Source of the DNA: Phycisphaerae bacterium
GTDB lineage: Bacteria; Planctomycetota; Phycisphaerae; Sedimentisphaerales; Anaerobacaceae
DNA length: 45,054 bases
Assembly: GCA_012744475.1 (NCBI GenBank)
Contig: JAAYBV010000013.1
Span: 1 to 45,054 of the forward strand
Direction: 5' to 3'
In this document: in pieces, positions 1 through 45,054 of the stretch
Layout: each line of letters begins with the position of its first letter
How positions within the stretch are numbered: the first letter of the stretch is position 1
The notes under the pieces: generated by a model
Databases searched by the model: none
What the model was told of the DNA's origin: nothing
The model's input: only the letters and a program-made list of their open reading frames with translations
Made by a program: the position numbers and the translations under genes

Positions 1-6
1 CAGCGG

Positions 7-104
7 TCCCGATGGCCATCGGGAGAGCAAGGCGGAGTCTGCCGATGGCTTCGACGGCACGCGTATCACCATCGGCAAGCCTGCGCTTGCCGCTGCCACA
101 CGGC
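7..104. repeat. REP-like composite (family A plus a TCCCGATG palindrome)
   Basis: A perfect palindrome, TCCCGATGGCCATCGGGA, occupies 7-24. A hairpin follows at 69-99: CCATC, stem GGCAAGC (74-80), loop CTGC, stem GCTTGCC (85-91), then GCTGCCAC. Between them, 28-49 looks like a partial third copy ending in GCCGATGG. The same hairpin with a GAAA loop recurs on the other strand at 44663-44693, and the 18-base palindrome recurs at 44618-44635, so this is a dispersed family. The rest of 1-285 holds no convincing gene. Confidence 0.7.
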
Positions 105-187
105 TGCCAGGATGTTTTCACAGACACGGTGCGGAGCGGCCCCCAGGTGCGATTCCCCTCGGAGTTCGCTGGCCCCGGACAAATCCA

Positions 188-221
188 CCATCCCCAAACG
201 CGGCGCGTTTGAGGCTGCCAC
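188..221. repeat. REP-like hairpin, family A
   Basis: CCATC, then a stem near CCCCAAACGC (192-201) pairing with GCGTTTGAGG (204-213) with one mismatch, then GCTGCCAC (214-221). The flanks match the copies at 2274-2314 and 18104-18133 while the hairpin centre differs, which is the mark of this family. Confidence 0.7.
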
Positions 222-285
222 GCACGTGCCGGAGTGTCTCCCCGCACACCGGCGATCTACGCTGTGGCCGGTCCGCGCAACGAAA

Positions 286-318
286 CAGGGCGGAGCACGG
301 TGTTCGTTCTCCGCCCTG
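286..318 (-). terminator. Hairpin terminator of the lipoprotein gene
   Basis: A perfect 10-bp stem, CAGGGCGGAG (286-295) and CTCCGCCCTG (309-318), encloses a 13-base loop. Read on the minus strand it lies about 30 bases beyond the lipoprotein stop codon and is followed by TTTCG. The T tract is short, so termination strength is uncertain. Confidence 0.6.
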
Positions 319-348
319 ATGGATGGCTCGAAAAGTCGTGGAACGGTC

Positions 349-1014
349 TTACTTATTCAGGGGCTGCGGGATCCTCGACGGAAGGGTCTCGCAGACTTTG
401 GCGATCACCTTCTTGATCTGTTTTTCCTGGTCCGGGGACAGCGCGTTGCCGGCGACACCGCCGACCACGCCGCCCGCGACACCGCCGATGACCCGGTCGC
501 TGGTGTCCCCGCCGGCCAGCACGGCGCCCGCCGCAGCGCCTGCCGCGGCGCCGACAAACGTCGCAAGGCCCTTGCCCGTGTTGCCCGAACCGCTGCCGAT
601 CCAGAGGATCGACGCGTCTTCCACGTCGAGCAGCTTGGCGGTCATCTCCATCTTGTCCTTGTACTTGGGGATGTTGATGACCAGGACCGCCGGCACGTTG
701 TAGATCCGCCCGGCTCGGGCGGCGTCCTCGTTCGAGGTCATGTCCGACGCCTGGAACTCCTGCTCTTTCAGCACGGCCTGAATATCTTTGCGCTCGACGA
801 CGTTGTACCCGCGCTTCATCAGCTCCATCACGAAGAAGTCGCTGATCTGATTCTTGACGACCTCGCCATAAACGCGGCCGGTGACGTCCACGATCGCCAC
901 CTTGTTGAGACTGGTGAAATCATAGCCGACCATCGCGTAGCTCTCGCCCTGGCTCGACGCGCAGCCGGCCGCCAGCAAAGCGCCCATCAAAACGGTAAAA
1001 CAAACGGTTCTCAT
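349..1014 (-). CDS. Lipoprotein, CsgG/LpoB-like with glycine-zipper C-terminus
   Basis: 221 residues. A lipoprotein signal peptide ends at Cys18 (LLAAGCASS), so the protein should be lipid-anchored at an outer or cytoplasmic membrane. Residues about 30-130 resemble the CsgG/LpoB-type fold: a conserved VAIVDVTGRVYGE strand, a segment in which the protein is said to act on a MKRGYNVVERKDIQ helix, and a strand VPAVLVINI. Residues about 150-192 are a glycine/alanine zipper (AAAGAAAGAVLAGG and GGVAGGVVGGVAGNAL) of the kind that inserts into or spans membranes. The start is fixed by an ideal AGGAGGT eight bases before the ATG. It stands alone, with a hairpin terminator at 286-318. Homology to CsgG/LpoB is by motif recognition; the function (envelope stress, secretion or PBP activation) is unknown. 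Confidence 0.7.
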   Translation of the reverse strand: MRTVCFTVLMGALLAAGCASSQGESYAMVGYDFTSLNKVAIVDVTGRVYGEVVKNQISDFFVMELMKRGYNVVERKDIQAVLKEQEFQASDMTSNEDAARAGRIYNVPAVLVINIPKYKDKMEMTAKLLDVEDASILWIGSGSGNTGKGLATFVGAAAGAAAGAVLAGGDTSDRVIGGVAGGVVGGVAGNALSPDQEKQIKKVIAKVCETLPSRIPQPLNK

Positions 1015-1211
1015 CGCTTTTTACCTCCTGTGTAGTGAAAACCACAAATCCCAAACATCCGAACGCACCATGGTACCGATCTGCGGCGTCCTGTCAACTG
1101 TTTCCGCCCATCGGTCGCAAGGCACACAGAGCGCCATCTACTTCCATAAAGGCACCTGGTGGGGCGATGGATACTACAAAAATGGCGCGTTGCGTGTTCG
1201 GATGTTCCGGG

Positions 1212-2012
1212 CTACGCCGGGGGATTGGCGAGGCGGTCGTGTTCGGCCGGTCGGGTGGGCCGGTCGGGCCATTGCAGGACGTCAAAGACGTACTCGCTGG
1301 CCTGGCGGATCATCACGCTCGGCAGGCATGGGCACATCTCGAACGATCCGATAATCTCGTTGTCGTACCGATGAAGGGCGCTGAGCAGATAATCCCAGTC
1401 TTCGCGCCGAATCCCGCCGCGCAGCCCCGGCGGTTCGTGATCGTCGGTATTGCCGTAGTTGTCTGTCAGGTGCAGGTGAGCCACGCGAGGGGCCAGGGCG
1501 TCGACGTATTGTCGGAAACAGTGCTCGCGATCGATGTTGGCCGCGCCCGTGTCCAGGCAGTAGCGAATCGAATCGAACCGTTCTCCGACGTGCAGCAGGG
1601 GCGCCAGCGAGCCCGTTTCGACGCAAAGCGCCACGCCGTTAGCGTCGGCCATCCGCACCACCTCGCCGGCGAAGGCGGTCCCGTCGTGTTCCGGCCCGTC
1701 GAGGATGCCGAGGCTGCTCGGCTCCGTGACGATGTTGGCGCCGAGCAGCGTCGCACACTGAATCTGCTCGGCCCACTGTTCCAGGTTGGGGTTGTCGGTC
1801 CGGGAGCGCATGGACACGAGCATGCCCTCGGTGGCCGCCTTCAGCCGCGGCCAGTTCCGCCGCTCGTATCGGCACTCGTTCTGTCCGCGCAGGTTCGGCC
1901 ACAACTCGATGCCGAAGCCCAGGCCGCGCAGGTACTCGCACTCCTGCTCGAACGACAGCGGGTGCTCGCGCCACCAGAAGACCATCGTGGAAATCACATA
2001 CCGAATTCGCAT
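1212..2012 (-). CDS. Sugar phosphate isomerase/epimerase-like TIM-barrel protein
   Basis: 266 residues from the ATG at 2012. The sequence has the pattern of xylose-isomerase-like TIM barrels (AP endonuclease family 2), which use a divalent metal to isomerise or epimerise sugars. Candidate metal ligands appear in the expected order: Glu in LCVETGSL, Asp in CLDTGAAN, the His pair in HLHLTDNYG, and Glu in GSFEMCP near the end. The start is not certain: an open frame continues 36 codons upstream, and the nearest GGAGG lies about 20 bases before this ATG, which is far. I chose this ATG because MRIRYVISTM begins the first beta strand as in relatives. It stands alone between two repeat-rich gaps and the substrate cannot be inferred. 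Confidence 0.65.
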   Translation of the reverse strand: MRIRYVISTMVFWWREHPLSFEQECEYLRGLGFGIELWPNLRGQNECRYERRNWPRLKAATEGMLVSMRSRTDNPNLEQWAEQIQCATLLGANIVTEPSSLGILDGPEHDGTAFAGEVVRMADANGVALCVETGSLAPLLHVGERFDSIRYCLDTGAANIDREHCFRQYVDALAPRVAHLHLTDNYGNTDDHEPPGLRGGIRREDWDYLLSALHRYDNEIIGSFEMCPCLPSVMIRQASEYVFDVLQWPDRPTRPAEHDRLANPPA

Positions 2013-2179
2013 GACGCCATCCCGTTTTTCCCGGAACCTCCTTGTACGACAAGAGTTGTTATCGAACAGAACGGGCAGCGGGTTGAGCGTTTCCCGCCAG
2101 ATTCTGGCGCGCTGTCCCATAATACCCTGGCTTTTGCCTGTCTACTTGACGGGATATGTGCAAGGATTCCCTGTCGCGC

Positions 2180-2226
2180 GTGGCAGCCTCAAACGCCTTG
2201 GTCCCGATGTCCATCGGGAGGGATGG
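2180..2226. repeat. REP-like repeat, family A (inverse orientation)
   Basis: Reads GTGGCAGC (2180-2187), CCTCAAACGCC, then the palindrome TCCCGATGTCCATCGGGA, and GGATGG. Its reverse complement matches the copies at 188-221 and 2274-2314 at both ends. It faces the next copy across about 47 bases, forming an inverted pair like an enterobacterial BIME. Confidence 0.7.
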
Positions 2227-2273
2227 TAGACCTGGTAGCCGTGCCGATTCCAGGTGGTTGCCAATGCCAAGAA

Positions 2274-2314
2274 CCATCCCCAATCCCGATGTGCATCGGG
2301 ATTGAGGCTGCCAC
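2274..2314. repeat. REP-like repeat, family A
   Basis: CCATCCCCAA, the palindrome TCCCGATGTGCATCGGGA, then TTGAGGCTGCCAC. It is the partner of the inverted copy at 2180-2226. The spacer between them contains ACCTGG and CCAGGT, a further possible stem. The 2013-2402 gap otherwise holds nothing recognisable. Confidence 0.7.
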
Positions 2315-2402
2315 ACACCCCTCTGGGGGGGGCGAAATACCCGATCCGGGCGGCAAAAGGCGCGAACGCCCCCCGCCCGGGCGCGTAAGGTCAAAAAAGG
2401 CT

Positions 2403-2431
2403 TTGGACGCTATGCCCGACGCCACTATAAT
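2403..2431 (+). promoter_or_regulatory. Sigma70-type promoter of the nfu gene
   Basis: TTGGAC at 2403-2408, a 17-base spacer, and a perfect TATAAT at 2426-2431. Transcription should begin near 2438, about 25 bases before the nfu ATG, and GGAG lies seven bases before that ATG. This is the best promoter match in the window. Confidence 0.75.
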
Positions 2432-2461
2432 GGCTGAAATTTCTGTCCACGGAGAACGCAT

Positions 2462-2731
2462 ATGTCGCAAGCAAGTCAGCCCAGCGGCGCCGGCGCCGAG
2501 AAGAGCTTTGAGGAGAAGGTGACCGAGGTCATCGAGATGGTTCGTCCCGCCTTGCAGGGCCACGGCGGCGATGTCCAACTGGTGGGCATCAACGACGATA
2601 AGACCGTCAAGCTGCGGCTACAGGGCGCCTGCCAGGGCTGTCCCGGAGCCGCCATGACCATGAAGATGGGCATCGAGCGCATCCTGAAGGAGAAGGTGCC
2701 CGAGGTCAAAGGCGTCGTCGCCGTCGCATAG
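2462..2731 (+). CDS. nfu: NifU-like (Nfu) iron-sulfur cluster scaffold
   Basis: 89 residues. This is a stand-alone Nfu domain, which holds a [4Fe-4S] cluster between two subunits and passes it to client apoproteins in the cytoplasm. The diagnostic motif is CQGCPGAAMT, with Cys57 and Cys60 as cluster ligands. Before it come the usual VIEMVRPALQGHGGDVQLV segment and after it the IERILKEKVPEV helix. The first 14 residues are a variable tail. GGAG seven bases upstream and the strong promoter at 2403-2431 support the start. It is monocistronic and converges on mtnA with a 36-base gap. No other Isc/Suf gene is nearby. Clients could include Fe-S proteins such as the OYE/GltD fusion encoded at 10290-12965, but that is inference. 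Confidence 0.9.
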   Translation: MSQASQPSGAGAEKSFEEKVTEVIEMVRPALQGHGGDVQLVGINDDKTVKLRLQGACQGCPGAAMTMKMGIERILKEKVPEVKGVVAVA

Positions 2732-2767
2732 CGTGTCGGTCGCGAGCGACTTGCCACACACGGCGCC

Positions 2768-3832
<1,065 letters not shown>

Positions 3833-3845
3833 AGGAAGATCCTCC

Positions 3846-4946
3846 TTATCGGTCGACGCGAGCGCCGCTGCCTTTTATGACTTTCTCGACTTCGCCCAGA
3901 CTGGCGGTGGTCGTATCGCCCGGCGTAGTCATCGCCAGCGCGCCGTGCGCAGCGCCGTAGTTGACCGCTTCGCTCGGGCTTTTGCCTTCCATCAGGCCGT
4001 AGATCAGGCCGGAAGCGAAGCTGTCGCCGCCGCCGACGCGGTCGTAGATCTCCAGGTTCTCGCGCAGGACCGCGTCGTGGAACTGCCCGTTCATGTAGAG
4101 GACCGCGCCCCAGTCGTTGACCGAGGCGGTCCTGGCGTTGCGCAGCGTGGTGGCGACCGCCTTGAAGTTCGGGAACTCCTGGACCGCTGCTTCGATCATC
4201 CTTTTGAAATTCGTCGGATCGAGCTTGCTGAAGCTCTTGTCCAGGCCCTTGACCTCGAAGCCGAGCGCGGCGGTGAAGTCCTCCTCGTTGCCGATCATCA
4301 CGTCGACGTGCGAGGCGATGGCCCGGTTGACCTCGCGGGCCTTGGCCTGCCCGCCGATGTCCTTCCAGAGCGAGTTGCGGTAGTTCAGGTCGTACGAGAC
4401 GATGGTGCCGTGCTTCTTGGCGGCGGTGACCGCTTCGAGGATCACGTCCCGCGTCGTCTCCGAAAGCCCGGCGAAGATGCCTCCGGTGTGGAACCAGCGG
4501 ATGCCGTCGCGAGCGAAGATGGCGTCCCAGTCGACGTCGCCTTTGGTCAACTGCGACGCGGCGCTGTGGGCGCGGTCGCTGCACCCGACGGCGGCGCGGA
4601 CGCCGAACCCGCGCTCGGTGAAGTTCAGCCCGACGCGGACCTTGCGTCCGATCCCGTCATAGGGGACCCACTTGATGTACTCAGTGCTGACGCCGCCCTG
4701 AAGGATCAGGTCCTCCAGCAGCCGGCCGACGGGATTGTCCACGTTGGCGGTGACGACCGCGGCGCGCTTGCCGAAGCAACGTCTCAGGCCGCGAGCGACG
4801 TTGTATTCGCCCCCGCCTTCCCAGACGCGGAAGTGACGCGTCGTGTGGATGCGCTCGTCGCCGGGATCGAGACGGATCATGATCTCGCCCAGCGAGAGAA
4901 TGTCGTACTTGCATGCCGATGCGGGCTTCAGTTCGATGGTCGCCAT
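3846..4946 (-). CDS. kdgK: 2-keto-3-deoxygluconate kinase-type PfkB kinase
   Basis: 366 residues, somewhat longer than the usual 310-340. This is a PfkB/ribokinase-fold kinase. The N-terminal signature is GGGEYNVARGLRRCFG (44-59). The anion-hole and catalytic base motif GGGDSF is at 305-310, with Asp308 as base. The motif DLNYRNSLW (186-194) matches the substrate pocket of KDG kinases, which phosphorylate 2-keto-3-deoxygluconate to KDPG. A KDPG-aldolase-like gene four positions upstream in the same operon fits this. The extra length is an insert at about 236-262. GGAGG four bases before the ATG supports the start. The 91-base gap to the preceding flavoprotein gene is filled by an inverted repeat. 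A fructokinase or other sugar-acid kinase activity cannot be excluded. Confidence 0.8.
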   Translation of the reverse strand: MATIELKPASACKYDILSLGEIMIRLDPGDERIHTTRHFRVWEGGGEYNVARGLRRCFGKRAAVVTANVDNPVGRLLEDLILQGGVSTEYIKWVPYDGIGRKVRVGLNFTERGFGVRAAVGCSDRAHSAASQLTKGDVDWDAIFARDGIRWFHTGGIFAGLSETTRDVILEAVTAAKKHGTIVSYDLNYRNSLWKDIGGQAKAREVNRAIASHVDVMIGNEEDFTAALGFEVKGLDKSFSKLDPTNFKRMIEAAVQEFPNFKAVATTLRNARTASVNDWGAVLYMNGQFHDAVLRENLEIYDRVGGGDSFASGLIYGLMEGKSPSEAVNYGAAHGALAMTTPGDTTTASLGEVEKVIKGSGARVDR

Positions 4947-4954
4947 AACGCCTC

Positions 4955-5047
4955 CGAATCGATGATTTGCGAGTACTGTTTACGATTTGGCGGAACAGGC
5001 TCATGGCGACCGCAAATCGTAAATCATAAATCGCAAATCATAAATCG
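4955..5047. repeat. Inverted repeat with AT-rich iterated-word arms (family B)
   Basis: The left arm (4955-4993) and right arm (5010-5047) are imperfect reverse complements over about 38 bases. Both are built of the iterated word GATTTRYGATTT or its complement. A 16-base unpaired core separates them. The element fills the intergenic space between the kinase and flavoprotein genes, and its right end encodes the last few codons (IYDL and stop) of the flavoprotein. Comparable but differently worded elements lie at 22121-22228, 26727-26893 and 28763-28866. Confidence 0.75.
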
Positions 5048-7074
5048 TAGATTTTGCCTTCGCGGTAGTCCTGCCAGGCCGGCTCGAACGCTTTGCGCTC
5101 GGTCGGCGCCGGTCGCGGCGTCACCGTCACGCAGGTGAACAGGTCTTTGGCCTTCGGGTCGAACTCGATCCGCAGGATCGACTTTCGCAGCTCGACGTTC
5201 TCAGGCTTGAATCGCAGCGGTTTGCCGGTCGCCTGGTCAACGACGTCCTTGTGGATTTCGAGGCCGTCGGCGGCCAGGACCAGGTGGGAGCCGCGCGAGC
5301 CGCTGCCCTGGCGGAGCAGCTCGACGACGGCCTTGAGATAGCCGACGCTTGCCAGCGCCAGGTGCTCGGCCTGGATGGCGCGGACCACCGATTTGCGTCC
5401 GGCCAATTTGACGCCGTTGGCGCGGATCGCCTCGTACAGGGCCATCGCCTCCTTCAGGGCCTTCGTCGCGTCCGCCATCTCGCGGATGTGTCCGCCGGAA
5501 GTGGTCATGCGATTCTGAATCTCCTCGATGACGGTTTTGGCGGCGGGGCCGGACGACTTCTTCCAGCCGTTGAGTTTGGTGACGAGGCTCGTCAGTTGCC
5601 CGTCGATCTCTTTCTGCTGCTTGGCATAAGCCGGGACATTGGCGCCGTAGGCGTTGGCGATGTACTCGGCGGCGCGGAGCCCGCCGGTCTGTCCGGCGTT
5701 CAGGGCCGAGCCGCCGGGACGCTTGACCCCGTGGCTGCCCGCCATCTCGCCGATCACGAACGTATGCGGGATGCTCGATTCCCACCACCTGTCGATCGCG
5801 AAGCCGCCGTTGTTGTGCTGGGCGCAGACCGCGATCTCCAGCGGCTCCTTGTACAGGTCGATGCCGTGCTCTTTGTAGATGTCGATCGCCAGCGGGTTCA
5901 TGTGGGCCAGCCGCTGGATCGGCGCCTTCTGGAACGCGCCGGCCTTGGCGAGATAGTCATACGCCTCGGGTTCGAGGTCTTTGATGTCGAACGGTTTCAT
6001 CGAGGCGTTGCCGATGGGGTTCTTGCGGAAGTCCATGAAGACCCGCCGGCCCTTCTGTGTCTCGTTGAACACCAGCACGTCGATCAGCGATGACTGGTGG
6101 TTCTCGATCCGCTGCGGATCGAACGGCCACTGATAGCCCTTCAGGAAGATGTCGGTGGCCATCTTGCTCATCGTCGGGAAGAAATCGGTCAGGAACTCGC
6201 GCTCGTCCCTGCCGGCGGCGTCGGTGCTGAACAGACGGGGCAGCGCCTGCATGTACGTGCCCGAGACGTTCCAGCGGAACTTGGTGCTGGCCAGGCCGAA
6301 CTGCGATTCGGTGACGTTCTCGGCGGCCAGTCCCGCCTGGAAGGCCAGGCCGTGAATGCCGATCTGGCCTTCGGGATAGACGCTGGTCTTGTACAGCGCG
6401 CCGGGCCCGCCGGCCGCCAGCACGATGTTCTCCGCGAGAAAGACGCTCAGGCCCCAGCTCGACGCCGTGACCTTCGACTTCTGGACGGTCACGAGGCCCG
6501 CGATGCGCCTGGCCTTGCCTTGGCCGACCGTCAGCAGATGCGCCGCCTCCTGCTGATCGAAGATCTCGATGCCGTAAGCCTGGACCTGCCTCTGGAGGCA
6601 CTCGCTCATGAACTTGCTGGTCTTGGGGCCGGCGCTGGTGGCGCGTTCGGCGGGGTCGTGGTCGGTCTTGTAGCCGATGAACGTGCCCATCGCGTCGGTG
6701 GGGAAGGGCACGCCCGCCTGCACGAGGTGCGCGAACTCTCGCAGCGAGCCGATCCCTTCGGCCAGCGCCAGGTCGCCGTGGCAGCAGCCACCCGCCAGCA
6801 GCGTTTTGGCGAACTGCTCGGCGCAGTCGGGAATCTCGGGGCTGGTGCCCTGCTTGTAGTAGGTCTGCTTGTCGGAGCCGCTCATGCGCGAGGCGCCGAG
6901 CTTCAGGCCCGCGGTGACCACCGCGATCCGCTTCTGTGCGTCTTTGACCCCTTTGCGGGTCATGAATTCATAGAGGTGGACGGCGCAGTTCATGCCGGCC
7001 GCGCCGCTGCCGACGATGATCGTGCTGTAATTGTGAACGGCCACCGTCTGTCGGGCGATCTTTCTGGTCTTCAC
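5038..7074 (-). CDS. FAD-dependent oxidoreductase, fumarate reductase/SdhA-like
   Basis: 678 residues. This is a flavoprotein of the succinate dehydrogenase/fumarate reductase/aspartate oxidase superfamily. The FAD-binding Rossmann motif is VGSGAAG (21-27). NIVLAAGGPGALY lies near 215-227. The FAD/substrate loop QHNNGGFAID is at 418-427, and GEMAGSHGVKRPGGS at 441-455. The C-terminal helical part (about 480-600) matches the capping region of SdhA-type proteins. No signal peptide and no iron-sulfur or cytochrome partner gene is adjacent, so it probably acts as a soluble cytoplasmic enzyme reducing or oxidising a C=C or alpha-hydroxy bond. Start is GTG with AAGGAG 11 bases upstream. It sits between the BNR_4 and KDG kinase genes, which suggests a sugar-acid intermediate as substrate; this is inference. 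Confidence 0.75.
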   Translation of the reverse strand: MKTRKIARQTVAVHNYSTIIVGSGAAGMNCAVHLYEFMTRKGVKDAQKRIAVVTAGLKLGASRMSGSDKQTYYKQGTSPEIPDCAEQFAKTLLAGGCCHGDLALAEGIGSLREFAHLVQAGVPFPTDAMGTFIGYKTDHDPAERATSAGPKTSKFMSECLQRQVQAYGIEIFDQQEAAHLLTVGQGKARRIAGLVTVQKSKVTASSWGLSVFLAENIVLAAGGPGALYKTSVYPEGQIGIHGLAFQAGLAAENVTESQFGLASTKFRWNVSGTYMQALPRLFSTDAAGRDEREFLTDFFPTMSKMATDIFLKGYQWPFDPQRIENHQSSLIDVLVFNETQKGRRVFMDFRKNPIGNASMKPFDIKDLEPEAYDYLAKAGAFQKAPIQRLAHMNPLAIDIYKEHGIDLYKEPLEIAVCAQHNNGGFAIDRWWESSIPHTFVIGEMAGSHGVKRPGGSALNAGQTGGLRAAEYIANAYGANVPAYAKQQKEIDGQLTSLVTKLNGWKKSSGPAAKTVIEEIQNRMTTSGGHIREMADATKALKEAMALYEAIRANGVKLAGRKSVVRAIQAEHLALASVGYLKAVVELLRQGSGSRGSHLVLAADGLEIHKDVVDQATGKPLRFKPENVELRKSILRIEFDPKAKDLFTCVTVTPRPAPTERKAFEPAWQDYREGKIYDL

Positions 7075-7126
7075 GGTCGCTGATTCTCCTTCCCAAACGA
7101 TTCGGTCAACGATGCGATGTTGTCTA

Positions 7127-8605
7127 TCAGTTCACCTTCTGCGGCCTGGCAAATTCGGTTGTCATCGAGCGAGGCAGTCGATAGACCTCTCCGGCGCGCG
7201 TGCAGAAGTAGATCGAGGATTCCGAGGGCTGCCGGCCGTGCCCGTCGGCCCACAACGCGTAGAAGTCCTCGTGCGCGCCGACCGGCTCGCGGGCGTACGT
7301 GTGGTTGAACGGGCTGTTCTTCGTGATCTGGGCGACCTTCTGCCAGGTGGCTCCCTGGTCGGCGCTGCGCCACATGGCCATCTCGCCGCCGGGGTTGTAG
7401 GGCTGCGGGCCCGTTTCGGTCGGCGCGATGATGCGCCACGCTCCATCCGCTTCGAGGTAGAGCGAGCCCATGTCGTAGTTGTTGTCGGAGGTGAAGGCCG
7501 GACGGATCGCCCAGTCCTGTCCCGTCCAGCGGGCGGTCGTCCAGGTGCGCGGGTCGTTCTTCGGACCGGCCTCAAAGCCTTTGCTGGTGATGAAGAGGAC
7601 CACCGGATGGCCCATCGCGTCGAAGCGGATGTCCTTCAGGTAGACGAGCAGGCCTTCCTTCTCGTAGTCGTGAACGAGCGCCGCATTCTGCGGCTCGGTC
7701 AGCGGGATCGTGACAAGTGTCCCGTCGGCGGCATGCCACGATTGCCCGAAGTCGGTCGTTTCGAGATAGTACAGGTTCGTCCGCCAGTTGAGGCCCTTGC
7801 CCTTGGGATGGTAGTTCAGGGCGGCGCCGGCCCTGGATTCGGTGACGCTGCTGATCTGGTAGTGTCCCTCGTCGATGGCGGCCAGTCTCTGCCACGCAGA
7901 CCAGCGGTGTCCGTCGGCGCTGGTCATGAAGCAGGCAGTGCGCGCCGCCGGGTATTTGTATCGGGTGAAGAAGGCGACGAAGCCGTGATCCGGGACGTGC
8001 CAGGCCTGCATGTACGAGAAGTTCGTCATCATGACCTGCCGGCCCTCCTCGATCTTCATCGGGTGGACCTGGACGAATTCGTTGACGTCGTACGGGCGGG
8101 CGCTGCGATGGACGTAGGAAGGCCGCGATGTCCCATGCGAGGTCGAGAAGATCCAGATGTGGCCTTCGTCGTCCACGCTGATGACGGGATTGTCGTGGGC
8201 GTCGGCGGTCCGCTTGTCCAGCAGGATCGTCGGCCGGGGGACCAGGCCGCTGCGGTGGTCGTAGTACGAGACCATGTGCAGCAGCGTCTTGTTCTGCCGG
8301 TCGCCGTCGGGCGTGCCGCCGTAGCAGAAGAAGGTCCGGGCGACCTTCTCGCAGTAGACCGCGAACGGCTGGTGCTTGGCGCAGTAGGTTCCCAGCCCGC
8401 CGCTGTACTTGTAGCGGTACTCGTTGTCGAGCGGCTGATTCATGTACCAGATGCCGCGATAGCCGGTGTCCTTGGCGTTGGGCGTTGCGACCTCGGCCGG
8501 CCGGTCGGCGGCCGACAAGTGCGTCGCCAGCAGCAGGGCGGTGAGAACCATCAGCCGCCGGTGACGAGATCGTTCGCAGGTTGTGATGGTTCTGGTGTGT
8601 GACAT
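7127..8605 (-). CDS. Secreted BNR_4-type beta-propeller protein
   Basis: 492 residues. A signal peptide is visible: basic residues in CERSRHRRL followed by the hydrophobic MVLTALLLATHLSA, with cleavage likely near residue 33. The mature protein opens with GYRGIWYMNQ and KYSGGLGTYCAKHQPFAVY, a strongly conserved block of the BNR_4 family, a seven-bladed propeller group that includes ulvan lyases and putative sialidase-like or rhamnosidase-like enzymes. Repeated Asp-box-like turns such as TSADGHRWSAW, TTDFGQSWHA and SADQGATWQKV support a propeller. The gene starts 11 bases after the aldolase stop, with GAGG six bases before the ATG. Its location among KDG-pathway genes favours a lyase or exoglycosidase that releases uronate-type sugars outside the cytoplasm. 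The catalytic residues were not identified. Confidence 0.75.
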   Translation of the reverse strand: MSHTRTITTCERSRHRRLMVLTALLLATHLSAADRPAEVATPNAKDTGYRGIWYMNQPLDNEYRYKYSGGLGTYCAKHQPFAVYCEKVARTFFCYGGTPDGDRQNKTLLHMVSYYDHRSGLVPRPTILLDKRTADAHDNPVISVDDEGHIWIFSTSHGTSRPSYVHRSARPYDVNEFVQVHPMKIEEGRQVMMTNFSYMQAWHVPDHGFVAFFTRYKYPAARTACFMTSADGHRWSAWQRLAAIDEGHYQISSVTESRAGAALNYHPKGKGLNWRTNLYYLETTDFGQSWHAADGTLVTIPLTEPQNAALVHDYEKEGLLVYLKDIRFDAMGHPVVLFITSKGFEAGPKNDPRTWTTARWTGQDWAIRPAFTSDNNYDMGSLYLEADGAWRIIAPTETGPQPYNPGGEMAMWRSADQGATWQKVAQITKNSPFNHTYAREPVGAHEDFYALWADGHGRQPSESSIYFCTRAGEVYRLPRSMTTEFARPQKVN

Positions 8606-8616
8606 GGCGTGCCTCG

Positions 8617-9402
8617 CTATCCGACGTTGAAGTCCCGTCCGGTCGTCCGGCTGATCTGTTCGAGCGAGGCGCTGCCGAAATCGAGCCCGGGGTACTTCTC
8701 CCGGCGAAGGCGGTCGATCAGTTGCTTGACGACCGCCAGCTCCTTGCTCAGCAGCTTGTAGTCCTGCTCGTCGACGATCCTGGCGAGGGTGGCCTTCTCG
8801 ATCATGCTGAACGAGCCACCGAGCACGAGGACGCCGGCGCCGATGTAGTCGGGGATGTTCGATGCCGTCGTTCCGCCGGTGGGGACCAGGCTGATCGTCT
8901 TGTGGATGGCGGGGTCGACGGCCTTGACAAAGGCCGGACCGCCCAGCTCCTTGGCGGGAAAGACCTTGCAGAGATTGGCCCCCTTGGAATACTGGCTGAC
9001 GATTTCCGTGGCGGTGCCGCAGCCGGGGATCATGGGGACTTTGCCCGCGAACCGGGCCAGGCCCGCGTCGCTGAGGTTCACCGCCGAGACCAGATACGCG
9101 GCGCCTGCGTCGACCACCTGTTGCAGCGTGGGCAGCGGATCGTCCGCGTGAGCGGCGTTGTAGACCTTGAGCATGCCGGGCCAGTCGATCAGGCTGGCGG
9201 CGCCGGCGACGAAATCGGGCAGCTGCTTGCGGAGCCGCGAGAGCTTCTCCAGGGGCTGCTTGATCCGGCAGGTCACTTCCATGTTGCTGATGCCCGCCGC
9301 GAGCAGCGCCTCGGCGGTCCGAACGATGTCGAGCTTGTCCTGGTTGAAGACGAGGATGAAGCCGTCTTTCAGGAGAGTGGTGATCGCGGTTCTGATGTCC
9401 AT
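8617..9402 (-). CDS. eda: KDPG/KHG aldolase family protein with C-terminal extension
   Basis: 261 residues against about 210 for typical Eda. Class I aldolase that splits 2-keto-3-deoxy-6-phosphogluconate (or a relative) into pyruvate and an aldehyde phosphate. The Schiff-base lysine is Lys146 in ANLCKVFPAKELGG, and the general base is Glu42 in NMEVTCR. The phosphate-site motif PTGGTTASNIPDYI is also present. Differences from standard Eda are ASLID in place of the usual GTVL segment and about 45 extra residues after the barrel. The substrate may therefore differ from KDPG. GGAGG ten bases upstream supports the start. It lies between the SDR and BNR_4 genes and, with the KDG kinase at 3846-4946, forms the core of an Entner-Doudoroff-like branch. 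Confidence 0.8.
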   Translation of the reverse strand: MDIRTAITTLLKDGFILVFNQDKLDIVRTAEALLAAGISNMEVTCRIKQPLEKLSRLRKQLPDFVAGAASLIDWPGMLKVYNAAHADDPLPTLQQVVDAGAAYLVSAVNLSDAGLARFAGKVPMIPGCGTATEIVSQYSKGANLCKVFPAKELGGPAFVKAVDPAIHKTISLVPTGGTTASNIPDYIGAGVLVLGGSFSMIEKATLARIVDEQDYKLLSKELAVVKQLIDRLRREKYPGLDFGSASLEQISRTTGRDFNVG

Positions 9403-9424
9403 TAGCTCTTCACCTCCCGGAACA

Positions 9425-9463
9425 GAAAAGGACTTAAGGGACCCAAAGGGCCAAAGGGACCAG
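9425..9463. repeat. Iterated AAAGGGACC words (family C-like)
   Basis: The 65-base gap between the SDR and aldolase genes holds AAGGGACCC, AAAGGGCC and AAAGGGACC in tandem. The words resemble those in the palindromes at 12989-13019 and 30716-30769, but here an inverted arm is not clear. Confidence 0.45.
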
Positions 9464-9467
9464 TAGC

Positions 9468-10265
9468 TTACAGTCTTCGCAGGTGGAAGCCGCCGTCGGC
9501 GTTGATCACCTGGCCGGTGCAGAAATCGAGCCGGCCTTCGGCGATCGCGCCCACCGCCTTGCCGATGTCCTCGGGATAGCCCCAGCGCTTGATGGGCGTG
9601 ACGCCGTCGGCGATCATCTTGTCGTACTTGGCGGTGACGACCCTGGTCATGTCGGTCTTGACGATGCCGGGCCGGACCTCGAAGACGCCGATGCCGTACT
9701 CGGCCAGCCGGTCGGCGTAGAGCATCGTCATCATGCCGATGGCCGCCTTACTGATGCAGTACTCGCCGCGGGCCGGGCTGCTGGTGTAGGCGGAAATCGA
9801 TCCGGTGTTGACGATGCGATAGCCGCCGTCGGGATCGGTCTTCTTCTGCTCGATCATCCAGTTGGCGACCATCTGAGTCAGGAAGTAGGGGCCTTTCAGA
9901 TTGATGCTCATCACGCGGTCGAAGCTCTCTTCGGTGGCCTCCAGCAGGTCGAGCCGTTTCAACGGGGCGACGCCGGCATTGTTGGCCAGCAGGTGACATT
10001 GGCTGAACGTGCTGCGGGTCGAATCGACCAGTCTCTTGCGGTCGGCGGCGTTGCTGACGTCGATCCGCATCGCTTCGCATCGCGCGCCGAGGGCCCGGGC
10101 CTGCTTTTGGGTTTCCAGTGCGTTGCTCTGGTCGGGCTTGCCCTGCTCGTCGAAGTCGAAGTGGGCGATCATCAGATCGTATCCCAGCCTGGCCAGCTCC
10201 AGCGCGATGCCCCGGCCGATTCCGCGACTGCCCCCGGTGACGATGGCTACGAGTCTATCTCCCAT
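9468..10265 (-). CDS. Short-chain dehydrogenase/reductase
   Basis: 265 residues, a classical SDR. The cofactor motif TGGSRGIG is at 10-17, NNAG at 95-98, and the catalytic triad is Ser156, Tyr169 and Lys173 (GEYCISK). The C-terminal FCTGQVINADGGF is normal for the FabG-like group. A 10-residue insert after strand 2 (FDEQGKPDQSNAL) is unusual. Sequence alone allows 3-ketoacyl-ACP reductase, gluconate 5-dehydrogenase or KduD-type activity. Its position between the KDPG-aldolase-like gene and the OYE/GltD fusion favours a sugar or sugar-acid oxidoreductase that feeds KDG formation. AAGGG about ten bases before the ATG serves as ribosome site. It follows the fusion gene by 24 bases, so co-transcription is very likely. 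Confidence 0.85.
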   Translation of the reverse strand: MGDRLVAIVTGGSRGIGRGIALELARLGYDLMIAHFDFDEQGKPDQSNALETQKQARALGARCEAMRIDVSNAADRKRLVDSTRSTFSQCHLLANNAGVAPLKRLDLLEATEESFDRVMSINLKGPYFLTQMVANWMIEQKKTDPDGGYRIVNTGSISAYTSSPARGEYCISKAAIGMMTMLYADRLAEYGIGVFEVRPGIVKTDMTRVVTAKYDKMIADGVTPIKRWGYPEDIGKAVGAIAEGRLDFCTGQVINADGGFHLRRL

Positions 10266-10289
10266 GACGATGATCCCTTCCGATTGTGG

Positions 10290-12965
10290 TTACGATTGCA
10301 GAAGCAGGTCGATCCGGCGGGCGGCCCGCATGCCGTCGACGACGGCCGCGACCACCGTGGACGGTCCGCGAACGAGGTCGCCGCCGGCAAAGACGGCACG
10401 GCGCGACGTCGCGAGCGTTTCGTTGTCGGTCCGGATGAGCCCGTTGGCGATCTGAACGCCCGGCAAGATCCGCTCCAGGTCGTCCGGAGCCGACTGGCCG
10501 ATGGCCTCGACGACGAGGTCCATGTCGAGATCGTACGCGCTGGCGGTCACAGCCTGAGGCCGGCGCCGTCCGCTGGCGTCCGGGTCGCCCAGTCGCGTCG
10601 GGCATAGCTTGATTCCCGTCAGCCTGCCGTCTGTTGCGTGGTAATCCAGCGGCTGCGTCAGGATCAGGAAGTGCACGCCCTCGTCGATCGCCCGCTGTCG
10701 CTCAGCGCCCCAGGCGGGCATTTCCTTGAACGAGCGGCGGTAGATCAGGTACACGTCCCTGGCGCCGAGCTGCCTGGCGGTCACGGCGACGTCCATCGCG
10801 GTGTTGCCCCCGCCGATGACGGCGACGGATTGGCCGGCCAGGTCGAGCCGGCCGGGCTGCTTGGCCTCGGATAGGAAGTCCATCGCGTTCCAGAGGCCGT
10901 CGAGCCGCGTGTCGGTGACACTGGTCGCGCGGGGCAGGCCCAGGCCGATGAAGGCGGCGTCGAAGCCCTGCGCCATGATCGTGTCGAGGTTGTTCTGACC
11001 GTCAAGCTCTCGCCCGAGATGCAGCGTCATGCGGTCTTCGGGCACATCCGAAAAAATCGCCTTCAGCTCGTTGGCCAGCGCCTGGCTCTGGCGGTCGGCG
11101 GGGATGACCGACTCGACCATTCCGCCGAAAGCGGCGCTCCTGTCGAAGATCGTCACGCTGTGGCCGGCCTCCAGCAGTCGGGCGGCGCACGCCAGGCCCG
11201 CCGGACCGGCGCCGATGATCGCCACCTTCCTGCCGCTGGCCTTCTGCGGGATTCGCAGCTTCGACCAGCCGTGTTTGTTGGCCTGCTCGGAAAGATACCG
11301 CTGGATGTCGGCAATCGGCAGAGGCCCGTCGCCGATGAAGTGCTGGAGGCAATGGCCCTGGCATTGCTGCTCGACGGGACAGAGCCACGCACAGACCTCG
11401 GGGAAGACGTTTGCCTGACGGATGACCTCGTAGGCCTCGCGTTCCTTGCCGTCGAGGAACAGGTCGATGAACTTCGGGATCTCGATGCCCGCCGGGCAGG
11501 CGAGCTGGCACGTCGGCTCCTGGCAGTTGCGGCAGGCGGCCGCCAGACGAAGCAGATTGTCCTTGTCGCTCATGCGACCGTGCCGGAAGATCGGTCCGTA
11601 GACCGCGTGGTCCCGCACAACGCAGCCGGTCTGCCCGCCGTCCCGCATGATCTGCGTGCACGCGCTGCATCCGATGCAGACCTTCTCGGGGTCCATCTTC
11701 CCTTTGCGGACGATGTCGCGCGCGAAGTCGGGATAGGCGAAGGCCATGCGTCCACCGCCCACGATGGTGACGAGCCCCTTGGCCTTGTTGGCGGCGCCGA
11801 CGTTGGCCATGAGCGTGCGGAGCCAACTGTAGCCGGTCCCGACGAGGGCCATGTCGGGATAGGCCTGCTGCACCTGCCCCGTGACGTTCACGAGCCGCGC
11901 GACGCCGGTCAGGGGGTGCTCCGGCTCGGGATAGCCGCCCACGATCGGCTCGTTGAAGGGCCGGCCCACGTGGGGATTGTAGTAGGGATTGGCGATCGTG
12001 ACATCGATGAGCCTGACGCCGCGATCCTGGAGCAGGCCGATCAGTTTCTTCGGTTCGGTCAGATCAGGCTTGGTGTAGTCGTCCCGGTCCACCGCCCAGC
12101 CATAGGGGTAGGGGATCGCGTCGTAGATACCCAGCCGCGTGACGATGCGGGCCTTGTCGCCCAGTTCGCTGCGCACGCGCTCGACGGTCTCGACGAGCAG
12201 GCGGGTTCGGTTCTCGAACGAGCCGCCGTACTTGCCCGGACGGTTGCGGCAGGACAGCAGCTCGTTGATGAGGTATCCGTGACAGGCCTTGATATCGACC
12301 GCGTCGAAGCCGATCTCGAACGCGATCCGCGCCGCCTCGACATAGGCGTCCTGGAGCCGGTCGAGGTATTCGTCCGTCACGAGTGGATAGTCGTCGGGGA
12401 GTTTGCTCTTTCCCTTCAGATGTGGCGGCCACTGCGGCACGAGACAGTCGCGATACGGGTCGCGCTGTCCGATGATCGGACGAGCGACGCCGTCGGGCTT
12501 GCTGTAGCGGCCCGAATGCGTCAATTGCGCCACCATAACGGGACGATGGTCTTTGCCGTTGGCCTCGGCGGCCTTGGCTCGCGCTCGCTTGACCATCTCG
12601 GCGAAGGTGTCCCTGCTGCCCTTGTGCAGCCACAACTGGCGCGGATTGGCGCGGGCCTCGGGCACGACGGCAATCGCCTCGGCCCACAGCAGACCTGCGC
12701 CTCCGGCGCCAAATCGCTCGTAGCGGCGGAGGGTCAGCCTGCTCGGGCGGCCCTCGGCGTCGCCGTCGCAGCCTTCCATCGCGTGGACGCTCAGCGAATT
12801 CGGGATGGTCAGTCCGTCGAACGCGACCGGCTGCGCCAGGATGGAAACGTCTTCGACGGCCTCGACGTTGACACCCAGCCGGTGGCTGAGGTTCCTCAGG
12901 TCTTCGACGGTGCGGAGCCGAAACTCCCATGAACGAAGTGGAACGGTCGATTGTGCGGCCTGAAT
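10290..12965 (-). CDS. Old-yellow-enzyme / GltD-like Fe-S flavoprotein fusion
   Basis: About 891 residues from a proposed ATT start. Residue numbers here count from an upstream in-frame ATG at 13019. An FMN-binding OYE/2,4-dienoyl-CoA-reductase-like barrel spans about 60-460, with HSGRYSKP (168-175), CHGYLINELLS (246-256) and a CxxCxxC cluster (Cys448, 451, 454). A GltD/dihydropyrimidine-dehydrogenase-type Fe-S domain follows (Cys496, 499, 504, 508, 543, 547, 553, 557). A FAD/NAD(P)-binding module closes it, with GAGPAGLA (603-610) and GGGNTAMDVAVTARQLGA. Electrons probably run NAD(P)H to FAD to Fe-S to FMN and then reduce an enone-like substrate. The start is unclear: the ATGs at 13019 and 12992 lie inside a palindrome and lack a ribosome site, whereas AAGGAGGTG sits seven bases before ATT at 12965. 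Confidence 0.8.
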   Translation of the reverse strand: MQAAQSTVPLRSWEFRLRTVEDLRNLSHRLGVNVEAVEDVSILAQPVAFDGLTIPNSLSVHAMEGCDGDAEGRPSRLTLRRYERFGAGGAGLLWAEAIAVVPEARANPRQLWLHKGSRDTFAEMVKRARAKAAEANGKDHRPVMVAQLTHSGRYSKPDGVARPIIGQRDPYRDCLVPQWPPHLKGKSKLPDDYPLVTDEYLDRLQDAYVEAARIAFEIGFDAVDIKACHGYLINELLSCRNRPGKYGGSFENRTRLLVETVERVRSELGDKARIVTRLGIYDAIPYPYGWAVDRDDYTKPDLTEPKKLIGLLQDRGVRLIDVTIANPYYNPHVGRPFNEPIVGGYPEPEHPLTGVARLVNVTGQVQQAYPDMALVGTGYSWLRTLMANVGAANKAKGLVTIVGGGRMAFAYPDFARDIVRKGKMDPEKVCIGCSACTQIMRDGGQTGCVVRDHAVYGPIFRHGRMSDKDNLLRLAAACRNCQEPTCQLACPAGIEIPKFIDLFLDGKEREAYEVIRQANVFPEVCAWLCPVEQQCQGHCLQHFIGDGPLPIADIQRYLSEQANKHGWSKLRIPQKASGRKVAIIGAGPAGLACAARLLEAGHSVTIFDRSAAFGGMVESVIPADRQSQALANELKAIFSDVPEDRMTLHLGRELDGQNNLDTIMAQGFDAAFIGLGLPRATSVTDTRLDGLWNAMDFLSEAKQPGRLDLAGQSVAVIGGGNTAMDVAVTARQLGARDVYLIYRRSFKEMPAWGAERQRAIDEGVHFLILTQPLDYHATDGRLTGIKLCPTRLGDPDASGRRRPQAVTASAYDLDMDLVVEAIGQSAPDDLERILPGVQIANGLIRTDNETLATSRRAVFAGGDLVRGPSTVVAAVVDGMRAARRIDLLLQS

Positions 12966-12988
12966 GATGCCACCTCCTTGCCTCTGGG

Positions 12989-13019
12989 TCATGGGACCTA
13001 TACGGCCTATGGGACCCAT
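12989..13019. repeat. GGGACC/TAT palindrome (family C) between uvrA and the OYE/GltD gene
   Basis: An imperfect palindrome of the words TCATGGGACC, TATACGGCC and TATGGGACCCATGA. It starts about ten bases after the uvrA stop and ends just before the AAGGAGGTG of the next gene. The reverse complement is close to the arm of the palindrome inside batE (30716-30769). If the upstream ATG were used, it would encode MGPIGRIGPM. Confidence 0.65.
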
Positions 13020-13028
13020 GAACGGTTC

Positions 13029-15917
13029 TTACGCGAGTTTGGCTTTCAGGAATTTCGCGGTATAGCTCTTGGTGTCCTTGACGATCTCCTCGGGCGGTCC
13101 GGCCACGACCACGGTTCCGCCGCCGTCGCCACCCTCGGGCCCGAGGTCTATAATATAGTCGGCGATCTTGATCACATCAAGGTTGTGTTCGATCACGACG
13201 ACCGTGTTGCCCATGTCGCAGAGCCGCTGGAGGACGTTGAGCAGGTTCTGAATGTCGGCGAAGTGCAGGCCCGTGGTGGGCTCGTCGAGCACGTACAGTG
13301 TGTGGCCGGTGGCGGCCTTGCCCAGTTCGGCCGAGAGCTTGACGCGCTGGGCCTCGCCGCCGGAAAGCGTGGTGGACGACTGGCCGAGTTGGACGTAGCC
13401 AAGCCCGACGTCCGTCAGCGTCTTGAGGAGGCGGACGATGGCCGGGAAGTTGGTGAAGAAATCCACCGCGTCTTCGATCCGCATGTCGAGCACGTCGGCG
13501 ATGCTCTTGCCCTTGTAGGTGACCTGGAGCGTCTCGCGGTTGTACCGCGTGCCCTTGCAGTCCTGGCAGGTGACGTAGACGTCGGGCAGGAAGTGCATCT
13601 CGATCTTCTTGGTGCCCTGTCCGGCGCACGACTCGCAGCGTCCGCCCTTGACGTTGAAGCTGAACCTGCCGGGCTTGTAGCCTCGAATCTTGGCCTCGCG
13701 CGTCATGGAGAAGAGCTTGCGGATCAGGTCGAACGCGCCGGTGTAGGTGGCGGGATTGCTTCGCGGGGTCTTGCCGATCGGCGACTGGTCGATCTCGATC
13801 ACCTTGTCGATCTGGGAGGCGCCCAGGACGTTCTTGTGCTTGCCGGGCTTCTCGCGCGACTGATAGAGCCGGCGTTTCAGCGACCGCAACAGAATCTGGT
13901 TGACGAGCGTGCTCTTGCCCGAGCCGGAGACGCCGGTGACGCAGATGAAGACGCCCAGCGGGAACTTGACGTCGATCCCCTTGAGGTTGTGCTCGGCGGC
14001 GCCCTTGACCTCGATGCACTTGCGCAGGTTGTACTTGCGCCGCTTGGGAGGCAGCTTGATGCTCTTTTTGCCGCCGAGGTACTGGCCGGTGAGCGATTCC
14101 TCGCACCGGATGATGTCTTCGAGCGTTCCCTGGGCGACGAGGCGGCCTCCGTGCTTGCCGGCGGCCGGGCCGATATCGATGATATGGTCGGCGGCGCGGA
14201 TGATGTCCTCATCGTGTTCGACGACGAGCACGCTGTTGCCGATCCGCGTGAGTTTCTGGAGGATGCGCAGCAGGCGGTCGTTGTCGCGGTTGTGCAGGCC
14301 GATCGTCGGCTCGTCGAGGACGTAGCAGACGCCGACCAGGCCGCTGCCGACCTGCGTGGCCAGGCGGATGCGCTGGGCCTCGCCGCCGGCCAGGGTGCTG
14401 CTGATCCTGTCGAGCGTGAGGTATCCCAGGCCGACGTCGACCATGAATCCCAGGCGGGCCTTGATCTCTTTGAGAATCTGGGTGGCGATGATCGTCCGTT
14501 CCTCGTCGAGCTTGAGCCGGCTGAAGAACCGCTGGGCGGCGTCGATGCTCAGAGCGGTCAGCTCGCAGATGTTCTTGCCGCCGACGGTGACGGCGGCGGC
14601 CTCGGGCCGCAGACGCGCGCCGTGGCACGTCTGGCAGGGCTGCTCGGACAGGTAGCTGTGCAGCCGGGCCTTGACGAAATCGCTCGTGGTGTTCTTCCAT
14701 CGCCGCGCGAGGTTCGGGATCACGCCCTCGAAGGACAGGCCGTACTTGTCGCGGTCTTCCTCGCTCGTGCCGTACATCAGGAGGTGCTTCAACTCGGCCG
14801 GCAGCTCGTCATAGGGCATCGCTTTGCTGACGCCGACCCTCCGGCAGAACCGCTTGATCAGGCGGTTGTAGAAGATGTTCATCCGTTTGCCGCCCTTGCG
14901 CCAGGCGTCGATCGCGCCGTTTTCGAGCGAGACTGTCTTGTCCGGCACGATCAGCTCCGGATCGAATTCGAGGATAGTGCCCAGCCCGTCGCAGCTCTTG
15001 CAGGCGCCGTACGGGCTGTTGAAGCTGAACAGCCGGGGCGAAAGCTCCTCCAGGCTGGCCTCGGGGTGGTCGGGACAGGCGAACTTTTCGCTGTAGAGGG
15101 TCTCTTCCCAGCCGCCGTCGCCGCCGTTGTTCTTGTCGGCCGCCGGCTCCTGGAGCAGGATGAGCGCGATGCCCTCGGCCAGCTTCAGGGCGGTCTCGAT
15201 CGAGTCGGCCAGGCGGATGCGGACGCCCTGCTTGATGATCAGACGGTCGACCACCGCCGCGATGTCGTGCTTCTTGTTCTTGTCCAGCTCCGGGACGTTG
15301 CGGACGTCGTAGATCGTGCCGTCGACACGGACGCGGACGAAGCCCTCCCGCTGGATGTTGGCGAAGATGTCCTTGTGCTCGCCCTTCTTGCCGCGCACCA
15401 GGGGGGCGCAGACCTGGATCTTGGTCTCTTCGGGGTGCGTCAGGATGGACTCGACGATCTGGGAGGCGTGCTGGCTGGTGATTTGTCGGCCGCAGACCCA
15501 GCAGTGGGGCTGGCCGACGCGGGCGAAGAGCAGGCGGAAGTAGTCGTAGATCTCCGTCACGGTCGCGACGGTCGAACGCGGATTGCTGCTGGCGCTGCGC
15601 TGCTCGATGGCGATGGTCGGGGGCAGGCCCGAGATGTCGCCCACCGCGGGCTTCTGCATCTGTTCGAGGAACTGGCGGGCGTAGGCGCTGAGCGATTCGA
15701 CGTACTTGCGCCGGCCCTCCGCGTAGATCGTGTCGAAGGCCAGCGAGCTTTTGCCCGAGCCGCTGATGCCCGTGATGACCACGAGCTTGTCGCGAGGGAT
15801 GCTCAGATTGACATCCTTGAGGTTGTGCTCGGCGGCGCCGGTGATCGTGATGACCTTCTCGTTTCGCTGCGGCATATCGGTAGCGGACCCAATCCTTCGA
15901 TTCCGGTTCTCATCCAT
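13029..15917 (-). CDS. uvrA: UvrABC system protein A
   Basis: 962 residues from the chosen ATG, the normal size. UvrA is the ATPase that finds bulky DNA lesions and loads UvrB in nucleotide excision repair. It has two ABC modules. The first Walker A, GISGSGKSS, is at about 50-58, and the second, GVSGSGKST, lies in the C-terminal half. Both signature motifs LSGGEAQR or LAGGEAQR are present. Zinc-binding cysteines appear in CWVCG, in CPDHP with CKSCDGLG, and in CESCAGQG with CQDCKG. The ATG at 15917 follows GGGGGA at a good distance; the later ATG at 15875 has no ribosome site, and the open frame further upstream has no conserved residues. It is first in the minus-strand run, but whether the sugar genes share its transcript is unknown. 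Confidence 0.95.
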   Translation of the reverse strand: MDENRNRRIGSATDMPQRNEKVITITGAAEHNLKDVNLSIPRDKLVVITGISGSGKSSLAFDTIYAEGRRKYVESLSAYARQFLEQMQKPAVGDISGLPPTIAIEQRSASSNPRSTVATVTEIYDYFRLLFARVGQPHCWVCGRQITSQHASQIVESILTHPEETKIQVCAPLVRGKKGEHKDIFANIQREGFVRVRVDGTIYDVRNVPELDKNKKHDIAAVVDRLIIKQGVRIRLADSIETALKLAEGIALILLQEPAADKNNGGDGGWEETLYSEKFACPDHPEASLEELSPRLFSFNSPYGACKSCDGLGTILEFDPELIVPDKTVSLENGAIDAWRKGGKRMNIFYNRLIKRFCRRVGVSKAMPYDELPAELKHLLMYGTSEEDRDKYGLSFEGVIPNLARRWKNTTSDFVKARLHSYLSEQPCQTCHGARLRPEAAAVTVGGKNICELTALSIDAAQRFFSRLKLDEERTIIATQILKEIKARLGFMVDVGLGYLTLDRISSTLAGGEAQRIRLATQVGSGLVGVCYVLDEPTIGLHNRDNDRLLRILQKLTRIGNSVLVVEHDEDIIRAADHIIDIGPAAGKHGGRLVAQGTLEDIIRCEESLTGQYLGGKKSIKLPPKRRKYNLRKCIEVKGAAEHNLKGIDVKFPLGVFICVTGVSGSGKSTLVNQILLRSLKRRLYQSREKPGKHKNVLGASQIDKVIEIDQSPIGKTPRSNPATYTGAFDLIRKLFSMTREAKIRGYKPGRFSFNVKGGRCESCAGQGTKKIEMHFLPDVYVTCQDCKGTRYNRETLQVTYKGKSIADVLDMRIEDAVDFFTNFPAIVRLLKTLTDVGLGYVQLGQSSTTLSGGEAQRVKLSAELGKAATGHTLYVLDEPTTGLHFADIQNLLNVLQRLCDMGNTVVVIEHNLDVIKIADYIIDLGPEGGDGGGTVVVAGPPEEIVKDTKSYTAKFLKAKLA

Positions 15918-15975
15918 ACGAATCCCCCGTTCCTGGGGTGTGCATCCGACTTTTCTCGGACGGCACAAACCAGCC

Positions 15976-16003
15976 ATTGTACCGACTTGCCCCGAAAACG
16001 CAA
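15976..16003 (-). promoter_or_regulatory. Possible sigma70-type promoter of uvrA
   Basis: On the minus strand, TTGCGT (16003-15998), a 16-base spacer, and TACAAT (15981-15976) stand about 60 bases before the uvrA ATG. No LexA-like palindrome was recognised beside it. Confidence 0.4.
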
Positions 16004-16167
16004 ACCTCGCCCTCGCCCATTTTCCCGTCACCGGTTCGGCCGCTTCGGGAGGTGCTGGCCGTTTTAGCCGTTGCCGGGAGGCGGCACCACCGATAGAATG
16101 ACTGGGACCACACGAGCGGTTCCACGAGAGCCCTTGCGTGGGTGGGGAGGGTGAATGGAGGGACGCG

Positions 16168-17109
16168 ATGGGACGAGTGCGAGAAATGATTAGCGTGGAT
16201 GGTCGGGAGTGTTGGACCCTGTTCGACACGGGGGTCCGCAGCACCTACGTCCTCAATGTGGTGACGGACAAGCTCAGAAGTACAGCGACGTTCCATCCGA
16301 TTCGCACCGCGTTAGGCGGCGGCGTGAAGGAGAGTACTTGTACGGCATTGCTCCAGGCGGAGGTCCAAGGCCATCCTGTCTCGACTCATGCCCTGGTTGT
16401 GGACGAGATCGGCAAGGACGAAGACGGCCGATGCATCGAGGTTCTGTTCGGTGCGCTCGCCATGCGGCAGTGGGGCATCCGCCCCGTCCCCGAGGAAGGG
16501 CGTCTCGACCTGAGCCATTACCCCGAGCAATTCGCTGAGTTCCCGCCTGCGTGGTCCGATACACCGGCAGGGGCGCGTCAGACAGGCAGACTGGAGATCG
16601 ATTCATCGGCTTTCGATCAGGTGTCTTTGCACGACGTTCGGATCTACGGGTGGTTCCAGTATAGAGAGCAGTACGAGGTCAACCTTGTTCTCGATATCGA
16701 TTATCTCGCCGAATGGAATCTCCTTCCGGACAACCGCTTTGACTTCATCGTTGTGCCGGCGACGTTGACGTTCCTGGATGTGGTCGATCTCCAAATCGAC
16801 CTGAACTGGGGCGCATCGCTCCGTCGCGAGGAACCCTCCGGAGTCATCTGCTCTTCTGCGGGCGAACTGGAGATCAATGATTTCCGGCGGTTCGCCTACA
16901 CGGATCCTGTCTATACGGAACGATCCTATCTGCACTACGAATTGGGCCTCTGGCAGCCGCAAGGTGGGCGGATCAGTCTCGGGGCGAGGGGTTTCAGAAT
17001 TGTAGGCAGGCAGGAGGGCGTGCGCTCCGACCGGCAGACCTTCGATCCGGCCCAGAGGGTTCCTCTGAACACCGTGAGGGACGGGAGAAGTGAACCAGAC
17101 GGACATTGA
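16168..17109 (+). CDS. Retropepsin-like domain fused to an unknown domain
   Basis: 313 residues. Start is the ATG at 16168, six bases after GGAGG; the frame is open further upstream without a better site. Residues about 1-125 resemble a bacterial retroviral-type aspartic protease: WTLFDTGVRSTYV carries the DTG triad, followed by strands ALLQAEVQGHPVSTHALVVD and a terminal VLFGALAMRQWGI block. Such domains work as dimers. The C-terminal half, from TGRLEIDSSAFDQV to the end, is nearly the same protein as the next gene product (conserved blocks LDIDYLAEW, LTFLDVVDLQI, YTDP and GRISLGA). I do not recognise this second domain. No signal peptide is seen. Protease activity is uncertain because the usual small residue after DTG is Val here. 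Confidence 0.6.
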   Translation: MGRVREMISVDGRECWTLFDTGVRSTYVLNVVTDKLRSTATFHPIRTALGGGVKESTCTALLQAEVQGHPVSTHALVVDEIGKDEDGRCIEVLFGALAMRQWGIRPVPEEGRLDLSHYPEQFAEFPPAWSDTPAGARQTGRLEIDSSAFDQVSLHDVRIYGWFQYREQYEVNLVLDIDYLAEWNLLPDNRFDFIVVPATLTFLDVVDLQIDLNWGASLRREEPSGVICSSAGELEINDFRRFAYTDPVYTERSYLHYELGLWQPQGGRISLGARGFRIVGRQEGVRSDRQTFDPAQRVPLNTVRDGRSEPDGH

Positions 17110-17186
17110 CGGCGATAGCATCGACGGCTACACACTGGCGATGCAGCAATTTTCCGTCGTTTGACGCATCGACAGGAGTACGTCGG

Positions 17187-17687
17187 ATGAGCAAACTGGA
17201 GATCGATTCATCGGCTTTCGATCAGGTGGATTTGCATGATGTCGATGTTTACGGGTTCTTCTTGCAGAGGCGGGGGTCCGAAATCAGCCTCATTCTCGAC
17301 ATTGATTATCTTGCCGAGTGGACTCTTCTTGCGAACAATCATTTTGAGTACCTTGTCGCGCCGGCGGCTCTAACGTTCCTGGATGTGGTTGACCTTCAGA
17401 TCCATCTGGACTGGGGTCCCTCGCTGCGCAAAGAGGAGCCGTATGGAGTTATGGACAATTTCTCGGGTGAGATATCGATCTATGATTTCCGCCGGTCTGC
17501 CTATACGGACCCCATTTATACCGAACAATCCTATCTTCGCTACGAATTGAACTTCTCGGTGCCGCTCGACGGGCGGATCAGCCTTGGGGCGAAGGACTTC
17601 ACCATCGTAGGCCGGCAAGACCTCATACGTTCCGAGCATCGGAACCTTGATCCTGACCAGAGGCCTCCCCTGATCCTGGGCGGTTGA
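17187..17687 (+). CDS. Hypothetical protein, paralogue of the preceding C-terminal domain
   Basis: 166 residues. AGGAG lies eight bases before the ATG. It begins MSKLEIDSSAFDQVDLHDV and aligns along its whole length with the C-terminal half of the preceding protein (16168-17109). Shared blocks include LDIDYLAEW, LTFLDVVDLQI, SLRKEEP against SLRREEP, DFRR, YTDPIYTEQSYLRYEL, GRISLGAKDF and IVGRQ. Codons for the first residues are nearly identical too, so this is a recent tandem duplication in which one copy acquired or kept a protease-like domain. The sequence looks like a compact all-beta fold with no membrane segment. The family is unknown to me. An immunity or inhibitor role would be speculation. 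Confidence 0.65.
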   Translation: MSKLEIDSSAFDQVDLHDVDVYGFFLQRRGSEISLILDIDYLAEWTLLANNHFEYLVAPAALTFLDVVDLQIHLDWGPSLRKEEPYGVMDNFSGEISIYDFRRSAYTDPIYTEQSYLRYELNFSVPLDGRISLGAKDFTIVGRQDLIRSEHRNLDPDQRPPLILGG

Positions 17688-17702
17688 AGGAGGACGAACG
17701 TG

Positions 17703-17865
17703 ATGGACATCAACTACGGCAAGATCCGGTGATTGCACCGTAGCGCTGCTTTATCTGGTCACATCTGAGGGCAACTGTGGGGCGCGGGCCATGGAGTTGT
17801 TCGAACATCTCTTCGCCAGGGCGGGAGGTAGTGGGCCGAAGGAACGATTTACGATGGTCGAGTGA
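17703..17865 (+). pseudogene. Broken small gene, DUF6429-like remnant
   Basis: AAGGAGG at 17687-17693 leads to ATG at 17703, which reads MDINYGKIR and stops at 17730-17732. A +1 shift at that stop continues in an open frame of about 45 codons, DCTVALLYLVTSEGN, then ARAMELFEHLFARAG, ending at TGA 17863-17865, which overlaps the endonuclease V GTG as GTGA. ALLYL near the N-terminus and ELFEHLF near the C-terminus are what I recall of DUF6429 proteins, whose central part (with a WK..DW block) is missing here. This suggests both a frameshift and an internal deletion. A programmed frameshift or sequencing error is the alternative. Family assignment is from memory. Confidence 0.4.
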
Positions 17866-18620
17866 GGGCGGTTAGGGTGCCGAAACTGCACAAATGGGAC
17901 CTGTCGTATGCGGAGGCGCGGGCGGTTCAGACGCGTCTGGCGGAGAAGGTGCGGTTCGAGCCGTTTAGGAAGCAGCTCGAAATCGTCGCGGGGCTCGATT
18001 GTGCGTTCACGGGAGGCGGCAAGCGGATCGTTGCGGCGGTCGTCGTCCTGCGACGGGTGCGCGCCTCGACTGCAAAGGAGTCGGACGTCGTTCAGAAGAG
18101 ACGCCATCCCCAAGCTGCGCTTGAGGCTGCCACCCAGGTTTTGTTCGAGTTGGTCGAGACCGCCAGCGCCACGATGGACGTGACGTTTCCTTACATTCCC
18201 GGCCTGCTGTCGTTCCGTGAGGCGCCCGCTTGTCTGGCGGCGGTCGCGAAGCTCGAAAGCAGGCCCGACCTGTTCCTGATCGACGGGCAGGGGGTCGCGC
18301 ATCCGCGTCGACTGGGTCTGGCGGCGCATCTGGGGCTTTTTCTCGACAGGCCCACCATCGGCTGCGCCAAGAGCCGCCTGATCGGCACGTTCGAGGAACC
18401 CCGAGCGGCGAAGGGAGCGCACAGTCCTCTATACGATGGCGACGAGATGATCGGCGCCGTCGTTCGCACGCGGACGAAAGTCAAGCCGCTGTTCGTCTCT
18501 GTGGGGCATCGCTGCACCCTCGATGACGCAATTGCCCTGACGCTGGCCTGCACCACGAAGTACCGGCTGCCCGAGCCGACGCGCCTGGCCCACCAGACGG
18601 TCAGTGGCCTGAAACATTGA
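17862..18620 (+). CDS. nfi: Endonuclease V with an in-frame repeat insertion
   Basis: 252 residues against about 220-230 usually. Endonuclease V cleaves DNA (and RNA) one base 3' of deoxyinosine. The metal-binding acids are Asp46 (AGLDCAF), Glu120 (SFREAP) and Asp141 (LIDGQGVAHPRRLG), with the lesion-wedge motif PYIPG at 110-114 and His217. Between VVVLRR and VETASATMDV there are about 25-30 residues more than in E. coli Nfi. That stretch contains a family A repeat (18104-18133) encoding HPQAALEAAT. The insertion falls in the loop before the YIPG strand and leaves the active site intact. Start is GTG at 17862, overlapping the preceding TGA; another in-frame GTG at 17877 is possible. It converges on the fucosidase gene. 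Confidence 0.85.
   Translation: MRAVRVPKLHKWDLSYAEARAVQTRLAEKVRFEPFRKQLEIVAGLDCAFTGGGKRIVAAVVVLRRVRASTAKESDVVQKRRHPQAALEAATQVLFELVETASATMDVTFPYIPGLLSFREAPACLAAVAKLESRPDLFLIDGQGVAHPRRLGLAAHLGLFLDRPTIGCAKSRLIGTFEEPRAAKGAHSPLYDGDEMIGAVVRTRTKVKPLFVSVGHRCTLDDAIALTLACTTKYRLPEPTRLAHQTVSGLKH
18104..18133. repeat. REP-like repeat, family A, inside endonuclease V
   Basis: CCATCCCCAA, a short hairpin centre (AAGC/GCTT with loop TGC), TTGAGGCTGCCAC. The ends are identical to the intergenic copies at 188-221 and 2274-2314. It is translated in frame as residues about 82-91 of endonuclease V. Confidence 0.7.
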
Positions 18621-18642
18621 CGGCTCCACCCGCCTTTCGGCC

Positions 18643-20112
18643 TCACTTCTTCAACGACGACACGCGGATCACCCAGGCGTGCCGGCAGGGCGGATTGTCG
18701 CGCACGGCAGCCGGAATCGTCACGCGAAAGCCTTCTCCGGCCTTCTTCCACCACAGTTCCGTCCGGATCCCCAGCATGACCACGGCGGCGTTGTCACTCG
18801 GTTGCAGCGTCGAGAGGCCGATCTCGGCCGGCGGGCGCGTCTGGCCTTCCTCGGCCAGATAGATGGCATAGACTGTGCCGTCCTTCTTCCGGGTCAGACA
18901 GACACGGCCCTCCTTGTACGGCTCTATTGGTTGCGTGGCATAGATGGCCTCGCCGTTGACCTCGATCCAATCGCCGACCTCTTCGAGCAGCTCATAGGCC
19001 CCGGGGTCCCAGAGGCCGTTCGGGTCGGGCGCGATGTTGAGCAGGAGGTTGCCGCCCTTCGAGACGATGTCGACCAGCGTGCCGATCACCTGCGTGGGCG
19101 AGTTGTACCGGGCGTTGTGCACCCAGGACCAGCCGCCGCCGGCGATGATGCAGGATTCCCACGGAAAGGGCAGCGTCTTGTCGGGGACGCGATTCTCCGG
19201 CGTCAGGTAGTTCTGGTACGGCCCCGGCACGGCCCGGTCCACGACGATCAGCCCCGGCTGTTTGGCGCGGGCCTTGGCCACCAGTTCGTCCATGCGAATG
19301 TCCTGGTTGACCACGCGTGCCTTGACGAACCCGGAGGGGCTGTCGTTCAGGCGGCTTTCGTACGCCTGGCGGATCTGTTCTTCGGACTTCTTCGCGACCC
19401 AGCCCCCGTCGAGCCAGAGGATGTCCATGGGTCCGTAGTCACTCATCAGTTCGAGGATCTGCCCGTGGGTGAAGTCGATGAATTTCTCCCACCGCTCGGG
19501 ATAGGCGTCAGGATCGTAATTGACGTTGCGGTCCGGCGTGGCGAAGTTGGGCCACCAGTAGTAGGGACAGTGCCAATCGGGTTTCGAGAAATACGCGCCC
19601 GTCCAAAGCCCTTCGGCGCGAAAGGCGTCAAAAACCTCTTTGGCGATGTTGGCTCGCGCGTGGCGATGGAACGGACAGCCGGGGTCGGTCACTTTGTAGT
19701 CCGTCAGCTTGCTGTCAAACATGCAGAAGCCGTCGTGGTGCTTGGTAGTGAAGACGACGTACTTCATGCCGGCCTTGCGAGCGGCCCGGGCCCACTTGCC
19801 CGGGTCGAACTGGGTCGGATTGAAGGTGGTCTTGAGGGCTTCGTATTTGGCCTTGTAGGCCGTGTAATCGTCCAGGTTGCGGCGGCACCACCCCTCATCC
19901 TCCGAGCAGATGGACCACGACTCGACGATGCCCCACTGGCTGTACGCGCCCCAGTGCATCAGCAGGCCGAACTTGAGGTCCTGCCACTTCTGGAGCTTCT
20001 GGCGGACCAGCGGGTCGCTGTCCGGCACGTAATATTGCTCGTCATGTTGGGCCCAAAGCGTCGTGGCAAGACCGACCACCAGCCCACACAGCAGTATCGA
20101 CCCCTTCTTCAT
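18643..20112 (-). CDS. Secreted alpha-L-fucosidase, GH29
   Basis: 489 residues. Signal peptide MKKGSILLCGLVVGLATTLWA with likely cleavage after residue 21 or so. The GH29 barrel follows: KFGLLMHWGAYSQWG (47-61), the substrate-binding pair of His in FTTKHHDGFCMFDS (121-134), and the nucleophile Asp235 in ILWLDGGW. The acid/base in this family is poorly conserved; a Glu near LPFPWESC is a candidate. The part after about residue 390 is a small beta-sandwich. The enzyme removes alpha-linked fucose from glycans or sulfated fucans in the periplasm or outside the cell. No sulfatase or SusC/D-like gene is nearby, so it is not in a typical polysaccharide locus. It converges with endonuclease V, leaving 22 bases. 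Confidence 0.9.
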   Translation of the reverse strand: MKKGSILLCGLVVGLATTLWAQHDEQYYVPDSDPLVRQKLQKWQDLKFGLLMHWGAYSQWGIVESWSICSEDEGWCRRNLDDYTAYKAKYEALKTTFNPTQFDPGKWARAARKAGMKYVVFTTKHHDGFCMFDSKLTDYKVTDPGCPFHRHARANIAKEVFDAFRAEGLWTGAYFSKPDWHCPYYWWPNFATPDRNVNYDPDAYPERWEKFIDFTHGQILELMSDYGPMDILWLDGGWVAKKSEEQIRQAYESRLNDSPSGFVKARVVNQDIRMDELVAKARAKQPGLIVVDRAVPGPYQNYLTPENRVPDKTLPFPWESCIIAGGGWSWVHNARYNSPTQVIGTLVDIVSKGGNLLLNIAPDPNGLWDPGAYELLEEVGDWIEVNGEAIYATQPIEPYKEGRVCLTRKKDGTVYAIYLAEEGQTRPPAEIGLSTLQPSDNAAVVMLGIRTELWWKKAGEGFRVTIPAAVRDNPPCRHAWVIRVSSLKK

Positions 20113-20385
20113 CTGATCGCTCCTTTCCGTTCTCGATGATTGAGCTGCCGGCCCGGCAATCGAAGGGCCGCGTCCGGGCCCGCTTAGGATACACGAGGCG
20201 TCGAGGTTTGTCCGTTCAATTCGCCGCGTTCCGGCCGGACTCCGCGCACACCGGATCTCGTCGGTCAGACCGTCAGCCGGTCAAGGAGATAGAGATTCCT
20301 CGCGGGTTTCAATGGCCGGACCTCGCACCGACTCATGTGTTGGCGCCGTTCCCACCGTGCGGCGCGCCAATGCCTGTCTGGCTTC

Positions 20386-20652
20386 TCAGTGGTGGTTGCC
20401 GGGTCCGTAGTCGTCGAACAAGGAGATGGACACGCCGAACGCCAGCAGGACCGCGAAGGCGACGACGCCTACGAGCCACCACCGAAGGCAAACATAGAGA
20501 AAGGGCGCGCCGATCGACAGGACGATCAGCCAGTGCAGAATCCCCGTGTGGTGGCCGACCGGATGAAAGCCGCACGCAGACCCTGTCGGCGAGGCAGGCC
20601 TTTCTGACGCAGAAGTGGAGGGCCACAGTTGCGCCGGCTGTTTCGTTCGCAT
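20386..20652 (-). CDS. Small two-helix membrane protein
   Basis: 88 residues. An ideal GGAGG lies four bases before the ATG. The N-terminal 40 residues are polar and rich in Ser and Pro. Two hydrophobic segments follow, GILHWLIVLSIGAPFLYVCL and WWLVGVVAFAVLLAFGVSISL, joined by a short turn, with a polar tail DDYGPGNHH. I recognise no family. The 272 bases between its end and the fucosidase start show no gene or clear signal on either strand. Confidence 0.6.
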   Translation of the reverse strand: MRTKQPAQLWPSTSASERPASPTGSACGFHPVGHHTGILHWLIVLSIGAPFLYVCLRWWLVGVVAFAVLLAFGVSISLFDDYGPGNHH

Positions 20653-21128
20653 AGCTCCTCCGCTTGTTTCCGTACGGAACTCCGTCATCCCCCTGGCTCC
20701 ATGTGCTCAGGAAGAGAACGGCGGATGGCTGAGGCATCAGCGCTGTGAGCCCTCCGTCGTATATCGGTTTGCGGACTCCAGCCGCCCGAAGGTCTCTTCC
20801 CTGGTTGTGTTACCGCTCGCGTCCGTGGCGACCCCATCTCGATCCTTCCGTATGCGTTCTTTATTACCGGAATCGCAGGGCCAAGTCAATTGAAAAACGC
20901 AGAGAAAAGTGTGTCGTGTCTGTGCGAGTTTCGCGGCCGGCCCTGTTCTCCAGTACAAATCGCCATGTTAGGGGGTTGAAGAATCGCGGTTTCTGGCGCA
21001 TGAATGAACATTTTGCACGCCGGCGACGTATTGACGGGGTTTTGTCACATGGACAAGAACCAGTCGAGCCGGCTGGGTAGGTTGTGGGGGACTTGCCGAG
21101 GGTTGTTTGCGAACAGGGGAAAGTCTTT
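20653..21128. other. 476-base gap before the Bat operon, no gene seen
   Basis: Divergent region between the small membrane protein gene and moxR. It should hold promoters for both. Weak -35-like TTGAAG (near 20976) and TTGACG (near 21033) occur, but no matching -10 box was found at a good distance. The part around 20860-21010 is richer in A and T than its surroundings. No tRNA, hairpin terminator or repeat copy was recognised. Confidence 0.4.
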
Positions 21129-22118
21129 ATGGCGACAGATGTGAAGCAGATCGGCGAAATGGTGCAGGCCAAGAGCGAGTTCGTGCGGACGCTGCTGAGC
21201 GAGATCGACAAGGTGATCGTGGGCCAGCGGTACATGCTCGAACGGATGCTGATCGGGCTGCTGGCCAATGGGCACATTCTGCTGGAGGGCGTCCCGGGCC
21301 TGGCCAAGACGCTGGCGGTGACGGTGCTGTCGAAGGCTATCGACGCGGAGTTCCGGCGGATTCAGTTCACTCCCGACCTGCTGCCCGCCGATCTTATCGG
21401 AACTCAGATCTACCGCCAGAGCGACGGGCAGTTCTACACGCGCAAGGGTCCGATCTTCGCCAACATCATCCTGGCCGACGAGATCAACCGCGCCCCGGCC
21501 AAGGTCCAGAGCGCGCTGCTCGAATCGATGCAGGAGCGTCAGGTCTCGATCGGAGAGGAGACCTTCGCGCTGCCGACGCCGTTTCTGGTGCTGGCGACAC
21601 AGAACCCGATCGAGCAGGAGGGGACGTATCCGCTGCCGGAAGCGCAGTTGGACCGGTTCATGCTCAAGCTGAAGATCGACTATCCGGACAAGAATCAGGA
21701 ACGTCAGATTCTGGACCGCATGGCGGTGACGGACAAGAAGCTGAACGTCCGGCCGGTGATCAAGCCGTCCGATATCGCCGAAGTCCGCTCGATCATCGAC
21801 GAGATCTACATCGACGACAAGGTCAAGGATTACATCGTCGATATCGTCTGCGCGACGCGCGATCCGCAAAAGTACGGCCTGAAGCTGGGCAATTTCATCA
21901 GCTACGGCGCCTCGCCGCGGGCGACGATCTACCTGGCCGTGGCGGCCAAGGCCCACGCGTTCATCCAGCAGCGCGGCTACGTGACCCCGCAGGACGTCAA
22001 GAGCATCGGGCCCGACGTGTTGCGGCATCGCGTGATCGTCAGCTACGAGGCGGAGGCGGAAGACAAGACCAGCGAGGACGTCATCAAGACGATCTTCGAC
22101 AGTATCGAGGTGCCATAG
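21129..22118 (+). CDS. moxR: MoxR family AAA+ ATPase
   Basis: 329 residues. MoxR ATPases act as chaperones, often for the von Willebrand factor A (VWA) proteins encoded beside them. Walker A is GVPGLAKT (54-61) and Walker B is ILADEINR (about 114-121), with the usual TQNPIEQEGTYPLPEAQLDRF sensor region and a C-terminal lid that contains SYGASPRATI. The ATG at 21129 has AGGGGA eight bases upstream. It is the first gene of a nine-gene Bat operon that continues to 31523, the standard arrangement of MoxR, DUF58, BatA and BatB. A family B inverted repeat separates it from the DUF58 gene. Confidence 0.95.
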   Translation: MATDVKQIGEMVQAKSEFVRTLLSEIDKVIVGQRYMLERMLIGLLANGHILLEGVPGLAKTLAVTVLSKAIDAEFRRIQFTPDLLPADLIGTQIYRQSDGQFYTRKGPIFANIILADEINRAPAKVQSALLESMQERQVSIGEETFALPTPFLVLATQNPIEQEGTYPLPEAQLDRFMLKLKIDYPDKNQERQILDRMAVTDKKLNVRPVIKPSDIAEVRSIIDEIYIDDKVKDYIVDIVCATRDPQKYGLKLGNFISYGASPRATIYLAVAAKAHAFIQQRGYVTPQDVKSIGPDVLRHRVIVSYEAEAEDKTSEDVIKTIFDSIEVP

Positions 22119-22120
22119 GA

Positions 22121-22228
22121 AGATCAAAGTGCAAAATGGAAAATGCAAAATTGAGGAAGTCATCGCTGCAAGACGGCGATTCCGCCATTTTGATATTTGA
22201 TATCTGATTTTTGCTTTCTTCTGCATGC
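22121..22228. repeat. Family B inverted repeat between moxR and the DUF58 gene
   Basis: AT-rich left arm of iterated CAAAATG words (22121-22152), a GC-rich core with ATCGC (22162-22166) and GCGAT (22176-22180), and an AT-rich right arm (22187-22228). The core sequences GTCATCGC and CGGCGATTCC recur in the element at 28763-28866. The right end reaches the ATG of the next gene and no Shine-Dalgarno site is left. Confidence 0.7.
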
Positions 22229-23100
22229 TACCTGAAGAACTCATTAAACGAATCCGGCAGATTCAGATCTACACCTCGCGGGCGGTGGACGCCAGCTTTG
22301 CGGGCCAGTACGAGAGCGTGTTCAAGGGCCGCGGCATGCAGTTCGACGAGGTCCGCGAGTACATGCCGGGCGATGAGATCCGCACGATCGACTGGAACGT
22401 CACCGCGCGCACGGGCCGGCCCTTCATCAAGCGGTTCGTCGAAGAGCGCGAGATGACGGTGCTGTTCGCGGTGGACCTGAGCGCCTCGGGCGAGTTCGGT
22501 ACGGTCAGCAAGCTCAAGAACGAGCTGGCCGCCGAGTTCTGCGCGGTGCTGGCCTTCGCCGCCGCCAAGAACAACGACAAGGTGGGGCTGCTGATCTTCA
22601 CCGACCGGATCGAGCTGTTTATCCCGCCCAAGAAGGGCAGCCGGCACATCCTGCGGCTGATTCGCGAGCTGCTGGGCTTCACGATGCCCAAACGCCGGAC
22701 CAATATCCCGCTGGCTCTGGACTACATTGCCAAGGTGGTCCGCAAGCGGGCGACGGTGTTCCTGGTCAGCGACTTCATCGAGACGGGCTTCCAGAAACCG
22801 CTGAGCCTGCTGAACAAGCGACACGATGTGATCGCGGTGCCCGTCCGCGACCGCGTGGAGGTGGCCATGCCGGCGGTCGGCCTGATCGAGGTGCAGGATG
22901 CCGAGACCGGGCAGATCATGCTGGTGGATACGTCGAGCCGGCGCTTTCGGACCCGGTACGGCGAGCACAGCTCGCGCCGATTCAACGAGCTGACGAACAC
23001 GCTGCGGTCCGCGAACGTCGACCTGATCCCGATCGCGACGGACAAGCCGTACATCAACGACCTGATCCAGTTCTTTCACATGCGGCATCGCCGGCATTAG
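22225..23100 (+). CDS. DUF58 domain protein of the Bat operon
   Basis: 291 residues. DUF58 proteins belong to the VWA-like fold and accompany MoxR. The family block EYMPGDEIRTIDWN is at about 47-60. The strand VLFAVDLSASGEFG carries a degenerate metal-site motif (D-S-A-S), followed by KVGLLIFTDRIELFIPPKKG. There is no signal peptide or membrane helix, so it is cytoplasmic and a probable MoxR partner. The ATG lies at the very end of an inverted repeat, and no ribosome site can be seen before it, so translation may depend on an unfolded repeat or on coupling to moxR. A TTG or other start within the first residues is not supported. Confidence 0.9.
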   Translation: MLPEELIKRIRQIQIYTSRAVDASFAGQYESVFKGRGMQFDEVREYMPGDEIRTIDWNVTARTGRPFIKRFVEEREMTVLFAVDLSASGEFGTVSKLKNELAAEFCAVLAFAAAKNNDKVGLLIFTDRIELFIPPKKGSRHILRLIRELLGFTMPKRRTNIPLALDYIAKVVRKRATVFLVSDFIETGFQKPLSLLNKRHDVIAVPVRDRVEVAMPAVGLIEVQDAETGQIMLVDTSSRRFRTRYGEHSSRRFNELTNTLRSANVDLIPIATDKPYINDLIQFFHMRHRRH

Positions 23101-23141
23101 CGCCGGCGCCAACATCGGGGGACGTGGAGACAGACAAGACG

Positions 23142-24533
23142 ATGGCAGAGAAACTCGATTTTTCGCTTCCTGCGAAGCGGCCGCAGAGTTCGATCGCCGG
23201 CACGCTGACCGTGCTGCTATTGGTGGCCCTCACGGCGCTGGCGGTCGCGAATCTGGTGGCGACCGTCAGGAACAGGCCGACGGAGACGGAGCAGACACAG
23301 TCCGGCCTCGCGGCCGACCAGGTCAAGGCGCTGGCCACCCGGCTGGACCAGAGAGGTCTGCATCAGGAGGCGGCGGGGTTATGGCGCGACTACGCCGCAT
23401 CGCCCGCTTTGACGGAGGCCGAGCGAGCCAGGGCGTTTTTTCACGCGGGCGTCTCGCTCGAAAAGGCCGGGCAGTTTGCCCAGGCCATCGAGCAGTACTA
23501 CCGCAGTGAGGCGACCGCCGCGCTCGACGAACTCCGCACCCAGATCAACACGCACGTCAAGCAGTGCTTCGAATCGCTGGGCAACTTCGCGGCCCTGCGC
23601 TACGAGCTGATGGATCGGACCAGTCTGAACCCATCCGATGCCGCCGGGAGCAAGGTCGTCGCGGAGATCGGGCCGGAGAAGATCACCGAGGCGCAGCTCG
23701 ACGCGATCGTTCAACGCGGCATCGAGAATCAACTGGCCTCCGTCAAGGCCTTCATGTCACCCGAGCAGCTCAGCGAGCAGAAGAAACGCCTGCTCGAGCA
23801 GTATCGCGCGCCACAGGCGAAGCAGCAGTTCCTGCAAAGCTGGCTGGCCCAGGAGATCCTGTATCGGCAGGCCCTGGACGAAGGGCTGGCGGACAAGCCC
23901 GAGACCAAGCAGGTGCTGGCGGACGTGACGCGCGGCGTGCTCAGCCAGCAGTTGATGGACGAGAAGCTGGCCTCGAAGATCAACCTGACCGAGACGGACC
24001 TGCAAACGTACTACTCGGCCAACAAGGACAAATACGTCGAGCCGGCCAAGGCGAAGATCAGTCACATTCGCCTGGCCGACGAGGATCGGGCGGCGGACGC
24101 TCTCAAGCGCATCGGCGATGGCGAGGATTTCGCGACATTGGCGAGGGAGTTGTCCGAGGACGAAGCCACGAAGAGCGCCGGCGGCGCAATCGCTGAGGAT
24201 GTCCTCGGGGGCGCATACGTTCCCGGCATCGGCGACGCCAACGAGGTCAACAAGGCCATCTTCGCAGCCGATTCTCCGGCGGTGCTTCCCCAGGCGTTCC
24301 AGACCGACAAGGGCTGGGAAATCGTCCGCGTGAATGAGAAGCATCCCGAGCGACAGAAGCCGTTCGAGGAGGTCCGCCAGCAGGTGACGCAAGAGCTGCT
24401 GCGCCGCAAGCAGCAGGAGGTGCAGCAGGACTACATCAAAGAGATGATGGACAAGTACAACGTGATTGTCCACACGTCGGTTCTGGCTCCGGCGCCGCCG
24501 ACGGATTCCCAGGAGCCTGCGACACAGAAATGA
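23142..24533 (+). CDS. Membrane-anchored peptidyl-prolyl isomerase, PpiC/SurA-like
   Basis: 463 residues from the ATG at 23142; a GTG at 23124 is an alternative start. A single N-terminal membrane helix (IAGTLTVLLLVALTALAVANLVA) anchors the protein with its bulk outside the cytoplasm. A TPR-like helical stretch follows (about 70-130). A SurA-like chaperone part comes next (about 155-290). A parvulin domain lies at about 295-400: KISHIRLADEDRA, DFATLARELSEDEATKSAGG, and FQTDKGWEIVRV. Parvulin isomerases help fold exported proteins. Its place inside a Bat operon, overlapping the next gene by ATGA, is unusual and suggests it folds the Bat proteins or their periplasmic targets; that is inference. 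The tail is Gln/Pro rich. Confidence 0.85.
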   Translation: MAEKLDFSLPAKRPQSSIAGTLTVLLLVALTALAVANLVATVRNRPTETEQTQSGLAADQVKALATRLDQRGLHQEAAGLWRDYAASPALTEAERARAFFHAGVSLEKAGQFAQAIEQYYRSEATAALDELRTQINTHVKQCFESLGNFAALRYELMDRTSLNPSDAAGSKVVAEIGPEKITEAQLDAIVQRGIENQLASVKAFMSPEQLSEQKKRLLEQYRAPQAKQQFLQSWLAQEILYRQALDEGLADKPETKQVLADVTRGVLSQQLMDEKLASKINLTETDLQTYYSANKDKYVEPAKAKISHIRLADEDRAADALKRIGDGEDFATLARELSEDEATKSAGGAIAEDVLGGAYVPGIGDANEVNKAIFAADSPAVLPQAFQTDKGWEIVRVNEKHPERQKPFEEVRQQVTQELLRRKQQEVQQDYIKEMMDKYNVIVHTSVLAPAPPTDSQEPATQK

Positions 24534-25594
24534 CCGCCTCTCGCATGACAATCCGAATTGCTCTGCTCGTTTTTGCGGGCGTGCTGGCGCTCGGCGCCGG
24601 GTGTCGACGCGACTCGGATCGCACCGAGGCGAAAACCGCGTTCGAGGTGGACAAGGTCTACGAGCGCGGGCCGGTGACGGTGCACGTCCGGCTGGACAAG
24701 ACGAAGATCAGCATCGCCCAGACCGTGCTGCTGCAATTCGAGGCGACGGTGGGGCCGGGCTACGAGATTCAGATGCCCAAGGTCGACGAAGCGCTCCAGG
24801 ATTTCGGGCTGGTTGGTTGGGACACCTCCGGCGAGCGGCTCGACGAAAAGAACAACGTGGTTACCACTTATGAATACCGCCTGGAGCCGTTCCTTTCGGG
24901 CAACTACGAAATCCCGGCGTTCACCTTCACGTTCCACGACGTCAACGAGCCTGACGCCAAACACGAGCTGAGCAGCGAGCCTGTCGCGGTCGAGGTCGCC
25001 AGCCTGCTGGGCGAAGACCGGGCCAACCTGGTGATCGAAGATATCGAGGGCGTGGTGGCGATGCCGAGGAAGGCGGCGACCTGGTGGGTCCGGCTGCTGG
25101 TCGGCGCCGGCGTCGCTCTGGCGGCGGCGGGCGTCGTGGCGTGGTTCCTGTTGCGTCGGGCCGGCCGGCTCCAGGTGCAGCGCATCTTCCAGCCGGCCCA
25201 TGAGATCGCCTACGCGCGGTTGCGCGCCCTGGTGGCCGAGAAGCTCGTGGAGGCCGGCCGGATCAAGGAGTTCTACGAACGGATCAGCGGCATTCTGAGA
25301 TACTACATCGAGGACCGCTTCGACCTGCACGCGCCCGAGCGAACGACCGAGGAGTTCCTGGACGAGTTGCGGCGGACCGAAGTCTTGCGGAGTCCCGACA
25401 AGAACGTGCTGGGCGAGTTCCTGACCCATTGTGACCTGGTGAAGTTCGCCAGACACGCGCCAACGACGGAACAGATTCAGCGCTCGTTCGATCTGGTCAA
25501 GGATTTCATCGAGCGGACCCGGTCGGACGAGCGGAAGATCGATGTGACGGACCGCGTTCAGACCACGGAACCAACCGCGGCGGAGGTGGCGTAG
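24530..25594 (+). CDS. Bat operon lipoprotein, BatD/DUF4381-like
   Basis: 354 residues. The lipobox LALGAGC gives Cys25 as the lipidated residue if the first ATG is used. Residues about 40-165 form a beta-sandwich resembling one BatD repeat (VTVHVRLDKTKISIAQTVLLQFEATVG, then VVTTYEYRLEPFLSGNYEIPAFTFTF). A membrane helix lies near 187-209 (LLVGAGVALAAAGVVAWFLL). The cytoplasmic tail (YARLRALVAEKLVEAGRIKEFYERISGILRYYIEDRF) resembles the C-terminal region of DUF4381-type Bat proteins. It overlaps the PpiC gene by four bases and abuts batA directly, so all three are translationally coupled. It probably belongs to the Bat membrane complex. Confidence 0.75.
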   Translation: MTASRMTIRIALLVFAGVLALGAGCRRDSDRTEAKTAFEVDKVYERGPVTVHVRLDKTKISIAQTVLLQFEATVGPGYEIQMPKVDEALQDFGLVGWDTSGERLDEKNNVVTTYEYRLEPFLSGNYEIPAFTFTFHDVNEPDAKHELSSEPVAVEVASLLGEDRANLVIEDIEGVVAMPRKAATWWVRLLVGAGVALAAAGVVAWFLLRRAGRLQVQRIFQPAHEIAYARLRALVAEKLVEAGRIKEFYERISGILRYYIEDRFDLHAPERTTEEFLDELRRTEVLRSPDKNVLGEFLTHCDLVKFARHAPTTEQIQRSFDLVKDFIERTRSDERKIDVTDRVQTTEPTAAEVA

Positions 25595-26686
25595 ATGCAG
25601 TGGTATACGCCGTGGGCTCTTCTGTTGTTGCTGGCGTTGCCCTTGCTGGGCTACCTGATGCTGCGCAAGAAGCGATCGGCCGCCGTGAAGTTCCCCAGCC
25701 TGATCGACATGCGCGCCTGCCCGGTCTCCTGGCGGCTTCGCCTGCGGCCGGTCCTGGTGGCGGCCCGGTTGCTGTGTCTGGCCCTGCTGATCCTGGCGCT
25801 GGCCCGGCCGCGTAAGGGGACGGTCCTTTCGGAGATCTCGACCGAAGGGGTGGCGATCCAGGCGGTGGTCGACCGCTCGGGCAGCATGGCGGCCGAAATG
25901 GACTACGACGGCCAGAAGCTCGACCGTCTCGAAGTGGTCAAGCGCGTCCTGGCTGATTTCGTCGAGGGCGACAAGAAGGGCCTCAGCGGCCGCACGGGCG
26001 ACCTGATCGGGCTGATCACCTTCGCGCGGTATGCCGACACGGTCTGCCCGCTGGTGCTCAGCCACAACATCTTGACGGAGTTCCTCAAGAACACGGAGAT
26101 CGTCAACATCCGCAGTGAGGACGGCACCGCGATCGGGGACGCGATTGCACTGGCCGCCGCCCGCCTGAAGAAGGCCGAAGAGGAGCTTCAACGCCGCAAC
26201 GCGCAGTTGGGCTTCGGAGAAACCGAATCGCCGGAGGACGAACGCGGTGGCTTCGAGATCAAGAGCAAGGCCATCGTCCTGCTGACCGATGGACGCAACA
26301 ACGTGGGCGACTACGATCCGCTAGCGGCGGCGGAGCTGGCCGCCAAGTGGGGCATCAAGATCTACACCATAGGGATCGGATCGGCCCAGTCTTTCGCGAC
26401 GGTTCAGACAATGCTCGGGACGTTCCGCATGCCGACGCAGGACGACCTGGACGAGGAGTTGCTCAAGGCGATCGCGCAGAAGACCGGAGGCTTCTACAGC
26501 CGGGCCACCGACGCCGAATCGCTGCGCGACGTCGTCAGGCGGATCGATGCCCTCGAGAAGACGAAGGTCAAATCGGTGCAGTACACGCAGTACGCCGAGC
26601 GTTTCGGGCGCTGGACACTGCCGGCGCTGGCGTTGCTCGCGCTGGAGATGCTGGCCGGCTGCACGATCTTTCGAAAGATACCATAG
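25595..26686 (+). CDS. batA: BatA, VWA domain membrane protein
   Basis: 363 residues. Two N-terminal membrane helices (about 6-24 and 52-70) and one near the C-terminus (TLPALALLALEMLAGCTIF) flank a VWA domain. The metal-ion-dependent adhesion site is DRSGSM (Asp93, Ser95, Ser97), with the later Thr in GTAIGDAI and Asp in LLTDGRNN, so all MIDAS elements are intact. Bat proteins have been linked to aerotolerance and stress resistance in Bacteroides and Leptospira, but their biochemistry is unclear. The start codon directly follows the stop of the preceding gene. A 230-base gap with a large inverted repeat separates it from batB. Confidence 0.92.
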   Translation: MQWYTPWALLLLLALPLLGYLMLRKKRSAAVKFPSLIDMRACPVSWRLRLRPVLVAARLLCLALLILALARPRKGTVLSEISTEGVAIQAVVDRSGSMAAEMDYDGQKLDRLEVVKRVLADFVEGDKKGLSGRTGDLIGLITFARYADTVCPLVLSHNILTEFLKNTEIVNIRSEDGTAIGDAIALAAARLKKAEEELQRRNAQLGFGETESPEDERGGFEIKSKAIVLLTDGRNNVGDYDPLAAAELAAKWGIKIYTIGIGSAQSFATVQTMLGTFRMPTQDDLDEELLKAIAQKTGGFYSRATDAESLRDVVRRIDALEKTKVKSVQYTQYAERFGRWTLPALALLALEMLAGCTIFRKIP

Positions 26687-26726
26687 ATATGGGATGAGGA
26701 TGCCAGAGGAAGGCAGGATCACCCCA

Positions 26727-26893
26727 TGGAAATCCGAAATGCGAATTTCGAAGCTCGAAACAAGCACGAATGGCCGAAATCCAAAACCCAAGGCGCTGTC
26801 TCCAACGGGCGCTCCGCCGAAGGCGGGTTTCTGCCATTGCGATTTCGGTCCTTTGGATTTGTTTCGGATTTCGGGTTTCGTGCTTCGAGTTTT
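26727..26893. repeat. Large family B inverted repeat between batA and batB
   Basis: About 165 bases. The left arm (26727-26790) and right arm (26836-26893) are both built of iterated CGAAATCC/GGATTTCG words on opposite strands. A GC-rich core carries a perfect CCGCC-GAA-GGCGG hairpin (26814-26826). It fills most of the batA-batB gap. GGAGG for batB lies just beyond it. Short open frames across it are repeat-encoded and not genes. Confidence 0.75.
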
Positions 26894-26916
26894 GCAGGAG
26901 GCTGTGACGCAGGCTT

Positions 26917-27933
26917 ATGAATCTGGGCAATGATAGAGCGTTGTGGCTGTTGTTTCTGGTTCCGGCGGTGCTGGTGCCGGTCTATGCGTGGTGTTTCTGG
27001 CGCAAGGCCCAGGCGCTGCGGGCGCTGGCCAGTTGCGAGATGCTCGCGAAGATCAACAACAGCGTCAGCTTGGGCCGGCAGGTGTTCAAGGCCTTCCTGC
27101 TGGTGCTGGCGTTCGTGCTGATCGTGCTGGCGCTAACGGAGCCGAAGTGGAATCCGCAGCCTCAGCAGATCCGGCGGCAGGGGCGTGACGTCGCGATCCT
27201 GCTCGACACGAGCCGGTCCATGCTCGCCGAAGACATCAAGCCCAATCGCCTGGAGCGGTCCAAGATTGCCATCTCCGATCTGCTGGAGGTGCTCAAGGGC
27301 GACCGCGTCGCGATCGTGACGTTCGCGGGCAATGCGACGGTCAAGTGTCCGCTGACGCAGGACTATGCGTTCGTGCGGATGGCGCTGGCGGACATCTCGA
27401 CCGAGAGCACCAGCCGGGGCGGCACGATGCTCGGCGACGCGATCCGCAAGGCGACCGACGAGGTGTTCGACAAGCAGAGCCGCGAGTTCAAGGACGTGAT
27501 TCTCATCACCGACGGCGAGGACCACGACAGCTTCCCCGTCGAGGCGGCCAAGAAGGCGGCCGAGGACGGTATCCGCATCATCGCCATCGGCCTGGGCGAC
27601 GACAACACCGGGTCGCGCATCCCGATCACCGGTCCCGACGGCCAGACCACGTTTCTGAAATACCAGGGCCAGGAGGTCTGGTCGAAGCTCGACAGCGACA
27701 CGCTGCGCGAGGTGGCCTACGCCACGGAGGGGGGCAAGTACCTCTCAGTCGAGCCGGGCACGACGATGGACCTCGGGCAGATCTACGACAACCTGATCGC
27801 CTCGGCGGCCAAGCGCGAGCTGGAGTCGATGACGATGATGAAATACGACGAGAAGTTCCAGATCTTCGTGGCGTTTGCCATCGGACTGTTGATTTGCGAG
27901 GCGTTGCTCAGTGAACGCAGGAAAGCAGCTTGA
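26917..27933 (+). CDS. batB: BatB, VWA domain membrane protein
   Basis: 338 residues. Helices at about 7-27 and 57-75 and one near the C-terminus (IFVAFAIGLLICEALL) flank a VWA domain with an intact MIDAS: DTSRSM (Asp97, Ser99, Ser101), Thr in RGGTMLGDAI, Asp in LITDGEDHD. It is a paralogue of BatA and likely pairs with it in the membrane. The segment LAEDIKPNRLERSK after the MIDAS is typical of BatB. GGAGG is 15 bases from the ATG, longer than usual, perhaps because of the repeat directly upstream. The gene overlaps batC by 23 bases. Confidence 0.93.
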   Translation: MNLGNDRALWLLFLVPAVLVPVYAWCFWRKAQALRALASCEMLAKINNSVSLGRQVFKAFLLVLAFVLIVLALTEPKWNPQPQQIRRQGRDVAILLDTSRSMLAEDIKPNRLERSKIAISDLLEVLKGDRVAIVTFAGNATVKCPLTQDYAFVRMALADISTESTSRGGTMLGDAIRKATDEVFDKQSREFKDVILITDGEDHDSFPVEAAKKAAEDGIRIIAIGLGDDNTGSRIPITGPDGQTTFLKYQGQEVWSKLDSDTLREVAYATEGGKYLSVEPGTTMDLGQIYDNLIASAAKRELESMTMMKYDEKFQIFVAFAIGLLICEALLSERRKAA

Positions 27934-28750
27934 TCTGATTGTGGTTGCGTTACTGGCGCTGACCGCGCCGGCGCGGGCCGAGTCCGCGCGGGACGCGGTC
28001 CGGCAGGGCAACCGGCTCTACGCCGACGGGCAGTACGCCGAGGCGATCAACAGGTACAACGAGGCCGAGGTCGAGCAGCCGGAGGCGCTCGTGCCGAAGT
28101 TCAACAAGGCCAACAGCTACTATCGCCTGGACGATCTCGGCGAGGCGATCGATCTCTATCAGGAGGTCGCCGCCGAGAGCAAGGACATGACGCTGGTCGC
28201 CAGGGCCAAGTACAACCTGGGCAATTGCTTCTTCCAGCGAGGCACCAAGCAGCGTGATTCCGATCTGCACAAGGCGCTCCAGGACATGGAGACCAGCATC
28301 ACCTACTGGCGGGGCGTGCTGGATATCGACCCGAAGAATGAAAAGGCCGCACGCAATATCGAGGTGGCCCGGCTGACGATCAAGGACATCCTCGACCAGA
28401 TCAAGAAGCAGCAGCAAGAGCAACAACAGCAGCAACAACAGGACCAGCAAGGCCAACAGCCGAATCAAGACCAGCAACAGGGCCGGCAGCCCCAGGCGCA
28501 GGATCCGAACCAGCCCCAGGAACAGCAGCCGCAGGGGGCCGATCAGAAGCAGGACCCCAATCAGACCGAACAGCAGAATCCGCAGGACCAACAGCAACAG
28601 GACCAGGGCCAGGAACCGCAGCAGGCGCAGCAACAGCAAGTCGTGCCGGACGCCACCGCCCAGGAAATCCTCGACAAAGAGCAGAGACAGAAAGAACAAC
28701 GCCAGATTCTCCAAAGAGCAGCGACCCAGAAAGTCGAAAAAGACTGGTAG
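27911..28750 (+). CDS. batC: BatC, TPR protein with Gln-rich tail
   Basis: 279 residues, GTG start inside batB. A signal peptide (LDLIVVALLALTAPARA) leads to a TPR region (about 27-155): GNRLYADGQYAEAINRYNEAE, FNKANSYYRLDDLGEAIDLYQE, KYNLGNCFFQ. From about residue 160 to 250 the protein is a low-complexity run made mostly of Gln with Pro, Asp and Asn, encoded by mixed CAG/CAA codons, and it ends in a charged helix. TPR Bat proteins supply protein-protein contacts in the periplasm. The Gln-rich tract is much longer than needed for a linker, and CAG/CAA runs are prone to length change. No second cysteine or metal motif is seen. Confidence 0.85.
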   Translation: MNAGKQLDLIVVALLALTAPARAESARDAVRQGNRLYADGQYAEAINRYNEAEVEQPEALVPKFNKANSYYRLDDLGEAIDLYQEVAAESKDMTLVARAKYNLGNCFFQRGTKQRDSDLHKALQDMETSITYWRGVLDIDPKNEKAARNIEVARLTIKDILDQIKKQQQEQQQQQQQDQQGQQPNQDQQQGRQPQAQDPNQPQEQQPQGADQKQDPNQTEQQNPQDQQQQDQGQEPQQAQQQQVVPDATAQEILDKEQRQKEQRQILQRAATQKVEKDW

Positions 28751-28762
28751 GAACCAGCCGAA

Positions 28763-28866
28763 GAATGAAGATGAAAGATCAAACATCCAATATCAAAGAT
28801 GCGGAGGTCATCGCCGCGGTGCGGCGATTCCATATTCTTGATTCTTGCTCTTTGCATTCTGCATTT
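28763..28866. repeat. Family B inverted repeat at the batD start
   Basis: Left arm of iterated AT-rich words (28763-28800), a core with a perfect hairpin ATCGCCGC (28810-28817), GGT, GCGGCGAT (28821-28828), and an AT-rich right arm (28832-28866). The core matches that of the element at 22121-22228. It lies inside the longest batD reading frame. Confidence 0.75.
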
Positions 28867-30651
28867 GAGAAGGGCCTGGTCTTCATGGTGCTGCTGTCGG
28901 CTCTGGCGGGTGGGACGTTGGCTCAGGGGCGGACGCGGGTCCATGCGAAGGTCGACTCCGACGCGACGATCTATCCGGGACAGACATTTGTCTATTCGGT
29001 GGTCGTTGAGGGAGGCAAGCCCAGCCGGGTCGATGTCTCCGCCATCGCGCAATTCAATCCCCAGCGGATCCCCGGTAGCAGTTCGATCGTGACCGTCAAC
29101 GACCGGACGACCATCAGCTATTCGGAGAACTACGCCATCCTGGCGGAAAAACCCGGGACAATGGTCCTTCCCGGCGTGACGGTCGTTGTGGACGGCCAGA
29201 CCTATACGACCAACGCGGTTGAGGTGACGGTCTCGGCGCCGGGGACGACGGATCGCCTGGACCTGGAAGTGACGCTGTCGGAGACGAAGTGTTACGTGGG
29301 CCAGCCGGTGGTGATGACGGTGCGCTGGATCGTCAAGGCGCAGGTGAAAGACGCGGCGTTCGACGTGCCCGTGTTCAAGTCCGATGATTTCTTCATCGAG
29401 GACCTGCCGGATGCGGCGGGCGCTTATGCCAAGACAGGCGCCACCATTCATGGCGTCCCGGTCGTGGTTTATGAGAATCGCGAGCTGATCAAGGGCATGG
29501 AGGCGGCGATCGTTTCGTTCCGCAAGGTCCTGATCCCGAAGAAGCCCGGAGCGGTGACGCTGGAACCGGTGACGGTTTCGACGAGCATGGCGACCGGCCG
29601 CGTCCGCACGGGCGACTTCCTGAACCCGTTCCGAATGAACTACGAGCGGTTTGCGGTTCAGTCCGACGCGATCCCGCTGAACGTGCTGCCCCTGCCCGAG
29701 ACGGGCCGGCCCAAAGGCTTCTACGGTCTGGTGGGCCGCTACACGATCGAGGCGTCCGCGACGCCGACCCGCGTCAGCGTGGGCGATCCGATCACGCTGA
29801 CGGTCCGCATCGGCGGCAATCCGTATCTCAAGCCGGTCCAGTGGCCTGACCTGGAAGGCGTGCCCGATCTGGCGGACAACTTCAATATCCCCAGCGAGAA
29901 GGCGTCGCCTCTCCTTGAGGACGGCCAGAAGGTTTTCACGCAGACACTGCGCGCCGGCCACGACCGGGTGACGGAGATTCCGGCTATCCCGCTGACGTAT
30001 TTCGATCCAGACGCCGGGGATTATGTCGTCGCCAGGACCAAACCTATTCCGCTGGAGGTCGCCGCGGCCAAGGTGCTGACGGGCGCCGACGTCGAGGGGC
30101 TCGGTGCTGCGGCGGTTGGGCGACAGGTCCAGGCCCTGCGGGAGGGATTCAGCGCCAACTACTACGGTCCGGAGGTTCTGGTCAATCAGGCGTTCTCGCC
30201 TCTGGCGGCGCTGGTCAGCCCGGGCTACGCCGTGCTGTGGGGCGCTCCGCTGATTGCCCTGCTCGGCAGCGTGGCGTTTCGCCTGGCGACGCGAACCAGT
30301 CCCGAGGCGGTGGCGCGGAAGCGCCGCCGTGGGGCGTGTTCGGCGGCGGTGCGACGGCTTCGTGCCGTGGCGGCGGCCGAGGCAAAGGAGCGACACGATC
30401 TGCTGATCGCCGCTTTGAGAGGATATGTCGGGGACCGATTCGACCGCACCGCCGGCTCGCTGACCGCCGATGACTGTCGCGGCATCGTGCTGACGGCCAC
30501 CGGGGACGTCGATCTGGCCGACCGGCTTAAGGCCAAGGTCTCCGAATCGGAGGCGGCTCGATATGCGTCCATCCATGCGCAGGTCGATGCCGCCCAGATC
30601 GAGGAGGCGATTGAACTGGTGCAACGGATTGAAGAGAACTCGAAGCGATGA
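28765..30651 (+). CDS. batD: BatD, with a repeat-encoded N-terminal extension
   Basis: 628 residues at greatest length. BatD is a periplasmic protein of repeated beta-sandwiches (about 50-440 here, for example VHAKVDSDATIYPGQTFVYSV and LEVTLSETKCYVGQPVVMTV) with a C-terminal membrane helix (about 470-490) and a cytoplasmic helical tail. The first 34 or so residues are translated from a family B repeat and are not expected in relatives. The hydrophobic signal GLVFMVLLSALAGGTLAQG follows. Possible starts are ATG 28765 (weak ribosome site, inside the repeat), TTG 28852 and ATG 28885 (AAGGG ten bases upstream, but then the signal peptide lacks a basic end). The repeat seems to have replaced the original start region. 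It overlaps batE by ATGA. Confidence 0.85.
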   Translation: MKMKDQTSNIKDAEVIAAVRRFHILDSCSLHSAFEKGLVFMVLLSALAGGTLAQGRTRVHAKVDSDATIYPGQTFVYSVVVEGGKPSRVDVSAIAQFNPQRIPGSSSIVTVNDRTTISYSENYAILAEKPGTMVLPGVTVVVDGQTYTTNAVEVTVSAPGTTDRLDLEVTLSETKCYVGQPVVMTVRWIVKAQVKDAAFDVPVFKSDDFFIEDLPDAAGAYAKTGATIHGVPVVVYENRELIKGMEAAIVSFRKVLIPKKPGAVTLEPVTVSTSMATGRVRTGDFLNPFRMNYERFAVQSDAIPLNVLPLPETGRPKGFYGLVGRYTIEASATPTRVSVGDPITLTVRIGGNPYLKPVQWPDLEGVPDLADNFNIPSEKASPLLEDGQKVFTQTLRAGHDRVTEIPAIPLTYFDPDAGDYVVARTKPIPLEVAAAKVLTGADVEGLGAAAVGRQVQALREGFSANYYGPEVLVNQAFSPLAALVSPGYAVLWGAPLIALLGSVAFRLATRTSPEAVARKRRRGACSAAVRRLRAVAAAEAKERHDLLIAALRGYVGDRFDRTAGSLTADDCRGIVLTATGDVDLADRLKAKVSESEAARYASIHAQVDAAQIEEAIELVQRIEENSKR

Positions 30652-31523
30652 AGGCCCATGCGGCGCACATCCTGTTGCTCATAGCGCTGGTGTTGGCCGG
30701 CGCGAACAAGTCCTATGGGTCGGACAGGTCCTATACGACCGATGGGACGGATAGGACCTATGAGACCCACAGCGAGCCCCCTTCGGGCGATCAGCTCTAC
30801 GCGTTGCTGAACGAGGCGAATACGGCGTTCCAGCAGGCCAACGCCGCGGCCAAGACGCCCGACAAAGCGACGGAGCTCTACCGCCGGGCTATCCTCTTAT
30901 ATGAGAAGATCATCGATCAGGGCGGCGTCCACAATGCCCGGCTCTACTACAACCTCGGCAACGCCTACTTCCTGACCGAGGATATCGGACGAGCGATCCT
31001 GAACTACCGGCGCGCGCTGCGGCTCGACAGCGCCGACGTGAACGTCCGCAACAACCTCGCTTTCGCGCGAAGCCAGAGGCTCGACAAGGTCGGCGTACAG
31101 ACGGAGAAGCGCGTGCTCCAGACCCTGTTCTTCTGGCACTATGACTTCTCGCTCGGGACCCGGCTGTTCCTCGCCTGCTTGTTCTTCGCCGGCCTGTGCA
31201 TCGGCGCGATCGTGATGGTCTGGCGCGGGCGTGGTCCGGTAGCCTCCACGATGGCTGTGCTGGGCGGACTGCTGTGCCTGTGTTTCCTGATCTCGGTCGT
31301 GGTGGAGACCCGCGAGCGATCCATGCGTCTGGGCGGAGTCATCACCGCATCGGAGATCGTCGCCCGGCAAGGGGACGGCCCGAATTACGCGCCGAGCTTC
31401 AAAGAGCCGCTGCACGCCGGAACGGAATTCGAACTGCTCGATCGACGTCCCGGCTGGTTCCACATCGAGCTGTCCGACGGCAGCCGGGCGTGGGTCCCCG
31501 ATACGGCCGCCGAAATCATATAG
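30648..31523 (+). CDS. batE: BatE, TPR and SH3-like protein with a repeat insertion
   Basis: 291 residues. Signal peptide MKAHAAHILLLIALVLAGA. Residues 22-41 (SYGSDRSYTTDGTDRTYETH) are encoded by a family C palindrome and are not expected in relatives. TPR repeats span about 45-150 (YNLGNAYFLTEDIGRAILNYRRAL). Two membrane helices follow (about 168-190 and 200-222), and an SH3-like domain ends the protein (FELLDRRPGWFHIELSDGSRAWVP). BatE is the usual last gene of Bat operons and binds other Bat proteins through its TPRs. The insertion falls just after the signal cleavage region, where extra residues would do least harm. The start overlaps the batD stop. Confidence 0.88.
   Translation: MKAHAAHILLLIALVLAGANKSYGSDRSYTTDGTDRTYETHSEPPSGDQLYALLNEANTAFQQANAAAKTPDKATELYRRAILLYEKIIDQGGVHNARLYYNLGNAYFLTEDIGRAILNYRRALRLDSADVNVRNNLAFARSQRLDKVGVQTEKRVLQTLFFWHYDFSLGTRLFLACLFFAGLCIGAIVMVWRGRGPVASTMAVLGGLLCLCFLISVVVETRERSMRLGGVITASEIVARQGDGPNYAPSFKEPLHAGTEFELLDRRPGWFHIELSDGSRAWVPDTAAEII
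30716..30769. repeat. Family C palindrome inside batE
   Basis: Arms 30716-30740 and 30745-30769 are reverse complements at 20 of 25 positions, with loop GATG. The arm words (AGGTCCTAT, ATAGGACCT, TGGGTC) match the palindrome at 12989-13019. Confidence 0.75.
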
Positions 31524-31859
31524 GACCGGCGGACCCGTCCGCCACGTCGACGCGAGGAGATCGTCTGTCCCTCGGCACTTCCTGTCATCCGACTCGGCTC
31601 CCCACAGATCGCCAAGGACGCTCCAACGTCCGAGAAGCGAAACGCGCCCGATGCAATACCCGCGATGCGGACGGGCAAAATGCGGAAAATAGCCAAAAGC
31701 TGATTGAGACGCGCCCTTGATGCGCCGATTCAGCTACGGTTCAGTCCGGCGATACGCTCCGATGGGCGTGTCCGTCGCCGTGCTTGCGCGAGCGCGGACG
31801 GGGTTCTCTGTGGCAGGGGGCCGTGGGACTCGTATGGGGTCGGAAAGTGAGGACAGACT
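31524..31859. other. 336-base gap between batE and cheY
   Basis: A GGCGGAC/GTCCGCC hairpin sits at about 31528-31543 directly after batE and may end the Bat transcript, although no T tract follows. The rest has no convincing gene. No sigma70, sigma28 or sigma54 promoter could be recognised, although the chemosensory operon probably starts here. GAGG lies seven bases before the cheY ATG. Confidence 0.4.
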
Positions 31860-32234
31860 ATGGGAAAGTCACTGATGATCGTCGATGATTCGGCGACGAT
31901 GCGGAAGATTATCATGCGCACCGTCCGGATGTCCGGTCTGGAATTCGATCGGACCGAAGAGGCCGGAAGTGGGGTCGAAGCCCTCCAGAAGCTCCAGGGC
32001 GGGCCGGTGGATGTGATTCTCTGCGACATCAACATGCCCGAAATGAACGGGACCGAGCTGGTCAAGAAGGCCCGCGAACTGCCCACGTGCAGCAATACGA
32101 AGATCGTCATGGTCTCGACGGAAAGCGCCCAGGACCTGATTGACCAGGTCATGCATGACGGCGCCGACGGCTACATCACCAAACCGTTCACCCCGGAGAA
32201 GTTCCAGGAGAAGCTGACCCCGCTGCTCAACTGA
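31860..32234 (+). CDS. cheY: CheY-type response regulator
   Basis: 124 residues, a single receiver domain. The acidic pair Asp9-Asp10, phosphoacceptor Asp56 (ILCDINMPEMNG), Ser86 (MVSTES) and Lys108 (ITKPF) are all present. It should take a phosphoryl group from the CheA encoded downstream and carry the output signal, to a flagellar switch or another target. It heads the chemosensory cluster. GAGG is seven bases before the ATG. The KPFTPEKFQEKLTPLL ending is typical of stand-alone CheY. Confidence 0.93.
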   Translation: MGKSLMIVDDSATMRKIIMRTVRMSGLEFDRTEEAGSGVEALQKLQGGPVDVILCDINMPEMNGTELVKKARELPTCSNTKIVMVSTESAQDLIDQVMHDGADGYITKPFTPEKFQEKLTPLLN

Positions 32235-32302
32235 AACGCGGATCGGTCGCGCAGGTCCGGCCTGTCGCAGGGGACCTGGGAGAAACACCTGGAGGTGCTG
32301 CT

Positions 32303-32344
32303 ATGAGCCGAAACTGTCTGTCAATTGCGGAGGCGCAGAAATGA
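32303..32344 (+). CDS. 13-codon leader ORF coupled to cheX
   Basis: GGAGG lies seven bases before ATG 32303. The ORF reads MSRNCLSIAEAQK and its TGA overlaps the cheX ATG as ATGA. The cheX Shine-Dalgarno sequence lies inside it. This could be a translational coupling leader or chance; there is no attenuator hairpin with a T tract. Confidence 0.35.
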   Translation: MSRNCLSIAEAQK

Positions 32345-32826
32345 TTACCACGATGTCTCTCAGGGATAGCCTGCTGGACAGTGCGAAGGAAGTGTTTGAA
32401 ACGATGGCGTTCATGGCCCTTGAAGAGGTCGCCGACGAGCAGGAGGGACCGGGTCTCGAAAACGAAACCCTGCTGGGGACGATCACCTTCAAGGGCGATC
32501 TGGAGGGTTGCCTGGCCATCTGTTGCGGCTGCCGCTGCGCGCGAACGATCGGGGCCAACATGCTGGGTGCCGATCCGGACGAGCCCATGAGCGACAATGA
32601 CATGAGCGACGCGATCGGAGAGGTCGCCAACATGGTGATGGGCGCCCTGAAGGCCCGCATTCAGGAGGAGGTCGGGACGATGGAAGTGTCCATTCCGTCG
32701 GTGGTTCGCGGGCGAGAGCTTCGCAACAGTCTGGGCGAACGGGCCAGCAAGATCTCGGTCATGGTGAACCTCGAAGAGGAGCACAGTGTGCAGTTCTCCC
32801 TGTTGTACCGGGAGAGCCAGGCATAA
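32341..32826 (+). CDS. cheX: CheX-type chemotaxis phosphatase
   Basis: 161 residues. CheX/CheC/FliY phosphatases remove phosphate from CheY-P using a conserved E..N pair on a long helix. Here the motif is GEVANMVMGALK with Glu94 and Asn97. The preceding strand GTITFKGDLEGCLAICC and the helix SLRDSLLDSAKEVFETM fit the CheX fold. GGAGG lies seven bases before the ATG. A single active motif suggests a CheX-like homodimer rather than CheC, which has two. It probably resets the CheY of 31860-32234. Four closely placed cysteines (CCGCRC, about 61-66) are unusual for the family. Confidence 0.8.
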   Translation: MITTMSLRDSLLDSAKEVFETMAFMALEEVADEQEGPGLENETLLGTITFKGDLEGCLAICCGCRCARTIGANMLGADPDEPMSDNDMSDAIGEVANMVMGALKARIQEEVGTMEVSIPSVVRGRELRNSLGERASKISVMVNLEEEHSVQFSLLYRESQA

Positions 32827-32922
32827 CGAGGACGACAGGCGTCCGATCGGGTCCCTGCGACCGACGGGACCGGCGGCGCAGCGCTTTGCGGTGTTACGGC
32901 AGGGCGAAGAGAAGGACAAACG

Positions 32923-34476
32923 ATGGCAGCCACAGCAACCGACATAGAATCGCGTCTGACCGACCTGTCGGACAGCGCGTTCAACGCCTTCTGCGAGGAC
33001 ATCGGTGCGATGTTCGACGCGGACGTGCAGTGCAAGCGCCAGCAGGCTGGCGCCGGGACCGTCGGGGACGTGCGCAAGCTTTTCAAGAAACTGACGGCGG
33101 TTCATCTGGTCCAGGCGTCCGGCGCGCTGGACGGGGTCTTCCAGTTGTTCTTCGACCAGGGCGGTCTGTTCGTGCTGTCCGGCGTCATCGTGATGCTGCC
33201 CCAGAACAAGATTCTCGACGTGGTCAAGCGAGGCACAGCCGAAGACGCGGACAACCTGACCGATGCCGCTCGCGAGGTGGGCAATCTGCTCGTCGGTTCG
33301 TGGGACCGCGCCTTTCGCGAAGAGTGCGAGGGACACGAGCACTTCCTCAAGACCACCACGTTCATCGGCAAACCCTGGGAAGACTCGACGCAGATCAGCC
33401 TGACCGATGAGGAACAGGTGCATTTCGCGGTCTATGAGATGACCGTTGCGTCCTATCCGAGTTTCTGTTGTGCCGCGGTGTTTCCGGATCGTATGATCCA
33501 CGCTTCGGGGGACGGCGAGGCGAGCAGCACTGCGACCCAGGCTGCGACGCCGACGGCGCCGGCGCAGGACACTTCTTCCGCCCCGGCGGCCGCAGCGCCT
33601 CCTGTGTCACCGGCACAAGATGATTCCAAGGCTCCGGCCCAGGAGGCCGTCCCTCCGGTTGTTTCAACGCCCGTCGCCGCGACACAGAACCTGCAGACGC
33701 CGGCCCAGTCCGGTTCCTCTGTACCTCCCGCAACCGTCGACGCGAGCGAGGCGCGAACGGAAGCCCCGGTGGAGACGAAGGTCTCCGCCCCGACGTCCAG
33801 CGAGGTGGTTCGGGCGGCGATTCCCGAAGACATTCAATCCGTCGTCGAGGCCGTGGTGGGTCCCTCTGTGCCGCCGGCGATGCCCAAGGTTGCACCCAGG
33901 CCGCGCGTGGCCCCAGAGCCGGCGCCGCAGAGCGGCTCGCTGCTCGATCAGGTCCTGGCCGACTACACGGTGGGGCCTGACATCTCGGTGCTGACCGATC
34001 TGCTCAACAAGCCGGCCAGCCAGATCATGACGCCGGAGGTGATCTGGTGCGATCCCGAGACGACTGTTCAGGACGTGATCGGCCTGATGCAGCAGCACAG
34101 CGTCGGATACGTGCTCGTCGGCCGCGACGGTGCGCTGGAAGGGCTCCTGTCCAATTCGAGCATTCAGAGCGCGGTCAGTCCGTATCTGCGTCCGGCGTTC
34201 GCCAAGTGGCGCCGCCCGGAAGACGATGCGACGCTCGGCATCAAGGTCAAGTGGATCATGAGTCGCCCGGTTCGAACGGTCAGGCCGGAGACCGCGTTGG
34301 CGACCATCATCGAGAGTATGTGTCGATACGGCGGACGTTGCCTGCCCGTGGTCGATGCCCAGTCGAAAGTCCAGGGCATCATCACCGTGTTCGACATCCT
34401 GTTGCGCGTGCTGGAGGCGGATCAATCCCTTTCCTGGAAAGGCAAACCCCCTCAGGCCGTCCCGGTGCTCGTGTAG
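32923..34476 (+). CDS. CheX/CheC-like domain fused to a CBS pair
   Basis: 517 residues. Residues about 1-190 look like a second CheX/CheC-type domain, with the E..N motif in AAREVGNLLVGSW (Glu118, Asn121) and a strand GGLFVLSGVIVMLP. Residues about 195-345 are a long Ala/Pro/Thr/Ser linker of low complexity. Residues about 360-425 and 445-500 are two CBS motifs (ASQIMTPEVIWCDPETTVQDV with SVGYVLVGRDGALEGLLS, then IMSRPVRTVRPETALATIIE with RCLPVVDAQSKVQGIITVFD). A CBS pair usually binds adenine nucleotides, so this protein could tie dephosphorylation of CheY to energy or nucleotide state. I know of no standard chemotaxis protein with this layout. It lies between cheX and cheA. Confidence 0.75.
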   Translation: MAATATDIESRLTDLSDSAFNAFCEDIGAMFDADVQCKRQQAGAGTVGDVRKLFKKLTAVHLVQASGALDGVFQLFFDQGGLFVLSGVIVMLPQNKILDVVKRGTAEDADNLTDAAREVGNLLVGSWDRAFREECEGHEHFLKTTTFIGKPWEDSTQISLTDEEQVHFAVYEMTVASYPSFCCAAVFPDRMIHASGDGEASSTATQAATPTAPAQDTSSAPAAAAPPVSPAQDDSKAPAQEAVPPVVSTPVAATQNLQTPAQSGSSVPPATVDASEARTEAPVETKVSAPTSSEVVRAAIPEDIQSVVEAVVGPSVPPAMPKVAPRPRVAPEPAPQSGSLLDQVLADYTVGPDISVLTDLLNKPASQIMTPEVIWCDPETTVQDVIGLMQQHSVGYVLVGRDGALEGLLSNSSIQSAVSPYLRPAFAKWRRPEDDATLGIKVKWIMSRPVRTVRPETALATIIESMCRYGGRCLPVVDAQSKVQGIITVFDILLRVLEADQSLSWKGKPPQAVPVLV

Positions 34477-34522
34477 CCGGCGCATTTTGAAGTAGGAAAG
34501 ACTCTGTGAAGCAGCGAAAGAG

Positions 34523-36655
34523 ATGGCGATGAACCAGAATGACACGCTGATCCAACTCGTTGAACAGGCCGCCTGCTGCGTGAACATGCTCGGGCCTTCG
34601 GACTTGTCCGACGCCCGGCAGTTGGAGGAGATTCTCAGCCGGATCGACCGGACCGTCCATGAACTGGATCGAGGGTCCGACCCGCTGCGGACTCAAATGG
34701 AAGGCGCAACGGCCGAGGCTACCCAAACGCTTCAGCAGGTTCTCGGGCAGGAGGTCAAGGACACCTCGCAGGCTCTGAACGCGATCGCCCAGGCCATCTG
34801 CAGTCTCCAGGGTCTGGCTCGTCAGCTCGACAGCGCGGATTCGGGCACCGCAGTGGAGTCTTCTGCCGCTGCGCCGTCCGAGCAGCCGACGCCCCGGAGC
34901 AAGGAGACGGCTTCCCCGGAACCGGCCGCGGAGACTCCGGCCGTCCCGGAGGTGACGACGATTTCCGCGGACGATGCGCCCCTGGTTGTGGATTTCATCA
35001 CGGAGGCGACCGAGCACATCGAGACCGCCGAATCAGCCCTTCTCGAACTGGAGAATCATCCGGACAACGAGGAACTCATCAATAAGATCTTCCGCGGCTT
35101 CCACACCATCAAAGGGATGGCCGGCTTTCTGAATCTGACCGAGATCGGGTCGCTGGCCCACTCGGCCGAGAATCTGCTGGACCTGGCGCGCAAGGGCAAG
35201 CTGATTCTGGCGGGCGCGAACAGCGACGTGGTGTTTGCTTCTGTGGACATGCTCAAGCGGATGATGACGTGTCTGAAAGAGGCGGTGGAATCGGGCGGGC
35301 CGGTCGCCAGGCAGGACCAGCTTCCGCCGCTGCTTGAGACCCTGAAGGCGGCCGCCGAAGGCAAGACGCCCGCCGCGCCGGTTCGTCCTGTGCAGACGAA
35401 GGCCGACGACGAGAAGCTCGATGCCATCCTGGAGGACAAGGCCGAGGCGAAGAAGGCCGCGTCGAGCGGTGCGGCCGCACACGCCACGACCGACGACAAG
35501 ATCAAGGTCAGCATCACCCGCCTCGACAATCTGATCAACATGACGGGCGAACTCGTGATCGCGCAACTGATGGTCGCCGAGGAGATCCACACGCGAACCT
35601 CCTCGACGCACGATCTCGCACGCAAGGTCGCCCACCAGGGCAAGATCGTACGAGAGCTTCAGGAACTCTCGATGTCCATGCGCATGGTGCCGGTCCAGGG
35701 CGTCTTCCAGAAGATGAGCCGCCTGGCCCGCGACCTGTCCCGCAAGGCGGACAAGCAGGTGGACTTCGTCACCGTCGGCGAGGAGACGGAACTGGACCGC
35801 ACGGTCGTCGACAAGATCGCCGATCCGCTGATCCACATGGTGCGCAATTCGCTCGATCACGGCGTTGAGCCGAGCGCCGATCGCGTGAAAGCCGGCAAGA
35901 ACGCCACCGGGCACGTCGAACTGCGGGCCTTCCATCAGGCCGGCAACATCGTCATCGAAATCGAAGACGATGGAAAAGGACTGGACAAGGACCGCATTCT
36001 CAAGAAGGCCGTCGATACCGGCGTCGTGGAGCCGGGCCAGGAGCTTTCCGACGAAGAAATCTTCAAGCTCATCTTCCACCCCGGGCTCTCGACCGCCGAG
36101 AAGATCACGAGCGTCTCGGGACGAGGCGTCGGCATGGATGTCGTGAAGAAAAACATCGAATCTCTGCGCGGCAAGATCGAAATCAGCTCGGTCCGCGGCA
36201 AGGGCACGACGTTCACCATTCGCCTGCCCCTGACCCTGGCGGTCATCGACGGGCAGGTGGTCTCCATCGGCGACCAGCGCTACATCATTCCGATCAACGC
36301 GATCGTACGCAGTCTACGTCCCACGAGCCGGCAGATCTCCTCCGTGCAGGGCCGGGGCGAGATGATTCTCGAACGTGGCGAGCTGATCCCGCTGGTCCGT
36401 CTGTATCGCCTCCTCGGCGCGGTCCCGACCGAGGAAGATCCCACCAAGGCCCTGGTGGTCGTCGTGGAAGAGGACGGCAAGAAGTGCTGCCTGCTCGTGG
36501 ACGACCTGCTCGCGCAGCAACAGGTGGTGATCAAGAGTCTGGGAGATGCTCTGGGACGCGTCCCGGGGGTTTCCGGCGGAGCGATCATGGGGGATGGAAA
36601 GGTATGTCTGATTCTCGATATTCCAGGACTTGTGGCACTGGCCCAGGCACAGTAA
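34523..36655 (+). CDS. cheA: CheA histidine kinase with an extra N-terminal helical domain
   Basis: 710 residues. The phosphotransfer domain, normally at the N-terminus, starts near residue 150, with the phosphorylated His194 in FRGFHTIKGMAGF. The dimerisation domain is at about 325-395. The ATPase domain follows, with the N box HMVRNSLDHGVEP (438-450), EDDGKGLD (481-488) and GRGVGMDVVKKN (533-544). A CheW-like P5 domain ends the protein (about 570-705). No P2 CheY-binding domain is obvious between P1 and P3. Residues 1-105 form a helix-rich region unlike standard CheA, followed by an Ala/Pro linker. The extra domain may be a second docking or dimer module. The ribosome site is weak and an ATG two codons later is also possible. 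Confidence 0.92.
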   Translation: MAMNQNDTLIQLVEQAACCVNMLGPSDLSDARQLEEILSRIDRTVHELDRGSDPLRTQMEGATAEATQTLQQVLGQEVKDTSQALNAIAQAICSLQGLARQLDSADSGTAVESSAAAPSEQPTPRSKETASPEPAAETPAVPEVTTISADDAPLVVDFITEATEHIETAESALLELENHPDNEELINKIFRGFHTIKGMAGFLNLTEIGSLAHSAENLLDLARKGKLILAGANSDVVFASVDMLKRMMTCLKEAVESGGPVARQDQLPPLLETLKAAAEGKTPAAPVRPVQTKADDEKLDAILEDKAEAKKAASSGAAAHATTDDKIKVSITRLDNLINMTGELVIAQLMVAEEIHTRTSSTHDLARKVAHQGKIVRELQELSMSMRMVPVQGVFQKMSRLARDLSRKADKQVDFVTVGEETELDRTVVDKIADPLIHMVRNSLDHGVEPSADRVKAGKNATGHVELRAFHQAGNIVIEIEDDGKGLDKDRILKKAVDTGVVEPGQELSDEEIFKLIFHPGLSTAEKITSVSGRGVGMDVVKKNIESLRGKIEISSVRGKGTTFTIRLPLTLAVIDGQVVSIGDQRYIIPINAIVRSLRPTSRQISSVQGRGEMILERGELIPLVRLYRLLGAVPTEEDPTKALVVVVEEDGKKCCLLVDDLLAQQQVVIKSLGDALGRVPGVSGGAIMGDGKVCLILDIPGLVALAQAQ

Positions 36656-36683
36656 TGAAACCTGGGCAGGGGGGGCTTCTCCG

Positions 36684-37532
36684 ATGACCATGTCAGTATT
36701 GCAGGACATTGTGCTGGGCGAAGACGAATTCCGCCAGATCAGCGACCTCGTCTACGAGCACTGTGGCATCAACCTTCACGACGGCAAGAAAGAGCTGGTT
36801 CGGTCGCGGCTGGCCAAGCGGCTCCACAGGGGTCGGTTCACCTCGTTCTCACAGTACATCAAGCACGTGTTGGAGGACCCGACGGGCAAGGAGTTCTCGA
36901 TCCTGGTCGACTCGCTCAGTACGAACCTGACGAAGTTCTTCCGCGAAGAGCGGCACTTCGAGTACATGCGCAGCCAGTTGCTGCCGCGTCTGATGAAGGC
37001 CCGACAGAGCCGGGGCCAATACCGGATTCGCGGCTGGAGCGCAGGTTGCTCCTCCGGCGAGGAACCCTATTCCGTCGCCCTGACGTTGCTCGAAGCGCTC
37101 GGCGGCAAGGGCCGCTGGGACGTCAAGCTGCTGGCCACCGACGTGTCCACGCAGATTCTCGAACGGGCCCAAGCCGGCATCTACGACCGCGAGCGGATCG
37201 AGCCGATTCCGCTGCCGCTGCGGAGCAAGTATCTTATCGCGCACCACGAAGGAGACAAAGAACGCTACGAAGTCGGGCCGGCCCTGAGAGAGCTGGTGAT
37301 CTTCCGCTACCTGAATTTGATGAAGGACTGGCCGGTCAAGGGGCCGCTGGACTTCATCTTCTGCCGCAACGTGATGATCTACTTCGATAAACCAACGCAG
37401 GCACGCCTGATCCATCGATTCTATGATTTGCTGGGCTCCGGTGGCGTCCTCTTCACGGGCCACTCCGAATCGCTGACGGGAATCGAGCACGCGTTCAAGT
37501 ACGTGCAGCCAACCATTTATCTCAAATCGTAG
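36684..37532 (+). CDS. cheR: CheR chemoreceptor methyltransferase
   Basis: 282 residues from ATG 36684, which follows a G-rich run at a normal distance. CheR uses S-adenosylmethionine to methylate glutamates of chemoreceptors. The N-terminal helical domain (EFRQISDLVYEHCGINLHDGK) is followed by the SAM fold: NLTKFFREERHFEY, the SAM loop GWSAGCSSGEEPYS, LLATDVSTQILERA, and DFIFCRNVMIYFD. The usual beta subdomain is present. No receptor gene lies in this window, so its substrates must be encoded elsewhere. It begins 28 bases after cheA and ends nine bases before cheD. Confidence 0.94.
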   Translation: MTMSVLQDIVLGEDEFRQISDLVYEHCGINLHDGKKELVRSRLAKRLHRGRFTSFSQYIKHVLEDPTGKEFSILVDSLSTNLTKFFREERHFEYMRSQLLPRLMKARQSRGQYRIRGWSAGCSSGEEPYSVALTLLEALGGKGRWDVKLLATDVSTQILERAQAGIYDRERIEPIPLPLRSKYLIAHHEGDKERYEVGPALRELVIFRYLNLMKDWPVKGPLDFIFCRNVMIYFDKPTQARLIHRFYDLLGSGGVLFTGHSESLTGIEHAFKYVQPTIYLKS

Positions 37533-37541
37533 GGGGCGGGC

Positions 37542-38030
37542 ATGGTCAAGACGCGAATTGTGGTCGATATCTCGGACGCGAAGGTCTCCAGCGACCCCTC
37601 CGACGTGCTGGTGACCTACTCCCTCGGTTCGTGCATCGGGGTCTGTCTGTACGACCCGGTCACCCACATCGGTGGGATGCTGCACTACCAACTGCCTTCC
37701 TCGAAGATGGATGAGGAGCGGGCCCGCAGCAAGCCGCTGATGTTCGCCGACACCGGCATGGCGCTGCTGTTGAACAAGATGACCACGATGGGCGCCAACA
37801 AGAAGCGGATGCACGTTCGACTGGCTGGCGGAGCGGCGATGGCGACGGGCCCGCAGGGGTTCGACATCGGCAAGCGCAACTATCTGGCCATCCGCAAGAT
37901 TCTCTGGAGCAACGGCATGTTCATCAACGCCGAGGACGTGGGAGGCAGCGCCGCCCGCAGTCTGTACATGGACATGGCCGACGGGACCGTGACGGTGCGA
38001 TCGATCGGGCTGGAGAAGTACCTGCGCTGA
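37542..38030 (+). CDS. cheD: CheD receptor glutamine deamidase
   Basis: 162 residues. CheD deamidates glutamines of chemoreceptors and, in several bacteria, binds CheC-type phosphatases. The catalytic Cys31 is in TYSLGSCIGVCLYD, with His48 in GGMLHYQLP and Thr25 nearby. RLAGGAAMATGP and the C-terminal GSAARSLYMDMADGTV are typical. The presence of CheD with CheX-like proteins rather than CheC raises the question of whether CheD binds either of the two CheX-type proteins here. It is nine bases after cheR. Confidence 0.93.
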   Translation: MVKTRIVVDISDAKVSSDPSDVLVTYSLGSCIGVCLYDPVTHIGGMLHYQLPSSKMDEERARSKPLMFADTGMALLLNKMTTMGANKKRMHVRLAGGAAMATGPQGFDIGKRNYLAIRKILWSNGMFINAEDVGGSAARSLYMDMADGTVTVRSIGLEKYLR

Positions 38031-38075
38031 CGCCCCATAGATGAAGGGCCGCTGTTACGCAGGATGATGGGATGA

Positions 38076-39143
<1,068 letters not shown>

Positions 39144-39283
39144 TCCTGCGGCGTGTGTGCGGGGTTCTCGGCCTGCGCATCCTTCTCCGTCGTGTCATCT
39201 CACGACTTGGCACAGGGACCTCCAACGGGTATGATGTGTCCAGAGAGTTGAATGACGCCGATGGGTTCTACAGGAGCACACAT

Positions 39284-39505
39284 ATGCGGCTGGATGAGAT
39301 TCCGGAGATTGTACGCTTGAGTGTGGCCGAGAGGATTCTGCTGCTGGAGGACCTCTGGGACAGCATTGCCTCCGAGCCATCCAGTGTTCCTGTGCCCCAG
39401 AGCCACCAGGCCGAATTGGACAGGAGGCTGACGGCGTACGAGAAAGCCCCGGGTTCGCTGCTCACGCTGGAGGAATTGCGCCAGAGAATAGAGACGAGCA
39501 GATGA
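39284..39505 (+). CDS. Antitoxin, addiction-module component family
   Basis: 73 residues. AGGAG lies seven bases before the ATG. LSVAERILLLEDLWDSIA is the signature of small antitoxins of the addiction module component (TIGR02574-like) family, followed by the helix SHQAELDRRLTAYEKAPGS and LTLEELRQRI. It should bind and silence the toxin made from the overlapping next gene and autoregulate the pair, although no DNA-binding domain is obvious. It overlaps the toxin gene by ATGA. Confidence 0.85.
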   Translation: MRLDEIPEIVRLSVAERILLLEDLWDSIASEPSSVPVPQSHQAELDRRLTAYEKAPGSLLTLEELRQRIETSR

Positions 39506-39816
39506 CCTATGTTCTTCGGTTCCTGCCACCAGTCGAGACCGATGCCCTGAACGGCTGGCTCTGGTACGAGCAGAAGGCTGTGGGGCTCGGGGAGGAGTTC
39601 CTTCGCGTCTTCTACGCCTGTTCTGCCCACCTGGTGCGCAATCCGATGGCATGCCAGCAGGTACATGGGCAGTTCCGACGATGCCTGCTGCGTCGGTTTC
39701 CGTATGCGATCTACTTCCGGATCGAAGGCGAACAGGTGATTGTCTTTGGTCTGTTCCACTGTGCCAGAGATCCTCGCCGGCTCGATCGTGAATTGGACGG
39801 GTGCGACAATCGCTGA
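39502..39816 (+). CDS. Toxin of the RelE/ParE family
   Basis: 104 residues. It has the compact RelE/ParE fold: ETDALNGWLWYEQKAVGLGEEFLRVFYAC helices, then CLLRRFPYAIYFRIEGEQVIVFGLFHCARDPRRL. ParE-type members poison gyrase, and RelE-type members cut mRNA on the ribosome. The RRFPYAIYF and HCARDPRRL blocks are closest to ParE-like proteins that pair with the TIGR02574-like antitoxins. The reading frame is intact, so the module is probably active. It converges with clpB across 62 bases. Confidence 0.85.
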   Translation: MTYVLRFLPPVETDALNGWLWYEQKAVGLGEEFLRVFYACSAHLVRNPMACQQVHGQFRRCLLRRFPYAIYFRIEGEQVIVFGLFHCARDPRRLDRELDGCDNR

Positions 39817-39878
39817 TCATCGGCTCGTCCGACTCTCACCCGTGCAGAAATGAGGCTGTGCATCCCCGTCGCCCGATC

Positions 39879-42473
<2,595 letters not shown>

Positions 42474-42507
42474 TTCCAGACCTCACTCGAATCATTCGTT
42501 CCGATTG

Positions 42508-42524
42508 GGGACAGCCGTCCCCAG
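42508..42524. promoter_or_regulatory. GGGGAC/GTCCCC hairpin in the clpB leader
   Basis: GGGGAC, AGCC, GTCCCC forms a 6-bp hairpin about 40 bases before the clpB ATG. Further upstream on the minus strand an AT-rich box TATATAGAAT (near 42580-42589) could be a -10 element, but no -35 match was found. No CIRCE operator is present. The hairpin may be a common dispersed repeat rather than a regulator. Confidence 0.35.
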
Positions 42525-42651
42525 TCGAGGTACGGTGCAAACCATGTGCCGGAATCGCTGTCTTGCTGTAAGTGATTCTATATAAATGGCTTACGTTGTT
42601 CTCGATCCCGGCCCTCAGATGCCAATATGGCAGCATGGCAGGACCGATCTC

Positions 42652-43236
42652 TCAGGCGGGTGCGTAGAACGACGCCAGGCCTTTGCGGATGAGCATGACC
42701 GCGATGGCCGCCAGGAGCAGGTTGGAGACCTTCGACATGGCCTTGGCGCCGGATTCGCCCAGCAGCTTGATCGCGACCAGGGAGGACCGAAAGAGCAGCC
42801 CGGCCAGCAGGATGTTGGCGACGACCGAGATCAGGGTGGGCAGCAGGCCGTACTCCGAGACCGCCAGCATGGACGTGGTCAGCACCGCCGGACCGGCCAG
42901 CAGCGGCGTGCCCAGGGGGACGACGCCGAAGTCGCTGTCGGGCATCCGTCGTCGTTTGACCGGGTTGACGATGTCGATGATGGCCAGGCAGAAGAGGATC
43001 ACGCCGCCGGCGATCATGAAGTCGCCCATCGTGATCCCCAACGCCCGAAAGACGAGCTTGCCCACAAGGATGAACGCGACGGACAGGCATAGCGCCGTGA
43101 GCATCGACTGGAGGATGATGCGGTGCTTCTGTCTGGGGTCGAGACCTTGGGTCAGTGACGTCAGAATCGGCAGCGTGCCGATCGCGTCGACCGCGACGAA
43201 AACCGGAATGAACGCCAACAGCATGTTGTTCAACAT
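42652..43236 (-). CDS. MarC family integral membrane protein
   Basis: 194 residues with six hydrophobic segments, as in MarC. Recognisable blocks are the opening FIPVFVAVDAIGTLPILTSLT, GDFMIAGGVILFCLAIIDIV and PLGTPLLAGPAVLTTSML. Despite the name, MarC is not required for multiple antibiotic resistance and its transport role is unknown. It lies between the exchanger gene and clpB on the same strand, 48 bases after the exchanger stop. Confidence 0.88.
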   Translation of the reverse strand: MLNNMLLAFIPVFVAVDAIGTLPILTSLTQGLDPRQKHRIILQSMLTALCLSVAFILVGKLVFRALGITMGDFMIAGGVILFCLAIIDIVNPVKRRRMPDSDFGVVPLGTPLLAGPAVLTTSMLAVSEYGLLPTLISVVANILLAGLLFRSSLVAIKLLGESGAKAMSKVSNLLLAAIAVMLIRKGLASFYAPA

Positions 43237-43284
43237 GGGGCTGTGCCTCTTCGATCTTTCTGCATCCGTCAGAGAGCCTGTGCG

Positions 43285-44244
43285 CTAGTTCAGCCAGACG
43301 ACCGTCACTGTGACATAGATCGTGTACAGGACCAGGAAGAGTGCAGCTTCCCGCCGGTCGAGAATATGCTCCTTGCTGGTGAACATGCACGCAAACAACA
43401 GTCCACTGGCGACGATCGCGGCGCCGATGTCCACGTTTGCCCTGGGCTCGAAAGGAATGGGGCGGATCAGCGAACTGACGCCGAGGATGAAGAAGATGTT
43501 GAAGATGTCGGAGCCGACGACGTTGCCGATGGCGATCTCGGGGTTCTTTCGGTAGGCGGCTGCGGCCGAGGTGGCCAGCTCCGGCAGCGAGGTCCCGACT
43601 GCAACGATGGTCAGGCCGATCACCGTCTGTTGCACGCCCAGCGCCGTGGCCAGCTTCACCGCCCCTTCGACCACCCACATGCTGCCGAGGAGCAATCCGA
43701 TGAATCCCGCGACCATCAACACCACCGTCTTCCACGCGGCCTGCACGTCCTGGCGCGGCCCTGCGGGAATGCCCTCCACCCGGGCGATGCCGGCGGTGTA
43801 GTACAAGAAGATAACGAAGAAGCACAGCAGCACGAGACCGTCGATGCGCGTCAGACGCGAGGGGCCGGCCCCGTCGATGATCAGGTCGTTGGCCAGGATG
43901 CCGACCAGCAGGGCGGCCAGCAGACTCAGCGGGATCTCCTTCCAGACGGTGCCCTTCGTCACCGCCAGCGGCAAGATTACGCCGGCGACGCCGAGGATCA
44001 GCAGGATGTTGGCGATGTTGCTGCCCAGGATGTTGCCGATGGTGATGCCGGCGTCGCCCCGGATGCTGGCGGTCACGTTGACGGCCAGCTCCGGCAGGGA
44101 GGTCCCGAACGCCACCACCGTCAGACCGATGGCCAGGTCCGAGACGTGCAGACGCCGGGCCAGCGCCGAGGCCCCGCTGACAAACAGGTCGGCCCCCTTG
44201 ATCACGAAGACGAATCCAACTGCCATGAGTCCATATACCAGCAT
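43285..44244 (-). CDS. Sodium/calcium exchanger family protein (CaCA, YrbG-like)
   Basis: 319 residues with about ten membrane helices in two homologous halves. The alpha-1 repeat is VVAFGTSLPELAVNV with GNILGSNIANI (44-80). The alpha-2 repeat is IVAVGTSLPELATS with GNVVGSDIFNI. The GTSLPEL and GN..GSN motifs carry the ion-binding acids and amides. It should exchange Ca2+ or another divalent cation against Na+ or H+ across the inner membrane. GGAG eight bases before ATG 44244 supports this start; the open frame extends upstream without conserved residues. It is followed closely by the MarC gene. Confidence 0.92.
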   Translation of the reverse strand: MLVYGLMAVGFVFVIKGADLFVSGASALARRLHVSDLAIGLTVVAFGTSLPELAVNVTASIRGDAGITIGNILGSNIANILLILGVAGVILPLAVTKGTVWKEIPLSLLAALLVGILANDLIIDGAGPSRLTRIDGLVLLCFFVIFLYYTAGIARVEGIPAGPRQDVQAAWKTVVLMVAGFIGLLLGSMWVVEGAVKLATALGVQQTVIGLTIVAVGTSLPELATSAAAAYRKNPEIAIGNVVGSDIFNIFFILGVSSLIRPIPFEPRANVDIGAAIVASGLLFACMFTSKEHILDRREAALFLVLYTIYVTVTVVWLN

Positions 44245-44347
44245 CGCCGCGACTCCAGAAACTTTGTGCCATCCAGTGCAAGACCGCTCATCATACCAGC
44301 CTTTGCTGCCTTGGCAATGGTCCGATGGCACGCCGAGCCAGGGGGGG

Positions 44348-44577
44348 CACTGCATGTCTGTAGGTAGGTTCCTGCCGAGGCCAGGAAGCGGGTTTTGTCA
44401 TGTCGGAGAGCGTGACGGATGTCATTCCGACTAAGGGCGAAGCCCGCACGGAAGAATCTGGCCGAGCATCAGGCAATGGCCCCTTCGCAGCCAGATTCCT
44501 CCACTGCGCTGTGCTCCGGTCGGAATGACAAAGTCGACTGCAGCCCCCGGTGAAGGTTTACCTACAAACATCAAGTG
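44348..44577. mobile_element. Miniature inverted-repeat element (about 230 bp)
   Basis: Terminal inverted repeats at 44348-44366 and 44559-44577 match at 16 of 19 positions. A second nested pair, starting GTCATTCCGAC and ending GAATCTGGC (44421-44462), is complemented at 44490-44529. There is no coding capacity, so any movement would need a transposase in trans. The inner GTCATTCCGA/AATCTGGC sequence resembles a repeat commonly seen in many bacterial genomes; that comparison is from memory. Confidence 0.65.
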
Positions 44578-44617
44578 CATCCCAGGTGCACCTCGCCATC
44601 GGAGGTAGTAGGCGCGA

Positions 44618-44693
44618 TCCCGATGGCCATCGGGACGCCGCCCTTACGCTGCCAAGCGCCGGGTGGCAGCGGCAAGCGAAAGCTTGCCGATGG
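44618..44693. repeat. REP-like composite, family A plus TCCCGATG palindrome
   Basis: The palindrome TCCCGATGGCCATCGGGA (44618-44635) is identical to that at 7-24. A hairpin follows: GTGGCAGC (44663-44670), GGCAAGC, GAAA, GCTTGCC, GATGG (to 44693). It is the reverse-strand equivalent of 69-99. Confidence 0.7.
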
Positions 44694-44709
44694 TTCTTCG
44701 CAAGGGTTC

Positions 44710-45051
44710 TCAGGTCGCGTCGCGTCCGGCGGGACCGCCCGACTTGCCGAGGGCCGAGAGGCTCATGTGGAAGGCGAGGACCGCAATCGCGGCCGCCATC
44801 AGCAGGTTCAGCATCCCCTCCAGGGGAAACGTCCCGGCCATCTCCCAGTCGGCCTCCAGATCGGCAAACTGCTCGATGTTCGCGGCCAGCGGCCGGAACA
44901 CTGCCGGCACCGTCAGGAACAGAAGGGTCGTGCTCTCGACAAACGCCACCACCGCCGAGGCCGCCGGAAGCACGAACACCACCACGCCGCACAGAACGCA
45001 GAAGCCATAGTACAGATTCTTGCAGCCGGGCATCGCATCCAGGGCCGCCAC
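44710..45051 (-). CDS. Hypothetical membrane protein, possibly incomplete at the window edge
   Basis: 113 residues from a GTG at 45051, three bases from the edge, so the true start may lie outside. Three hydrophobic segments are visible: LYYGFCVLCGVVVFVLPAASAVVAFV, TTLLFLTVPAVF and MLNLLMAAAIAVLAFHM. The acidic stretch EQFADLEADWEMAGTFPLEG between them would be a loop, and the tail GKSGGPAGRDAT is polar. I recognise no family. The stop is 17 bases from the REP-like composite. Confidence 0.5.
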   Translation of the reverse strand: MAALDAMPGCKNLYYGFCVLCGVVVFVLPAASAVVAFVESTTLLFLTVPAVFRPLAANIEQFADLEADWEMAGTFPLEGMLNLLMAAAIAVLAFHMSLSALGKSGGPAGRDAT

Positions 45052-45054
45052 ACG

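Follow-up and report, generated by a model that had tools for sequence, protein, structure and literature searches.

The endonuclease V gene (nfi) of this Phycisphaerae genome encodes an extra loop which is shown here, by comparison of sequences, to derive from a REP doublet whose family is present in high copy number. The insert is likely to be a translated passenger of the spread of that family, with one arm present in nfi before the species of the genus split and a second arm gained later in the species that supplied the window (the whole 45,054-nucleotide stretch that was analysed).

A REP doublet within the endonuclease V gene

The features of the window to which the text refers are the following.

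69-99, reverse strand: copy of a sister REP family
188-221, forward strand: REP family copy, a pattern match with both ends identical to the nfi copy
2180-2226, reverse strand: REP family copy adjoining 2274-2314 in opposite orientation, the fourth copy in the window
2274-2314, forward strand: REP family copy with both ends identical to the nfi copy
17862-18620, forward strand: endonuclease V gene (nfi), intact frame, 252 aa, with a GTG start in the ORF list and other starts possible
18057-18133, forward strand: REP doublet (BIME/REPIN-like) of 77 bp, in frame and covered by residues 66-91 (VRASTAKESDVVQKRRHPQAALEAAT)
18057-18090, forward strand: older REP arm, decayed, GTGCGCGCCTCGACTGCAAAGGAGTCGGACGTCG, located where nfi of five same-genus genomes has its arm
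18091-18103, forward strand: linker of 13 nt between the arms
18104-18133, forward strand: intact REP arm of 30 bp, CCATCCCCAAGCTGCGCTTGAGGCTGCCAC, in opposite orientation to the older arm
44663-44693, forward strand: copy of the sister REP family

By its profile matches, its acidic residues and its predicted fold, the ORF at 17862-18620 is an endonuclease V (EndoV). In a profile search it matched PF04493 (Endonuclease_5) at 3e-71 with 239.6 bits (cut-off 23.4); it scored 250.6 bits against NF008629, above the cut-off of 230, and 259.4 against the lineage model NF041102, below the cut-off of 300. The preliminary description of the window had claimed an open frame that keeps Asp46, Glu120 and Asp141, and both parts of this claim are borne out: the 252-aa ORF is open, and in an alignment of 24 sequences E120 and D141 are invariant and D46 nearly so. 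The catalytic role of these residues we take over from T. maritima EndoV. Compared with that enzyme (2w35), the predicted fold gave a Z of 35.7 and an rmsd of 1.4 over 221 aligned residues, and D110N and E89Q mutants are named in titles among the structure-comparison matches. Outside the loop, dN/dS between nfi of the window's genome (G000) and of its relative G004 was 0.12, indicating purifying selection on the gene that carries the insert. Just upstream of nfi, two adjoining ORFs (window 16138-17687) encode similar proteins with LEIDSSAFDQV.LHDV in common and apparently represent a local duplication.

Between residues 63 and 95 the window EndoV has a loop of 31 residues against 4 in the solved T. 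maritima chain, an excess of 27. The preliminary view of a single insertion of 25-30 residues does not stand, since same-genus orthologues already hold an arm of about 12 codons. In the AlphaFold model (mean pLDDT 90.6) the REP-encoded insert forms the turn that joins strands 55-66 and 94-106, with pLDDT below 50 at residues 70-82 and 84-90. Structure prediction, proposed earlier as a check on the loop, therefore places the insert outside the conserved and confidently predicted EndoV core, as a disordered turn that links two strands.

The intact arm was correctly described: its two ends are exactly those of the copies at 188-221 and 2274-2314, and it is read as HPQAALEAAT (residues 82-91). What had been missed is the older arm at 18057-18090, which faces the other way, so that the element extends over 18057-18133. 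This decayed arm has 23 matches over 34 ungapped positions with the REP arm, a score exceeded at just two places on both strands of the window (26 and 27 matches). The 77-bp doublet can be aligned with an intact one of 78 bp from another place in this genome (G000:C27:91007-91084) and has an identical layout. Its arms are 13 nt apart, compared with mostly 46-47 or 14 nt in other doublets of the genome, and the second, inverted arm stands at a normal doublet spacing from the old one. The predicted fold of the 77-nt doublet was weaker than that of the intact doublet elsewhere in the genome (-29.5 kcal/mol, z -1.55, versus -55.2, z -8.6), as the decay of its older arm leads one to expect.

The REP family across the genome

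A genome-wide search with the pattern CCATCCC...GAGGCTGCCAC returned 182 matches in 5.75 Mb (80 forward and 102 reverse), a figure in which a few places appear two times, since nested matches are entered separately (three such pairs are visible); the same pattern read backward gave 0 matches in the whole genome. The repeat proposed from the window alone is thus dispersed genome-wide, and its addition of residues to EndoV in an intact ORF is confirmed. The exact 30-mer of 18104-18133 occurs at least 10 times in the stretches of this genome that were examined, the nfi copy included. At least 171 copies were listed (159 plus 12 from a looser listing, which beyond contig 47 covers the stretches examined); among them were 41 neighbouring pairs less than 300 nt apart, 40 of which have the -+ arrangement. 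Twenty-six of these 40 are spaced 46-47 nt and five are spaced 14 nt, the regular spacing by which they are read as REP doublets. The end of the studied repeat reads GTGG when checked against the tags of the GTAG and CGTC superfamilies. One near-identical doublet subtype is cut by the ends of at least 12 contigs (L122, L128, L132, L138, L146, L159, L173, L174, L200, L207, L212 and L220), a sign that the family has undergone a recent burst and is undercounted.

One RAYT-type gene was found in the genome (L139:1650-2216; NF047646, 101.9 bits, cut-off 80). Its immediate flanks (L139:1492-1597) hold a sister REP family, GTGGCAGCGGC...GCCGATGG, rather than the studied one. The sister family, also written GTGGCAGCGGCAAGC...GCTTGCCGATGG, has both ends in common with the studied family and numbers at least 22 strict copies in the stretches examined (24 counted, with L139 scanned twice). 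The studied family is probably mobilised by a RAYT-type transposase.

Copies within genes were identified by codon log-odds on 210-bp flanks (score above 5 and no stop), together with reading of translations and profile matches. Of 130 clusters 106 were scored, 24 lying too near the end of a stretch, and about nine of these appear to lie in frame within genes; the clusters are thus mostly outside genes, the remainder having no gene annotation. Five of the nine passed the automatic rule, Nfi among them, and L170, L199, L144 and L182 were added by hand after their translations had been read. A plain census by ORF length was rejected as a measure: in this GC-rich DNA 166 of the 182 copies are covered by an ORF 100 aa or longer. 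The clusters within genes, a list that the preliminary description had proposed, are:

Nfi
apolipoprotein N-acyltransferase (Lnt), where one profile match spans the repeat
FAD oxidoreductase
ABC permease, with matched domains on either side
zinc-finger/DUF4139 protein
M56 peptidase
tail of a ParA-like protein
two proteins with no Pfam match

Folding energy per base did not differ between these and the other clusters (p 0.69). Intact doublets were rarer within genes (1/9 versus 47/97, Fisher p 0.038), a comparison given no weight as the in-gene list is partly hand-picked. A clear copy of the repeat peptide was found in none of the four (of five) same-genus genomes that cover the place in Lnt (G002 had no match), nor in any of the four that cover it in the FAD oxidoreductase (pieces from G001 miss it), leaving Nfi as the only one of the three checked proteins with a genus-wide arm.

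Two further observations concern in-gene repeats. At L182 (G000:C60) a repeat at 1501-1534 and the DNA downstream of it form a doublet in the reading frame used in nfi, VAASTPKELGMAPTAHHPQAAIETAT, within a gene that has no Pfam match; its right arm is the decayed one, versus the left arm in nfi. Short ACGAGCG-type repeats also lie in frame in protein genes at L142 (about 2782) and L182 (about 941), are read as TSDERPATSD and RATSDERR, and resemble those in EndoV of other genera.

The loop in related genomes

Endonuclease V is present in 46 of 61 genomes, that of the window included, and the alignment has 46 rows, two of them fragments. The preliminary account was open to refutation by relatives with the same residues and no nucleotide repeat; none was found among the 46 rows, across which loop lengths vary widely. 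In all five other same-genus genomes searched, a single REP arm lies in frame at the same place in nfi, facing opposite to the intact arm of the window. Its DNA reads GTG GCA GCC TCA AC. CC. AAG G.G TTG GGG ATG GC, with close variants, and its peptide VAASTPK(E/A)L(G/E)MA, or VASSIPKELGMA in G003. Two of these arms are exact matches to the REP pattern (G001:C380:23035-23068 and G005:C10:12928-12961). The window EndoV is 16 codons longer than these orthologues. As the arm occupies the same place in all five, it most likely entered nfi before they split, judging from the aligned genes; dS across the same-genus genomes that retain it reaches 1.35. An earlier reading, by which all 77-78 bp of the doublet arrived recently in a single insertion, was dropped, since the same-genus alignment shows its left half to be the older orthologous arm.

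In an nfi DNA tree with the loop removed, G000 pairs with the one-armed G004 (support 97/94), and this pair joins G001 and G005 (97/94). Given that pairing, a single later gain of 16 codons is simpler than repeated losses. The same tree places G036 and G029, from two other genera, among the members of the genus (82/83). A protein tree of 40 rows joins G000, G004 and three genomes of other genera (G029, G042 and G007) in a single polytomy, next to which G036 branches off (97/84), and a protein clade test did not reject monophyly of the genus (p-AU 0.35). Because the trees do not yield a clean genus, we infer the order of gain and do not regard it as proven.

Synonymous sites in the arm are more alike among the five relatives than those elsewhere in nfi (72 of 92 comparable pairs identical versus 1037 of 1733), and 3 of 206 twelve-codon windows of nfi reach the identity of the arm. 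This modest excess may leave room for a hairpin role, for recent spread or for conversion. Stem partners covary, reading ACTCC/GGAGT in G004 and ACGCC/GGCGT in G001 and G005, a change that on one side alters Glu to Ala. The arms of two relatives fold better than shuffled sequences (z -3.0 and -3.8).

EndoV loops of other genera also contain repeats. In G036, from another genus of the same family, TGTAGCCCAGCCGCCCTCGGCTGGGAGACTGACACCCCCGAGGGTGGGGGTGCCACA lies in frame in the same turn. With at most one mismatch, GGTGGGGGTGCCACA has 62 matches in the genome of G036 (control 2); the sole exact copy is the one in nfi, nearly all others reading GGCGGGGGTGCCACA, and a hairpin, ACCCCCGAGGGCGGGGGT, stands in front of the repeat in 10 of 11 other loci examined, some of them overlapping. 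In two genomes of another family, G055 and G059, a CTTCGACAGGCTCAGGAC-like insert occupies the turn before strand 55-66; CTTCGACAGGCTCAGGAC was found at 13 places in G059 and at 2 in G055, where its status as a repeat is weak as one of the two is nfi itself (control 0). ACGAGCC-type repeats occur in a third EndoV turn, near residue 193, in several genera. Their pattern is found at 5 to 41 places per genome in five genomes (controls 0 to 3), and the places include nfi in four of the five; the third-turn insert of G008 is absent from the ACGAGCC-pattern matches in that genome. The idea that dispersed repeats have landed again and again in EndoV loops of this order seems to us quite doubtful. Were it true, the cause could be that inserts that modify EndoV are favoured, or that the machinery of the elements meets repair genes more often than by chance.

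Explanations for the insert and known systems

The insert in nfi is most likely a tolerated passenger and not a functional part. A REP would have entered nfi as REPs enter the space between genes, probably mobilised by RAYT. The first arm would have added about 11 codons over short-loop relatives with the frame kept; in the window's species it would then have decayed, and a second, inverted arm would have added 16 codons more. The insert probably survived because its lengths kept the frame, it held no stop and its place was a turn of freely variable length. Counted for this account are the 182 matches against a control of 0, the arm in five of five genus members (two of them exact pattern matches), the pairing of G000 with the one-armed G004 in the DNA tree, the constraint on nfi, the predicted disorder of the turn, about eight other in-frame loci, the lack of a clear repeat peptide in relatives' Lnt and FAD oxidoreductase, and the RAYT gene. 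Counted against it are the synonymous excess in the arm, the sister family at the flanks of RAYT, trees in which the genus does not come out cleanly, and the other repeat in the same turn of G036, since a repeat of another family in the same place is less well predicted by pure accident.

The synonymous identity of the arm, its paired stem changes in G004 versus G001 and G005, and the folding of two relatives' arms above shuffles would also fit an arm kept for its hairpin, in DNA or mRNA, with the palindrome selected within the gene and the protein merely tolerating it. We regard this as improbable, as the older arm of the window's species is itself decayed, the doublet there folds far less stably than an intact one, and the synonymous excess is modest. 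Retention of the arm throughout the five genomes at a dS of up to 1.35, together with a repeat of a second family that occupies this turn in another genus, could likewise point to an insert taken over by the protein, its longer loop altering substrate binding or partner contacts of EndoV; predicted disorder, residues that differ by lineage and the wide variation in loop length over 46 rows make this very improbable. As for a REP match by chance or an ordinary lineage-specific loop, loop lengths do differ freely among other genera, but exact 30-bp copies elsewhere, a control of 0 against 182 matches, and exact REPs in nfi of two relatives reduce its probability to almost nothing.

A different order of events has the complete doublet entering once in an ancestor, with the right arm then lost from the other species. 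The REPIN model treats the doublet as the unit that moves; nfi of the window shows the linker and spacing of a doublet, and branching within the genus is not resolved in the protein tree. If G000 pairs with G004, this course requires several independent losses with similar borders, versus one gain, and we consider it rather unlikely. Under the preferred account, in which a translated passenger gained its second arm later, one-armed relatives, and short-loop relatives further out, document step by step how a mobile palindrome came to form part of a conserved repair enzyme. Natural variants of this one small enzyme allow a direct test of whether repair proteins that carry REPs are altered by them or simply tolerate them. 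REPs of Planctomycetota are thus also intragenic and can mislead protein alignment and annotation.

A survey of intragenic REPs by Di Nocera and colleagues provides a close precedent for such insertions. Its main text reports that ORFs of several species contain REPs and dimers of REPs, often in replication or repair genes, that dimers or groups encode 20-30 residues, and that in two Xanthomonas species recB carries different REPs at roughly one and the same site (BMC Genomics 2013 14:522, PMC3733652). That main text does not mention endonuclease V or nfi, and a literature search found no paper joining 'endonuclease V' with 'repetitive extragenic palindromic'. The preliminary description had called a palindromic repeat within a repair enzyme rare, with Rickettsia as the known parallel; in view of the intragenic REPs in the main text of PMC3733652 and the roughly eight further in-gene loci found here, this was too strong. 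Rickettsia palindromic elements (Ogata et al. 2000), in the passages that treat them in PMC10969869 and PMC3733652, are rickettsial and about 150 bp long. The nfi element resembles them as a palindromic repeat in frame in unrelated protein genes and is set apart from them, on that description, by its arms of 30-34 bp, its 77-bp doublet and a host whose nearest named relatives are Phycisphaerales MAGs.

REP/BIME/REPIN systems with RAYT, as portrayed in PMC3116915, PMC2817692 and PMC8266576, share with the present family its copy number, its inverted doublets at fixed spacing and a RAYT gene, which here is flanked by the sister family. The intragenic GTAG/CGTC REPs in the main text of PMC3733652 likewise occur within ORFs, also as dimers and in repair genes. 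The end of the repeat studied here differs in reading GTGG; GTRG variants of the tag are reported in that text, with GTGG in most GTAG-20 elements of O. terrae. Relative to the REPs described there, one nfi arm is common to the six genomes of the genus searched, decayed in that of the window, and the passage from single arm to doublet can be read. REPs in repair genes are thus already known, and what is new here is the case of nfi with its unusually readable history.
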